Positions 1 to 64,000 of a stretch of DNA of 64,000 nucleotides are shown here, piece after piece. The position numbers and the translations under genes are program-made. How positions within the stretch are numbered: the stretch's first letter is position 1; the number at the start of each line of letters is the position of its first letter. The stretch is from Zopfochytrium polystomum. Its lineage: Eukaryota; Chytridiomycota; Chytridiomycetes; Chytridiales; Chytridiaceae. The DNA lies in assembly GCA_025765615.1 (NCBI GenBank), contig JAIVFJ010000159.1:88642-152641 (forward strand). The letters are read 5' to 3'. The notes beneath the pieces are model-generated. The model was not told the DNA's origin, made no database searches, and was given only the letters and a program-made list of their open reading frames with translations.

Positions 1-2963
1 GTTGCATTGGTGATGCATGTCATCTGGGAGTCCCCCTTCTGGTAGAAAAGTCCATGATCCCAGGTAGCGCGGACATATCGCAGCAATCTGTCAAGCGCAA
101 GGGAATCTGAATGGGTTGGAGCAGACTGGTATTGTGCAAGTGTATTCACAGCATATGCAATGTCAGGGCGCGTCAAGTTTGCAAGGTAAGCAAGTTGCAT
201 GAGTGTGCTTCGGAAGTATTCCGACTCTTTTTGTGGAAGTTTTCCAGAGTCCACATCGTGTATCCATGTCGTGGACATGGGAGTTGCTTTGATTTTGACA
301 GGTAAGCCTTCATCGTCACACCAGTAGTTTGCTTCCTCCAAGACATGCTGTGTGTAGTTTTTCTGTCCAATAAAGATTCCATCTTTGATTTTCTCAACTT
401 GGATGCCAACAGCAACTTTTGGGTTGAGGTCCTCGCGGATTTTGAACTTTGATTTGATCAGAGAAAGAATTTTGGCAATTTCTTCTTCAGTGTGACTGAA
501 GATGAGGATGTCATCTACGTATAGAGTGATGATGGTCTTGACCTTTCCATCAGGGTGCCTTTGCACAAAGACACAGTGGTCAGTCTTCAATTGCGTAAAT
601 CCAATTTCTACTAGGAAGTCGCGGATTGTTTTGTACCACTGTCGACCAGACTGGTGCAGTCTGTACAGACTCTTCCTGAGTAAACAGACAAGAAGTATCC
701 CGTCTGCACCACGTATCTCAAAGCCTTCTGGTTGTTCCATGAAGTTTTCAATGTCCAGTTTGGCGTTCAAGTATGCGGTTTCGACATCAAGGCCTGCAAG
801 TATGAGGTCAAACAGCAACGAGATAGCAAGGATTGCCCTTATGGAGGAGCTGCGGACGACAGGGGAGAAGGTCTCATTGTAGTCCTGACCAAAGATCTGA
901 GTGTAACCCCGGCCGACAAGGCGAGCCTTGAAGCGTTCAAGGTACCCTTCACTGTCAAACTTGTAGGCAAAAACCCATTTGGGCTTGAGTATCTTACGCC
1001 CTTTAGGTCGAGCCACTAAGTCCCAGACATGCTTTGATGTGATCGAATTGATCTCTGAGAGTTGAGCTGCCTTCCAATACTTTGCAAAAGGAGAACGCAT
1101 GGCCTCTTTATGCGAAGCAGGGAGTGGCGGTAAGTCCCGCTGGTGGATCCTTTCTGTTGGATATGCTGTGACTTCCTCCGGCTCAAGCACAGTGTACGCT
1201 TTGAGCGTTTGGTAGAGTTCACGAAATTGTCCCTGTGCTATTCGTAGTTTACGAATTCTTGCAGTTAAAGCACGGAGTGTTTTCCGACTGTAAGTGGAAG
1301 GACTTGTGGCAATTGATGGTTTTGTTCGTAGTTTACAAAGGTTTGCCTTCAATGCCAGGTAGTCGCGTAAACCTGATGGCTCTCGTGGTATGATTGGGGG
1401 ATTTGTTGCCTCCCCTGTTGACTCCGGCAAAGCTAGAATGTCAGGGGAAGTTGAGCGCTCCCTAGGAGGGATTTCCTGTTCATCAGGTATTGACTCTGGT
1501 TCAGAATCAGAAGCGTCGTATAGCATACCCGGCTGTAGATCTCCCCCCTGTGATTCTGCAGGTGGTACATCGTCTTCTTGTGAGTCAGACAGAGCGTCAG
1601 GATGTGCCACATCTGGATCAGTGGACATAGCGGGGGTATGCAACGAGGAGGAAAGATATTGGAAATCCTGAGCTGTGGGTTGGACTGGTCCCCATTCCTT
1701 CAAGCGGGAGTCATGAAGGAACTGTCTCCAGTTCCGCACAATGCCAGGAAAAACATTTTCATGAAAGGAGACATGGAAGTGTTCCGATATTCTCTGAGTT
1801 TTCAAGTCGTAGACTACTGGAAGAGTGTTTCCTTTATACCCTAAGAATATGCCTGGCGCCCCTTTGTCAGGATGTTTAAGTGTTCGCTTTTCCTTTGGGA
1901 TACGGTGGATAACCAAACAGCCAAAGGTGCGGATGTGATCAACATTTGGCTTTTCACCGTACCAAGCTTCATAAGGTGTTTTCTTAGTGTAAGAGTGGTA
2001 AACCCTGTTCTTGATGTATGCTGCGTAGCGGACTGCATACACAAAGAAAGAGTGGGGCAATCGTGACTCTAAGAGCATGCAGTGTGCCATGTCTTTGAGA
2101 GTGTTGACCTGACGTTCTACCAGCCCATTGAATTCCTTGGTGAATGCAGGACTAGGTTCTAAAACAATAGGAGGGTGCCGAGTATTGGCCCAAGTTTTGA
2201 ATTCTCCATCTTTGAAGATTTCCCCCCTGTCACAGCGCACAGATGTGATATGTTTGCCATGTTGTTGTTCAAACCTTTCGATTGTAGACCGGAATCTTGT
2301 GGGCGCGTCGGACAAAGAGTTGAGGAACTCAATGTCAAGCCAACGGGTTGACTCTTCCACAACCAGTTGCCAATGTTTTTCACCATGGTGTCCACGTGCG
2401 GGCAGTGGGACAGCATCAGTGTGTAAACGACCAAGCAGTGTGGTGTTTGGTCTGGAAGTGGAGTGGATAGGCGAAGCTTTCAATTTCCCAACATCACATG
2501 TCACGCAGGGAATGTCATGAATGAGGAAAAATGAATGACCAACTTTATTCAGATTTGACCAAGTACGCTTCAAAGAAGATAAAGACAGGTGCCCAAATTT
2601 CTTGTGAAGAGCTCGGACTGCTTCAATGTTCTGAGGGTTTGGTAAAGGGTCTGGGTCAGTTTGACTTAAAGTTGGGGTTGCAGTTTGCAAAGGAGCAGTT
2701 TGCTGTTGCGACTCACCTGGGGCGTCCCCCGAAGGAGTCGGCGCGTCCCTTCCAAGTTCTGCCCTGTCGAGACCAGTATGTCCCGTCAGAAGAGAAGGGT
2801 CCACAACATAAACATTCCCTGTGTCCCTGTGAGCAATGGTAAAGTCTGAACCATGTACCCGAGGATGCAATAGGGCTGTGTCTGCTGTGAAAGTCACGTT
2901 GTGACCTGTCTGCCGCACGATTTGCTGAACTGAGAGTAGAGTGTCCTGAGAACTCTGGCACAT
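1..2963 (-). CDS. Ty1/copia pol (integrase and reverse transcriptase), open to the window edge
   Basis: Reading the minus strand from an ATG at 2963 gives a frame with no stop that I could find down to base 1, about 987 codons, cut by the window edge. Domains in order: a GAG-pre-integrase/HHCC zinc finger (HKKF..H then CVTC, around 2600-2480); the integrase core; and a copia-type reverse transcriptase with FKARLVGRGYTQ, the ETAYLNA block near 740-770 and the catalytic YVDDILIF at about 521-498. RNase H should lie beyond the left edge. The order IN before RT is diagnostic of Ty1/copia. The conserved RT blocks look undamaged, so this element is young or recently active, although its protease lies in another frame just upstream. 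The encoded polyprotein would act in cytoplasmic virus-like particles. Start choice is arbitrary because pol is normally made as part of a Gag-Pol fusion. Confidence 0.85.
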   Translation of the reverse strand, partial: MCQSSQDTLLSVQQIVRQTGHNVTFTADTALLHPRVHGSDFTIAHRDTGNVYVVDPSLLTGHTGLDRAELGRDAPTPSGDAPGESQQQTAPLQTATPTLSQTDPDPLPNPQNIEAVRALHKKFGHLSLSSLKRTWSNLNKVGHSFFLIHDIPCVTCDVGKLKASPIHSTSRPNTTLLGRLHTDAVPLPARGHHGEKHWQLVVEESTRWLDIEFLNSLSDAPTRFRSTIERFEQQHGKHITSVRCDRGEIFKDGEFKTWANTRHPPIVLEPSPAFTKEFNGLVERQVNTLKDMAHCMLLESRLPHSFFVYAVRYAAYIKNRVYHSYTKKTPYEAWYGEKPNVDHIRTFGCLVIHRIPKEKRTLKHPDKGAPGIFLGYKGNTLPVVYDLKTQRISEHFHVSFHENVFPGIVRNWRQFLHDSRLKEWGPVQPTAQDFQYLSSSLHTPAMSTDPDVAHPDALSDSQEDDVPPAESQGGDLQPGMLYDASDSEPESIPDEQEIPPRERSTSPDILALPESTGEATNPPIIPREPSGLRDYLALKANLCKLRTKPSIATSPSTYSRKTLRALTARIRKLRIAQGQFRELYQTLKAYTVLEPEEVTAYPTERIHQRDLPPLPASHKEAMRSPFAKYWKAAQLSEINSITSKHVWDLVARPKGRKILKPKWVFAYKFDSEGYLERFKARLVGRGYTQIFGQDYNETFSPVVRSSSIRAILAISLLFDLILAGLDVETAYLNAKLDIENFMEQPEGFEIRGADGILLVCLLRKSLYRLHQSGRQWYKTIRDFLVEIGFTQLKTDHCVFVQRHPDGKVKTIITLYVDDILIFSHTEEEIAKILSLIKSKFKIREDLNPKVAVGIQVEKIKDGIFIGQKNYTQHVLEEANYWCDDEGLPVKIKATPMSTTWIHDVDSGKLPQKESEYFRSTLMQLAYLANLTRPDIAYAVNTLAQYQSAPTHSDSLALDRLLRYVRATWDHGLFYQKGDSQMTCITNA

Positions 2964-3387
2964 AGAGCGAGTTCCTCATGATGAGAGCTCTTCCGTTAAC
3001 GAACAGGGTGAAGTCGCCCACTCCAGTGGCAGTTGTAAAGCCGTCAGCTGTTTTGATCTGCTGGGAGGTGGGCCGCAAGTTTGTGAAGTGCTCTTCACAA
3101 GGCGACATTGTCCTGGAAGCCCCAGAGTCAAGGATGACCTGGTGTGGGTTGCCGCCAGCAAGTCTTGCCATCAGCGCAGTCTCATAGATGCGGCGGTAGG
3201 TGACGTTGCGGTAGAGGAAACGTCCAGATTCGTACATCACTTTGTAGCCGACGTTTGAGACAATGTTGTCAGTGATCCAGTCTGGATCCATTCTGCCGTC
3301 AAGAAGTGTAACTGTGAGTTCCACTTCAAATTCCTCCTCCACCTCAACAGGCCTGGCATGTTCCAATTTCAAACTCCCGTGCCGCAA
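2950..3387 (-). pseudogene. Copia protease segment, frame-shifted from integrase
   Basis: This minus-strand frame encodes the retroviral-type aspartic protease of the copia element. The active site is DSGASRTM, followed by a loop HFTNLRP and the strand NSLYVPEF typical of the C-terminal end of copia proteases. Similarity then continues (TLLSVQQIV) in the pol frame, so there is a one-base frame change near 2945-2950. The upstream segment includes an acidic linker that leads back to Gag. What is seen is a real frame break; whether it is a mutation, an assembly error or used translationally cannot be told from the sequence. Confidence 0.75.
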
Positions 3388-4689
3388 GTGCCCTTTCTAC
3401 TGAAAGGAAGTCGTCTAGAGCTGATGTGTCTGCAAGGCGCGCAGCACCCTCAGTACTGAACTCCAACATTTCGACGTCTTCTGCTTCAGTAGGCGGTGGT
3501 GGAGTATCCATCCTGTAGCATTTGTGGGGAGGAGAATCCTCAGAGGCTGCGCAAGAGGCTTGGTGGTGTTCTTTAGCAGCCACCTCACGTGCAATCTTGG
3601 CAGTCTCAGTAGCTTTCTTGGAATCAGCTGGCGTGGCCTTGGCTTCTTTGGCGTGTGCAGGCTGCTTGCCCTTGGCCTTCTTTGCAGGGCGAGCTGGCTC
3701 TGACTTCCCGTGAGGGAACTTGAGGCATTCCTCGCGAGAGTGTGAGACCCAGATTCCATGAAGGTCACAAGTAGGCTTGCCGTTGAGTGCCTCACCGATC
3801 TTGCGCTTCTTGGTTGCCACTGAGGTCTTTGCTGAAGCAGCTGTTTCCATCTCAGAAGTGCCATGGTGAGTAGAGTGTCTGCTGTTCTTCTCTTTGCTTT
3901 GCTGGTACAGCGTGTGGCAGTTTGTCAACTCCTTTGACGAGATCGCTGGTGTTGGCGTAGCCTGACAGCCCCTTGAGAAGATTTTGACGAACGCCAGAGA
4001 AGATTTCATGTCCAGGCAGCGTTTCCCTTGCTTTGTGGATGATGGCAGAACGCAGGATGTTTGTCACACCCCTGCAAGTGGTGGCAGTACATTTGAAATG
4101 CTTTGGCCAATCCGTGACCAGTGTGGTCAGAGTGGTGTACCACTCCTGGACTGCCGGACCAGAGTCTCTGGGTTTTGCCAAACGACTGTAAGTCGCAAGC
4201 CACTTGTCCTGCTGTGAACCAGTGTGGTCCTGCAGGGCGTACTTGTCATTGAGCCACTTGTACCGGTCAGCGCAGTTGGTGATGTTTGCCGCATTCATGG
4301 AGCGCACATCCTCAATGCGCGAGCAGGAGTCGAGGGTAGCAACCTGCCTTGTCGTGTTGGGCCTCAAGCTCCCTGTAGGTCTTGTGTTCTTGGCGTATAC
4401 CAGTGTGGTACTTGTCAAGGGCAGCGTGGTGCAGACGGTACATCTCACTGTACGCAGCCTTGGCCTCCGCTGTTGCAGAGGATTCAGGGGGAGAACCAAT
4501 ACTGGGAGGAGCAGCGCCGATGCCGACCTTGGTGCAGTGCTCGTTGAACGTACCGAAGTAATCAGGCTTGAGGAAGCTGGCAACAAGATTGTATGCCATG
4601 ACCGGCTTGATGACTTCTTCCACATGCAGTTCCCAAGCCTGGTAGCCGTAAGAAGAGAAGCGGACAGCCTTGGGGGTTGAAGAAGACAT
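3347..4689 (-). pseudogene. Copia gag with internal frame breaks
   Basis: Gag starts at the ATG at 4689 (MSSSTPKAVRFSSYGY). It is readable in three successive minus-strand frames: 4689 to about 4330, about 4330 to 3940, and about 3940 to 3347. The last part carries a modified zinc-binding stretch (CDLHGIWVSHSREECLKFP), followed by a lysine/alanine-rich tail that would bind RNA. Each junction behaves as one extra base, so no intact Gag is made from the sequence as given. Together with the protease break there are four shifts in the same direction between gag start and integrase. The order gag, PR, IN, RT matches a Ty1/copia element. Confidence 0.7.
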
Positions 4690-5261
4690 GCTAGGTAGCG
4701 GCTTGGTGGACCAGTGGACTTGTTTAGAGCGGTAGCCCTTTTCTTGTAGAGAGCCAAGAGCCCTTTGTTGCCTTAAAGTAGCTGGTGAGCCGGTGCTCAC
4801 AGACAGGTTGGTCTTGTTTAGAGTCAGAAACCCTTTTCTTGTAAGAGCAGCAGGGCCCTGTTCGAGCGTACAAGTGTGGCCGACGGCTTGTAGGTAGCTT
4901 TGTGATGAAATCCCACCCAGGACTGGAGGGACTTGGTGTGTGTGGGGATGAAGAGAGAGAGAGAGAGAGAGAGAGCAGTGATGATGGAAAAGGGAGAGGA
5001 GTGAGAGGATAGAGAGAGGAGAGAGGAGTGAGTGGGCAGAGATGGAAGAGAGAGCAAATGGAGGAAGAGAGATTGGCTTGTTTTTGCACTGGATTCTGTC
5101 AAAGCAGCAAGGAGGGGGTTGGATTCCTTTTTTTGATCTCTGTGAGAGGTTGCTGCTTTTATACTCCTGCAGGTTGGAGCCATCAGAAAACAGAGGGAGC
5201 AGTGGGCTGCACAGAGCAGGCCACAGAAATGAGATAAAACAGGCTGAGCACAAATCCCCAG

Positions 5262-5470
5262 CCTGGGCTAAGTACCCATTCAGGGCTGAGTACCACCCAG
5301 TGCTGGGCATCACTCAGGGCTGGATACCAGCCAGGGCTAAGTACCAGCCTGGGCTGAGCACCACCCAGGGCTGAGTACCAGCCTGGGCTGTGCACCACCC
5401 AGGGCTAAGTACCAGCCAGGGCTGAGTACCACCTTGGGCTGAGCACTTTGTCTGGGCTGAGTACCACCAG
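5262..5470. repeat. Minisatellite, ~20-bp unit (CAGGGCTGAGTACCA-type)
   Basis: About ten imperfect head-to-tail copies of a 20-21 bp unit of the type CAGGGCTGAGTACCACC are visible, alternating between CAGCCTGGGCT and CCCAGGGCTGA variants. It lies in the untranslated leader of the minus-strand copia element, upstream of gag. Confidence 0.9.
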
Positions 5471-5706
5471 GAACCAATTTACAGCTTGTTTGAGAAACAG
5501 TTGCTTGTAAATTGGTTTGGTTGTTTCCAAATCAGGAAGCTTGTTTGGGAAACAAGCCGCTTTTTCCTTGTTTTTAGAAATCCAATGATTGGTGCAATCT
5601 CTGGTGAGCTCAGTTTTTATCTCACTTTTAGAAATGCAGTGATTGGTGCAATCACTGATTCCTAAATGCCTGTTGCATTGCTCAGATTGCACAGCACAGC
5701 AGGAAA

Positions 5707-5843
5707 GCTGGAATTCCAGATCAGGAAGCGGAATTCCGGTGCAGAGAGAGGAATTCCAGATCAGGAAGCGGAATCCGATGCAGAGCGCGGAATTCCGATG
5801 CAAAGGGCGGAATTCCGGTGCAGAGAGCGGAATTCCGGAGCCT
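5707..5843. repeat. Minisatellite, ~20-bp unit with GGAATTCC core
   Basis: Six to seven imperfect copies of a roughly 20-bp unit, each beginning with GGAATTCC (an EcoRI site) followed by GCTCTCTGCACC-like or GCTTCCTGATCT-like spacers on the minus strand. The palindromic core recurs at near-constant spacing. It sits between the candidate LTR and gag of the copia element, separate from the minisatellite at 5262-5470. Confidence 0.9.
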
Positions 5844-5923
5844 GGGGCAGTGGTACACTGCTTCTGCATGCTTGCTGTGCTGTGTTACATGTGCAGAGTG
5901 CGTAGTTTGCGCGTTTTTGTGCA

Positions 5924-6145
5924 TGTTCTAATTGCATTGTTCCTACCGGTAGGATGAACAAAGCTAGAACAACAGCCGCCTTTGCCTATCTCTTTTTATT
6001 GAGAACAGATTAGCCCTTCCGAGCGCCCCATTCAAGTATTGAATCTACTGAGCCCTTCAAACACCCCATCCAATGTGATTGGATGGAGTTCTCAAAGGGA
6101 TCATCAGTAACGGGCGTAGTGTACCCCGTGGGTCGAATCTCAACA
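5924..6145 (-). repeat. 221-bp LTR, copy B of a tandem pair
   Basis: On the minus strand this segment begins TGTTGAGATTC and ends AATTAGAACA, giving TG..CA termini with a short inverted TGTT/AACA end. It contains TCAATAAAAAGAG, a combined TATA/polyadenylation-like stretch. A second copy lies immediately adjacent at 6146-6366 with about nine differences. Position suggests it is the 5' LTR of copia element A. Confidence 0.65.
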
Positions 6146-6366
6146 GTTCTAATTGCATTGTTCCTACCGGTAGGATGAACAAAGCTAGAGCAACAGCCGC
6201 CTTTGCCTATCTCTTTTTATTGAGAACAGATTAGCCCTTCTGAGCGCCCCATTCAAGTATTGAATCTACTGAGCCCGTCAAACACCCCATCCAATGTGAT
6301 TGGATGGAGTACTCAAAGGGACCATTAGTAATGGGCGTTGTGTACCCTGTGGGTCGAATCTCAACA
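6146..6366 (-). repeat. 221-bp LTR, copy A of a tandem pair
   Basis: This is a head-to-tail duplicate of the 5924-6145 LTR, about 96 percent identical by eye, and joined directly to it; the shared junction has lost the last A of one copy. It lies just downstream, in minus-strand sense, of the decayed copia element B and may be its 3' LTR. No target-site duplication was found around the pair. Confidence 0.65.
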
Positions 6367-6928
6367 GGCTTCCTTGAAGGAACGTGGCACTGGTGGGGTG
6401 TGAATTGGTTCTTTAGGAAGCGCTTTTGGGGAGTGTGGTTCTGGTTTGGCTGATGCAAGGTAGAGTCGCAAGAGATGGCAAGTGATTGTTCAATTTGCAA
6501 GTGGTTTGCAAAGTCCAGTTGGTGCATCTTTGATGTTGACAATGACAGATGGTGGAAGTGGGGATTCAATGACAGGTTCTGGTTCAGTGTTGATGGATGC
6601 TGCTATGCAGTCTGCCGATGGAGCTAGGGTCTCTTCAGGTTCGTCTTCATCTTCGCCTAGGACGACAGTGAATGTGTCACACGATAGTTGTCATCGTCAT
6701 TATCGTCTTCCATATCTTGGGGAAGAGTTGGAGGTTGATCTGAGGTGTTTGTTGATGATGATGGCGGCTGGCCCCCCTGGAGTCTGGTACAGTTGCTGGC
6801 GAGTATGAGAGGAGGGAGCACCATCAGGAGGAGAGTTGGATAATCGACGGTGAGAGTCAAGTGGTGGCTTGACAAAGAAGGAGAGTTGTCAGTTTCAGGA
6901 AAATCTGTAAAATCATGAGAGAGAGAAG

Positions 6929-8101
6929 TTAAGAAATCAGAATTAAGAGATTGAAGCTTAGCTTCGCTGCGGACAAGGCCAGGAAAGACATGCTCATGCA
7001 AGTTATAGTGGCATGTCCGAAGAATGGTCTGTGCAGTAAGGTTGTAGCTGAGGGCAATAGACTCGCTGTCTGTATTGAAACCCAATAAGAGTCCAAGTGA
7101 GGCCCAAAGAGAGAACTTGATCTTGTGTGAGTTTGCAGGTTCTGTGTACTCATTGTTGAGTGTGACGATGAGGCAGCCAAAAATTCCAAGGTGGCGTAGG
7201 TTGGGTTTTCAGCCTTGGTAATATTCAAATGGAATTCGACCAGTGCAAGTGTGTTGCACACAATTGCGTAGGACCAGAAGAACCGTGGAAGCTGGGCTTC
7301 AATCAGGAGACAGGAAGCAATGTGGGTGATGACCTTGATGGCACTTTCTGCAACACAATCAACCTCCTTGACATAAGGGACAGAAGGCTGGAAGACGATG
7401 GGAGGTTGGTGGTTGGTACGGTAGGCCTCAAATTGTTGAGTGTTGTCTGCCTGTACAAATAGAGTTCGACGAGTGGGGAAGAGTTGCTCTTCAAAATCAA
7501 TGCAATCAATTATCCATTGAGTGACAGTGTTGACCCAAGTATAGCCTGTGGAGTAGTCGACAATAACTTCAAAGTAGTTGGAACCATCAAGAGAACGTGT
7601 ACTGATCTTTCCAGTTTGTTTGGTACACAGCATCTGCAGCAGGGCAAAATCAAAGCAAGGTTTGGCCATGAGTTGTTGGTGGTGGAGCAGGAGCACCGTC
7701 GACATCACCAGACTTGAGAGTGTCGCGTACTTGCTCTCAGTGGATGTGGTCAAAACGTCAGTGCCATAGGTCGTGTGCAGTTGCTGGTGATGCGTAGGCA
7801 ATGGGCTCAACTGAAATTTTCCTCTTCTCAGCTGGTTGCTGGGCTGGAATGAGATAGTAAAGGCCGTCACATTGTTCACCAATCTTGACGCCGTGTTGTT
7901 ATGCAAGTGTAGCAAGATCAAGAAGAAAAACAGAATTTTGAGTGAATAGCATCTCAGCAGTTGGATCTTGGAGGACATGCGACACAGAGAGGAGCGGTTC
8001 CTTGAGTGATGGGACATGAAGCACATTGCGGAGCACCACATCAAAACCAGGAAATGTGAGAATGACAGATCCAATTCCTTCGATGCGGCATTCATGGTCA
8101 T
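6929..8101 (-). pseudogene. Copia B integrase remnant
   Basis: This minus-strand frame contains a recognisable integrase core: FEVIVDYSTGYTWVNTV (first acidic residue), LFVQADNTQQFEAY (second, with D/N context) and CVAESAIKVITHIASCLL where the third acidic residue falls. The upstream HHCC region lies in a different frame and is interrupted by stops, so this is not functional. A continuation is detectable to about 6660. Confidence 0.65.
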
Positions 8102-8967
8102 CTGCTAGGCGGGCATGGTGTTCGGTTCAATTTGTTAGTACTCAGTGAATGCTCCTGTTGTGGGATCATTGTGGGTACAGCTCCAGAATCGATCATGTAT
8201 GGAAGAGAGGCTATGCCTGTCTGTGTTGCGCTCACTGTTGCAGTGTTCACAAAGAAGTAGAAGCGAGAGGGACCGTTTATTTGAGAAGAAGAAGAAACAG
8301 AGGGCCCTCCTGTAGCAGGTTGAGGGTGAAATCCAGAGAAAGGAACAAGAGTTGCTTGCAGTACAGCCACAGTTGCTGAGGCTGAAGCATGGTTTGGTTG
8401 AGCTGGTGTGAAGTGCTGCACTTGGAGCCTGGTGGAGATGGCATCGGCTCGGCGCTTGTGCAGGCAGTGCTCAGACTTGTGCGTGTGTGTGTTGGTGGCC
8501 AAGTTTGGAATCTCCGCACAGAACTCGCACCCAGTGCCTTCAACTCTTCCAAGACGTCGATGGATTGAGGTAGGCTTTGGCCCCACCCTAAGGGTGACTC
8601 CTGGCTTGCAGCAGTCACGACAGTCCCTTTCCATGTGGTGAACGTATGCCTTGTGGTAACCACACCAGTAGCATGGTCTGTCCCCACGAGGAGGGGAGCG
8701 AGAGTGTTTTTGGTTGTTGTGGATGTTGCGACCCCTGTTGTCATTGTTCCTGTCGTTGCTTCCTCGGCGATTGTTTCGTTCTGCTCGCTCAAGGTCATTG
8801 TAACCTCCTTGGATGTGGTCACTTCCGTGGCGTCTATCTTCGCACTCGTCATGGTTGTCACAGTGGTTGTTGCCCACTTGACACCAGTTGCAGTTGTTGC
8901 AGTGGTTCCTGTGGTCTTCCTCTTCATCTGCCTCAAGGGCAGTCAAGACAGCAGTAAGCTCATCCAT
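8098..8967 (-). pseudogene. Copia B Gag C-terminus and protease
   Basis: A 289-residue open stretch. It has an N/R/D-rich, strongly charged segment, then a cysteine-histidine knuckle (CYWCGYHKAYVHHMERDC), a second CEFC motif, and at its end a protease active site (YMIDSGAVPTMI). The order Gag knuckle then protease is that of copia polyproteins. The frame stops shortly after the protease active site, and the integrase continues in another frame. Confidence 0.65.
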
Positions 8968-9840
8968 GATATTCTGTAGATCGTTGAAGTGGGTGTCATT
9001 TCATTGTTTCGAAGTGCTGCCACAAATGGTCCAAAACTACTATGAGCTGAGCTGTGTGTCAGGTCTGTGCGCAGTTTGTGCACAAACTCATCAAGTCAGT
9101 TTTGGCCATGACCTTGGATGAATAGTCACTGAAGTCGCTGAAGTCACTCAATCTCGCACACATAAGAATTCAGATCTTGGTAACGCAAGGGGCTTTGAGT
9201 GTCTGTGCGTAGCTGCAGCCCTGACCATCCGTTTTCAAAATCATCAATCGAGCTGGATGGGCAGGCATTGTTGAATGTTCGGCGAATGGCAGCCACACAG
9301 TCTCAATAGAGGTGAATGTTGCGGCAGAGTTCAAACAAGTGCGAGGTCTCTGGAAGCCTAATCATCAAATCTGACTGAGCTGTTTTGTTCTCCTTGATGA
9401 AGGTGGCATGCATCTTCAGCACAGCATTCATGAACTCTGATGAAGTCATGATGTGATGCTGAATCCGGTACTTGACAGTTGCTTCAACAGCCACAACTGG
9501 TCCAGCATTAGCTTACTCAGCGACAGTTGGTACATAGAGATAGGTTGGTGAGAGTGTTTCACCAGCCTTTGGCTCTGGTGTGCTGTGCCCACCATTTCGA
9601 CAGTGCAACCAGAAGCGCCATCCGTCCCACTGATCCTTGGGTAGGTAGGTGTGTGACGAAAGTATGGTTGGCCTCCTTGTTGCAGAAAGGTCTCTCAACA
9701 GGGAATAGGTTTGTCCCTGTTAGGTCCTGAATTCCCTTTTCACCAATAACCTTGATCTGAAGGTTGCTAATAAAGTCATTGAATTCTGTCAGCGTCTTGC
9801 CAGTGAACATGCCAACAAAACAGTTTAGGTTGGACGACAT

Positions 9841-10681
9841 TGCGTTGCGCATAGTGATGATTCTGTTGCAGGAGAAAACCAGTTGCTGGAAAAATTTGGA
9901 GGAGTTGCTCGACAGTCCGGCAGTGACAAATAGTGACTCTAGGAGTTGTTTGATGCTCTACTTGATGGAGAAATGGTCCAGAGCAGACGATGTGTGTTGC
10001 ACACAATGCTTGTTGCAAGCTGATTGATGGACCGAAAATTCTGGAATAGCAGGTTGGCACTGTTGAATAGCGACTGTGTGCCAAATTTCAGGCCGAGGAT
10101 CGACGTTTGGTGGTGTTTTCCCTTGGGGAGTGTTGGAGAACGGAATAGAGAGAACTTAGAGCAATTTGGAGCCCAGCAGGGGTGACTTGTCACACAAGAA
10201 AGGACAAAAATGGTGGTTGGAGGTGGTGGTTGTTCGACTTTTTCGACGCCCTTATCAAAATCTCTTGTAGCTCCTGCTGTGGACGTCATTGCAGGGCGCG
10301 TTAAATATCAATGGAAAGAGCAGAAGCAGGAGAATACAGGTATGCAAGGGCGTCCTCTGATCGCTTCTCTCTGTTGCGACGATGTCACTCAAAGTTGAGA
10401 AAGCGTTTTTGACTTCGGCGATCAATCGAATTCTGTAGAAACAACGTAGAGAGCTCTGTGATGGCTCGTTGGAAAGAGGAGATTCAGGGCTTTCAAATGC
10501 ACTATAGCAAGCCCGGATTGCATAACGGGGTCGGCCAGAAGAGGGCGTCGAAAATTTTGGGCCTCCCAAACGAAATGGTTTCTAAAGTTGAGCTATGCTG
10601 ATTCTGTTTGTTGGAGGTGGTAGAGAGTGTTTTTCAGAGTTAGAATCTGTGGTTGATGCAGCCAGATAGCTGGCACACTGA
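9841..10681. other. Unassigned stretch 5' of copia element B
   Basis: No convincing gene or repeat boundary was recognised. The position suggests the leader or degraded LTR of the minus-strand copia element B. Confidence 0.3.
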
Positions 10682-10927
10682 TGTGTAAACAGCCTCCTCT
10701 GAGTGAGTGAGTGGAAGGAGTGAATGAAGTGGAGATGTGTGTTTGTGGGTGGTCCTTCTCCCCAACGTGGAGAGAAAGAGAAAAAACTCTGTTATGAATT
10801 ATTGGTACATGATGATGATATACACGCTGTAATAGTTGCTAGGCAAGCGTGACTGGCACAGGGTTAAAAACCTCTCCTATATTATCTGCTTGAGCAGAGG
10901 AGGAGGAAAACTGTTGACACTGGGTTA
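10682..10927 (-). repeat. Truncated LTR, 413-bp family
   Basis: This matches, in reverse orientation, the 3' 240 bp of the solo LTR at 54298-54710, starting at its terminus (TGTAAACAG). It is truncated at 10927, where a chromovirus integrase fragment begins at once. The family also occurs near 24.5, 39.3, 52.3, 53.6 and 54.5 kb. Confidence 0.8.
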
Positions 10928-11508
10928 GCACATATTCAGGCTCCATGGACTCCCTCAGTCTTTCATCAGTTACAGAGGACCACAGTTCAGATCTCAAGTC
11001 TCAACTGTCAACTGCTTATCACCCTCAGACTGATGGATAAACAGAAAGAACAAACCAGACTCTGGAGCAGTATTTGAGGTGCTATGTAACCTATCAACAG
11101 GATGATTGGCCCACCCTCCTTCCGCTGGCAGAATTTGCTCTCAACAATTCTCTCCACTCAAGCACCCAGCTATCTCCTTTCTTTGCACCCTATGGCTTCA
11201 ATCCAAGAGGAGATCTTCTGGGACAAGAGACCCTATCCAATGTCCAAGCTCCTGCTGTGGCTTCACACTTGGATAAGCTCAAGATCATCAGCACCTTCCT
11301 GGACTCCACCCTGAAGCAAGCCCAAGAAGATGCCTCAAGATTTGCCAACACTCACAGAATGGACCATGACCTTGCTGTGGGTCAGCAAGTTTGGCTTCTG
11401 AGGAAGAACTTGCAGACCAAAAGACCAAGCCCCAAGCTAGACAACCTCAAGTTGGGACCTTTCAAGATCTTGGAGCAAATCAATCCAGTCACCTTCATTC
11501 TGGATCTC
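10922..11508 (+). pseudogene. Chromovirus integrase fragment
   Basis: About 580 bp closely matching the integrase region of the chromovirus at 56150-61454, from the IFRLHG segment to FKLDL. It has a stop in place of a Q codon (GGATAAACAG) and a deletion of about 33 bp between short TCTCAA repeats. It lacks LTRs and both ends are abrupt, so it is a dead fragment. Confidence 0.85.
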
Positions 11509-11610
11509 TAAGACAAAAGTAGTTAAAGCAGTCCCAAGAATAAAGGCAGGTTAGCCACTAATACACTTTGATAACACCTTGGAAATTAAAGAACTGGGAA
11601 TAATAACAGG
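11509..11610 (+). repeat. Fragment of the TGTTAAGAC LTR family
   Basis: This matches in reverse orientation the sequence at about 55120-55220 (TAAGACAAAAGTAG, then ACTTTGATAAC..CTTGGAAA..AAAGA.CTGGGAATAAT). It is joined directly to the chromovirus integrase fragment and is diverged from the 55-kb copy. Confidence 0.75.
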
Positions 11611-12744
11611 GATCCAGACCATTGTGGTTTAATAAGGTTGTTTTGCGTTTGGCTGTCGCCCAGTTCACTGCAGCTGCAGCGTGTGTTGAGCCATTCGCCA
11701 ACCAAATGTATTCTCAACTAACAGCCCTTGCACACGCCCTCACACGTGCCACCGCTGTCGGTGGTTTCAGCAAATGACAAAATTCTCCCGGAGGATGCCC
11801 GATGGACGAAAAACATCCAGCATCTCTCTACGGTCAGACAAAGGAGCGCGCACCTCGTAGCTACTGACTGCCGCCATAGCAATGCTTGTCGCGAGCCGCC
11901 GCCGACTCCCCCAGCCGTGGAAAAAACCACAACTTTGGTGCAGGGGGGGGGGGTCTCGGTGGAGGGGAGTCTATTAGTAGCCGTTCCCATGACAACAATA
12001 TACACATCGTTCGTTCTTTTTTGCAAAAAGCGATCGGCAAATATTGTTATTAATAATACCTGTCCAATACCTGTCCAATACCTGCGTGCCTGCTCACCGG
12101 CCACACACCAAACACCACACGGGACCCTCGCGCAACTCCCCCCCCCCCCGCGCTCGTAGCTCGTAGCAGCCGGCAGCAGGAGCCAGCCAGCCAGCAGCCA
12201 GCAAGCTCCCACACCCGCCCGACCCGGCCCGCCCTGCCCCCCACTAATGGTCTTGGTGCGCCGCCAGTGTCGGGGGAATCCCCCCGCCGCCGTAGCCGTC
12301 CGCCTGGGTTACCGCGCGTTCGCGTTCACGGGCAGGCCGAGGAGCGACGGCGCCAGCAGTTGTTGTTGTTGCTACGTGCTGTCGACTGTCGGCAGTAGCT
12401 GGTGTCGCGGGGGTAACCCCGCGAGTCCCCTCCCCGCCTCCTTCATCGCCCTCCTCCCGCCACGCGGCCTGTCCCACCGCTGCTCCCCCTCCTCCTCTTT
12501 CACCTTGGCGACCTTCTTCCTTCGCTCTCCCGCATCGCCGCCCCCGCCCCCGCCCTGGTCCAACCGCACTTTTCGATGCAATCGGATCGATCGGGTCGTC
12601 CCGGCGCTGCTGCCGCGGTTGGCGCTCCATCGGCGCCCCTTCGAGCAGCCGCAGCCGCCGCCGCCGCCTTTCGTTCTGCGGCCCAGCGCGCAACGTACGA
12701 TCAGCGGCAGCTGGCGCGTTTTCGCTGCTGTTGGCCTCTCCGGT
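11611..12744. other. Upstream region of the ABC1 kinase gene
   Basis: Low-repeat, increasingly GC-rich DNA leading into the kinase gene. Open frames in the last 500 bp exist on both strands but are compositionally biased and probably not coding. An in-frame ATG at 12247 could extend the kinase N-terminus. Confidence 0.4.
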
Positions 12745-15316
12745 ATGACTGCAGCTTTATCGCCGCTTAATGGGCTGAAGGCGGCTTCGATCGCCGCCGG
12801 ACTGTCCTCCAGAGCCAGTGGCTCGAGAGCCGCCCGCGTTCTCACCGCATCGTACTCTACGACTTCCGCGTCGCCGTCACCGCCTCGCAATCCTCCCTCA
12901 ATCGCAAACAAGCAACCGCGCTCGATTCTCCGTCGCGCCCTCCGATTCCTGGGCCTTTCGCTCCTCTTCGTCGTTGCCGCCGCTCTGACCGCCGCCGTCG
13001 TCGTCATCGTCTACCTTACCCCGATCGCGATGCCGCCGCTCGAAATGCTCGGCCACGCCCTCAACGTGTTGCTGCGATCTGCTCTTTCTTTGATTGCCGC
13101 CGCCGCCATCGCGCTCGAGTACAGCTACCTGTTTTCCCAGTGGTCAGAGTACAAGAGCGACGAGTACAAGGCCGCCAGAAGCGTTGTGCACAAAAGGGCC
13201 GCAGAGTGGCTGCTGTGGCTGGCCCGGATCCAGAAGGGCGTCTACATCAAGGTTCGGTGCTATTGAGAGAGAGGCAACGCGGCCTTCTCATTTCTAACAC
13301 ACAAGGACGTCAGGCCGCGCAACACATTGCCTCGTTGACTTACATCGCGCCGGAACCGTACACGTCCACGCTCAGCGTTCTGCAGGTGAGGCGGATGGCC
13401 GTCTGTGTGTGTTGCTTCGCTTGCCGGACACTCGGGGCTGTTGCTGCTGCAGCTGACCGACTCCACTTCGATTTCTCAAAGGACAAAGCACCCTTTCGTC
13501 CATTCTCCGTTGTGGGCAAGGTCGTAACCGACGAGCTGGACATTGCGTCCGTCAGTGAGCGGTTCTCCGACTTTGAGGAAACTCCGATCGCTGCAGCATC
13601 TCTTGCTCAGGTTCATCGAGGTAAGAGTTTTAAGAGTCGTTTGCTTTTCGGCTCGAGCTCAATCAAACAACCTCCAAATAACCGAACTAAACGTCGCCTA
13701 CTCAGCAACTACGACGGACGGCCAAAGCGTGGCCGTTAAAATTCAGTACCCAGACGTCGCCCGCCTCCTGGTCCTTGACACTGCCACCATGCAGCTGCTT
13801 TCCGACATCGCCGGCTACCTGTTCCCCGACTTTTCCTTCTCATGGGTGGTGACGGAATTCCGCACGACGCTGCTTGCAGAGTTGGACTTTACAAGGGAGG
13901 GCCGCAATTGTGAGGCTTCCAACGCTCGGTTTGCCCATCGCGGGAACAGCGTGCGCTGCCCTGGGGTCCGCTGGGACCTGACGAGTGAGCGCGTTCTGAC
14001 AATGGAGTTTATCGACGGCGTCAAGGTCAACCACGTGGAAGGTTTGAAAGCGCTAGGCGTCAACCCCAAGGACGTCGGGACACTTGTTTGCGATGCGTTT
14101 GCCGAGATGATATTCTGCCACGGCGTCGTGTGAGTTAGTCGGCTTGTCCACGCTCGATTCCCATCATATCAACAATATCTGTTCGCCGCTTGAATTCTCG
14201 CACATTTATTTGGCCAACCGATCAATCACGCAAGGGATTGACCCGACTTTAAACTTGTTTCCGCCCCATTCTCCCTCCCCCAAAAAAAAAAATAAAAAAA
14301 AATAAAAAAAAATAGACATTGCGACCCTCACGCTGGCAACATGCTGGTGGTCAAGTCTCCTGCAGATCCAAGAAAACCACAGCTGGTGCTGCTGGATCAC
14401 GGTATGTATCGGTCCCTGGACAACAAATTCCGCGTCCTCTACTGCAAGCTATGGAAAGCTATGGTTATGAACGACTCGCAGCTTCTTACGGAGGTGTCCA
14501 TGGAGCTCGGCGCGGGAGAACTAGGAAGGTTTGTTTGGCCCCACCCTTGTCCTCCTTTTTTTTTTTTTTTTTTTAGCACCTCCTGTGGTGCACACCGCGG
14601 AAATTATTGTCCGTTTTCCCAAAGGCTGCATTCAAACTAACCCACACACGACAATCACACGCTTCAGCATCTTTCCGGTTATGTTCACGGGGCGTACAAT
14701 GAACTCAAACACTCGGCTCGGCTCGGAGATGACGCACGCCGAGCGAACAAGGCTGCGTGCGTCAATGCGCTCCTTTAGCGCCAACGATTTCATGTCGTTT
14801 CTCGAGTCTCTTCCGCGCGACATGCTCTTTGCCGTTCGGGTTGGAAACCTAGTCCGCGGAATTCACCGGGAACTCGGCGGCGCAAACGTCGAGCGCTTCT
14901 GGGTGAATGCGGCGTATGCCGTCAAGGGGACGTGGTGCGTGGGGATGGACGAACGCGAGCGTACAGTCGCCGAGGCGGTTCGGGCTGCGCATTTGCGCGA
15001 ACAGGGCCGCAGCGATGGCGGAAAGGTAGATAGGCAGCCGATGAGCGCGCGATGGAGCGCCCGCGGACTGACCGTGTGGACGCCTCTTTCCCTGATGGAT
15101 GGACTTTACGGCTGGTCAGCGCGGATCGGTTTCCTGCGGGACGTTGCGTGGCTTGGCGTCAAGCAGTGGGTGTTGGACCGGGCGATTGAGGTCTTTTCTG
15201 TGGTCAAAGCCCTGCGTGACTGGGTGTACGCTGACGCGGTAGCCGCAGGCGCCGCCGCCGCCGCCGATGAAGACGAACGGGGCCGGTTCGGTCGACGACC
15301 GATACACTCCGGCTGA
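12745..15316 (+). CDS. ABC1/UbiB-family atypical kinase, ADCK1-like, probably mitochondrial
   Basis: Six exons join in frame: 12745-13251, 13314-13385, 13482-13620, 13706-14129, 14316-14528 and 14668-15316, all with GT-AG introns, giving 667 residues. The N-terminus is rich in R, S and A with few acids (mitochondrial presequence-like) and is followed by a hydrophobic segment around residues 75-95. Family motifs are visible: YIKAAQH in place of KxGQ (169-172), the alanine-rich loop AAAS that replaces the P-loop (230-233), VAVK with the lysine at 251, HCDPHAGN (382-389) and LLDHG (406-410). ABC1 kinases of this branch act at the mitochondrial inner membrane in lipid and cristae homeostasis (ADCK1, yeast Mcp2) rather than directly in ubiquinone synthesis; that role is from family knowledge. 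The GxQ glycine is replaced by alanine under this splice model. An earlier ATG at 12247 is possible. Confidence 0.88.
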
Positions 15317-15444
15317 ACGAACTGGGCCCTAATAGCTTGCACTGGCTTCCCTTCCGATCTCGACCCTCCTACTGTGAGGCTGGTGCTACTTTCTTTTTAT
15401 TTGCTTTCATTTTTCTCCCAGCGCGCAACGTTGTCAGCTCAGCA

Positions 15445-15450
15445 AATAAA
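15445..15450 (+). terminator. AATAAA polyadenylation signal after the ABC1 kinase gene
   Basis: AATAAA occurs about 130 bp beyond the kinase stop codon at 15316, a suitable position for 3' end formation before the convergent protease gene ending at 15593. Confidence 0.5.
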
Positions 15451-15592
15451 CCCTTTGCACGTTACACGGCAGCGCCAACGCGTATTTTGCCTGGGCATCC
15501 TTAGAAACTGCTTCAACACGCTCGCTCACTTTCTCGCCCCCCTGGTTCTCTCTCCAGCTCTACTCTTTCTCTTCCTCCGTTATCAGGCCGAT

Positions 15593-17685
15593 TCATGACA
15601 CGAGCCAGCGAGCTTCCTGCGCCAACACCACAGAAGATAGCGCACAAACCAGGAACAGAGGTGCGCTGACACAGCAGCTCCACCCGCTTGTCAACCCTTT
15701 GCGCGGCGCAGTCGCACGGCTCGAGCTCTGCGTGCCTCGCGGCTCGCCCTCGCCGCCGCCACGCGTTCCTCCCTCACCGGCCCCGCCGCCCCCGCCGCCG
15801 TCCCCGGCGTCCACAGCGCTCCTACCCTTGGCGAGCGCAAACCCAATCCTCCGTCGGTCGGCGTCAAATACAGTGTAGAAGCGCTTCAGAAACGTGTTAC
15901 CCAGCAGCAGCGTCCCCCGCGGAAGGCCCTTGCCGCCAGCGGCAGCGGCCAAAAATCCAATGATGCACGTGTTGTTGCCAATGTCGACGACGTACTCGGA
16001 CGCGGTGAGGTGCAGCGCCCCGCCGGTGGGCATGTGCAGCGTGAAGAGCGGGTATACTGATGGCTGCCGCCGCCGCTGCTGCTGCTGCTGCTGCTGCTGC
16101 TGTTCTTGCTGCTGCTGCTGTAGGCACGGGAGCGTGTAAATGTAGTCGGCCTGCCCGCGGCCGATGCGCGCGCGCTGCGCCGAATTTCCGGGAACTGCCG
16201 CGGCGAGCGCGTCGAGGACGGCCGGCGGGAGCAGCCCGAGCGACGTGCCCGTGTCCATCAGCGCGACGAGCGGCTCCGCGTCGCCGCGGGCGCCGGCCTT
16301 TTCATCGCCGCCGCGGCCGTCGTCGCCGGTCCCGCTGTCGTCCGCCGGCAACGCAGTCCCACCACCACCACTATCACCAGCACCGCCCGCTTCGACCGGC
16401 GACCGGTACGTCTTGCTCCCCACCGACACTGCGGTCACCCGCACCCCCCACCGGCCGAGCGCCAGCGCCTCTCTTCCTGCCGGGTCGCCGTCGCTCCCAA
16501 ACACGGGGAACCACTCGAGCCCTTCGCCGCTGCAGTTCTTGCCGGTGCTGCTCGCGCCACCGCCGCAGGCGCCGCCGCTGCTGCTGCTGCTACCCTCGAC
16601 GGTGTCGGCAAAGAGCGAGCGGTCAAAGCCGCCAAACGTGGCGGCGCCGGAGCGGCCGTCAGGAGCGACGTAGTATCCGAATCGGGCCGCGGGCACGACT
16701 CGCTGCGCGGCCATGGCGACGAGCAGCGGTGGAGCGCGGTGGCTGTCTCCTCTTTCGTCGACGCTCCCGTCGACGCTCCCGTCGACGCTTTCTCCGTCGC
16801 CGCCGCGGTTACCCGTCGTCACCGGCAAGCTCAGGCCGACGATGCCGTCGGCGTCGTTCGCGCCGGCGCCAGCGGCCGTGTCGTACGCGGTGGCCTCTGT
16901 GAACCGGAACCGCGGCACAGCAACGTCCGCGACGCCGACGGTGTCGACGGCGAGGCGGCCGGCGACGCGCGTGCCGTCGGCGTAGCTGCTCGTGGGCGCG
17001 TCGGCGCGCGGGTCGCAGTAGGTCGCGCTGGCGGCGGGGTCGTAGGTCGTCGGGGCAGCGCGGCACGCGCGCGAGGCGCACTTGGACGAGAGGAGCCACA
17101 TGTCGGCCGAGCCCGTGTCGAAGAGCACTTTGAAGGGTTTCGGCGGCGTGCCGACGGTGATCTCTCCGCGGAACTGGCGTTGGTTTGCGGCGTTGTTTTT
17201 GTGAGGTCAGCTGGGAGGGGGGGGGGGAGGGGGGGAAGGAAATAAAAGGAAAGACTTTGCACCTCAGTTATGACGTGTGGATACAGTTCAATGGGGACGG
17301 TCTGTCCGTCGTTTTCGTTGCCGGTAGCGGCCGAGTGCAAGGGCGTCATCAAAGAAAAAGTGTGCAGCCGCTGCAATATGCTGCTGTAGGGATGCGGTAT
17401 CGCGTCAGGCGGGTCCGCGGTGCCTAGCTGGATTCTGGCGTGGGAGGGGAGTCAGTGAGTGTAAATCACGTAGAACAAGCACCGGAAGAACAGAGAGGTC
17501 ATCTATCTGTTTTTTCTTCTTGTTGTCGGTGCAAGCGATACAAACGTGGACAGTTGAATCCCTGCGAGCTTTGCAGCAGCAAGAGTGTCCTCTTTGGAGG
17601 TAATGCGTCTGGAAGCGGCCGTGGCTTTTGTTGCCGCCGCGACCAGCATCGTCGCTGTTGCTGCAGTTATCAGTAGCATAGCCAT
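15593..17685 (-). CDS. Secreted or surface pepsin-family aspartic protease with C-terminal hydrophobic tail
   Basis: The model is three exons on the minus strand, 17685-17546, 17434-17263 and 17173-15593, giving 630 residues. The start ATG at 17685 gives a signal-peptide-like N-terminus ([20 protein letters not shown]). A propeptide region follows, then [21 protein letters not shown] with the first catalytic DTG at about 123, the flap tyrosine SYADGT near 168, and the second DTG ([10 protein letters not shown]) near 411. Typical pepsins have two such lobes; here several Gly/Ser/Asp-rich inserts and a polyglutamine tract (about 455-472) enlarge the C-lobe. The last 25 residues are hydrophobic ([15 protein letters not shown]) after a Gly/Ser/Arg-rich linker, as in GPI- or membrane-anchored yapsin-type proteases. 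The catalytic exon is secure; the two upstream exons rest on splice-site and phase matching. The gene is convergent with the kinase gene upstream. Confidence 0.82.
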
Positions 17686-18007
17686 CACGCTTGTGAGTGC
17701 CCGCCCTGTGGCAGGTGCTATGAAGGTCGCCGACGTCCTCGCCCTCGTTGCTGAGGTTGTCGTCGCCGTCGTCGTCGCCGCTGTCCTTTCGTCGTCGTCG
17801 TCGTCTCGCCGTCTTCGCCGAGGGATCCGCCTTTGTTTCAATACAATGCAGGCGGGCTTTGCACAAATTGGAAAATAAAGGGGCGCGGGCGGGGGCGGGC
17901 CGGCGGACGGGCGGGTCGTGTCGGGACAGCGAGCGACGACAGCTGCCTTGGGTGGGGAGTTGGGTGGGAGGCAATTTCTCGCTCTCTGTCTCTCTCTCCC
18001 TCACTCC

Positions 18008-18009
<2 letters not shown>

Positions 18010-18068
<59 letters not shown>
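18010..18068. repeat. (CT)n microsatellite
   Basis: About 29 uninterrupted CT dinucleotides lie between the protease gene start and the end of the Tat-SF1-like gene, in the likely promoter region of the protease gene. Confidence 0.97.
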
Positions 18069-18070
<2 letters not shown>

Positions 18071-18228
18071 GGCTGGGAGACGGTCTTCGTGTCCCTTTCG
18101 AATATTCCATCGCTTTTCTTTTCTCTCATTTTCTTCTCTTCTTCTCCATTTTTGGCGCCACCACTGCTACTATTACTACGCTAACCGAGCCGACCCAGAC
18201 CCGCGACTCGCGTCAGGCTGCTGCTGCT

Positions 18229-18256
18229 GCTTGATTGATTGATTGATTGATTGATT
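18229..18256. repeat. (TTGA)n microsatellite
   Basis: Six tandem GATT/TTGA tetranucleotides lie about 60 bp beyond the Tat-SF1-like stop codon. Confidence 0.95.
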
Positions 18257-18314
18257 CGACCCGGTTAAGATCAAACACCCGTTCCAACAATCCAACACTC
18301 AGCCAGTCAGTCGG

Positions 18315-20496
18315 TCAGTGCTGGCTTTCCAGCCACGCCTCGTACGCGGCGAGCCGCTTCGCCTCCTCCGCCTCAATGTCCGCCTGCGTCTTCGTCTCCT
18401 TGAACTTCTCCTTGCCGTCGTACAGGTACGCCGCAATCTTGCGCCCCGCAAAGAACCGCCCGTCGTTGCGCTTAAAATGATAAATGCATCGAGTGGGTGC
18501 CAGTGAGTTGGAAAAGAGAGTCGCACTTGCCCATAACTTGAAAAAAAAAGGAAAAAAAAAGGATTGAGAGAGAAAGAGGGTAAGAAAGAGCGCTCACCTC
18601 GACACATCGCTCGGCTGCCTCTTGTTCTTTAAAGCGAACAGTCATGACGCCATCGTCACTGTGCTGTCAGTTAGGGATGAAGGGAAAGAAGGGTGAATAA
18701 AATCCACAACGACGCAACTACACCCCTCCCCAAGAAGAACAATACATCCGATAGAAATCACCCGTGCACTGAAACCTACATCGTACAAGATCACGTTTGT
18801 AACCTCTCCAAACTTTTCGCACTCGTCGCGAACGTCTTGCTTCAGGTCGAGCAACAGCGTCGGGTCTTGCTAATGCAAAGCAATGGCGTTCCAAAAAAGA
18901 GAAAGAACAATGCATCAAACCACGTTGTGGCATCAGAAAACCGAGCGAAAGAAAAAATGATGGGAAACCGCACCCCTTCCGACACTCCCTCCTTCCTCAC
19001 CAAAAAGAGTGGATGTTTCTTACGTCGATTTCTTCCTTGGTGAACATGTGCTTCAGGACGACAATCTTGCTGAGCTTGGCCGACTTTTTGCCCTCCTCCT
19101 CTTCGAACCAGTCCAGCCGCCTTGCAGTGTTTCAAACAAGATGCAGAGAAGTGACGGGTAAGCCGATTAGTTTTTTAAAAAAAGGGCCAAGCTCAACTGA
19201 AGACAATCCATAATGCGCGCGAAAAAAAGAAATAAAAGGGAACCCTGTCCAGGTATAAACCACAGACACCACCATGACCTCCTACTCACTTTTCCAGCTT
19301 TTGCATCTTCTTTTGCAAAACCTTCTTCTCCATTTTGGTCGGCTGATTAGACGATTTCTGCTGCGCCGCCGCCGCCGTAGTCCCCGCGTTGGAAGCCCCA
19401 GTCGCCGACTTTGATGCAGTGGCGGAGGCGGAGGCGGGCGCGTCCTTCTCCTTTTCCTTAAAGACAGCCTCCTGCACCGAGATCCTCCATCCCTCGCCCG
19501 GCCGCAGCTCGGCGTCGTCCATGAGCGATACGCAAAGGTCGACGGATTCGGGTTTGAAGTACGTGACGAGGGCATCGCCCTTGACGTTGCCGGCGGCGTC
19601 CTTGTAAATCTTTATCCGCGGCTCGCCCGTCGACGCGTCCTCCATGAGGATTCCGTACTTTGAAAAGATGTCCACCAGCTCGGTGAACGTCACGTCGGGA
19701 GGGAGGCCCGAAATGTAGACGGACGTGTTGGGCTTTTTCGCGGGTGGCGGCTTTTGTCGCTTTTTCGCGCTTCCTGCGGCTGCTGCTGCTGCTCCTTGCC
19801 CCGCAGTACCTTCAGCGGCCGCGCCGCTGTGTGGGGTGGAGGCGGTGTCTGGGAAGCCGGACTGCGCAGAAAACTCGTCGGCGGCAGTGTAAATCTTGCG
19901 TTTTCTCTGGAAAGTGGGGACCGGAGCCTGCGAGCCGCGAGAGAGAGTCTGATCAACAACACACAGCGGGAACAAGAGCTACCAGAGCAACGCACCGTTT
20001 CGTCCACGCCCTCCTTTCGATACACCGATTGCTGCGACTGCATCAACTGCTCATCCCACTAGTGGGAAGTGTTTTGTGTTTGGTCAGACGCGGAAAGATG
20101 GTGGTGTGGGAGAGAAAGAAACAAGCATACCATTGGGAACCATGCGGACTTGGCAGGGTCCCATTGGTACGACACGCCGTCGTCGGCGACGCGCACCACG
20201 GTTTCCGTCCCGTCCTCCGTGACGATGATTGACGTCTTGTAGTGGCTGAAAGGCGTGGTGGTCGGTGTGTTGGCGGTTGTCGCTGTCGCTGTCGCTGTCG
20301 TTGTTGTTAATGTTGCTGCTGCTGCTGCGGGAGGGGGATGACGGGACGCAATCGATGACGAGGCGTGCGAGAAAGAGGAAGGCTCGGTAGCGGCGGGGGT
20401 GAAGCCGACGTCGGCGGCGGCGGCGGCGGGTGAAGGAGCAGAAGAGGACGATGACGGCGGCGGCAACAACGACGCGCCTTCGTCGTGGTTTGACAT
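18315..20496 (-). CDS. Tat-SF1/CUS2-like splicing factor (two RRMs, C-terminal UHM)
   Basis: Seven exons on the minus strand join in frame: 20496-20131, 20058-19996, 19927-19290, 19120-19024, 18869-18780, 18663-18598 and 18470-18315, giving 491 residues. The Ser/Pro/Ala-rich N-terminus leads to YQWDPAKSAWFP, the W-rich element that precedes RRM1 in Tat-SF1. RRM1 runs from about 210 to 290 (VYISGLPPDVTFTELVDIFSKYG, with GDALVTYF as RNP1). A Lys/Gln-rich coiled stretch follows, then RLDWFEEEE and a second RRM (about 370-470) carrying the U2AF-homology signature R-F-F (GRFFAGR). In yeast and animals this family binds SF3b1 through the UHM and helps U2 snRNP assemble in the nucleus. Every intron boundary restores the family sequence, so the model is strong. 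Confidence 0.9.
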
Positions 20497-20562
20497 GGTG
20501 GGTGGGTGGTCGTTGTGGGGTGTGCAATAATAATTAAGAGAACAAGTGAGAGATACCGCCGG

Positions 20563-20608
<46 letters not shown>

Positions 20609-21052
20609 CGGAAGACAGTGTGAGGTGCAGGCAGGCAGACAGACGGTGACAAGCATTTTCTCTTTACTTCCAACATTCAGAATGGAGGGGGAACATGGCT
20701 GGCGGCAGCCTTAAAATTTGGAGGGGTTTGGGAGGAGGCACGGAGGTTTTTGGCGCAGAGAGCGAGAGAGCGAGGGAGAGAGAGAGAGAGAGAGACACAG
20801 AGACAGACAGACAGACAGACAGACAGAAAGACAGATTGGGCACACTCCACATTCGTTTCGTATACAAGGTCCACCAGAGCCAAGCGGAAAAAGAGAAAAA
20901 AGAGGAAATAAATAAAATCAAACACACACTCACTCCGTTCAACCCAGCAAGGAAAATGGGTATGTGGGCGGTGGGCGGGGGCAGAGAGGAGAAGGGGGCA
21001 AGGGCGGGAGACAGGGTGCCGAGACAGGGGGAGAGAGACAGACCGCGAGATG

Positions 21053-21083
<31 letters not shown>

Positions 21084-21718
21084 GCCGCGATTGCGGCGGT
21101 GGGTGGGACGGTGATGAGCGATGGCGAGAGGGACAGAAGACGTGCGAGCGAGTATGGGGCGATGCGACGGGCGCGGGCGCGATGTAAGGTTGGCAGCGTA
21201 GAAGGCGGAGGGGGTGAGGAGTTAGCGCTTACGTTCCCCCCTGGCGATGGACATGTCTAACGGCCGAGCCGACCTGAGGGACTAAACCGCGCGATGTTTG
21301 GATGGAGTAAAGGGACCGTTGGCCATCAGGAGATGATGGGACGCGTGCCAGCCTCAACGGTTGAAGACGACGACGACACCTGTCGAAACCAATGGTCCGG
21401 CTTCCCTCCCGTCTGCAACGGGCGATTGGTTTCATAACCGCTTTTGCTATTACCTCGAAGTGGGGAGTGCGTTTGGTTCCCCAGAGCAAATGTGCCTACA
21501 CATTGTCCCCGCGTCCCGCCCATCGCCAAACTGCCATGCGTCATGTCCAACGAAACAACAACATACTGCAACCCATCCCTTCTCCTTCGCGAATGCCATT
21601 CCCATTTTCTTCCAGCAGCCGTACATTCAGCGAGGGATTACTTCTTACCTGACAAACCAATCATTCGCAATCCTCACGCCATCGCCGTTTTCGCTCCCTT
21701 TTCTCTTTCTCGCCTCGG
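20497..21718. other. Divergent intergenic region with simple repeats
   Basis: Shared upstream region between the Tat-SF1-like gene (minus) and the 14-3-3 gene (plus). It contains (ACAG)n tracts at 20569-20605 and 20799-20832 and (GA)n tracts near 20778-20795 and 21053-21076. Open frames across these repeats are compositional and not genes. Confidence 0.7.
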
Positions 21719-22894
21719 ATGGATGGAACAGCTACCCGTGAAGACCAAGTTTACATGGCTAAGCTCGCCGAGCAGGCCGAGCGGTACGACGGTGAGTATC
21801 TGGAATTTCTTGCTCCCATCTTGTCTCACGTGCATTTCCGAATTTCGCCTTTTTCGCACGGTTGCGCACTCGCACAGAAATGGTGTCCTTCATGAAGGTG
21901 AGATCTGACTGGCATACACATCTTCGTTGTCGTCGTGATGATGCGAGCGTGTCGCGCTCTAAAAACATGTCTCCCTGCCCGGTGCAATACAGGACGTTGC
22001 CAAGCTCGGCGTGGAGCTCACCGTCGAAGAGAGGAACTTGCTTTCCGTCGCCTACAAGAACGTTATTGGCGCTCGCCGTGCGTCGTGGAGAATTGTTTCG
22101 TCCATTGAGCAGAAGGAGGAGCAGAAGGGCAACGAGGGTCAGGTCGCAAAGATCAAGGAGTACCGCTCCAAGATCGAAATTGAGCTCCAGGACGTGTGCT
22201 CCGACATTTTGAAGGTCTTGGACGAACACCTGATTCCTACTGCCGAGGCTGGCGAGTCCAAAGTTTTCTACTACAAGATGAAGGGCGACTACCACCGTTA
22301 CCTTGCCGAGTTCGCTGTCGGCGACAAGCGCAAGGACGCGGCTGGCCACGCGCACGAGGCGTACAAGGCTGCGACTGACGTCGCGCAAACGGAGCTGGCT
22401 CCCACCCACCCCATCCGCCTCGGTCTCGCCCTCAACTTCTCTGTCTTTTACTACGAGATCCTCAACTCCCCGGACCGCGCCTGCCACCTCGCCAAGCAGG
22501 CCTTTGACGATGCCATCGCGGAGCTCGACACTCTTTCGGAGGAGTCTTACAAGGACTCGACCCTGATCATGCAGCTCCTGCGGGACAACCTGACTTTGTG
22601 GACGTCCGACCTTCAAGACGGTGCGTTGTGACGTTTGATTTGTTTATTTGTTTCATGTGTTTTTTTTTTTTTTTTTGGTTGATACCTTAGCTGTGTCGCT
22701 ACTGTCTAACGTTTGGAACCTGCCCTTTTGAAATTTTCTCTCGTTTCCTTGCTACTTGCCTTGACGACGAATGAATGGACTTGCTCGGGTCCGATCGGTG
22801 TTTTGCTTCCCGCGGTTCTTTCACGCAACAAAAACCTGCAGCCGAAGTCGAGAAGGCCGAGGAGCCCAAGGCCGAGGAGGCGGACAAGAGCTGA
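21719..22894 (+). CDS. 14-3-3 protein
   Basis: Four exons, 21719-21791, 21878-21897, 21993-22620 and 22842-22894, encode 257 residues, the usual 14-3-3 length. Exon 2 is only 20 nt. The start at 21719 gives [26 protein letters not shown], the conserved first helix. Family signatures are complete: [19 protein letters not shown], with the phosphopeptide-binding Lys53 and Arg60, [15 protein letters not shown] with the Arg-Tyr pair near 131-132, and the C-terminal [21 protein letters not shown] and [12 protein letters not shown] blocks. The protein is a cytoplasmic dimer that binds phosphoserine/threonine clients. The short acidic tail ([17 protein letters not shown]) is encoded by the last exon. 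An ATG at 21723 is out of frame and is rejected as the start. Confidence 0.97.
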
Positions 22895-23845
22895 AGTGGT
22901 AGGGATTGAGTGCGTCTGGGATTGGGGAAGGGTTTGTTGTGTGGCAGCGAGAGAGGGGGAGGGAGGGAAGCATGTGGAGCAGACGGTGAGGTTTAAGGAG
23001 GGATAGATGGAGTTGGGAGGAGCGGGGTGGGGTATTTGGGCGCGATGTTAAGCAGTGGCAGTGGAACCTATCTCGGAGCTTTGTCTCGGTTAGCGTTTGT
23101 CGATCTGTCATTCCTCCTACGACCACTCTGCATCGCGCGCCCGTGTGTGTGTGTGTGTGTGTGTGCGTGTGCGTGTGCGTGTGTGAGCATTGACTGCTCT
23201 CTCTCTCTAACCCCCGCGTTTCTTTCCGTTTTTTTTTTTTGTGAACGTGGTTGTCGGTCGTTCGTTTGTCGTCCGCTCGCACGACGCGTCGCTCGCGCCG
23301 GTGAAACAAATCGGTGCGACTGACTGCTTCTTTTTCTTCGTTCTCCATGACTGGACTGGGCTCCTCCCTCCTCCTCTCTCTACTGCTTGCCCTTTTTCAA
23401 CAACCCTTTCTCCAAAGGCCTCGCGTTTGACTTTTTTTCCCCTCCTCTCTTTCTCTTTCTGTTACTGTTTTTGTTGACGCGTCAAAAACACGACTCTTTT
23501 TTTTTGTTTTTTTTGTTTTTTTGTTTTTTGTTTATCTTTCGGTGTGTGGAGAGAGAGAGTGAGAGAGACAGAGAGAGATAGAGGTTGGGCAGCACGATGG
23601 ACCTGTCACATGGGTGCAAATATCATATCATCCATTCATTGTGTTGTTCCAGCTTCATTCACTGAGGGGGATCGAAACAGAGTTCGAAAAGAATGGGGTT
23701 GGGTTTGTTTGGGTTTCGCTGCCGCGCGTTGAGTTTCGATTCTCGTTAATATTTTGTCTCGATTTTTTTTCGGTCCATCATCCGATCTTGTCTTATTATC
23801 CCACAACCAATGCAAAGAAAAAAAAGAAATAAAAACAAATTAATA
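22895..23845. other. Intergenic region after the 14-3-3 gene
   Basis: No gene recognised. It contains a (GT)n microsatellite at about 23143-23180, several poly-T tracts near 23490-23535 and a short GA-rich run near 23550-23580. Confidence 0.6.
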
Positions 23846-23924
23846 TAAGGCAACGCCTACATCTCCCCTTGAACCACCTTCTTGTCTTTTCTGTTCTTTC
23901 TTCCTTTGTCGCTTTTATATATTA

Positions 23925-24360
23925 GGGGTGGTCAAACCCCTTCCCTGCACGGACTGGTTTAAAATGAAATGGATTCTGCTTTGCACTGTTTTTTATGTCG
24001 TTTCCAACGAAATGAAAGTTGGTGGTCAAACCTGGCGATGGCGATGGCGATGGATATGGAGAAGGGGAGAGAGGATGAGAGGCAGACTGAGAGACAAACC
24101 ACCATTGTTGGAAAGATTTTTCCGTGTGCAGCAACCTTCCAAAAATGGGAAACTGCAAAACATTAAAAAAAAATTTGAGTGATCTGTTTCCAATGCTGGT
24201 TTGCAGCAAAAGCCTTTCCAACGAAAGCTCCTCGTGAGGAGCTTTCAGCAAAAGAAACGTTTTGATGGGTCCAAAAAGGCAGTTTGCAACGGTGGCGGGA
24301 AAATTGTGCAACATTTTGTTTGTCTGTTCCCAACAAAAAAGAGGGGGGTTTGACCACCCC
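23925..24360. mobile_element. 436-bp MITE with TA flanks
   Basis: Inverted ends GGGGTGGTCAAACCCC at 23925 and GGGGTTTGACCACCCC ending at 24360, each bordered by TA, as expected for a TA target duplication (Tc1/mariner-like) or part of a TWA duplication. No coding capacity. The interior holds a perfect 11-bp palindrome with a 2-bp loop (GAAAGCTCCTC/GAGGAGCTTTC) at 24223-24246. Confidence 0.8.
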
Positions 24361-24402
24361 TATTATTTGTAGATAGTCGTTTTCGTACAACTTTTAGACA
24401 AA

Positions 24403-24577
24403 GGTTTCCATTCCACTTAATACTCGGAGTATTTGTCATCAGCGCAAGCCAGCACCCAGGTCTGCATTGGTGGTGGCTCGCTCTCCCATGGGCATTGTGA
24501 AAACGATAACTGACAGTCACAATAGGTTCAGGTCCGTCTTGTGTCTCTTGCTGCTAACCAGTCAGTTCCGCCTAACA
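24403..24577 (-). repeat. Partial LTR, 413-bp family
   Basis: This matches in reverse the first 175 bp of the 54298-54710 solo LTR, with its terminal TGTTAGGCGG ending at 24577. The 3' part of the LTR is missing. Confidence 0.8.
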
Positions 24578-25287
24578 GTTGACGCCTGGACTGATGAGAA
24601 ACTTCATCTTGGGAATACTGCTACACTATTCGGCGGCGAAAATGTGGCCTGTGTCACATTCCAGGTCATGACAGGCGGACGTGCTGGAGACGACAGTGGC
24701 GACCTCGTTGCTGTAGCTGACAATAACAATAAATAAAGTGAAAATAAAACGATAGAAAAAGAGGATAGCAAATGAATTTGAAAACATTAAAAGTGCTTAA
24801 AGGGGAGTCTTTCCATCACTTAAGGTGAGGAGTCTGGATGTAGGCGTTGCCTTAAGAGGTCGTTTCAAGTGGATAAGGCGGAAATCTTTACTGGGGAAAA
24901 AAAAGATATGATTGGCTGAAAACTTAATGGAGGAAACATTTTCCTCCATTTCCTTGCCACAGCTAACCTTGTTCTATTTCTTTAATTGAGCTAATTCAGC
25001 TACACCCCACACAGGAAAAATGTCCTGGCGCCATGTCAATCCGGATGTTTTCATGATCTGGCAAATCATGTCAGTCAGACGTGTTTCGTCTAAAATTTTT
25101 GGTCCGAGCAACATTCTCATTGCACTGTGGGGACATCATGCCAGCGCGCATGGGATGTGGGAGTCTTCTATATGTAGGGGTTCGCCCTCCAATCACACGC
25201 TTGTTTATAGATATATAAAAATATGAGGTGTCTGCAAAACTTCATTTATTGTTTCTCTACTTGAACACTTCACACCTCGTCAACGCT

Positions 25288-25680
25288 TTACGCATCACCA
25301 TTCGGCAGAACAGATTCTGGGGCACTCAACACATCGCGTTGTGGAACTCCCAGCCAATTCTGCTTGTCATTCATCCACCGCTCTTTCTCAGAGATGCTTA
25401 AAACTGCGTTGTGAGAGTTCTTCTTGCAAAACGTGGCCAACTCAGCGTGGATGGAACACCAGAAGTCCAGCTGACTGAACAGCAAAACAATCTCTTTGCA
25501 GAGAGCGACAAATGCCTTGTACAGAAACGGTATAAAAAAAAAGTTTGCCTGCAAAAGCTTTCAGAAAAAACCGCTCACCATTATCGTTGCCAAATTCCGA
25601 CGTTTTGTCTTTCAAAAAAATCCAATCAGTAGAAGGGGTTGTACGCTTTTCAGATCTGCCAACTTCGTGGAGCAATCACA
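25288..25680 (-). pseudogene. Unrecognised coding-like remnant
   Basis: Two minus-strand frames join near 25545 to give a continuous protein-like text (STDWIFLKDKTSEFGN, then IPFLYKAFVALCKEIVLLF, then HAELATFCKKNSHNAVLS). No family was recognised. One frame break and the absence of a good start make it a fragment, probably of a transposon. It could also be chance. Confidence 0.3.
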
Positions 25681-26178
25681 GGCGCTACAGACATTGTACA
25701 GCGATTTCGTTACTGCCATCGGAAAGCTCTTGAGCTCTTGATCTCCTCTTTCCAACAAACCCACCTGATCTCGGATCGGACGCTCCTACGTCGTATCCAC
25801 CGCCTCCAAAGTCGTCGCCCACTTTTCCAACTTCAACCTCAATTTGCTAGCTTTCCAGACCTCCCCCAGCCAATCCCAAGCTATCATTCAAAAGGCCTGC
25901 TTCTGGACTACACAACTGTCACCAACGGGATCCCAAAATCACTCTCCTTTGTGATAAGCGCCCACTTTTTCCATTCAGGGTCACCAGATTACCTCCAACC
26001 CTCACCATTAATTTTTGATTTTTTGTCCCCAATTGGAGACAACGACCACCCCCCTACCTGACACACACCAAGCTAACAAACCAACTTTTCATCTGCTGCA
26101 ACACCACCTTCACAACACACCCAAAATCCAACGAAATCCCTTCAAACTTGGCACACATAATCGTCCTGAGAAAACAAC

Positions 26179-26981
26179 ATGACTACTGACTCGACCAAGT
26201 ATGTTGCCAAGTCCTTCAGCATCTTGGAGGGACAAGAGAATTTCTGTGACTGGTTGGAGGATCTTACAGCAGAACTCTTCAACAAAAAATGTCAACTTAT
26301 GCCACTGCATTGACACAAGTCACATCAACGCAGAGCAGAACGATGCAGTTGATCCACTAGACCTCTGCGACACTGGAACCTGTCTCATCAGAGATGGACC
26401 ATTCCAAGGACAGAGATTCCAACTGGTGCCTCCGTCTTGTGGACCAGAGAAAGTAACTTGGTTTCCTGGTGCACAGAACCAGAATGCACATTGCTGTCTA
26501 ATCATTCCTCGCCACATCTATCAAGCCCTCACCCAAATCACACCTGGTCGAACTTGCAAAGGAGATCATTGACGACTTTGAATGCATTAAAATGGAACCA
26601 ACTGAAGCCTCAGATGCCTTCATTACCCAATTCACTGAAGCGTACCATCGAGTCGACAGCTTTGCAAAGTCAGCAGCTGGAGAACTTCTCCATCATATTC
26701 GCCCTTTCCAACAAGTTGTTCGAATCTTTGTTGGCTCACTGGGCCAAAGCCTGTTGGAAATGGGGAAAGGAAACGTTTTTCTTGTTGTCGGCAACCCAGC
26801 TCCTCAGATAACAAGTTTAGCCAAACTAATCTCACTCTTCAAAAACCTGTTTGACAAAACAACTATGATAAGCAACACATTGAGCTGGCTGATCAAGCAA
26901 CAATCACTCGGCTACTGCTGCACCAGAAATCACCACACCAACTATTACTATCCTGGTTATCTGCCTCTTCATATTGATTGA
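26179..26981 (+). pseudogene. Decayed copia-type gag
   Basis: The ATG at 26179 begins MTTDSTKYVAKSFSILEGQ followed by ENFCDWLEDLTAELF, a typical N-terminus of a copia Gag. The frame breaks near 26300. A further Gag-like stretch is readable at 26570-26860 (ASDAFITQFTEAYHRVDSFAKS, ELLHHIRPF). Downstream to 27640 no pro, RT or IN domain can be recognised, so the element is heavily degraded. Confidence 0.5.
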
Positions 26982-27640
26982 ACAACAAACAGCAGAGGTC
27001 CTCAAAAACCAACCAGCTCCATCAACTAATAATCAATCTGCTAAGTGTTTTGCTCTTCGCTTTTGAAATGCATCAAAGTAACAGCCTTTATCCTCTCAAC
27101 ATTCAGCCATGCAGTCTCCTGTCAGTAATGATTCATCATTCCATGAACATCAACACAGGCATTTCAGTTTTTGGAGACCTGCACCACGATCAACTGCCCC
27201 TGTGCCCTTTTAATAATACTTACTCATTTTCAACAGGGCATAACAAATTCAGATTTGATGATATGGTGTTTTCCTCGCCTATCGACCCATGTAGTCGGCG
27301 GTTCCATTTCTGGATTCCCTGATGCAATTATCATTGACATGGCCACCTTTTGAGATCAGAGTGTTTTCAACCACACTGAAACTCTCACCATCAAACATAT
27401 TAGCAATTGAGATGACCAATAGTTACGCAAGTCCCTACTCTCACAACCATGGCAACCTTGTGCAATTTCCTCATGACTTTGGACTCTGTTAAATCAGCTA
27501 ATCATCTCATTATCTTTTCTCACATAACTTCAGCCAAAGGCAATTTGCTGTCCTTCATTGATAGAACCAGAACTGGTTGAATAGTTTAACGATCCTCTAA
27601 CCATTTTGCCAGTGCAACATGAAACATCATCTTCCACTTA

Positions 27641-27651
27641 GGGGGGAGGAT
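27641..27651 (+). other. Candidate polypurine tract
   Basis: AGGGGGGAGGA directly precedes TGCTGGGGATAAG, the arrangement expected of a polypurine tract followed by a 3' LTR start for the decayed gag element upstream. No matching 5' LTR was found. Confidence 0.4.
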
Positions 27652-29094
27652 GCTGGGGATAAGTGAAAGATGATCACTGGCACTGTATTGCAAATTAGAT
27701 GGAGGAAGCTTGGAATAAGTGAATGATGATCATCAGCACAGAGTTGCAAAGTGGTCTCAGCATGGATTGGCACCAACTTGGCATGGTCTTCTTGGTGCCA
27801 AGCTGCTGGCTTGGGAAAACACTCTATCTATTTTAGCCAAATGAATCTGGTCTCAGGATTTGAACTATGGAATACACTTTTATTGCTGGGCTTACTTGAC
27901 CCTGGCTAGGGACCTCAACTCACACATATTGACTGCTTCAGCTTTTATACACAGACATACTAACACACTACACCAGGTCTCACATCACAGGAAATTCCAC
28001 GGCCATACCTGAATCCTCACCTTGATTGCATCACCCTGATGAATTATCCTAACCAACTTCTGTGACAAAACACAATGTTCCTTGAAATAACTTTTGCCTC
28101 ATTCCGAGGATTATCAACGTTTATCTTTATTGGACACTCAACACTAACACTTTTTCAGAGCAAACTATAAACAAGCTCAACCTTGCAAGATTACTGAAGT
28201 TCCATTCTCATCTGAGATTCTTCCTTTGCCGAACCAAATCTAACTGACTCTAGATTTCAAACTGCTCTTAATAGAGTCACTCCAGAACAGCTATGTTCTT
28301 TGAATGCCTCATGCATTCATCCAGCATGCATTCATGCAGCATAACCAGGATCTGGAAGCTTCAGAGATTGCCCTCAACTTTTGTAATCTGACCAGAAACT
28401 TTGTGGTTTGGCTTGGATGTTAGACTTGACAAAAGCATTCTGCTGATTCTTTAACGAGGCAGAGTAGAAGACATCAGGCTAAGTCTTTGTTCCCTTTGCT
28501 TGCACTAACACTCTTCTACCAGCATAAATTCCACAACATCAGTTGGAGACTAAAGGCAAATCATCATCAAGCAATCAAACTCTGTGGAAAGATCTGGATA
28601 TACTAACTCTCACTAATGCTTTCTACCACTAACTTTGTCTCTATCTTTATTCTCCACTCTAGACCAACAAAAGCAAAAATCAACCACCTCACACACAGTT
28701 GCAATTACCATATCGTCAAACTATTCAAACTGCAGCAGTCTCAGCAAAGTCCAGGAAAATCTTCAACCATTCATTACTGCAGATCAGCAGCTTCAGAAGA
28801 CAACACCAACATCACCACTTTGCTCCATTCAGTCACCAGTCGCCTTGAACCATCTTTGAGCCTTAATTTTGCAAGTTGAACAAGTTGAACCGGAATTGCT
28901 TTCAGATTTCTGCAGCCTCAACAAAGTCAGACAAAGCATCAACCATTCCCCACAGCAGAGTCACTCCAGAAAACAACAACTTCCTCCATGTGGTCAGCAT
29001 TCAACTTCAGCAATCAGAATTGGAAGAAGTTAAACTGGATTTGGTAAAAAGTATCAACCACATGGTAATCCACAGTGAAAGTGAATCAGATAAC
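27652..29094. other. AT-rich stretch without recognisable gene
   Basis: Possible LTR of the decayed element at its start; after that no gene. Short open frames are not convincing. Confidence 0.4.
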
Positions 29095-30777
29095 TGTGAG
29101 ACTGTGCTCTCTAAATCCTCACCCTGGGCCATGGGTGGCAAATAGAGCAATGGCCTAAATACCAATCCTGAAAAGTGAAAAAGGGCAAAAAGGAGATGTC
29201 TAGGGGTCACTAGACAGGACAATGTATTTGGAGTCTTAAGAAGCCCAAGAAACACAAAGAAACTCTCTTACTATACACAAAGAGAAGACTCTCACACTCA
29301 GACCAAAGGCAACTGTGAAAAGGTGGCACACTAGCAAAGAATGTGCAGGGTTCTCTGGTCCATGACACAGAGTGGGCCCAATGGGAGGCAAAAGCCAAAG
29401 CCAAAGGGGACCGGGAAATCCGGTAACAATGCTGGAGGTGCAAGATGCAACAAGCTCCAGGGAGCGGCACTAAGTGCAGCACTCCAATCCAACTGAAGAA
29501 GACAAGAGAGTGGGGAGGAAAGTGGCCAGACCCCGGTCTGTTGGAGCCACCACCATGGAGCAAGGCTCCCTCTCTGTCAAAGACAAGCCCTAAGTTGGAG
29601 GGGGTTGGACACAGAGGGCAAACACAAGGAACAGTTAGTGTGCAGAGGTGTCTGTTGAATTAAATCAGAACTGTTTTCCACTTAACAGAACCAGACACAA
29701 CTTGTCTCACTCCAAGGAGAAGTTCCAACTCAATCCAAGGAGGGGGCACACAGGGGTGGGAGACAGTGGGACTCTTCTTACTTCATCCTACTAGGACACA
29801 GACATCTGCTTCACCAAGCCAGAGGAATTCCCTATCTTAGAAGTAAGGAAGGTTAACACCCACTCCCTCACCCAAATGTGGCACCATGACATCACAGGCA
29901 TTAATCTGAGAGAAAGAGGGTCTGAACCCAGTGAAGACCAGGCCCACCAGAGGCCACAGGAGCCAACAACCAGGGAAGAGGGGGCATACCTGAGAGACCA
30001 TTCCTGCAGCAGTACCTGACCAGACAGCTCATTCATATCCCCTTGAGAGACCTGGATTTGACTAGATGTATTGACAGGAACCTAGAGGCACCACCACAGA
30101 TTTACCCTCCATCCTTCCATCACCAAGTGGCTCCTACCCAGTCCAACCTGAACAGCATGCAGAATTGGTGAGGTGTACTGGGGCTTGAACCCAGCACACT
30201 GCCATCATGGCCAAGAGGACTTCAACCTCCTGTCACACACCAAGGGACTGCCACCCCCAGCTCTACATACAGTCAGGAAGAAAAGGGCAGGCAAGGGACT
30301 TCAGGCACAGGTTCTCACAGTCAACAAGATGGGGGGCAGCTGCTTAAATAGGAAAGGGTTGGAATCAGCAGGGTGAAGGAAGAAGGAAGGGAAAAGAGGG
30401 GAAAACATATACAAAAGAACAAAACAATAAATAAAACAGCAAAGAAGAGAGAGGAGGAGTGAGTCACCAAACAATGGGGCTGAGCCATCAAACAAGGAAG
30501 ACAGCTCAGAAAATCATGGAGCATTTCTTGGCATCAGCTGCCAAGAAAGATGGAGGAGATGGAGAGAGCTGGTTGGTGCAAAGAGGAAGACAGTCACTCT
30601 CAGCCACACAAGAAAGAAAAGACACAGACAGAGACAACAAGGAATAAATAAAAGAGAAAACAGGAAAAACCGGAAAAACAGGATAAATTACTAATTGGAA
30701 AAATAAGTAAAAATCACCAATGAAAAGATAAAGAAAAACCCTGTGATCTCATACCCTTTTTATGAGGCATTACATCA
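29095..30777 (+). repeat. Candidate long LTR (~1.7 kb) followed by primer-binding-like site
   Basis: This begins TGTGAGACTG and ends CATTACATCA, followed at 30778 by TGGTAGCAG, which resembles the initiator-tRNA-Met primer-binding site of Ty1/copia elements. A shorter relative with an internal deletion lies at 51557-52198; it shares blocks such as CACTAGACAGGA, the GTTAGTGTGCAGA.GTG.CTGTTGAA region and the ATTACA-TGGTAG end. The internal region beyond 30790 is truncated. Assignment as an LTR is inference from these ends and the two-copy comparison. Confidence 0.5.
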
Positions 30778-30937
30778 TGGTAGCAGGTGGTAGGGCTTGT
30801 TAGCTCTGCCATCATCTTGTTAACTCTGTCCATCTGGGCTTAGCACTTCTCCCACAGAAGTGTTTCAGTCCTAAGTCATTTCCAAAAGTGAGGGGCCATT
30901 GGCCAGGCATAGTAGGACTTTGCATTTCTGCCCAGTC

Positions 30938-31010
30938 TGTCAACTAGCATGTCTCGAACTTGGCACCTTCCCAATTGAAGGGAGCGCTCTAACCACTGAG
31001 CAAGGGAGCC
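30938..31010 (-). pseudogene. tRNA-like remnant (possible SINE head)
   Basis: On the minus strand the D-arm (GCTCAGTGGTTAGAGC), a 7-nt anticodon loop TTCAATT between TCCC and GGGA, and a T-loop AGTTCGAGAC resemble A and B boxes of a tRNA. The 3' acceptor strand does not pair with GGCTCCC and the T-stem is imperfect, so it is a tRNA pseudogene or tRNA-derived SINE rather than a working tRNA. Confidence 0.45.
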
Positions 31011-31450
31011 TTGTATCAGCAATTAGAATCAAGACTGAGTCTTTCTGTCTGCAACATCGCCAATAATAAGTAATAATAGTAGAGCTCAGAGGCAGACATA
31101 CAGAGCCAGTCGGAGGCCGTATGGAAACCCAATAAATAATAAGAGAGTAGGAATCCAAGCCTAGTCACGTTTTGCCAGCAAAACGCGGGTCGAGACGGGG
31201 TGGTAATCCTCACAATTACCAGTTAAAAAGTGGGTATACACTTAATTTATTTGAGGTCACAGGCTCGACAGCCTGTCGTCCTCACATAACAGTGTACAGC
31301 TCTGGTGAGGTAACAGCACAATGGGTTGGATTCCGTGCTACTGCAATTAACTTCACCTCCAGTGGGCCATACTGGGAGCACTATAGGCATGACTGAGGAA
31401 GGCTGGACCAGGGTGGCAGACCAGCAATGTAAATCAACCGAAGTCCCAGC

Positions 31451-32330
31451 TTATAGGCTAGTGTGGCCTGGACCTGTGTCAGAGGAGGTGGAGTCCTGAG
31501 CAGGGAGCCATTCCGCAAGGAGTACCAACCAGGAGACAGTTATTCTCCTGATGTGCCCAGGCAAGATGCAGGGGAAAGCGTTGAGGGCAAGCTGTGTATG
31601 GGGGAGTGGTTGCCTCGCCTCATAGGGTACTGGGGGGAGCCCAGACCAGCATCGTGACTTCAAAAGCTCCAAAATCTGCCTCTTCGTTCCGTCAGGGATG
31701 GACAGTGTGTACCTTCCAAAAAACATCGCAAGTTTTGTATGTAAAGACGGGACATATTCATAGAATGGGCGAGACAGATATTCAGAATCGTCGTTCTGAT
31801 GGACATATTGTTCATTGCTGTCATCAAAAATACTACTTTCACCAGAATCATGATCGCCTTCGTTGAAATGCTTGGAACTGCAGGCACGCTCTGCAGCAGA
31901 GTCTTCTCCATCTCCGCTTCCTTCCTCCAAATCATCGTCATTGTCTTCATCTTCAGCATCATTGTCATTTTCTTCGTCAACGTTCAAATGCACAATTGAG
32001 TCTTGCATCGCCTCGTCCTCAAATGAAGCAGGCTCCTGAGAATCGTTCCACTGACCAAGAGATGATCTTTTTGATTTGTCCTCAATGTGTCCGTCAGCCA
32101 ATCCTTAACGACTGACATTGCTGCTTGTTTCTGTATGTGTCTCGGAGTGGAGAAATGACAGTCGTCAGTTGCGAATCGTTGTGATATCCATTTCCTGCAG
32201 GGAATACACCAGAGAGGTTTGAGAGTCATGCCCTGGAAAATATCGATCAGCTGGCCACAAACGTTGAATGCAGAAGACAGCAGCTCATCAAGTTTACCAG
32301 TACCACAGGCGTTAGAGTGGGATAACGATC
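31451..32330 (-). pseudogene. Acidic protein remnant with a C-x2-C segment, unknown family
   Basis: A minus-strand frame open from about 32330 includes KLDELLSSAFNVCGQLIDIF, an ATG at 32229, LWCIPCRKWISQRF and HIQKQAAMSVVKDW. A one-base frame change near 32105 then leads to a strongly acidic stretch (NDNDAEDEDNDDDLEEGSGD) and a C-terminus with CWSGLPPVPYEARQPLP, ending at 31451. No family was recognised. The text looks like genuine protein, and the single shift could be a mutation or a sequence error. It lies 450 bp outside the left end of the Harbinger-like element and may be a separate mobile-element gene. Confidence 0.4.
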
Positions 32331-32849
32331 TGGGTGAAAGCGGGAAGAGAAAAGGGAGGCGCCTGCCGTAATTAGCTGGTGATGATTGGCTGTGGTGAAA
32401 CTGATGGCAGCGATTGAGGGAGTGATGAGAGCTGCAGGCCCGTTTGCAGGGAAGGGGAGAGGGCGATTGTAGGGTCAGTCAAGCCCTTTTTACATTTTAT
32501 CGTTTTACATATGTTTTGCTTGCCTCAACCTCAATCTTTCGTGACAAGAGAACTTCAGTCGCCCCAACAAGGCCCCATCATCCTTCCTTTTCTGGCAGAG
32601 AGGAAAATTGTGTCACCTGGACCACCTCAATTTTTTTTCCTCCAACTGGTCTCCCCTGCAAAACGGCCACACTGCCCCAGCATTTGGCCGGTTTGGGGTG
32701 TAATTCACTCAGTCCGAGAGGTGGTCCGTCTCTGCCAGTGAAATAATTCTTTTTTCAATTTTTTCACTTGCTCATGTGCCAGGGGGATTGTCTAAAAACA
32801 GAGGTCACTGCACAAACTAAGCTTTATTGAACAACAGTGCCTTCTTGTC

Positions 32850-34018
32850 CTAGTTCTCGAAATTTTTGTAAATCAAAATTAAGCCAACCCGAACGCCATT
32901 TTTATCCACAACCTCACGGCGCTCTACTTCATCCGTTACTTGACGTGGAAAATTGGCTTCAATGGTGATTGTGTTAAGCAGAAAATGTTTCACGCCTAAC
33001 ACCAAGAGATTGTCCCACTCACTGTGGTCGTCCATTTTCCAGACATTACCACCTTCATCTGAATCGCGCACATAGGTGGCAATAATTGACTGCCTATCGC
33101 CTGGTACTTTAAATGTGACGCTGTGCCCCGACAGTAAGTGAACAAGGACGAGCACATGACCTGGCACTGGGACCACATGGATGAAGTGGTCAGACGGAAT
33201 TGATATGGTGGGCCTCAAAGCCGAGGTCAAAAAGTCGACAGAAAAGCCACCGTCACCACGCAAGGATGGAGGCGGAGATGGCTGTATTTGTCGCAAATTT
33301 GAAGGCGTGACCGCTCGAAAGTTCTTGTTGAAACGCCCAGGTTGATTTGTGACGTCTTCCATCGAGTATCGCATGTTGGAGTTGTTCGCAAGGACGTCTG
33401 CGCTGAAGGGCTCCCCGTCATATTTGCGCTTGCGTGGGTACAAAGGCTGCGGATTCTCACGGTTGCGCAGCATTTCTGTGGGACCGTCGAAGTCAGTAGA
33501 ATCGCCGAAATGGAACTCTTTGTCCGAGATGCTCTCGTCGATGTCGGAGTCGTCTGGCTGAGCAATGGGTGAGGCAGCAACAGGCTCGTCAAAGGAATGA
33601 GTGTGGCGCTGAGAGGGCTCTTTCTTGTCCGAAGAATGGAGTAAGGAGGCAAGGAGCGACCCTCGCGCGAGAGTGTTCTCTTGAAGAGCTCGCCAAGCTT
33701 GGGAGGGCCGCAAGGAAGGCAGGGAGAGAGGGGAACGGTGAGATCATGTGCGTTATGAAGTCAACGTCTTTCCACACCCTTACCAGCAATTTTCGAACGG
33801 ATGAACGGAACGCCAAACTTGGAAAATTTAGGAAAGTGCTTTTTGATGTCAGCCCCTCGAATTGGTTGCGGCAGGAGGGACCAGTCGACTTTTGCGCAGG
33901 CGGCGTCAAGGTTTTTCTGATCTTTCTCACACCATGTATTGTTATAGTCAATCTTGCGAGCACGGCCAGGGATTTGGCGCGCGCTGCTTTCGCTGCTCTC
34001 TTCACTGTCTGATTTCAT
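32850..34018 (-). CDS. Second gene of the Harbinger-like element, unknown family
   Basis: Two exons, 34018-33784 and 33697-32850, join in phase (GT-AG) to give 360 residues. The N-terminal 80 residues include a W-containing, lysine-rich segment (DYNNTWCEKDQKNLDAACAKVDWSLLP by parts) reminiscent of the Myb/SANT-like DNA-binding partner of PIF/Harbinger transposases, but the match is not firm. The middle is acidic and serine-rich with a basic RKRKY patch that could be a nuclear-localisation signal. The C-terminal half (about 200-360) is a beta-rich text (HFIHVVPVPGHVLVLVHLL, HSVTFKVPG) that I do not recognise. The gene is divergent from the transposase, with a shared 900-bp promoter region. The role as transposition partner is inferred from context. 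Confidence 0.75.
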
Positions 34019-34372
34019 TGCGGTTTTGCAGCGAGGGGGGTGTTTTATACTATTCTTGCGCGTTTCATATTTGTGGGTTCGCCATGGAAGCAAGCGATAC
34101 AGGACGATAGGTACAGAGCGAGGAATGGTGTGCGCTTGTGTGAGCTATGAGCATGTGACAGACAGCGAGGGGGAGAGGAGAGAGGGCTGGAGACTGGGCA
34201 AGAGAGTGAAAGAGAGACAAGGCATGCGCCGCATATGAACTGTTTTGCACAGCTCGGACTTGGGGCCAAGGCGCACACCACCAATGACTCTTCACTCTTC
34301 GTTTCACAATGCAGCGTTCAGGCAGGGCTTCTCTTTTTTTCCTTTTTTCCCCCGTTTTGTTTTTTGGCTGCA

Positions 34373-34516
34373 ACGCGGTCTAAACATCACGCGACTGCAC
34401 AAAAATAAAATTATTGTGCATTTTCAATTTGGGCTTGGTACGCGGTCTAGTTGCTAATGGGTGGCTCCTTTTGTCAATTGGTAAAGTAGACCGCGTGGCT
34501 GTTTTTTGGACCGCGT
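34373..34516. promoter_or_regulatory. Four-copy ACGCGGTC motif cluster, both orientations
   Basis: ACGCGGTCTA occurs at 34373-34382 and 34440-34449, and its reverse complement at 34487-34496 (TAGACCGCGT) and 34508-34516 (GGACCGCGT). They lie between the two divergent genes of the transposon, hence in both promoters. A transposase, partner or host-factor binding site is likely but unproven. Confidence 0.6.
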
Positions 34517-34746
34517 GGTCAAAATCTGTACCGTGATGGTGACTTCTTTACCGCGACGAGAGATGTTGTGCAATGGAATCTTGTTTTGTTGACAAGAAAA
34601 AAAATTCAACATCTTTTTTTTTTCGCACTTCCGTCTCGCAATGCAAGTTTCCAAACAACCGAGTCCGTTAATTGTAAACACGCGTCCAAATGATCAATTT
34701 CTCTGGCTTTATTGTGGCTCGGACCCCTATTCTCCGTGCTGTCTTG

Positions 34747-34748
<2 letters not shown>

Positions 34749-34817
<69 letters not shown>

Positions 34818-34825
34818 CTCTCTTT
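34749..34825. repeat. (CT)n microsatellite upstream of the transposase start
   Basis: Over 35 CT dinucleotides, with one CTC interruption near 34813, followed by CA repeats and further CT units. It ends about 60 bp before the transposase ATG, so it lies in the promoter or 5' UTR. Confidence 0.95.
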
Positions 34826-34915
34826 CTGTCTGCCTCACCCACACACACACTCTCTCTCTCCCTTCTTTATAAAGAAGTTAGTCTCGCTACAGTCGTGAAT
34901 ACACCAGCCACCCAC

Positions 34916-36087
34916 ATGACGGATCAACTTTCTGTCGATTGGGAAGCACATTTCCTCCACCACTTCACAGCGAGCGACCAGCCGAAGCACCGCCAAACGA
35001 ATGTGGCTGACGATTTCAAAGCCTTTTTTGGAGTTTCGGCGCAAGTTTGTGACGATATCTGGTTGCGCATCCGAGTGCCGGGTAACCACCCAGCAACAAA
35101 GCCCATTCATCTTCTCTGCGCTCTGTACCTCTTGAAAGTCTACCCCACGCAGTACGTGGCCCGGAGGACTCTTGGTGTTAGCGCCCAAACGTGGTTGAAC
35201 TGGTCGTCGTCGGGCTTACAAGCGCTTCTTGATATTGCACATGTAAATTCTTTCACGACTTTCGAGCTTTGCCACCTCTAACTTTACAATATCCTCAGTT
35301 TTCCCTCGAAGACCGTTGGTGCAACTGGTCTTCGCCGCAGTTTTCCATGTACGCTGACGGCATCGACATTCACGTTCCGGAGCAGCGCCACCGACAGAAG
35401 TCGGACTTTTCCCATAAGCACAAGCACGCCGGTATTCGCTTCGTCGTGGGCACAGCCATCGGTCACCTCAAGATTGTGTGGGTGAGTGACGGCTTTCCTT
35501 GCGGATCCCATCCAGACCTCCGGATCGCTCGTGCGGGGCTAGCGCCTCTCCTTGGTCCTGGCGAATGCGTCGCAGCTGACAAAGGCTTTCGCGGAGATCC
35601 TCGTTTTCTGACGTCAGCGAGTCTCGATCCTGTTATCAATCGAGCAGTCAAGAGGATTGGCACTCGTCACGAAAACGTTAACCAGCGGATTCGCGAGTTT
35701 CGATGCCTCGCAACACAGCAGTTTCGTCACGGTCGCCCAAGGCTCAATGAGTTTTTCAAAATTGTGTGCTTCCTGGTGAATATGAAGCTGGAGTATGAGC
35801 CTATGTATGACATTCGAGAGGCGTTGCTGCAAATATTACGACCAGCTCCTGCTGCTCTGGTGGATGGACCTTCTGCGGCTCAAACGCGGGAGAGGGAGGA
35901 ACCAGCCGAGACGGAATCACTAGACGGATCGTCTGACGAGGAAATGTCGTGGGACGAGAGCGAGGAGAGTGAGAGCGAGGAGGGCGAGGAAGACGAGGAG
36001 GACGTGGAGTTTGACGGCGACTGGTACAGCCAGCCCCATTCTCGCCCAGCTTACGTTTCTGTATTTCCTCGGCCCAATGTGTGGTGA
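34916..36087 (+). CDS. PIF/Harbinger-type DDE transposase
   Basis: Two exons, 34916-35242 and 35299-36087, separated by a 56-bp GT-AG intron, encode 371 residues. The N-terminal 109 residues contain a helical region (PIHLLCALYLLKVYPTQYVARRTLGVSAQTW) that fits the helix-turn-helix before the catalytic core. The core shows YADGIDIHV (Asp129), VAADKGFRG (Asp203) and RHENVNQRIREF (Glu234): a DDE triad with 74- and 31-residue spacing, as in the DDE_4/IS5-PIF-Harbinger group. The C-terminal tail is strongly acidic (DEEMSWDESEESESEEGEEDEE). All three catalytic residues are present, so the enzyme may be active. It acts on its own terminal repeats in the nucleus. Confidence 0.88.
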
Positions 36088-36195
36088 CATCTGTACAATA
36101 AATGAAGTTTCGTACAATCTCTCTCCGTTTTAGACAATCCCCCAGTCTGTGGGAACAGCACTTGGAACAACCATTTCCTTGTTTGCTCAAAAACC

Positions 36196-36230
36196 TTTTC
36201 CGCCTTTTCTACTTGAAACGACCTCTAAAT
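36196..36230 (-). repeat. Copy of the AGAGGTCGTTTCAAGT repeat
   Basis: On the minus strand, AGAGGTCGTTTCAAGTAGAAAAGGCGGAAA matches by parts a plus-strand copy at 24855-24890. Both copies abut the end of an inverted-repeat transposon (36145 here, 24854 there). What the repeat belongs to is unknown. Confidence 0.55.
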
Positions 36231-36807
36231 AAATTGGATTTTTGGAGTTTGGATTCTGGAAAGGTTCTGTTTTGAAGAGCTTATTCGTGCCATTATCAAA
36301 CCCACACTACCGGAAGAATTGCGCTTTTTTTTTTTTTTTTTGTCTACTCTCTTCTTGTGGGCTCCAACGACGCTCACTGTCGCAGCTGCGGCATAGGGGG
36401 GGCTATGGGCTGGGCAATGACAGAGCAGGTCCAAAATCTCCTACGTCGATGGCAATGAGGGCATTGTCGCTGCGATAGTTGTACACTGATGAGACCCTGC
36501 TACCCCCTTGCTGTAATCGCAACTGTGCGCAAAAATTCCGGACTTCGCATGGACGGGTGGGGCAGCTGGTCTACCGGGGCCAACGCGAGCGACTCCGCCG
36601 GCACAGCAGCCGCATCTGGTAGGTAGCGTTGAGAGAAGCAGTAAGCGAGATTCAGCGAGCTCGCCGGCCATCAGTCCCACGGGGTCAAACCCGTCGCCAC
36701 CGCCACCGCCCTGGATTGCCCTGAAGTCGAATAGATGGAGGGTCGGCGTCGCTGGGCGTCCTTCTCCTTTTTCCAAATTGGAATGAAGACAAACAAAAAA
36801 AAAAAAC
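36231..36807. other. Upstream region of the stress-protein gene
   Basis: No gene recognised. It contains a poly-T tract at 36327-36341. A minus-strand frame here lacks protein-like character. Confidence 0.4.
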
Positions 36808-37955
36808 ATGACCACAGCAAGTGCTGCCACCAGCAGTTGGCTGTTGGTGACTCACGACGACGACGACTCGTTGCGCCGCCCATCATTATTCCCAACGCCG
36901 TCACCCGCAACAACAACACCCCAGCTGCACGCGCTGCTCCGCTCGCTGGTGAACGACGGGCGTGGCAGCAGCAGCGATGGCGGCCACGGCGGTGACGCCC
37001 GGGGAGGCGTGAACGTTTCCGCCGCTCTGTTACGGCTCACACCACCACCACCACCACCTCATCAGCAGGGCCAGCAGCGAAAACGGACCGTCATCATTGC
37101 TTACGACGGCTCCACGTCCTCGCGGAGGGCGCTCGAGTGGGCGCTTGTCAACTTTGCCGGCGGCAGTGGCTCCGCAGAGTCCGGTCCGCCGCCATGCAGG
37201 ATGGTCGTCCTGTCTGTCGGTGTCGTCGACGCCGGTGTCGAAGACGTCCTTTATGGATTCATGGGTGCGTACGGCAGCCGTTCACGAAAATGAGAGGAAA
37301 AGAAAAAAGCACGAGAAACTTGCTACATCGTCATTTCGCACCTCTTTCATACGAAACAGATTCTTTGCTTGCTCGGACGGGCTTTGCTGGAGTGGAGGTC
37401 CAGCCCACACTGCCGACCACACCAGGCAGTGCCAGCGGAGGAGGGATCACCACAAGCCCCATCGGCGGCGCAGTGACAGCTGAAGCGCACATCGACCCGC
37501 ACTACCTGATCCGGACAAGTACGCACATATCGGCTGCCCAATCGGCTAACAAGATCAAGTTCGCGCTCGAACAGAGCGTCGGCTGCCTCCTCGCGCTCGA
37601 AAACTCCGGAGCGCTGCGGACGGGTGCGACCACGCCTCCCGTCGACCTGGTGGCTGTTGCTGCGTTCGATCCTGCCGCTGCAATTGAAGCAGTCGCTCGC
37701 GCTTACGCCCAAGCGGACTCAACGAGCGGCGCCGAGAGGGAGGACGAGGCGGAGGGAGAGGCGGGCCGTCACGTGTCTTCCGCCGAAACCTCTGGTGGCA
37801 CAGTTGGCCGCGAACGGTGGGTCGTCCAAGGGGAAAAGCCCACTGTCGTGCTTGGCTCGCGTGGTCACGGCCTCGTGGAGCGAGTCCTTGTTGGAAGTAC
37901 CACCTCGGAACTTTTGCATTCCGCCTACGCATGTCACCTCGTTGTCGTCAAGTAG
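36808..37955 (+). CDS. Universal stress protein (UspA-fold) family protein
   Basis: Two exons, 36808-37264 and 37360-37955, join in phase to encode 350 residues. A 90-residue low-complexity N-terminus (with PPPPPPHQQGQQ) precedes the first strand of the fold, TVIIAYDGSTSSRRALEWAL. The C-terminus carries the ATP-binding signature G-x2-G-x9-G-S (GSRGHGLVERVLVGS) and ends with SAYACHLVVVK, the canonical last strand. The fold is longer than the usual 150 residues because of an insert around 230-300 rich in Ala, Glu and Gly. Such proteins bind ATP and serve in stress responses; the precise function here is unknown. The start ATG is the first in frame. Confidence 0.85.
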
Positions 37956-39079
37956 TTGGGCCACGATTGCACTGTTTATGAGGGAGTACCGGCTCCGGAA
38001 GATACTGCTTTCTTCAGTGTGCGGGAGAAGCGTTCAAAAGTGCAAAAATATTTTGTCACCTTCAAAAGGTTAGTGCCCAGCAGCATAAATAAATACTTTT
38101 TCAGCTGCTACCTGGGACTCATGAGTGGTTCCCTCAGGAACGGGAGATTGAAGCAAATGTATGGGATTCCTAATATCATGGACCATTGAAAGAAGACAGA
38201 GGGAGAGTCAGGGGGTCAGAGAGGGGAGAGAGAGGGAGAAGAAATCTTTTTATAGAGTGCGGGGCTCCTGCCGTGAACAGATTTTCGTGCCACTGGTGAA
38301 ACTGGTGTCTCACACAGCAAGGGGTTGTTCTTGTTCTGTCTTTGGTTGGCTGTGATTACGTGAGTGACAAAGCTACTCCCACTTACAGCCATTCAGCAGC
38401 AAGTAGAATGTCAGCCCTCAACAGCAATCAGTTCCACTTACATGTGACGAAAAAGGGAGGGTAGGACAGGTACAAATAAGGAGTGAGGGTCAATGAATAG
38501 GCAGAGTGAAAGGTCAAATCCGGATTAGAGAGAGACGGTTTATGCTACTCTGCCCCTCGTTGGACAGCGCAAACCACATCACTTGTTGCCCTTTGTCAGA
38601 TTCCAAATCAATATCACAACACACCGGATAGCTTGCGCTGTGCGCGCACTGAGTGCGGGGGTTCAAATCCGTGCTGGGGTTACGCTTTTACTCAGCGTTG
38701 AGCCAAGGGCGGGTGCGTTTTAAGTAAGTCCGTGGAGGTACCTTGGGCGTCCTGAAGCCCTGTTTACGTAACACCAAATTGCTTCCTTCACCATCAACCA
38801 CCAACAAAATGTTGTCGTTTCGATTCGGAGTGCGAATCATGTGATGGGAGACAGTGAGTAGCATAGACTTTTACAGGGTATGTACTAGTAGTAGTGTCGA
38901 GCAGTAGTACGAAATTATTAACCGGCGCTCAAGTCTGGCTATTTATATCTGCTGGATTTGTCTGCTATGTCGCAATGAATGACGACTTTGACGACTGGGC
39001 TGTAGACAGAGCTGTTGCCAGGGTGATCCGAAAGAGGGCTTGGCACAACAGGAAGCGCCTGTCTCTCCCGATGAAGAGT
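37956..39079. other. Region after the stress-protein gene
   Basis: AATAAATA occurs about 130 bp beyond the stop. A tRNA-like stretch lies near 38630-38690. A short frame at 38900-39080 (NDDFDDWAVDRAVARVIRKRA) looks protein-like but is cut off by the LTR that begins at 39080. Confidence 0.4.
38628..38690 (+). other. tRNA-derived (pol III promoter-like) sequence
   Basis: A B-box-like GGGTTCAAATCCG preceded about 40 bp upstream by GATAGCTTGCGCTG, which resembles an A box. A full cloverleaf cannot be folded, so a SINE head or decayed tRNA is more likely than a gene. Confidence 0.35.
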
Positions 39080-39495
39080 GTTAGGCAGAACTGACTGGTT
39101 AGCAGCAAGAGGCACAAGACAGACCCGAACCTATTGTGACTGTCAGTTACTGTCCTCACAATGCCCATGGGAGAGTGAGCCACTGCCAATGCAGACCTGG
39201 GTGCTGGCTTGCGCTGATGACAAATACTCTGAGTATTAAGTGGAACAGAAACCTGGCGTCAACAGTTTTCCTCCTCCTCTGCTCACGCAGATAATATAGG
39301 AGAGGTTTTTACCCTGTGTCAGTCACACTTGCCTAGCAACTATTACAGCATGCAAATCATCATCATGTATCAATAATTCATAACGGAGTTTTTCTTTCTC
39401 CTTTCTCTCCAAGTTGGGGAGAAGGACCACCCACAAACAGACATCTCCACTTTATTCACTACTTCCACTCACTCACTCAGAGTAGACTGTTTACA
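39080..39495 (+). repeat. Full-length LTR, 413-bp family
   Basis: TGTTAGGCAGAACTG to AGTAGACTGTTTACA, 416 bp, closely similar to the solo LTR at 54298-54710. The flanking 5-mers differ (AAGAG, AGGTT), so no target duplication supports a simple insertion. Confidence 0.85.
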
Positions 39496-39820
39496 AGGTT
39501 ACCCTCAGACGATGAAAGAGATACCCTGTCAGCGACAGAAATGTTTTTGACTAGGAAACAGACAAAGTACGTCAGTTGCTGCACGTATCATAGGTGGAGG
39601 AGTCTGTCTGCAAAGGAGAGAGACAGTTAGGACCATAATACTCATTGCTACTTATATCAATAATCATAGTATGTTTGAAATTTAGCATAGAGGTTGATCC
39701 AGCATGTGTGCATCTGTGGACACCTCATTTGTTTAAATCTGTTCACTGATCAGCTAACACCAATCTGGCATTGAACAAAACTCAAGCAAAATGTTATGAA
39801 TCACCCTCTGGAAACCTCTG

Positions 39821-39996
39821 GAACCTTCTAGAACATTCCTTCATGGAACCTTCTGGAACCTTCTGGAACCTTCTAGAACATTCCTTCATGGAACCTTGTG
39901 GAACCTTCTGGAACCTTCTTTGCTTTCCTGACTTGTCTTGTTGTCATTGGTATCATTGGTATCATTGCATTACTAATTGCTCTTTCTGGAACTTTC
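39821..39996 (+). promoter_or_regulatory. Heat-shock-element array in the LTR U3 region
   Basis: Alternating GAA and TTC triplets at exact 5-bp steps form four blocks: 39821-39838 (4 pentamers, GAACCTTCTAGAACATTC), 39846-39883 (8 pentamers), 39891-39918 (6, one degenerate to TTG) and 39984-39996 (3). The metazoan and fungal HSF site is three or more inverted nGAAn pentamers, so this is a very strong predicted HSF platform. It lies 33-210 bp upstream of the TATA box. Confidence 0.75.
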
Positions 39997-40028
39997 TTGG
40001 AGTCTTGACAAGGAACACTCTCAAAAGG

Positions 40029-40036
40029 TATAAAAG
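40029..40036 (+). promoter_or_regulatory. TATA box of the chromovirus LTR
   Basis: TATAAAAG, 116 bp before the LTR end and downstream of the heat-shock-element arrays. The same site is at 56387 in copy 2. Confidence 0.75.
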
Positions 40037-40184
40037 GGGGATGGGGGACCTGTCCCATCCCTCAAGTGAATTATTGTTTCCAATACAATCATCACTCCTC
40101 TCAGTTCCTTGTCTGCCTTGTCCTGTCCTGCCCTGTTCCTGACATCATAATTCACTTCACCCTCTCCCACTACTCTCTGCCATC

Positions 40185-41108
40185 ATGTCTGACCCAAACA
40201 ACACCTTCCCTGATGCAACTGCCTTCCAAGCCTTGATGGACCAATTACAAGCCCTCTCAAGACAGACACACCAACTTCAAGAACAAGTCCTTCACCAGCA
40301 GCACCAGCTTCAACAACAACTTCACCAACAAGAACATCAAGCTCTTCCCCTGCCTCAAGCCAACCAAGCAAGAGAGCCCAAGGTTCCCAGCCCTGACAAG
40401 TTCACTGGGCTGGCCAAAGACCTTAGGAACTTCATGGCCACTGTGGAGAATGTCATCCTTCTCCAACCTTCAAGATTTCCCAGTGAGCAAGTCAAGGTTC
40501 TTTTCACAAGCACCCTCCTGTCTGGTCAAGCTCAATCATGGTACAGATCTCTCCCAAGCACACCCACCACCCTGCAAGAGCTCTGGGAGGGGCTGGAAGC
40601 TACCTTTGGTGACCCCTACGCATCTTGGACAGCAAGATCCAAGCTCAAGCATATCAAGCAAGGAAAGCAATCTTGTGTGGCCTACACCAACCAATTCAAG
40701 CAACTAGCCAGAGACTCTGGATACAATGATGCAGCTCTGATGGAGCTGTACCATGATGGTCTCCATGAGTCTATCCAAGACATGCTCTCCCAGTCTCTGC
40801 ACATCCCTGAGACCTTGGAAGAGTACATTCTCCTTGCCATCAAGATTGACAACAGACTCTACTCCAAGAGGCTGAAGCAAAGACAAGTAGGAACTACATC
40901 AAGACCTACCCCAGTTCCTCAAGCTCTTACAGTTCCTGAACCCATGCAAGTGGATGCAGTTGAGACACTTCCTAAGGGTCCTCTGAGCCAAGAGGAGAAA
41001 ACAAGGAGGGCCCAGCAGGGACTGTGTTTTTACTGTGGCTCCAAGGAGCATGCTGTCAAGGACTGCCCAAGGAAGAAGCACCCAAACTCCCAGGTCCAGG
41101 CTCACTGA
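40185..41108 (+). CDS. Chromovirus copy 1 Gag
   Basis: 307 residues, identical in sequence to the Gag of copy 2. Capsid-like helical region (residues about 65-220, with WYRSL and LWEGLEATFGDPY motifs of the Ty3 Gag family) follows a Gln/His-rich N-terminus. A single zinc knuckle, C-x2-C-x4-H-x4-C, lies at residues 281-294 (CFYCGSKEHAVKDC). It forms the virus-like particle and binds genomic RNA. Pol overlaps its 3' end in the -1 frame. The ATG is 40 bp after the LTR. Confidence 0.93.
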   Translation: MSDPNNTFPDATAFQALMDQLQALSRQTHQLQEQVLHQQHQLQQQLHQQEHQALPLPQANQAREPKVPSPDKFTGLAKDLRNFMATVENVILLQPSRFPSEQVKVLFTSTLLSGQAQSWYRSLPSTPTTLQELWEGLEATFGDPYASWTARSKLKHIKQGKQSCVAYTNQFKQLARDSGYNDAALMELYHDGLHESIQDMLSQSLHIPETLEEYILLAIKIDNRLYSKRLKQRQVGTTSRPTPVPQALTVPEPMQVDAVETLPKGPLSQEEKTRRAQQGLCFYCGSKEHAVKDCPRKKHPNSQVQAH

Positions 41109-44100
41109 GGGGCAATTCCCTGGACCCTCCTCCAAGCTGCCCCTGTTTCATCACCACCACCAGCACCACAAACACCTCAGATTCCAAGCCCCACCAACTC
41201 ACCATGGATGTCAAGATTCAACTCTCACCCAAGTCAACCATCACAACCAAGGCCCTTATAGACTCTGGATCATCCTGCAACATCATTGATGCCACCCTTG
41301 CCAAGTCTTGTGCCATTCCTACGATCAAGAAATCCACACCCCTCAAGGTCCACTTTGCCAATCATGCTCTGTTCAAGGAAATCAGCCATGAAACCAAGCT
41401 AAACCTCCACATCCAAGACTTTCCACCATCCATGGTCAATCTGGAAGTATTGGATCTTGGCTCACCCACATTCTCTGTCATCCTGGGATTACCATGGCTG
41501 CAAGCCCAGAACCCTGCCATTGATTGGGTCACTGGTCAAGTCCAACCTCCACCAATCGGAACAGTCACCCAAAACTCAAGTCAAGCCCCCAAGTCTCATG
41601 CTCTCAAGCCCTTGATTCAAGATTCACAGCCAGCCAAGACTCAAGTTCCACAGTTCACAGTTCACAGTCAAGATTCAAGTAGAGCTCATAGAGCTCACAG
41701 TCATGGCCATGACTCTTGTTCACAGAACCCACAGTCAAAGATTCAAGTACCACAGTTCACAGTCCACATTCAAGATTCAAGTTCCACAGCTCACAGTCTT
41801 TGCCAAGAACAGAACTCTCAGTCAAAGATTCAAGAATCACAGTTCCCAGTCAAGAATTCAAGCCCCACTGCTGAGGAGCACGACAACCTGGACCCATCAG
41901 ACCTTTTGCTGGCATCCAAGCTACCAAAAGAATATCTCCCTTATGCTGATGTGTTTTCCAAGACCAAGGCAGACCTGCTACCAGCTCAGAGGCCTTATGA
42001 CTGTGAAATCCCACTCAAGGATGAAACTTGCAGCCCACCTTTCAAGCCACTGTACCACCTCTCTCCACCAGAAGCCAAGGCCCTCCAAGAATACATTGAA
42101 GAAATGCTGAACAAGGGATTCATCCAACCTTCCAAGTCACCAGCTGGAGCTCCCATCTTTTTTGTCAAGAAGAAGGATGGGGGACTGAGACCCTGTGTGG
42201 ACTACAGAGATCTCAATGAGATGACAGTCAAGAACCGCTATCCACTGCCTCTCATCTCTGAATTACTGGACAAACTGAGCCATGCAAGGATATTTTCCAA
42301 GATTGACCTCAGAGGTGCCTACAATTTGGTCAGAATTAAGCCCCAGGATCAATGGAAGACTGCCTTCAGATGCAAATACGGTCACTTTGAGTACTTGGTC
42401 ATGCCCTTTGGACTTACCAATGCTCCAGCTATTTTCCAAGGCATGATGAATGACATCTTCAGGGATATTCTGGACCTTTTTGTCATTGTCTACCTGGATG
42501 ATATCCTGGTATTTTCATCTGACACTGCAAGCCATATGGGACATGTCAAGACTGTCTTGGAGAGACTCAGACAGCATCACCTCTATGCAAAGCTGGAGAA
42601 GTGTGAATTCCACAAGACCTCCATTGAGTTTTTGGGGTTCATTGTGTCTGACAAAGGGATCTCCATGGCACCAGACAAGATCCAAACTATTCTTGAATGG
42701 AAGGCTCCAAATTCCATCAAGGATGTTCAAAGCTTCCTTGGATTTTGCAACTTCTACAGAACCTTCATTGCCAACTATTCTGCCATAGCCAAGCCTCTCA
42801 CTGATCTCACCAAGAAGACCACCAAGTTTGAATGGACCCCAGCAGCAGAGCAAGCCTGGCTAGCTCTTAAGACAGCAACCACAAGTGCACCACTCCTTAA
42901 GCATGTGGATCCCTTGCTTCCCTTCACCTTGGAAACTGATGCCTCAGACTATGCCCTCTGGCGCTGTTCTGTCCCAGCCAAGCTCTCAGGAACCCTCTGC
43001 TCCTCTGCATCCAGTGGCATATTACTCCAGGAAGCTGAACAGTGCTGAGTGTAACTACACAGTCCATGACAAGGAGTTGCTTGCAATTGTGGAAGCATTC
43101 AAATTCTGGAGACACTACTTGGCTGGTTCTAAAGGCATCTCTGTCTATTCTGATCACAAGAACCTCACCTTCTTCAGGGCAAGGAGGTTGCTCAAGCAGA
43201 GGCATGCCAGGTGGGCTGAACTGCTCTCTGAGTATGACTTTAAGCTGTGCTATTCTCCCTGGCCACCTTAACACTGTGGCTGATGCCCTGTCAAGAAGAA
43301 CAGACCTTGCACCTGAAGGGGGAGATGGTTTCACCCCACCATCCAAGACACACCTTTCATTGCTTCCTGACAGTGTGTGGGCCCATGCTATTTCCAAGGA
43401 CCCCAAGCCTCACAAGATTCAAATCAGCCAAGAAGAGGAAAAACTTGAGATACTCAAGACAAGGCATGATGCAGCAACAGCTGGACACCCAGGAGAGCAC
43501 AAGACATATGAGCTTGTTTCCAGAGACTTCTACTGGCCAGGCATGAGGAAGTACATCAAGAACTATGTCAGCAGCTGTGAAACCTGTCAAAGAAACAAAT
43601 CCAGCAGACACAAGCCCTATGGACTTCTGGAGCCCCTCCCAATTGCCATCAGCCCTTGGTCATCAATATCCATGGACTTCATTGTGAAACTGCCCCCATC
43701 CCATGGATTTGACTCTATCCTTGTTGTCATCTGCAGAAGGACAAAGTTGGCCCATTTCATCCCCTGCACTGAGAATATAGATGCACAAGGAACAGCAGAC
43801 CTGTTTTTGCAGCACATATTCAGGCTCCATGGGCTGCCTCAGTCAATCATCAGTGACAGAGGACCTCAGTTCAGATCTCAATTTTGGAAAGCACTCACAA
43901 CAGCCCTTGGAATCAAGTCTCAACTGTCAACTGCTTATCACCCTCAGACTGATGGACAAACAGAAAGAACAAACCAGACTCTGGAGCAGTATTTGAGGTG
44001 CTATGTCAGCTATCAACAGGATGATTGGCCCACCCTCCTTCCGCTGGCAGAATTTGCTCTCAACAATTCTCTCCACTCAAGCACCCAGCTATCTCCTTTC

Positions 44101-44745
44101 TTTGCAACCTATGGCTTCAATCCAAGAGGAGATCTTTTGGGACAAGAGACCCTATCCAATGTCCAAGCTCCTGCTGTGGCTTCACACTTGCATAAGCTCA
44201 AGATCATCAGCACCTTCCTGGACTCCACCCTGAAGCAAGCCCAAGAAGATGCCTCAAGATTCGCCAACACTCACAGAATGGACCATGACCTTGCTGTGGG
44301 TCAGCAAGTTTGGCTTCTGAGGAAGAACTTGCAGACCAAAAGACCAAGTCCCAAGCTAGACAACCTCAAGTTGGGACCTTTCAAGATCTTGGAGCAAATC
44401 AATCCAGTCACCTTCAAGCTGGATCTCCCTGCATCCATGAAGATCCACCCAGTTTTCCATGTCAGCCTTTTGGAGAAGTTTGTGGCCAATTCCATTCCAG
44501 GCAGAGTTGTTCCTCCTCCTCCTCCAGTTGAGGTAGAAGGTGAAGAGGAATTTGAGGTTGAACAAATCTTGGATGCCAAGTGGTTTGGAAGGACACTCAA
44601 GTTCCTTGTTAAGTGGAAAGGTTACTCAGATGCTGACAACACCTGGGAACCTGAGTCAAACCTCACTCACTGCCAAGACCTTCTGCTCAAGTTCAAGACC
44701 AGGTACCCCACCAAGTTGCAGAAGAGGCCTAAAAGGGGGAGATGA
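41024..44745 (+). pseudogene. Chromovirus copy 1 Pol, broken in RNase H
   Basis: Open from 41024 to 43048 (protease DSG, reverse transcriptase YLDD), then the correct reading continues in another frame to 44745 (integrase and chromodomain). Comparison with copy 2 shows an inserted base near 42958 (CTCTGGCGCTG against CTCGGTGCTG) and another near 43254 (TCTCCCTGG against TCCCCTGG). The two are in the same direction and do not restore the frame, so the copy cannot make full Pol. Confidence 0.93.
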
Positions 44746-45107
44746 TGTTATGAATCACCCTCTGGAAACCTCTGGAACCTTCTAGAACATTCCTTCATGG
44801 AACCTTGTGGAACCTTCTGGAACCTTCTGGAACCTTCTAGAACATTCCTTCATGGAACCTTGTGGAACCTTCTGGAACCTTCTTTGCTTTCCTGACTTGT
44901 CTTGTTGTCATTGGTATCATTGGTATCATTGTATTACTAATTGCTCTTTCTGGAACTTTCTTTGAGTCTTGACAAGGAAGACTCTCAAAAGGTATAAAAG
45001 GGGGATGGGGGACCTGTCCCATCCCTCAAGTGAATTATTGTTTCCAATACAATCATCACTCCTCTCAGTTCCATGTCTGCCTTGTCCTGTCCTGCCCTGT
45101 TCCTGAC
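44746..45107 (+). repeat. 3' LTR of chromovirus copy 1
   Basis: 362 bp, differing from its own 5' LTR by one extra 10-bp heat-shock-element unit, several substitutions and loss of the last A. It begins one base after the pol stop codon. Confidence 0.93.
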
Positions 45108-46401
45108 CTAAGGGATCAATTCCAGTTTGATTTTTCTAAATTTTTCTACAATGTAGCCATCAGTGGTCAACCGTTATAGACTACATCCAGGTATCACCGC
45201 AGCAAACCCACCTCATGCACTACAGACTTACAGTGACCATCTTCTCTTGCACTTCGCCTGCACCACCGCAAGCCCTAACCGCCAACTGCTCAACGACCCC
45301 ATTGCAATCCCCCAGGGAAAGTGCCCTGCATTTCGTTTCAAGCCTTCGGAGGATGTCGCCTTGACGGCAGCGACGCCCCAACAGGTCCTCCACACCACCG
45401 CGGCTGCAGGGTTCTGCCAGAACGCTGCATACAGTGCCACCACCACCACCACCACCACCACCACCACCACCACCACTACGGACCGCAGCGGAGAGGCAAC
45501 GCCCGCCCGACGCTCCCTGGCATATGCTGCACCCTTGAGGCCGATGCTGTGGACGACCTTTTTGGCCGCCCACACCGCCCACTGGGCAGCCATTGTTCTG
45601 GACCCACCTACCCCACTCGGTGTTAGCTCCCTAACCCCCGGCGGGAATGATGGGCGTGCGACCCCCAGGGCAAAAGTAGCGCCTTACGGGATGGAATGGA
45701 ACGGGATGCGCACGCGACGGCGAGGGGTGGGGGGCGCGGGCGACGACGGGAAGGTGGGAATGTGAGTGTTAAGAGAGGGATTGTAGTTGAGGGAGAGAGC
45801 GAGAGGGAAAAAAGAAAACAACCACCAAGAAAATGAAGAAAACGGGCGCGTCTGGCCGTCCGCCATGAGGAAGAAAGAAAAGAAACGAAAAGCGGAGGAT
45901 CCATGGAGCACATCCCCAGCCCGCGTCTACTAACCCCTCCCGTGCACCTATCTAGCTTCTCTCCGCCCGACCTGTAAGGTTTGACTCCTTGGGTCAGGTG
46001 TGCAGGGACGGCATCGATGTCTCTCTTCGCTCCGAACCGCCGGGCCAGAAATTAATTAGGAGGGACTCTCATATGCACAACCATTAGCCACAACTCTCTC
46101 TCCTGGTAATAGCAGAAGAGAGCCAGGGAGGGACGGCGATCACAAGCCAACAGAAAAATACTCAGTTGCCCTACGCGACGCGACGGGAGCGCGACGCGAC
46201 TGGAAGAACGACGCGTACCATTATTCGACCTGAATCGACGCACGCGCAATTGACGCGTGCCGGCGTAGCGCTCTGTCACAGATTACCAAATCACACTGAA
46301 AATCCAGCGACCCCCCGAAAACCCACCGACAACGAGGGCAGCGAGCAAGACGACGACGACGAACGACGTACGCCCTGAGCTCCACCTGTGCAGTGCCAGC
46401 A
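45108..46401 (+). other. Intergenic region with a doubtful open frame
   Basis: An open frame at 45163-45765 (200 residues) runs through a (CCA)n tract encoding polythreonine. It resembles no family I know, and frames on the opposite strand are equally open, so it is probably not a gene. The region immediately follows the chromovirus and leads to the cyclic-nucleotide-binding gene. Confidence 0.35.
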
Positions 46402-49374
46402 ATGTCGGCGGCGGCGGTGACGACGGCCGCGGCCATCGCCGAGTCCTCCAGTATTGATGCACCTTTACTCGCGATCCGACACGACCACTACCACCAGCAC
46501 CACCACCACCAGCACCATCGCCCGACCTCGGCGCGCGTCGTGACGCCCCCTCGTCCCTCCGCGCGGCCCTCAACAGCTCCCTCCACCTCCCGCCACAGCA
46601 GCGGCCCGGCGTCGACGGCGGCGGCCGCCGCGACCACAATGGCCGCCGTAGCAGCCTCGCCTCGCGGTCCAGACTGGACGACCCTGCCGCCACGAACGAT
46701 CACGCTCAGCTCCGCGCCAACGACCTCCTTCGGCCTCAAGACGCGGCCACGCTCGTCCCCTGGCGCCCGCACGGGCGACGCCACCACCTCGTCGCCCCCT
46801 GCAGTCGCGTTTCCTTACACGGTCCTCGACGCCCTCCAGCGATCCGGCATGGATCACGTCCCGCGCCACGGCATCCAGCACTACGTGCGCGAACACCGCC
46901 TGCGCGCCTACTCCTCCTCCTCAACCGCCTCCCCCTCGGCGGCCACAGGTCCCTGCACCCCCGGACCCCTCCTTCGCCGCCCCGCCTCCGCGAGCGCCGC
47001 CGCCTCCACGACGCGCATCAGCGGAGCGAGCGCAGGCATCTCCGCCGCCGCCCCCGCCCCCCAAGCCGATCGCGACGTCGTCGACGCCGCGCGGCTGTTC
47101 CAGATCACCGAGGCGTTCATGAGGGAGCACGACCTCATGCCGCCCGACGACGACGGTGACGGCCTCTTTGACGACGCCGCAGCCAAGCGTCGCTGGAAGC
47201 TCACCGAAGACCAGGCCGCCCGCATCCGTGCGTGGCTCGTCAGCGACGCGCCCTTGCAAAGGGGCGCCACCGCCGAGGACGAGCTCCATAGCCTCTACGC
47301 CCTCGCAGGCAGCGCCCGCGGCCTCCATCAGCGACATAACCCGCAGCACCGTGGCAATCCTCGCCTCGTCGTCAGCGTCAGTGTCAGCCACGCTGAGCCG
47401 GACCACGTGCCGTCGGTCTTTGTGGACGCTGCAGAAGCTGGCGCCGGGACGCCCAACCCTCACGCCGAGCTTGTGGAGGCCGCGGCCGAAGGCGGTGGGA
47501 AAGGCGGGCCGTCCGCGCGGGTGACCGAGGACGCCGGCGCCCTCCACGACATGTTCATGCGGCGCGTCCGCAGCTGCATCAGGCTGTCGTCGTCGTCGTC
47601 GCGCCCGTCGTCGGCGTCCTCGGCCGGTCGGTCGTCGCAGCAGCTGCTGCAGGCTCGACTCGCGTCGACCGCACCGCCTACCTTGACTGCTTCCCGCTCC
47701 TCCTCCTTCAGCGCCTCGACGCCCTCGTCGTTTGCTTTCGCCTCGTCTCGCCGCACCTCTGCTGCCGCCGCCGACCGGCCGCCCCGTCCCGTATCCGCTC
47801 CCCAACCGCGGCGTTTCGCCCCCGGCGAGCAGCGCCGCCCCTCCACCCCAACCGCCGCCGGTAAGGCGAAGTCGACGGTCTCCCACCGCCCGCGCTCTGC
47901 CCCCGTAGCGAAAACGCCCACCGGCCCTGAGACGTCGCCGTACGCCGCCTCCCACCGCCGCCACCACATCGCCCGCGAGCATGCTCGCCAGCTTCACCAC
48001 CAGCCGGACCGCCACCACCACCCAGAGGCAGCAAGGAGAGCCTCCACCACTGCCGCAACAACAGGTGGCCCTGCACTGGCTGCCGCGACCGCAGCCTCCG
48101 GCCGCGCGGTGCACACTCCGACGCGCGTCACGCTCACCCCCGCCGACCGCGCCGCCGTCGTCCGCACATACTTCCGCCGCAAAATCCTCCACGCCGCGCC
48201 TGCCGACGACACGTCGCACTACCGCCTGGTCGCCGACGCCGCCGCCGCGGAAGTCGCCGCCGCCGCCGCCGCTGCCGCCGCCACCGCTGCCGCCGCCGCT
48301 CCCGGAAAGCCCGCGGCGCCAGGGTCCGCGCCCACCGCTGCTGCCCCAACCTTCTCAGTCGACGCGTTCATCCGCGCCCACGTCCACGCCGCAAATGCTG
48401 CAGAGGCCAAGGCCGAGAGCAAAATGATTGCCGCCCAGGCCGCCGAAGCCGAAGCCGCCGCCGTTGCCACTGGAGACGCCGAGGCAGACGCCGACGGAAT
48501 CGACGCGCTGCCCGCCCAACACCACAACCGCCGTCTTTCCGCGGCCGCCGGCGGCCCACCAGCAAACACCACCACCACAACGGCCCTCGAGCGCCGGACC
48601 TCCCTCGCCCTCGCCATCCTCCTCGCCGACGACCTCCGCCCCGCCGCTGCCGCCGCCACCTCCGCCGCCGCCGCCCACCCGCCAGCGAGCCCCCTCGCCC
48701 CGCAGCAACGCCCGCACCCGACCCCCGCCGCCGCGGCCGTCCTCGCCGCGTTCCACCGCAGCATCCGCAAACCCCCCGTCGACAGGACCCTCCTCGACGT
48801 CAAACGCATCTTCGCCGTGCTCCGCCCGCTGCGCGGGTTCCGTAGCTTCAGCGACTTTCTCCTCGGACAGATATGCAGCGTCGCCGCCGCCGTCGCCATC
48901 GAGGGCGACCGCGCCGTTTTCAAGCAGGGTACGTGAGGGCTTGTTTTTTTTTTTTTTTTTTTTCAGCAACGTCCCCGACGCCCAGGTAAAAAACCACCGC
49001 CCCTCTTCGCCTCCGGAAAAATATACCCAACACGCTTAGGCGACCCCCCGACCTGCTGGTTCGTGCTCCTCGCCGGCGCCGCCGCCGTCCACGTCTCGCC
49101 CACCGGCGACCCCGCCGACAGCAAGCTCGTCGCACGCCTCAACCCAGGCGACAGCTTTGGCGATGTCGCGCTGTACGCCGACGCCCAGCGCGGCGCCTCC
49201 ATCATCACCACCGAGCCGTGCGTGCTGGTCAAGATCGAAAAGGTTTGAAGAGGTGGAATCCCCCTACGCCAATTCGAATGCCTTCCACCCCCTTCCAACC
49301 CCCAACCCGACGCGGAAAATAAAACTCTCGAAAACTTCCAACACGCAGTAACCCACACGTACCCATACATCCCC

Positions 49375-49405
<31 letters not shown>

Positions 49406-50749
49406 AACTCCAACTCAAGACTGACTACCTCCGCATCATCCGCTTCGTGCACGAGAAGCAGAACCTCCACGCGTACAACGCCATCAAGAAGGCGCCGCTG
49501 CTCGCCGGCTGGTCCCCGGCGTCTATCCGTGCGGTTCTTGTCAAGATGCGCGAAGACGTCTTTGAGCGCGGACAGACCATCTTCAGCGAAGGTGTGTGTG
49601 TGTGTGTGTGCGCGTTGTTGGAACCCGTCTCCAGAAAAAAGAAACTAACTAATCTGAACTAAACTGAACTAAAAACCAGGCGACGAGATCACGCGCTTCT
49701 ACATCGTCAAGAGCGGCGTCTGTTCCGTACTCATGCAGCCGCCCGCGGAGGCGTCATCGTCGTCGTCGCGGCCGCTGTCAGCCTCCGGCGGCAGGAAGCA
49801 GCAACCCATCTTTGTCAGCCTCATCCCCGCCCTCGCCTATTTTGGCGAGGACGCCCTCGCCGCCGCTGCTGGCTCCGCGTCCGTCGTCGCCCGCTACTCG
49901 GTCGTCGCAGGCGACGCCCGCCGCCGCCGCCGCCAAAGCAGCAGCAGCAGCACCACTCTCCCCACCTCAGCAACAAACTCGCCGCTCTCTCGCAGCACCA
50001 GTAACAGGTACAACAACGCTGCCACTACCCCGACCACTTCCCACCCGCCCCCGCCCCCGCCACCGCCCACAACCGTCCTGTCCCTCTCCCTCATCGAGGC
50101 CCGCCAGATCTTCCTCAACGCCGCCCGACCCACCCCGTGGGCGCGCCTCGCCGGCTCCGCGCCGCCGCAGCCGTCGCATCCGCATCAGCATCAGCCGCTG
50201 TCGACCGGGACGCACTCGGCGGCCGGCGCGACCGACGGCGGCGGCGGCGGCGGCGCGGACGAAGGAGGTGAAGGAGGAGACGAGCACGGCCCCCCGCCGC
50301 CGCCACCCGCGTCTCCCGGCGCGCTCGCGGCGTTCCTGGCCGCCCGCGCCCGCCGCGCCGCGTGGATGCGTCTGAGACGCAGGGAGCTCGCGCGGCTCGT
50401 CAAGGAGGCCGAGGGCGACCCGACCGCCCGCGTCGACGCGTGGCGGCGGAAGCGCGCCGGCGTCGCGGGGGTGCGCGCTTACGGCGGCGGCGGCGGCGGC
50501 GTCGTCGTGGTGCGTGGTGGCGGCGGCGATCGTCCGCAGGTGCGGCCGGTGGAGGTGGGCGCGGGTGCGGGGGAGGAAGAGCCGCTTCTGGTGGAAGATG
50601 AGGAAGAGGAGGAGGAAGAAGAGGCGAGGGAGGTGGAGGACGATTTTGGGGACGAAGACGATGAGGAGGCTGCAGACGGTGGCGGTGGCGGTGGGATTGG
50701 TGCTGCGGCGGGGGCTGTCGCGCGACGGGTGCGGTGGGGCGCAGCGTAG
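46402..50749 (+). CDS. Large protein with two cyclic-nucleotide-binding domains
   Basis: Four exons, 46402-48928, 49040-49242, 49420-49591 and 49680-50749, join in phase to give 1323 residues. The first 780 residues are low-complexity (His, Ala, Ser, Pro, Arg). The first CNB domain (about 815-940) has FSDFLLGQICSVAA, a GD turn, WFVLLAG and the phosphate-binding cassette FGDVALYADAQRGAS (882-896; Asp in place of the usual Glu). The second begins at 945-970 (ERGQTIFSEGDEITRFYIVKSG), reaches YFGEDAL near 1022, and is then interrupted by Arg/Ser/Thr/Pro/Gly-rich inserts. The tail is acidic. No kinase or channel domain is present, so this is a PKA-regulatory-like or CNB-only sensor protein. Whether it still binds cAMP or cGMP is uncertain. 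Confidence 0.85.
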
Positions 50750-51351
50750 CGGTGGTGGGCCTGAGGCCGTCGCATACGTCCGCTGCGTAAGTTGATCGAC
50801 GTTGGAAGAGACGAGAGCGGTGGAAGAACCTTTGAGATAAGCCCACAGTGCAACTTTCCCTTCCAAATTTGAGCAAAACTGCTCTTCATTCTGCCATCAG
50901 GCACATGAAGAAGCCCCGAGTCTCGAGACGGTTGCTCTGTTGCAGTTACGAGGAAAAGTCTTTTGAAAATACTGTTAATTTTTCCATGAGTAGAACAGTG
51001 GCAAAAATCTGCCTTTGGGGGCCCGGCAAATTTGATTTGACCACCAAATTCTTTCAATGAACATCGCTGTCTGATGGAGGTTTATCAAATAGAAAATCAG
51101 CAGCTGATTCTCGCCTGATGGCTTTGAATTTTTGGTTGGAAAGCCGCGCTTAATGCTAATACGATCCGTGATGAGCCCCTCTGAAGAAGCGAAGCTTGCA
51201 AAGAGATGGAAAATTGACACCCCCAAACACAAAAAAAAATAAGAAAGGCCGTGTATAGAACATAGGATGATAGGAAAGCTATTGTTCGAGCGAGACAACG
51301 GACGACTCCCTAAGTGGCCGGTTGATGATCACCTTCCAAGGAGAAGGATCC
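50750..51351. other. Intergenic region before the tRNA gene
   Basis: No gene or repeat recognised. Confidence 0.4.
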
Positions 51352-51423
51352 GAGCGTAGCAGGACTCGAACCTGCAATCTTTCGATTCGAAGTCGAACGC
51401 GGTAACCATTTCGCCATACGCCC
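51352..51423 (-). tRNA. tRNA-Arg (anticodon UCG)
   Basis: 72 nt on the minus strand folding into a full cloverleaf: acceptor GGGCGTA/TACGCTC (one G-T pair), D-arm GCG/CGC, anticodon stem TTCGA/TCGAA with loop CTTCGAA giving anticodon TCG, a 5-nt variable loop, and T-arm GCAGG/CCTGC with loop TTCGAGT. Anticodon UCG decodes CGA arginine. No intron, and CCA is not encoded, as usual for nuclear tRNA genes. Confidence 0.95.
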
Positions 51424-51556
51424 ATGCAGGTTCATTATTTGTCAGTAAGTTCGATTATTACCTCCACAACCAATTTGTTTTTATGTTGGACATGGCCAGT
51501 GTTACAGAAATCTTGGTCCTTGGTCGACTGAAGTGGCATTTGGACATTGGGTGGGA

Positions 51557-52198
51557 TGCGAGACTGCTCTCTCTAAATCTCCTCACCTTGGACAAAGGTG
51601 GAAACTGGAGCATGGATCTAATTGAACAAACCTGGAGGGTGTCTTAGGGGCACTAGACAGGAGCGTATATTTGGAGTCATGGACAGCCCATTAAAAATAC
51701 AAGGAAATCTTTAACACATAAGAAGAAAATGTTCTCACACCAAAGCATGAAAACGACACAAGCATCAAGAAAGCATGATCACTGATGGGAAACACAGAAG
51801 GGACAAAGCGAAAGCCCGTCAAGCCAGAGACAGACCAGCTGAACTGGTGGAATTTCAGTCAAGCCAGCCTAAGGGGAGTGGTAAGCTGCGAGAACTCATA
51901 AAAAGAAACAACAAACCGAACAAAACGACAAGTCAAGCCATTAGTTGAAGGGGCTTGGAGACACAAAGGGCAGATGGAACAGTTAGTGTGCAGAAGTGCC
52001 TGTTGAACCAAATAAGAACTGTTTTCCACTGAATAGAACCAGACACAACTTCTCGCATTAAAGAGAGTGTCCCAACTCAATCCGAGGAACTCCTCTTGAA
52101 AAATAAGTAAACATCACCTGTATGTATTCAAACACTAGTCCAAATCAATCTGACCTCACAGCCCTGCATACAATTCGTTCTACAGATTTGGTATTACA
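51557..52198 (+). repeat. Internally deleted relative of the 29.1-30.8 kb LTR
   Basis: Blocks in the same order as at 29095-30777 (GAGACTGCTCTCTCTAAATC; CACTAGACAGGA; GTTAGTGTGCAGAAGTG; TTTTCCACTGAATAGAACC) end in ATTACA followed by TGGTAGAC, the same type of junction. About 1 kb of the interior is missing. Confidence 0.6.
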
Positions 52199-52230
52199 TG
52201 GTAGACATGAATTCTCAATTACTGAGTTGT

Positions 52231-52470
52231 TGTTAGGTGGAACTGACTGGCTAGCAGCAAGAGGCACAAGACAGACCCGAACCTATTGTTACTGTCAGTT
52301 ATCGTTCTCACGATGCCCATGGGAGAGCAAGCCACCGCCAATGCAGACCTGGGCGCTGGCTTGCGCTGATGACAAATACTCCAAGTATTAAGTGGAATGG
52401 AAACCCGGTGTCAACAGTTTTCCTCCTCCTCTGCTCAAGCAGATAATATTGGAGAGGTTTTTACCCTGTG
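52231..52470 (+). repeat. Truncated LTR, 413-bp family
   Basis: Starts TGTTAGGTGGAACTG and matches the first 240 bp of the solo LTR at 54298; it stops at ACCCTGTG. It sits just after the LTR-like repeat ending at 52198. Confidence 0.85.
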
Positions 52471-53540
52471 AGACAAATGCCATGAAACATACAAAAATGA
52501 GAAAAGAAAATCCACCTCAAAACGAAGGGGAAAAAAGATGAGAAGCCAAAGTTTTCAGACCAGCGCTGTAAAACAAAAGTATTTCTACAGGCGCATGGGA
52601 GCAAAGAAGTGACCATGGCTTCAGATTGAAACCTATCAAATTGACAGAGCGAAGCACAACAATGTGGTGTCTGGGCTGTGGTAAAAAGCACTCGTACAGC
52701 GATTATATACCTCAAGAGGAGTGCAAATGGGTCAGAGGATTTGTTCAAGAAGACAAAAAAGGAGAAAAAACCCCTCATGCTGATGCTCCACAAACACATA
52801 GGAGTGACAGCAAGATTCTGTCGGACAAATAACCTTATTCAGCCCCAAAACAGCGTGCTTAAGGCTGCGCACTGCTGTTTCAGAGCGGTTATTCCAGTGA
52901 GTTCACCCCGCATCCGCACAGGCGGCCGTTGAAAAGAAGCCTCTGCTACCACTTTGGCAGAGGGGGAACCGCAAATACACCAAAATTTTGGGAGGGAACT
53001 AATTGCGAATACCCAGGTTATTTGGAGCCGTTTGCATGTAGACACCAAAGTGCATGTGTTTTCAGGAACATCCATTCATTTCAACCCTGCGCAATGACAT
53101 GGCAGGAAGGTGGAGGCTGTGGAGCTTCGGTGTATTGCCATCATTTGGCTGATTTGGCTGACAGGAACTCCCATGGTGGTGGTTGCTCAGCTGGCAACCC
53201 CGCAAACTGCCAATGCAGGCCTGTGCAATCCACTTGGTGCTCAACACCGTGCCCAACAGACACCAATAGCTTCCAGCAACGCTTTGCTGCACTCCAGAGA
53301 CAAGAATTTAGAGCGTTGCTACAATTAAGTAGCCCTGCCCGTCAATTGCAGTGGTGTATAACACAAGGATTGTAGGTACTGAAGCTGCGAGCGGCAAAGA
53401 CGCCTTGCCACCAGATGTCAATTCCCAGACCAGGAAAGTGGCTGACTGTTACATAATCATGTGGTCTAAACTCTTGAGGTGGGCCGCAGAAGTTCCTTGC
53501 TTCAACTGCCTGGTCCTGACCAATTGGACATGTCCAGAGG
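52471..53540. other. Stretch without recognisable gene
   Basis: Open frames exist (for instance 52929-53375, cysteine-rich) but none resembles a known family and there is no supporting context. Confidence 0.35.
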
Positions 53541-53769
53541 TGGAAACGGTCTACTCTGAGTGAGTGAGTGGAAGGAGTGAATGAAGTGGAGATGTGTGTT
53601 TGTGGGTGGTCCTTCTCCCCAATTTCGAGAGAAAGAGAAAAACTCTGCTATGAATAATTGATACATAATGATGACTCCCATGGGCATCATGAGAACAATA
53701 ACTGACAGTCACAATAGGTTCGAGTCCGTCTTGTGCCTCTTGCTGCTAACCAGTCAGTTCTGCCTAACA
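53541..53769 (-). repeat. Internally deleted LTR, 413-bp family
   Basis: Reverse-orientation copy with both ends recognisable (TGGAAACGGTCTACTCTGAG at left, CTGCCTAACA at right) and the middle 190 bp missing. Confidence 0.75.
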
Positions 53770-53908
53770 ACTTCCATCACCAAGCTGATGGAAGGAGGGA
53801 TAGAAAATCTGTGGCAGTGCCTTGGTGGTTCCAGTCAATACTTCCCTTCAAATCCAGGTCTCTCAAGGTGATAGGAATGACTTGGCTGGTGAGGTATTGT
53901 TTGGTGGT

Positions 53909-54170
53909 TGTCAGGAACAGGGCAGGACAGGACAAGGCAGACAAGGACTGAGAGGAGTGATGATTGTATTGGAAACAATAATTCACTTCAGGGATGGGAC
54001 AGGTCCCCCATCCCCTTTTTATACCTTTTGAGAGAGTTCCTTGTCAAGTCTCAAAGAAAGTTCCAGAAAGAGCATTTAGTAATACAATGATACCAATGAT
54101 ACCAATGACAACAAGACAAGTCAGGAAAGCAAAGAAGGTTCCAGAGGAATCCAGAGGGTGATTCATAACA
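53909..54170 (-). repeat. LTR of chromovirus copy 3, heat-shock-element array lost
   Basis: 262 bp, against 353 in intact copies. The missing sequence is the phased GAA/TTC array; only one GAACCTTC remains. The TATAAAAAG box is retained. Confidence 0.88.
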
Positions 54171-54297
54171 TCATCCTCCACTTTTAGGACTCTTCTGCAA
54201 CTTGGGGTACCTGGTCTTGAACTTGAGCAGAAGGTCTTGGCAGTGAGTGAGATTTGACTCAGGTTCCCAGGTGTTGTCAGCATCTGAGTAACCTTTC

Positions 54298-54710
54298 TGT
54301 TAGGCGGAACTGAATGGTTAGCAAGCAAGAGGCACAAGACGGACCCAAACCTATTGTGACTGTCAGTTATCATTCTCACGATGCCCATGGGAGAGCGAAC
54401 CACTGCCAATGCAGACCTGGGCACTGGCTTGCACTGATGACCAATACTCCAAGTATTAAGTGGAACGGAAACCCAGTGTCAACAGTTTTCCTCCTCCTCT
54501 GCTCAAGCAGATAATATAGGAGAGGTTTTACCCTGTGCCAGTCACGCTTGCCTAGCAACTATTACAGCGTGCATATCATCATTATGTATCAATAATTCAT
54601 AACAGAGTTTTTCTCTTTTCTCTCCACGTTGGGGAGAAGGACCACCCACAAACACACATCTCCACTTCATTCACTCCTTCCACTCACTCACTCAGAGTAG
54701 ACTGTTTACA
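54298..54710 (+). repeat. Solo LTR, 413-bp family, with 5-bp target duplication
   Basis: TGTTAGGCGGAACTG to AGTAGACTGTTTACA, bordered on both sides by CTTTC (54293-54297 and 54711-54715). It contains GATAATATAGGAGAG (TATA-like) and CAATAATTCATAAC. It interrupts the chromodomain of chromovirus copy 3 exactly between KWK and GYSDADN, so that host sequence is rejoined by removing the LTR and one CTTTC. Confidence 0.95.
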
Positions 54711-55025
54711 CTTTCCACTTGACAAGGAACTTTAGTGTCCTTCCAAGCCGCTTGGCGTCCAAGATTTGTTTAATCTCAAATTCCTCTTCACCTTCAACCT
54801 CAACTGGAGGCGGAGGAGGAACAACTCTGCCTGGAATGGAGTTGGCCACAAACTTCTCCAAAAGGCTGACATGGAAATCTGGGTGGATCTTCATGGATGC
54901 AGGGGATCCAGCTTGAAGGTAACTGGGATCATTTGCTCCAAGATCTTGAAAGTACCTGCCAACCAACTTGTCCTCCAACACCTGGCTCCTGGAACTACTG
55001 GGAAAACTTTGATGAACTGAATGAC

Positions 55026-55222
55026 TGAGAGACTACACTGAGGTCTCAGTGATAATGTCTAGGGATTTTATTCGCAAAAACAAGCGTACCTGTCATAAAA
55101 CTGCAAGGATAGGGACTCCTATTATTATTCCCAGCTCTTTAGTTTCCAAGGCGTTATCAAAGTGTATTTGCGGGTAACCAGTCTTTACTATTGGGCCTAC
55201 TTTTACTACTTTTGTCTTAACA
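55026..55222 (-). repeat. 197-bp LTR-like repeat (TGTTAAGAC family)
   Basis: On the minus strand it begins TGTTAAGACAAAAGTAG and ends GTAGTCTCTCA, with AATAAAATCCCTAGA near the end. Parts recur at 11509-11610 and, in plus orientation, at 61673-61737. Confidence 0.6.
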
Positions 55223-55952
55223 GTTTCCGTTGCGCCAGGGTTTTCTCAACGTATTTCCTTTTTAGTGGCAAATGGAGACTGCCTGACTGCCTAGGGATGG
55301 GGTGCCTGACAGGCTGTATCTCAAGCCCACCTAATTTATTATTTATTTTTCCCACTTGTACATACACGCATAGGGTTGGGGGGACTTAAAGTATTTGTGG
55401 TGGATGCTCCAAGTCAGGGGGAGTTGACTTGTCGATTTTCTCTCTCTCTGTTTTTGGGCCATTTCTCTTTTTCCTTTTTTCTTCAATCTGATTTCTGTCC
55501 TTTAGCACCAACACAGAGTCCCTTCAAATCCATCTGGCTCATGGAGGTGAGAGTCTTGAGAGGTGGTACACACCTGGGTGAGTACATGGTCCCTTTGGGG
55601 GCTCCTCTTAAGGGCCGTGGGTGGGGAATGCAGCTGGCCCCACCACTCACTGTGTGACACTGCTGGCTCTGTGTTGGAGTGAGGATCACAGGCACTTGCC
55701 TGCCACAGAGGCAACAGTGACAGCATCATCGGCCCTGCAAGGGTGTTGGTGGCTGGTAGCATGGCCCCTGACACCTGAGAGTTCAATCTACAAGTGCCTG
55801 TCTCGGTCCTATTGCTGTGAGAGTGAGATGTGTGAGTACGAGTGCGATGTGATAAAGCTTGTTGGTTGAGTGATTGTGCTGATGCAGCCCGGTGGGGTGC
55901 GTGTACGATTGCAGGTGTTTCCACGTGTGAGTTCCCTGCTGGCGACCTTCCA
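55223..55952. other. Stretch without recognisable gene
   Basis: CT-rich near 55438-55490. Open frames in this part are not supported by family resemblance. Confidence 0.35.
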
Positions 55953-56134
55953 ACCCTACATAGTCGACTCACTTCTCTCCCTCCCCCGTTGCTGGAGACA
56001 ATGAGGGGCGCTAGGTCGCACCCTGTCCGTACTGTTGCTATTAGCCACTCCTGTTGTATTTGATATTTGGTTCCTGAGATAAAAACCCCTGTTTCCCTCT
56101 TCTCTCTCATTATTCTTTGGTTGTGTTGCGCCCT
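55953..56134 (+). repeat. Repeat with GAGATAAAAACCCC box, left copy
   Basis: CCCTACATAGTCGACTC to TTGTGTTGCGCCCT, matching 61738-61948 in the same orientation. The CCTGAGATAAAAACCCC and CTCTTCTCTCT..TTATTCT motifs suggest the 3' part of an LTR. Copy 2 of the chromovirus starts 16 bp beyond it. Confidence 0.7.
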
Positions 56135-56149
56135 CAGGAGTGCCCTTCC

Positions 56150-56502
56150 TGTTATGAATCACCCTCTGGAAACCTCTGGAACCTTCTAGAACATTCCTTC
56201 ATGGAACCTTCTGGAACCTTCTGGAACCTTCTAGAACATTCCTTCATGGAACCTTGTGGAACCTTCTGGAACCTTCTTTGCTTTCCTGACTTGTCTTGTT
56301 GTCATTGGTATCATTGGTATCATTGCATTACTAATTGCTCTTTCTGGAACTTTCTTGGAGTCTTGACAAGGAACACTCTCAAAAGGTATAAAAGGGGGAT
56401 GGGGGACCTGTCCCATCCCTCAAGTGAATTATTGTTTCCAATACAATCATCACTCCTCTCAGTTCCTTGTCTGCCTTGTCCTGTCCTGCCCTGTTCCTGA
56501 CA
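56150..56502 (+). repeat. 5' LTR of chromovirus copy 2
   Basis: 353 bp with the same heat-shock-element arrays as copy 1 (offset 16358 bp) and TATA box at 56387. Confidence 0.95.
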
Positions 56503-56542
56503 TCATAATTCACTTCACCCTCTCCCACTACTCTCTGCCATC

Positions 56543-57466
56543 ATGTCTGACCCAAACAACACCTTCCCTGATGCAACTGCCTTCCAAGCCTTGATGGACC
56601 AATTACAAGCCCTCTCAAGACAGACACACCAACTTCAAGAACAAGTCCTTCACCAGCAGCACCAGCTTCAACAACAACTTCACCAACAAGAACATCAAGC
56701 TCTTCCCCTGCCTCAAGCCAACCAAGCAAGAGAGCCCAAGGTTCCCAGCCCTGACAAGTTCACTGGGCTGGCCAAAGACCTTAGGAACTTCATGGCCACT
56801 GTGGAGAATGTCATCCTTCTCCAACCTTCAAGATTTCCCAGTGAGCAAGTCAAGGTTCTTTTCACAAGCACCCTCCTGTCTGGTCAAGCTCAATCATGGT
56901 ACAGATCTCTCCCAAGCACACCCACCACCCTGCAAGAGCTCTGGGAGGGGCTGGAAGCTACCTTTGGTGACCCCTACGCATCTTGGACAGCAAGATCCAA
57001 GCTCAAGCATATCAAGCAAGGAAAGCAATCTTGTGTGGCCTACACCAACCAATTCAAGCAACTAGCCAGAGACTCTGGATACAATGATGCAGCTCTGATG
57101 GAGCTGTACCATGATGGTCTCCATGAGTCTATCCAAGACATGCTCTCCCAGTCTCTGCACATCCCTGAGACCTTGGAAGAGTACATTCTCCTTGCCATCA
57201 AGATTGACAACAGACTCTACTCCAAGAGGCTGAAGCAAAGACAAGTAGGAACTACATCAAGACCTACCCCAGTTCCTCAAGCTCTTACAGTTCCTGAACC
57301 CATGCAAGTGGATGCAGTTGAGACACTTCCTAAGGGTCCTCTGAGCCAAGAGGAGAAAACAAGGAGGGCCCAGCAGGGACTGTGTTTTTACTGTGGCTCC
57401 AAGGAGCATGCTGTCAAGGACTGCCCAAGGAAGAAGCACCCAAACTCCCAGGTCCAGGCTCACTGA
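56543..57466 (+). CDS. Chromovirus copy 2 Gag
   Basis: 307 residues, same as copy 1 Gag, with the zinc knuckle at 281-294. The pol frame begins before its stop, in the -1 frame; the overlap from the first pol-frame ATG is 85 nt. A cysteine-rich stretch CTGTGTTTTTACTG in the overlap is the only run resembling a slip site, and it does not match the standard X-XXY-YYZ pattern in the gag frame. Confidence 0.95.
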   Translation: MSDPNNTFPDATAFQALMDQLQALSRQTHQLQEQVLHQQHQLQQQLHQQEHQALPLPQANQAREPKVPSPDKFTGLAKDLRNFMATVENVILLQPSRFPSEQVKVLFTSTLLSGQAQSWYRSLPSTPTTLQELWEGLEATFGDPYASWTARSKLKHIKQGKQSCVAYTNQFKQLARDSGYNDAALMELYHDGLHESIQDMLSQSLHIPETLEEYILLAIKIDNRLYSKRLKQRQVGTTSRPTPVPQALTVPEPMQVDAVETLPKGPLSQEEKTRRAQQGLCFYCGSKEHAVKDCPRKKHPNSQVQAH

Positions 57467-60400
57467 GGGGCAATTCCCTGGACCCTCCTCCAAGCTGCCC
57501 CTGTTTCATCACCACCACCAGCACCACAAACACCTCAGATTCCAAGCCCCACCAACTCACCATGGATGTCAAGATTCAACTCTCACCCAAGTCAACCATC
57601 ACAACCAAGGCCCTTATAGACTCTGGATCATCCTGCAACATCATTGATGCCACCCTTGCCAAGTCTTGTGCCATTCCTACGATCAAGAAATCCACACCCC
57701 TCAAGGTCCACTTTGCCAATCATGCTCTGTTCAAGGAAATCAGCCATGAAACCAAGCTAAACCTCCACATCCAAGACTTTCCACCATCCATGGTCAATCT
57801 GGAAGTATTGGATCTTGGCTCACCCACATTCTCTGTCATCCTGGGATTACCATGGCTGCAAGCCCAGAACCCTGCCATTGATTGGGTCACTGGTCAAGTC
57901 CAACCTCCACCAATCGGAACAGTCACCCAAAACTCAAGTCAAGCCCCCAAGTCTCATGCTCTCAAGCCCTTGATTCAAGATTCACAGCCAGCCAAGACTC
58001 AAGTTCCACAGTTCACAGTTCACAGTCAAGATTCAAGTAGAGCTCATAGAGCTCACAGTCATGGCCATGACTCTTGTTCACAGAACCCACAGTCAAAGAT
58101 TCAAGTACCACAGTTCACAGTCCACATTCAAGATTCAAGTTCCACAGCTCACAGTCTTTGCCAAGAACAGAACTCTCAGTCAAAGATTCAAGAATCACAG
58201 TTCCCAGTCAAGAATTCAAGCCCCACTGCTGAGGAGCACGACAACCTGGACCCATCAGACCTTTTGCTGGCATCCAAGCTACCAAAAGAATATCTCCCTT
58301 ATGCTGATGTGTTTTCCAAGACCAAGGCAGACCTGCTACCAGCTCAGAGGCCTTATGACTGTGAAATCCCACTCAAGGATGAAACTTGCAGCCCACCTTT
58401 CAAGCCACTGTACCACCTCTCTCCACCAGAAGCCAAGGCCCTCCAAGAATACATTGAAGAAATGCTGAACAAGGGATTCATCCAACCTTCCAAGTCACCA
58501 GCTGGAGCTCCCATCTTTTTTGTCAAGAAGAAGGATGGGGGACTGAGACCCTGTGTGGACTACAGAGATCTCAATGAGATGACAGTCAAGAACCGCTATC
58601 CACTGCCTCTCATCTCTGAATTACTGGACAAACTGAGCCATGCAAGGATATTTTCCAAGATTGACCTCAGAGGTGCCTACAATTTGGTCAGAATTAAGCC
58701 CCAGGATCAATGGAAGACTGCCTTCAGATGCAAATACGGTCACTTTGAGTACTTGGTCATGCCCTTTGGACTTACCAATGCTCCAGCTATTTTCCAAGGC
58801 ATGATGAATGACATCTTCAGGGATATTCTGGACCTTTTTGTCATTGTCTACCTGGATGATATCCTGGTATTTTCATCTGACACTGCAAGCCATATGGGAC
58901 ATGTCAAGACTGTCTTGGAGAGACTCAGACAGCATCACCTCTATGCAAAGCTGGAGAAGTGTGAATTCCACAAGACCTCCATTGAGTTTTTGGGGTTCAT
59001 TGTGTCTGACAAAGGGATCTCCATGGCACCAGACAAGATCCAAACTATTCTTGAATGGAAGGCTCCAAATTCCATCAAGGATGTTCAAAGCTTCCTTGGA
59101 TTTTGCAACTTCTACAGAACCTTCATTGCCAACTATTCTGCCATAGCCAAGCCTCTCACTGATCTCACCAAGAAGACCACCAAGTTTGAATGGACCCCAG
59201 CAGCAGAGCAAGCCTGGCTAGCTCTTAAGACAGCAACCACAAGTGCACCACTCCTTAAGCATGTGGATCCCTTGCTTCCCTTCACCTTGGAAACTGATGC
59301 CTCAGACTATGCCCTCGGTGCTGTTCTGTCCCAGCCAAGCTCTCAGGAACCCTCTGCTCCTCTGCATCCAGTGGCATATTACTCCAGGAAGCTGAACAGT
59401 GCTGAGTGTAACTACACAGTCCATGACAAGGAGTTGCTTGCAATTGTGGAAGCATTCAAATTCTGGAGACACTACTTGGCTGGTTCTAAAGGCATCTCTG
59501 TCTATTCTGATCACAAGAACCTCACCTTCTTCAGGGCAAGGAGGTTGCTCAAGCAGAGGCATGCCAGGTGGGCTGAACTGCTCTCTGAGTATGACTTTAA
59601 GCTGTGCTATTCCCCTGGCCACCTGAACACTGTGGCTGATGCCCTGTCAAGAAGAACAGACCTTGCACCTGAAGGGGGAGATGGTTTCACCCCACCATCC
59701 AAGACACACCTTTCATTGCTTCCTGACAGTGTGTGGGCCCATGCTATTTCCAAGGACCCCAAGCCTCACAAGATTCAAATCAGCCAAGAAGAGGAAAAAC
59801 TTGAGATACTCAAGACAAGGCATGATGCAGCAACAGCTGGACACCCAGGAGAGCACAAGACATATGAGCTTGTTTCCAGAGACTTCTACTGGCCAGGCAT
59901 GAGGAAGTACATCAAGAACTATGTCAGCAGCTGTGAAACCTGTCAAAGAAACAAATCCAGCAGACACAAGCCCTATGGACTTCTGGAGCCCCTCCCAATT
60001 GCCATCAGCCCTTGGTCATCAATATCCATGGACTTCATTGTGAAACTGCCCCCATCCCATGGATTTGACTCTATCCTTGTTGTCATCTGCAGAAGGACAA
60101 AGTTGGCCCATTTCATCCCCTGCACTGAGAATATAGATGCACAAGGAACAGCAGACCTGTTTTTGCAGCACATATTCAGGCTCCATGGGCTGCCTCAGTC
60201 AATCGTCAGTGACAGAGGACCACAGTTCAGATCTCAATTTCGGAAAGCACTCACAGCAGCCCTTGGAATCAAGTCTCAACTGTCAACTGCTTATCACCCT
60301 CAGACTGATGGACAAACAGAAAGAACAAACCAGACTCTGGAGCAGTATTTGAGGTGCTATGTCAGCTATCAACAGGATGATTGGCCCACCCTCCTTCCAC

Positions 60401-61101
60401 TGGCAGAATTTGCTCTCAACAATTCTCTCCACTCAAGCACCCAGCTATCTCCTTTCTTTGCAACCTATGGCTTCAATCCAAGAGGAGATCTTCTGGGACA
60501 AGAGACCCTATCCAATGTCCAAGCTCCTGCTGCGGCTTCACACTTACATAAGCTCAAGATCATCAACTCCTTCCTGGACTCCACCCTGAAGCAAGCCCAA
60601 GAAGATGCCTCAAGATTTGCCAACACTCACAGAATGGACCATGACCTTGCTGTGGGTCAGCAAGTTTGGCTTCTGAGGAAGAACTTGCAGACCAAAAGAC
60701 CAAGTCCCAAGCTAGACAACCTCAAGTTGGGACCTTTCAAGATCTTGGAGCAAATCAATCCAGTCACCTTCAAGCTGGATCTCCCTGCATCCATGAAGAT
60801 CCACCCAGTTTTCCATGTCAGCCTTTTAGAGAAGTTTGTGGCCAATTCCATTCCAGGCAGAGTTGTTCCTCCTCCTCCTCCAGTTGAGGTAGAAGGTGAA
60901 GAGGAATTTGAGGTTGAACAAATCTTGGATGCCAAGTGGTTTGGAAGAACACTCAAGTTCCTTGTTAAGTGGAAAGGTTACTCAGATGCTGACAACACCT
61001 GGGAACCTGAGTCAAACCTCACTCACTGCCAAGACCTTCTGCTCAAGTTCAAGACCAGGTACCCCACCAAGTTGCAGAAGAGGCCTAAAAGGGGGAGATG
61101 A
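57382..61101 (+). CDS. Chromovirus copy 2 Pol with C-terminal chromodomain
   Basis: 1239 codons in one frame. In order: aspartic protease (ALIDSGSS, Asp80), reverse transcriptase (KIDLRGAYN; YLDD at 490-493), RNase H (ETDASDYAL, Asp639), integrase zinc finger (H-x5-H..CETC, near 820-850), integrase core (SMDFIVK, VSDRGPQF, TDGQTERTNQTLEQY) and a chromodomain at about 1178-1228 (FLVKWKGYSDADNTWEPESNL). RT-RNaseH-IN order and the chromodomain define a Ty3/gypsy chromovirus. The chromodomain should steer insertion toward methylated histone H3. All key catalytic residues are present. The true start is a Gag-Pol fusion, so the ATG is nominal. Confidence 0.96.
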   Translation: MFLLWLQGACCQGLPKEEAPKLPGPGSLRGNSLDPPPSCPCFITTTSTTNTSDSKPHQLTMDVKIQLSPKSTITTKALIDSGSSCNIIDATLAKSCAIPTIKKSTPLKVHFANHALFKEISHETKLNLHIQDFPPSMVNLEVLDLGSPTFSVILGLPWLQAQNPAIDWVTGQVQPPPIGTVTQNSSQAPKSHALKPLIQDSQPAKTQVPQFTVHSQDSSRAHRAHSHGHDSCSQNPQSKIQVPQFTVHIQDSSSTAHSLCQEQNSQSKIQESQFPVKNSSPTAEEHDNLDPSDLLLASKLPKEYLPYADVFSKTKADLLPAQRPYDCEIPLKDETCSPPFKPLYHLSPPEAKALQEYIEEMLNKGFIQPSKSPAGAPIFFVKKKDGGLRPCVDYRDLNEMTVKNRYPLPLISELLDKLSHARIFSKIDLRGAYNLVRIKPQDQWKTAFRCKYGHFEYLVMPFGLTNAPAIFQGMMNDIFRDILDLFVIVYLDDILVFSSDTASHMGHVKTVLERLRQHHLYAKLEKCEFHKTSIEFLGFIVSDKGISMAPDKIQTILEWKAPNSIKDVQSFLGFCNFYRTFIANYSAIAKPLTDLTKKTTKFEWTPAAEQAWLALKTATTSAPLLKHVDPLLPFTLETDASDYALGAVLSQPSSQEPSAPLHPVAYYSRKLNSAECNYTVHDKELLAIVEAFKFWRHYLAGSKGISVYSDHKNLTFFRARRLLKQRHARWAELLSEYDFKLCYSPGHLNTVADALSRRTDLAPEGGDGFTPPSKTHLSLLPDSVWAHAISKDPKPHKIQISQEEEKLEILKTRHDAATAGHPGEHKTYELVSRDFYWPGMRKYIKNYVSSCETCQRNKSSRHKPYGLLEPLPIAISPWSSISMDFIVKLPPSHGFDSILVVICRRTKLAHFIPCTENIDAQGTADLFLQHIFRLHGLPQSIVSDRGPQFRSQFRKALTAALGIKSQLSTAYHPQTDGQTERTNQTLEQYLRCYVSYQQDDWPTLLPLAEFALNNSLHSSTQLSPFFATYGFNPRGDLLGQETLSNVQAPAAASHLHKLKIINSFLDSTLKQAQEDASRFANTHRMDHDLAVGQQVWLLRKNLQTKRPSPKLDNLKLGPFKILEQINPVTFKLDLPASMKIHPVFHVSLLEKFVANSIPGRVVPPPPPVEVEGEEEFEVEQILDAKWFGRTLKFLVKWKGYSDADNTWEPESNLTHCQDLLLKFKTRYPTKLQKRPKRGR

Positions 61102-61454
61102 TGTTATGAATCACCCTCTGGAAACCTCTGGAACCTTCTAGAACATTCCTTCATGGAACCTTCTGGAACCTTCTGGAACCTTCTAGAACATTCCTTCATG
61201 GAAGCTTGTGGAACCTTCTGGAACCTTCTTTGCTTTCCTGACTTGTCTTGTTGTCATTGGTATCATTGGTATCATTGCATTACTAATTGCTCTTTCTGGA
61301 ACTTTCTTGGAGTCTTGACAAGGAACACTCTCAAAAGGTATAAAAGGGGGATGGGGGACGTGTCCCATCCCTCAAGTGAATTATTGTTTCCAATACAATC
61401 ATCACTCCTCTCAGTTCCTTGTCTGCCTTGTCCTGTCCTGCCCTGTTCCTGACA
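61102..61454 (+). repeat. 3' LTR of chromovirus copy 2
   Basis: 353 bp, two differences from its 5' LTR, one of which (CGTGTCCC) is downstream of the TATA box. The heat-shock arrays are intact. Confidence 0.95.
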
Positions 61455-61672
61455 CCTTTGGTGCTGGATATGGAAGTTTGGAGCCCTCTACACTGCCTAG
61501 TGTTCATGGAAATTTGGATGCTTCTGGATCTGCTGCAAGTGCTGAAAACAGGACTTTGATGTGTGGACAAGTGGTTGCATTTCCATTGGAATCTGCTGTT
61601 GGGGGGTGATGGGTTCTGCTGGAAGTGGATGGATTTCTTCAGCATTGATTCACCTGGCAAATTCTGGGGCAA
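61455..61672. other. Short unassigned stretch
   Basis: Nothing recognised between the chromovirus and the TGTTAAGAC-family fragment. Confidence 0.4.
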
Positions 61673-61737
61673 GGTACGCTTGTTTTTGCAAATAAAATCC
61701 CTAGACTTTATCACTGAGACCTCAGTGTAGTCTCACA
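61673..61737 (+). repeat. 3' end of a TGTTAAGAC-family LTR
   Basis: GGTACGCTTGTTTTTGC, AATAAAATCCCTAGAC and GTAGTCTCACA match in reverse the end of the 55026-55222 repeat; here it ends in TCTCACA. Confidence 0.65.
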
Positions 61738-61948
61738 CCCCTACGTAGTCGACTCCCTTCTCTCCCTCCCCCCGTCGCTGGCGACAACAAGGGCTCTGGC
61801 AGCACCATCTGTGACAAGGGGTGCTAGGTCGCGCCCTGTCCGTCCCATTGCTATTAACTGCTGCTGTTGTATTTGAGATTAGGTTCCTGAGATAAAAACC
61901 CCCTTTTCCCTCTTCTCTCTCTTTATTCTGCGGTTGGGTTGAGCCCTT
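61738..61948 (+). repeat. Repeat with GAGATAAAAACCCC box, right copy
   Basis: Matches 55953-56134 in the same orientation, with about 30 extra bases after GCGACAACA. The two copies flank chromovirus copy 2 as direct repeats. Confidence 0.7.
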
Positions 61949-62619
61949 CCATTTCCCCTCGCACCAGCCCACAGCCACGCAAGTAATAGATGCTCCTACA
62001 CCAATCCTTCAGAGGATTGTCCCTCTGAATGTTCATTCTTTGTGTTTGAGACCCCTGTTAGACAGATCATTAGGGATACTTTGTGGACTAGGCAAGTACT
62101 AGGGTTGAAACACCCCCTAGACAACAGCCCAATAAAGTTAGTTTTAGCCTATTATTTGCTTTCCCTCACTCTCGGGCCGAGATCCCAGGGTTGAAGGAGT
62201 GAGTATAGTCTCACATTCTAACTGAAGTTGTATACTTCATTGTGATGTGCCAGATATTTCAGGATCTTCTCCTTATGAAAGTTCTCAGCAATCAAGTGAA
62301 AGTGGAGAAAAACTCTGTTACAATCATTCCAGTCTCTATACATTCTGCTGTCTCTGCTGATTCCTTGGGTGGGTCAGATGGAGAAGAAGATGATTTGGAG
62401 CCATGTGGTGGAGTTTTTTGAAGGGGAGGAGCAATGGCAGGATCCACACCTCGATTTGGAGGCAGAAATTGAACCTGTTGGGTCAGAAAACTGTGCATGG
62501 AATCATCAGCTTGAAAGCAGCTGCAAAAATTATCCCTTTCATGGACCAGAGACTGGCCTTCCTTCCAAAAGGGTTCCTTCAGGCTGATTGAGGCTTTCAG
62601 TCAGCTGTGGACTCAGGAG

Positions 62620-64000
62620 ATTCAAGTTCTTGTGGTGAAATTCACCAATGTGAATGCACATAGGAAGACGTCAAAGGGTTTTTTTGCTGGAACTTTAAGT
62701 GACTTGTCCTGGAGATCACTTTCCAGAGATGAGTTTGGTTTATTTATTGGGATAATTCTGCACATGGGGCTTGTCCAGCTTGGAGATGCTGATCTATACT
62801 GGTCAGATAATAATTTGACTGCAGCATGTACCAAATGAGCTGCATATCTCAGAACCGATTTGAGGAGATTATAAAGTACCTTCATTTCTGTGATGAAATG
62901 AATGGGTCAGCTATGACAAGCAAGACATACAAAGTTGATCTGTTCCTTGAGCTGGTGCAACAGAGCTTCCAAGCGAACTACACAGTGGGGTCTCAAATTT
63001 CAGTTGATGAAATGTTGATTGCATTCAAAGGACAACTGTCAATTCTTCAGTACATGCCTCTGAAACTCATCAAGCGTGGCATTAAAATCTTTGGTGTGAG
63101 TGATGCTCAATCCAGCTATCTTTACAACTTCGAATTCTACACTGGAAAGAGCACTAAGGCAGTGATGCAGCCTGAAGTTGGCCTGGGTGGAAGTACTGTG
63201 CTTCGATTGATTGAAAATCGTGAAGGAATCTACAGAACTGTTCTTACAGACAATTTCTTTACAAGTGTGGCACTTTCAAAAGAGCTTCTTTTGAGAAAGA
63301 CATACTTGCGAGGTACAATACGTGATAATCGAAAAGGGTTTCCAGCATCTGCAAAGTTTCAAAATGGGAGCCACAATACATTCACAAATATTCCATGATG
63401 GATGTGGAAGGAGGTGTTTTTTGTCAGGAACATGGCAGGACAAGGCAAGGCAAGGCAGAGAAGGAACTGAGAGGAGTGATGATTGTATTGGAAACAATAA
63501 TTCACTTGAGGGATGGGACAGGTCCCCCATCGCCCTTTTATACCTTTTGAGAGTGTTCCTTGTCAAGACTCAAAGAAAGTTCCAGAAAGAGCAATTAGTA
63601 ACACAATGATACCAATGATACTAATGACAACAAGACAAGTCAGGAAAGCAAAGAAGGTTCCAGAAGGTTCCACAAGGTTCCATGAAGGAATGTTCTATAA
63701 TGTTCCAGAAGGTTCCAGAAGGTTCCATGAAGGAATGTTCTAGAAGGTTCCAGAGGTTTCCAGCGGGTGATTCATAACATTTTTGGAGTGGTTGGCTTTG
63801 TGGATAAGAGGCCATTCCACATGATTTCCACTTGTGATCAGGTTGGCTGGCCTTTCTTCCTTCAATCAATGTACTGGACAACATGACTTAGAATTTGAGA
63901 AAACTTGCACAGCTCTGGAATACAATCAGTTCATGGGTGGCATTGACCTTGTGGACCAAATGATGGGCATTTCTGGAACCCAGTGTAAAACAACAAGCAT
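62620..64000 (+). pseudogene. piggyBac-type transposase, interrupted and frame-shifted
   Basis: Frames with piggyBac (DDE_Tnp_1_7) features: FFAGTLSDLSWRSLSRDEFGLFIGIILHMG upstream (by parts), then an open stretch 62826-63398 with RFEEIIKYLHF, the first catalytic Asp in ISVDEMLIAFKG, GIKIFGVSDA and the second in VLTDNFFTS. Beyond the LTR the text resumes with FVDKRPFHMISTC and YNQFMGGIDLVDQMMG, where the third catalytic Asp lies. There are frame changes before 62826, at 63398 and after the LTR, so it is not functional. An acidic, serine-rich N-terminus (GGSDGEEDD near 62370) is typical of the family. Confidence 0.85.
63422..63779 (-). repeat. Solo chromovirus LTR inside the piggyBac gene, 5-bp duplication
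   Basis: 358 bp, reverse orientation, TGTTATGAATCACCCG to ATGTTCCTGACA on the minus strand, flanked by TTTTT on both sides (63417-63421 and 63780-63784). It retains most of the phased heat-shock-element array and a TATAAAAGG box. The internal part of the element has been removed by LTR recombination. Confidence 0.92.

Follow-up and report, generated by a model that had tools for sequence, protein, structure and literature searches.

Phased heat-shock-element arrays in the LTRs of an abundant chytrid chromovirus point to a candidate heat-shock-type promoter

Long, phased arrays of GAA and TTC triplets are present in the LTRs of a Ty3 element that is very abundant in the genome of the aquatic chytrid fungus Zopfochytrium polystomum (Chytridiomycota, Chytridiales). 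Taken as a whole, the evidence is best explained if the U3 region of this chromovirus is a heat-shock-type promoter, a reading to which we assign a probability of about 0.64 and which predicts both HSF binding and induction by heat. Because the LTR carries long rows of the signal used by heat-shock genes, stress probably switches the element on. The window analyzed here is a 64-kb stretch of DNA corresponding to bases 88642-152641 of contig C159, in an assembly of 80.2 Mb and 761 contigs.

Two elements with recognizable coding regions lie on the plus strand of the window. Element B (56150-61454) is bounded by a 5' LTR at 56150..56502 and a 3' LTR at 61102..61454, which differ at 2 of 353 positions, and contains gag (56540..57466, with a Retrotrans_gag match) and pol (57334..61101), a single open frame for protease, RT, RNase H, integrase and chromodomain. 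Searching its protein piecewise against family profiles gave matches in the order gag, aspartyl protease, RT, RNase H and integrase, with a chromodomain at the integrase C-terminus (PF00385, E=3.7e-17). Element A (39792-45108) has a 353-bp 5' LTR of the form TG...CA (39792..40144), identical to the 5' LTR of element B, a gag reading frame (40182..41108), an interrupted pol (40976..44745, frame broken near 43040) and a 3' LTR (44746..45108) with an array one 10-bp unit longer than that of the 5' LTR. The matches to RT, integrase and chromodomain support the assignment to the chromoviruses, Ty3 elements with a chromodomain, which had been proposed from the sequence alone; RT and RNase H precede the integrase, which is followed by the chromodomain, an order that places the element outside the Ty1/copia group of COPIA78. 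Neither A nor B has matching 5-bp flanks, and the two LTRs of A are unequal in array length; recombination between elements could possibly explain both observations. On the minus strand, the window contains a solo LTR (63422..63779), flanked on both sides by AAAAA, and a diverged LTR fragment (53909..54170). The solo LTR adjoins a transposase piece at 62814-63398 on the plus strand (PF13843 DDE_Tnp_1_7, E=2.5e-39), which we take to be of piggyBac type.

Strict alternating runs of GAA and TTC at 5-bp steps in the 5' LTR of element A comprise 4, 8, 4 and 3 pentamers, all on the plus strand. The distal HSE block (39811..39838) reads GAA-CTC-GAA-TTC-GAA-TTC: a strict run of four begins at 39821, and the block extends upstream to 39811 through one imperfect triplet, CTC. 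The central block (39846..39883) is a strict run of eight. The third (39891..39918) has six pentamers, of which one is imperfect (TTG), with a strict run of four from 39901. The proximal HSE (39984..39996) is a strict run of three, TTC-GAA-TTC, situated outside the tandem array and out of 5-bp register with the other runs. The sequence-only reading of this DNA had described blocks of 4, 8, 6 and 3 pentamers at exact 5-bp steps. Three of these block sizes are strict, while the six is strictly a four extended via the imperfect TTG; the exact steps are found within the runs, but do not carry over to the run at 39984. The same reading had located the arrays in further LTRs, and those at 56150, 61102 and 44746 indeed repeat the strict pattern 4, 8, 4, 3, with an additional 10-bp unit in the 44746 copy. 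The array it had noted in the solo LTR at 63422 is present as well, but partly decayed, with strict runs of 4, 5, 4 and 3. The fragment at 53909-54170 lacks the distal array, and the proximal HSE is its one remaining strict run.

Runs of at least three pentamers occur 22 times in the window, against a mean of 1.03 and a maximum of 2 in 30 first-order shuffles, where the longest run was four. When the LTR itself was shuffled 3000 times, no run exceeded four and that length came up once, compared with the observed run of eight. The arrays show the sequence pattern of HSEs, at least three alternating nGAAn/nTTCn pentamers at 5-bp steps, and are predicted to bind HSF.

The position of the arrays is that of a promoter. 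A TATA box, TATAAAAG, lies at 40029..40036 (+) in the 5' LTR of element A. The primer-binding site (PBS; 40147..40157, +), which is of the self-priming type and begins two bases past the 5' LTR, pairs at 11 of 11 nt with 40064..40074 (+), a putative transcript start 35 bp downstream of the first base of the TATA box. In the self-priming elements Tf1 and Tj1, it is the 5' end of their own RNA to which the PBS is described as being complementary (PMC4600332). Since the PBS complements 40064-40074 in the manner of Tf1-type elements, we place the inferred start of transcription at about 40064 and consequently assign everything upstream, including all of the arrays, to U3. The complementarity is that of Tf1-type self-priming provided that 40064 is the RNA 5' end; the likeness to Tf1 and Tj1 is one of self-primer logic and bears on priming, not on the heat response. 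With its HSEs placed in U3 above a TATA box, the LTR has a layout of the ONSEN kind.

Similar sites are found in promoters of the host. We compared 28 upstream regions of HSP genes: 11 of HSP20 (33 profile matches), 15 of the HSP70 family (58 matches, many of which are exons of one gene) and two of HSP90 (3 matches). C256 and C283, likely duplicates among the 13 longest HSP20 matches, and the C174 HSP70, near a contig end, were excluded. The first six HSP70 upstream regions contain one three-triplet array, with a skip allowed, against a shuffled mean of 0.52. Judged by their N-termini, four of these six genes are mitochondrial-type, one is BiP-type and one cytosolic-type, a make-up that led us to add the 22 further HSP regions. 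At 11 of 12 letters, the host HSP promoters appear to share the site type of the LTRs: a four-pentamer site at this threshold is present in 12 of the 28 regions, in 9 of 11 for HSP20, in 3 of 15 for the HSP70 family (the cytosolic-type L063, and L077 and L078) and in neither of the two for HSP90. None occurs in 51,650 bp of window background, and equal base odds give a chance expectation of 0.14 such sites in the 31 kb searched. Each of the 12 host sites has a TATA-like box 31-177 bp downstream. No site of at least 11/12 is present in the other 16 regions, among them those of both HSP90 genes, of the four mitochondrial-type HSP70 genes and of 2 of the 11 HSP20 genes; for some of these genes, the promoter possibly lies beyond the stretch examined.

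The sites of the host differ somewhat in type from those of the LTR, since none of the 28 host regions has a perfect 12/12 site and the second unit is imperfect in all 12 host sites, where it reads GTC, ATC or, in L077, TCC. The most distal unit of the LTR, GAAACCTCTGGAACCTTC, is of this imperfect host type, and its CTC is found in 24 of 32 unique U3s. The site of the cytosolic-type HSP70 gene, GAACGGTCTGGAACATTC, has two mismatches to a form seen among other copies, GAACCTTCTGGAACATTC, and one of the two falls in a spacer. In the 150 bp upstream of the 12 host sites, identity between promoters is 41-75%, apart from two pairs at 98% and one at 80%; the four-pentamer site persists although these flanks have diverged. 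An 18-bp site, GAATTGTCCAGAAACTTC, or close variants of it, is common to nine HSP20 promoters (L065, L067-L074).

The host genome encodes canonical HSF DNA-binding domains. The HSF profile gives 14 matches above the cut-off in 11 places, and all 11 places contain the recognition segment SFVRQLNMYGFHKV; the PDB chains matched by the L033 domain carry the names heat shock factor 1, 2 and 4 and heat-shock transcription factor. Three near-identical HSF-domain loci, L039, L040 and L041, have one TAG in the matched frame, perhaps a sign of an intron or a pseudogene. The 14 matches differ in sequence outside the DNA-binding domain, which would allow more than one HSF-type protein to use the site. This diversity is what speaks for an alternative that we regard as unlikely: an HSF-family protein would bind the array, but the signal would not be heat, the protein being a paralogue or another HSF-domain protein that drives the element under oxidative stress or during growth, encystment or spore formation. 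However, the nearest counterparts found in the host are the promoters of HSP20 and HSP70, which are the classical heat-induced set.

The array pattern is abundant genome-wide. The perfect four-pentamer site GAANNTTCNNGAANNTTC occurs 7,339 times in the genome, compared with 10 occurrences of a reversed-pattern control, and the spacer letters at the matches listed, all from one contig, are typical of the LTR. Restricting the perfect four-pentamer site to forms in which A follows the first GAA gives 34 matches in forward and 41 in reverse orientation (control 1 and 4). Six of these were inspected as candidate host HSEs: five are LTR copies of the family, and the sixth, L123, is without an LTR landmark. 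Exact-anchor patterns, outside which the 173-bp class falls, count 27 LTRs with short tracts (38 or 48 bp in nearly all), 847 with intermediate tracts (mostly 83 bp among the first 100 listed) and 850 with long tracts (mostly 128 or 138 bp among the lengths listed). By tract length, then, almost every LTR counted has several HSE blocks. Among the first 100 listed per class, 8 intermediate and 18 long same-strand pairs have a spacing of 4,880-4,980 bp, which fits full-length elements. The LTR used as query is identical over 379 bp in 27 of 40 scored copies, itself included, and slightly different in the other 13, so the long class holds a very young burst; because the seed was a long-class LTR, this copy search does not rank the classes by age. 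LTRs in one orientation and at equal steps at C6:359824-372508 (3171 bp), C11:158372-168276 (4952 bp) and C18:60775-67979 (3602 bp) suggest tandem chains of elements that share LTRs.

Array length varies in discrete steps. Several searches yielded 69 candidate LTRs, a non-random sample from which 67 U3s were cut. Strict pentamers in runs of at least three total 3, 7, 11, 19 or 27 in 52 of the 67 U3s, forming classes of rising length; the remaining U3s listed have other totals, from 4 to 16. Of the 67 U3s, 66 were measured for tract length: 60 have 37, 47, 72, 82, 127, 137 or 172 bp, in 5-bp steps, and six have off-step lengths of 48, 70, 71 or 81 bp; a different landmark makes these lengths one base shorter than the class names. 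A distal strict run of at least three is kept in 62 of the 67 U3s and the proximal run of three in 63 of 67, the sample being non-random. The pentamers are therefore not absent from the wider family; it was their absence that the sequence-only reading had named as counting against it. Five sampled copies are the most diverged (L120, L121, L127, L129 and L141); their spacers have changed and most triplets are kept. We also considered short arrays as the ancestral state and rejected this, as these five copies already carry a second GAA/TTC stretch; the short class may instead consist of contractions.

Comparison of 39 of the 67 U3s, from the intermediate and diverged classes and representing 32 unique sequences, indicates that triplets vary less than spacers. 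Minority letters occupy 13 of 1,019 triplet cells versus 34 of 620 spacer cells, with 8 of 280 in off-phase array columns and 87 of 4,400 in the rest of U3. A variant shared by at least two sequences is found in 1 of 33 triplet columns, 6 of 20 spacer columns and 17 of 140 columns in the rest of U3. The difference between triplets and spacers has p=0.009; against the rest of U3, the triplets reach significance only when one triplet column is omitted (p=0.045, compared with p=0.20 for all columns). Because the sequences share descent, and because shuffling of units can inflate the variation in spacers, we treat the triplet conservation as supportive, not decisive. Together with the HSP promoter sites above TATA and the canonical HSF segments, it makes the proposed identity of the arrays as HSEs well supported at the level of sequence.

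Tandem Repeats Finder reports the array tract as a repeat of 10, 35 and 45 bp, which makes the arrays a minisatellite as well. In principle the tract could be nothing else: a neutral repeat of 10/45-bp units, located where U3 is dispensable and matching HSEs incidentally. It is genuinely tandem, its length varies by repeat-unit steps as slippage or unequal exchange would yield, and part of the spacer variation is explicable by unit shuffling. We nevertheless find this improbable. A random 10-bp unit would contain GAA and TTC so arranged in only ~0.24% of cases (10/4096), the proximal site is kept although it lies outside the repeat, host HSP promoters show the same pattern, and the most diverged sampled copies altered their spacers while retaining most triplets. 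The matching host promoters, the promoter position, the separate conserved proximal site and the triplet conservation make a real HSF-responsive promoter the simplest account. Very improbable is a role as decoy or silencing target, with HSEs that mainly titrate HSF or recruit host repression: the 847 and 850 exact-anchor LTRs with intermediate and long tracts would form a large potential HSF sink, but the arrays are in promoter position upstream of TATA and the family has very recent copies.

Under the heat-shock-type promoter reading, host HSF trimers would bind the HSE arrays cooperatively upstream of the TATA box when the cell is under stress. This binding would drive synthesis of an element RNA starting ~35 bp below the TATA box, the 5' end of which would double as the self-primer when the RNA is reverse-transcribed. 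Array length would have changed mostly through gain and loss of repeat units of 10 bp and 45 bp, with the result that sampled LTRs mostly hold 3, 7, 11, 19 or 27 strict pentamers, and longer arrays may have helped amplification. A broader scenario is tentative, and we would put the odds against it: capture of HSF might power the success of the element, in that selection for transcription built the ladder of HSE blocks, long-array lineages gave rise to the large and very young burst, the element came to hold nearly all perfect HSEs of the genome, and heat both mobilizes it and lets it compete for or rewire the host heat-shock response.

Several known elements offer comparisons. ONSEN/COPIA78 and other heat-responsive COPIA elements of Brassicaceae carry HSF sites in their LTRs; a strong four-pentamer COPIA site is described as arising by duplication of a proto-site, and several families as having gained such sites (PMC5059998). 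ONSEN is a plant COPIA element with a four-pentamer site, whereas the chytrid element is a Ty3 chromovirus in which several blocks together hold as many as 27 strict pentamers. By analogy, the chytrid element would work like ONSEN, with a predicted heat response, while belonging to a different superfamily; the ONSEN parallel drawn from the sequence alone is thus apt, and further precedents exist besides. In Cryptococcus, TCN12, with one putative HSE in its LTR, and TCN3, with two, are LTR elements mobile at 37 °C (PMC12810828). Like the chytrid element they are fungal LTR elements with putative HSEs, but from another genus, and the available parts of that source describe no long arrays. The same paper, from 2026, presents transposon activation by heat shock via host machinery as still undescribed in fungi (PMC12810828). 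Helitrons of Caenorhabditis bear HSEs, and transposons are reported to carry 61.4% of the HSEs in C. elegans, densely clustered and with demonstrated HSF-1 binding (PMC6927752). Helitrons are nematode DNA transposons with HSEs outside LTR promoters, while the chytrid HSEs are in the LTR promoter. The terminal repeat of DIRS-1 from Dictyostelium is said to hold heat-shock promoter sequences; DIRS-1 is a tyrosine-recombinase element, whereas the chytrid element is Ty3. MAGGY from Magnaporthe oryzae is a chromovirus. This fungal LTR element is reported to be stress-responsive, reacting to heat shock and to copper stress, in a paper whose main text contains neither 'heat shock element' nor 'HSE' (PMC3978060). 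The bamboo Ty3 elements PHRE1 and PHRE2 have been studied under heat, and the term HSE is likewise absent from the main text (PMC8656106). In the literature searched, we found no paper on the chytrid element; two papers mention its host species.

The chytrid element is a high-copy, HSE-dense candidate for a heat-activated transposon in an early-diverging fungal phylum, and its natural LTR variants with rising numbers of HSEs form a ready dose-response series. If the heat-shock-type promoter reading is true, HSF would have been recruited convergently by fungal Ty3 and plant COPIA elements, and warming or stress would be linked to the growth of chytrid genomes.
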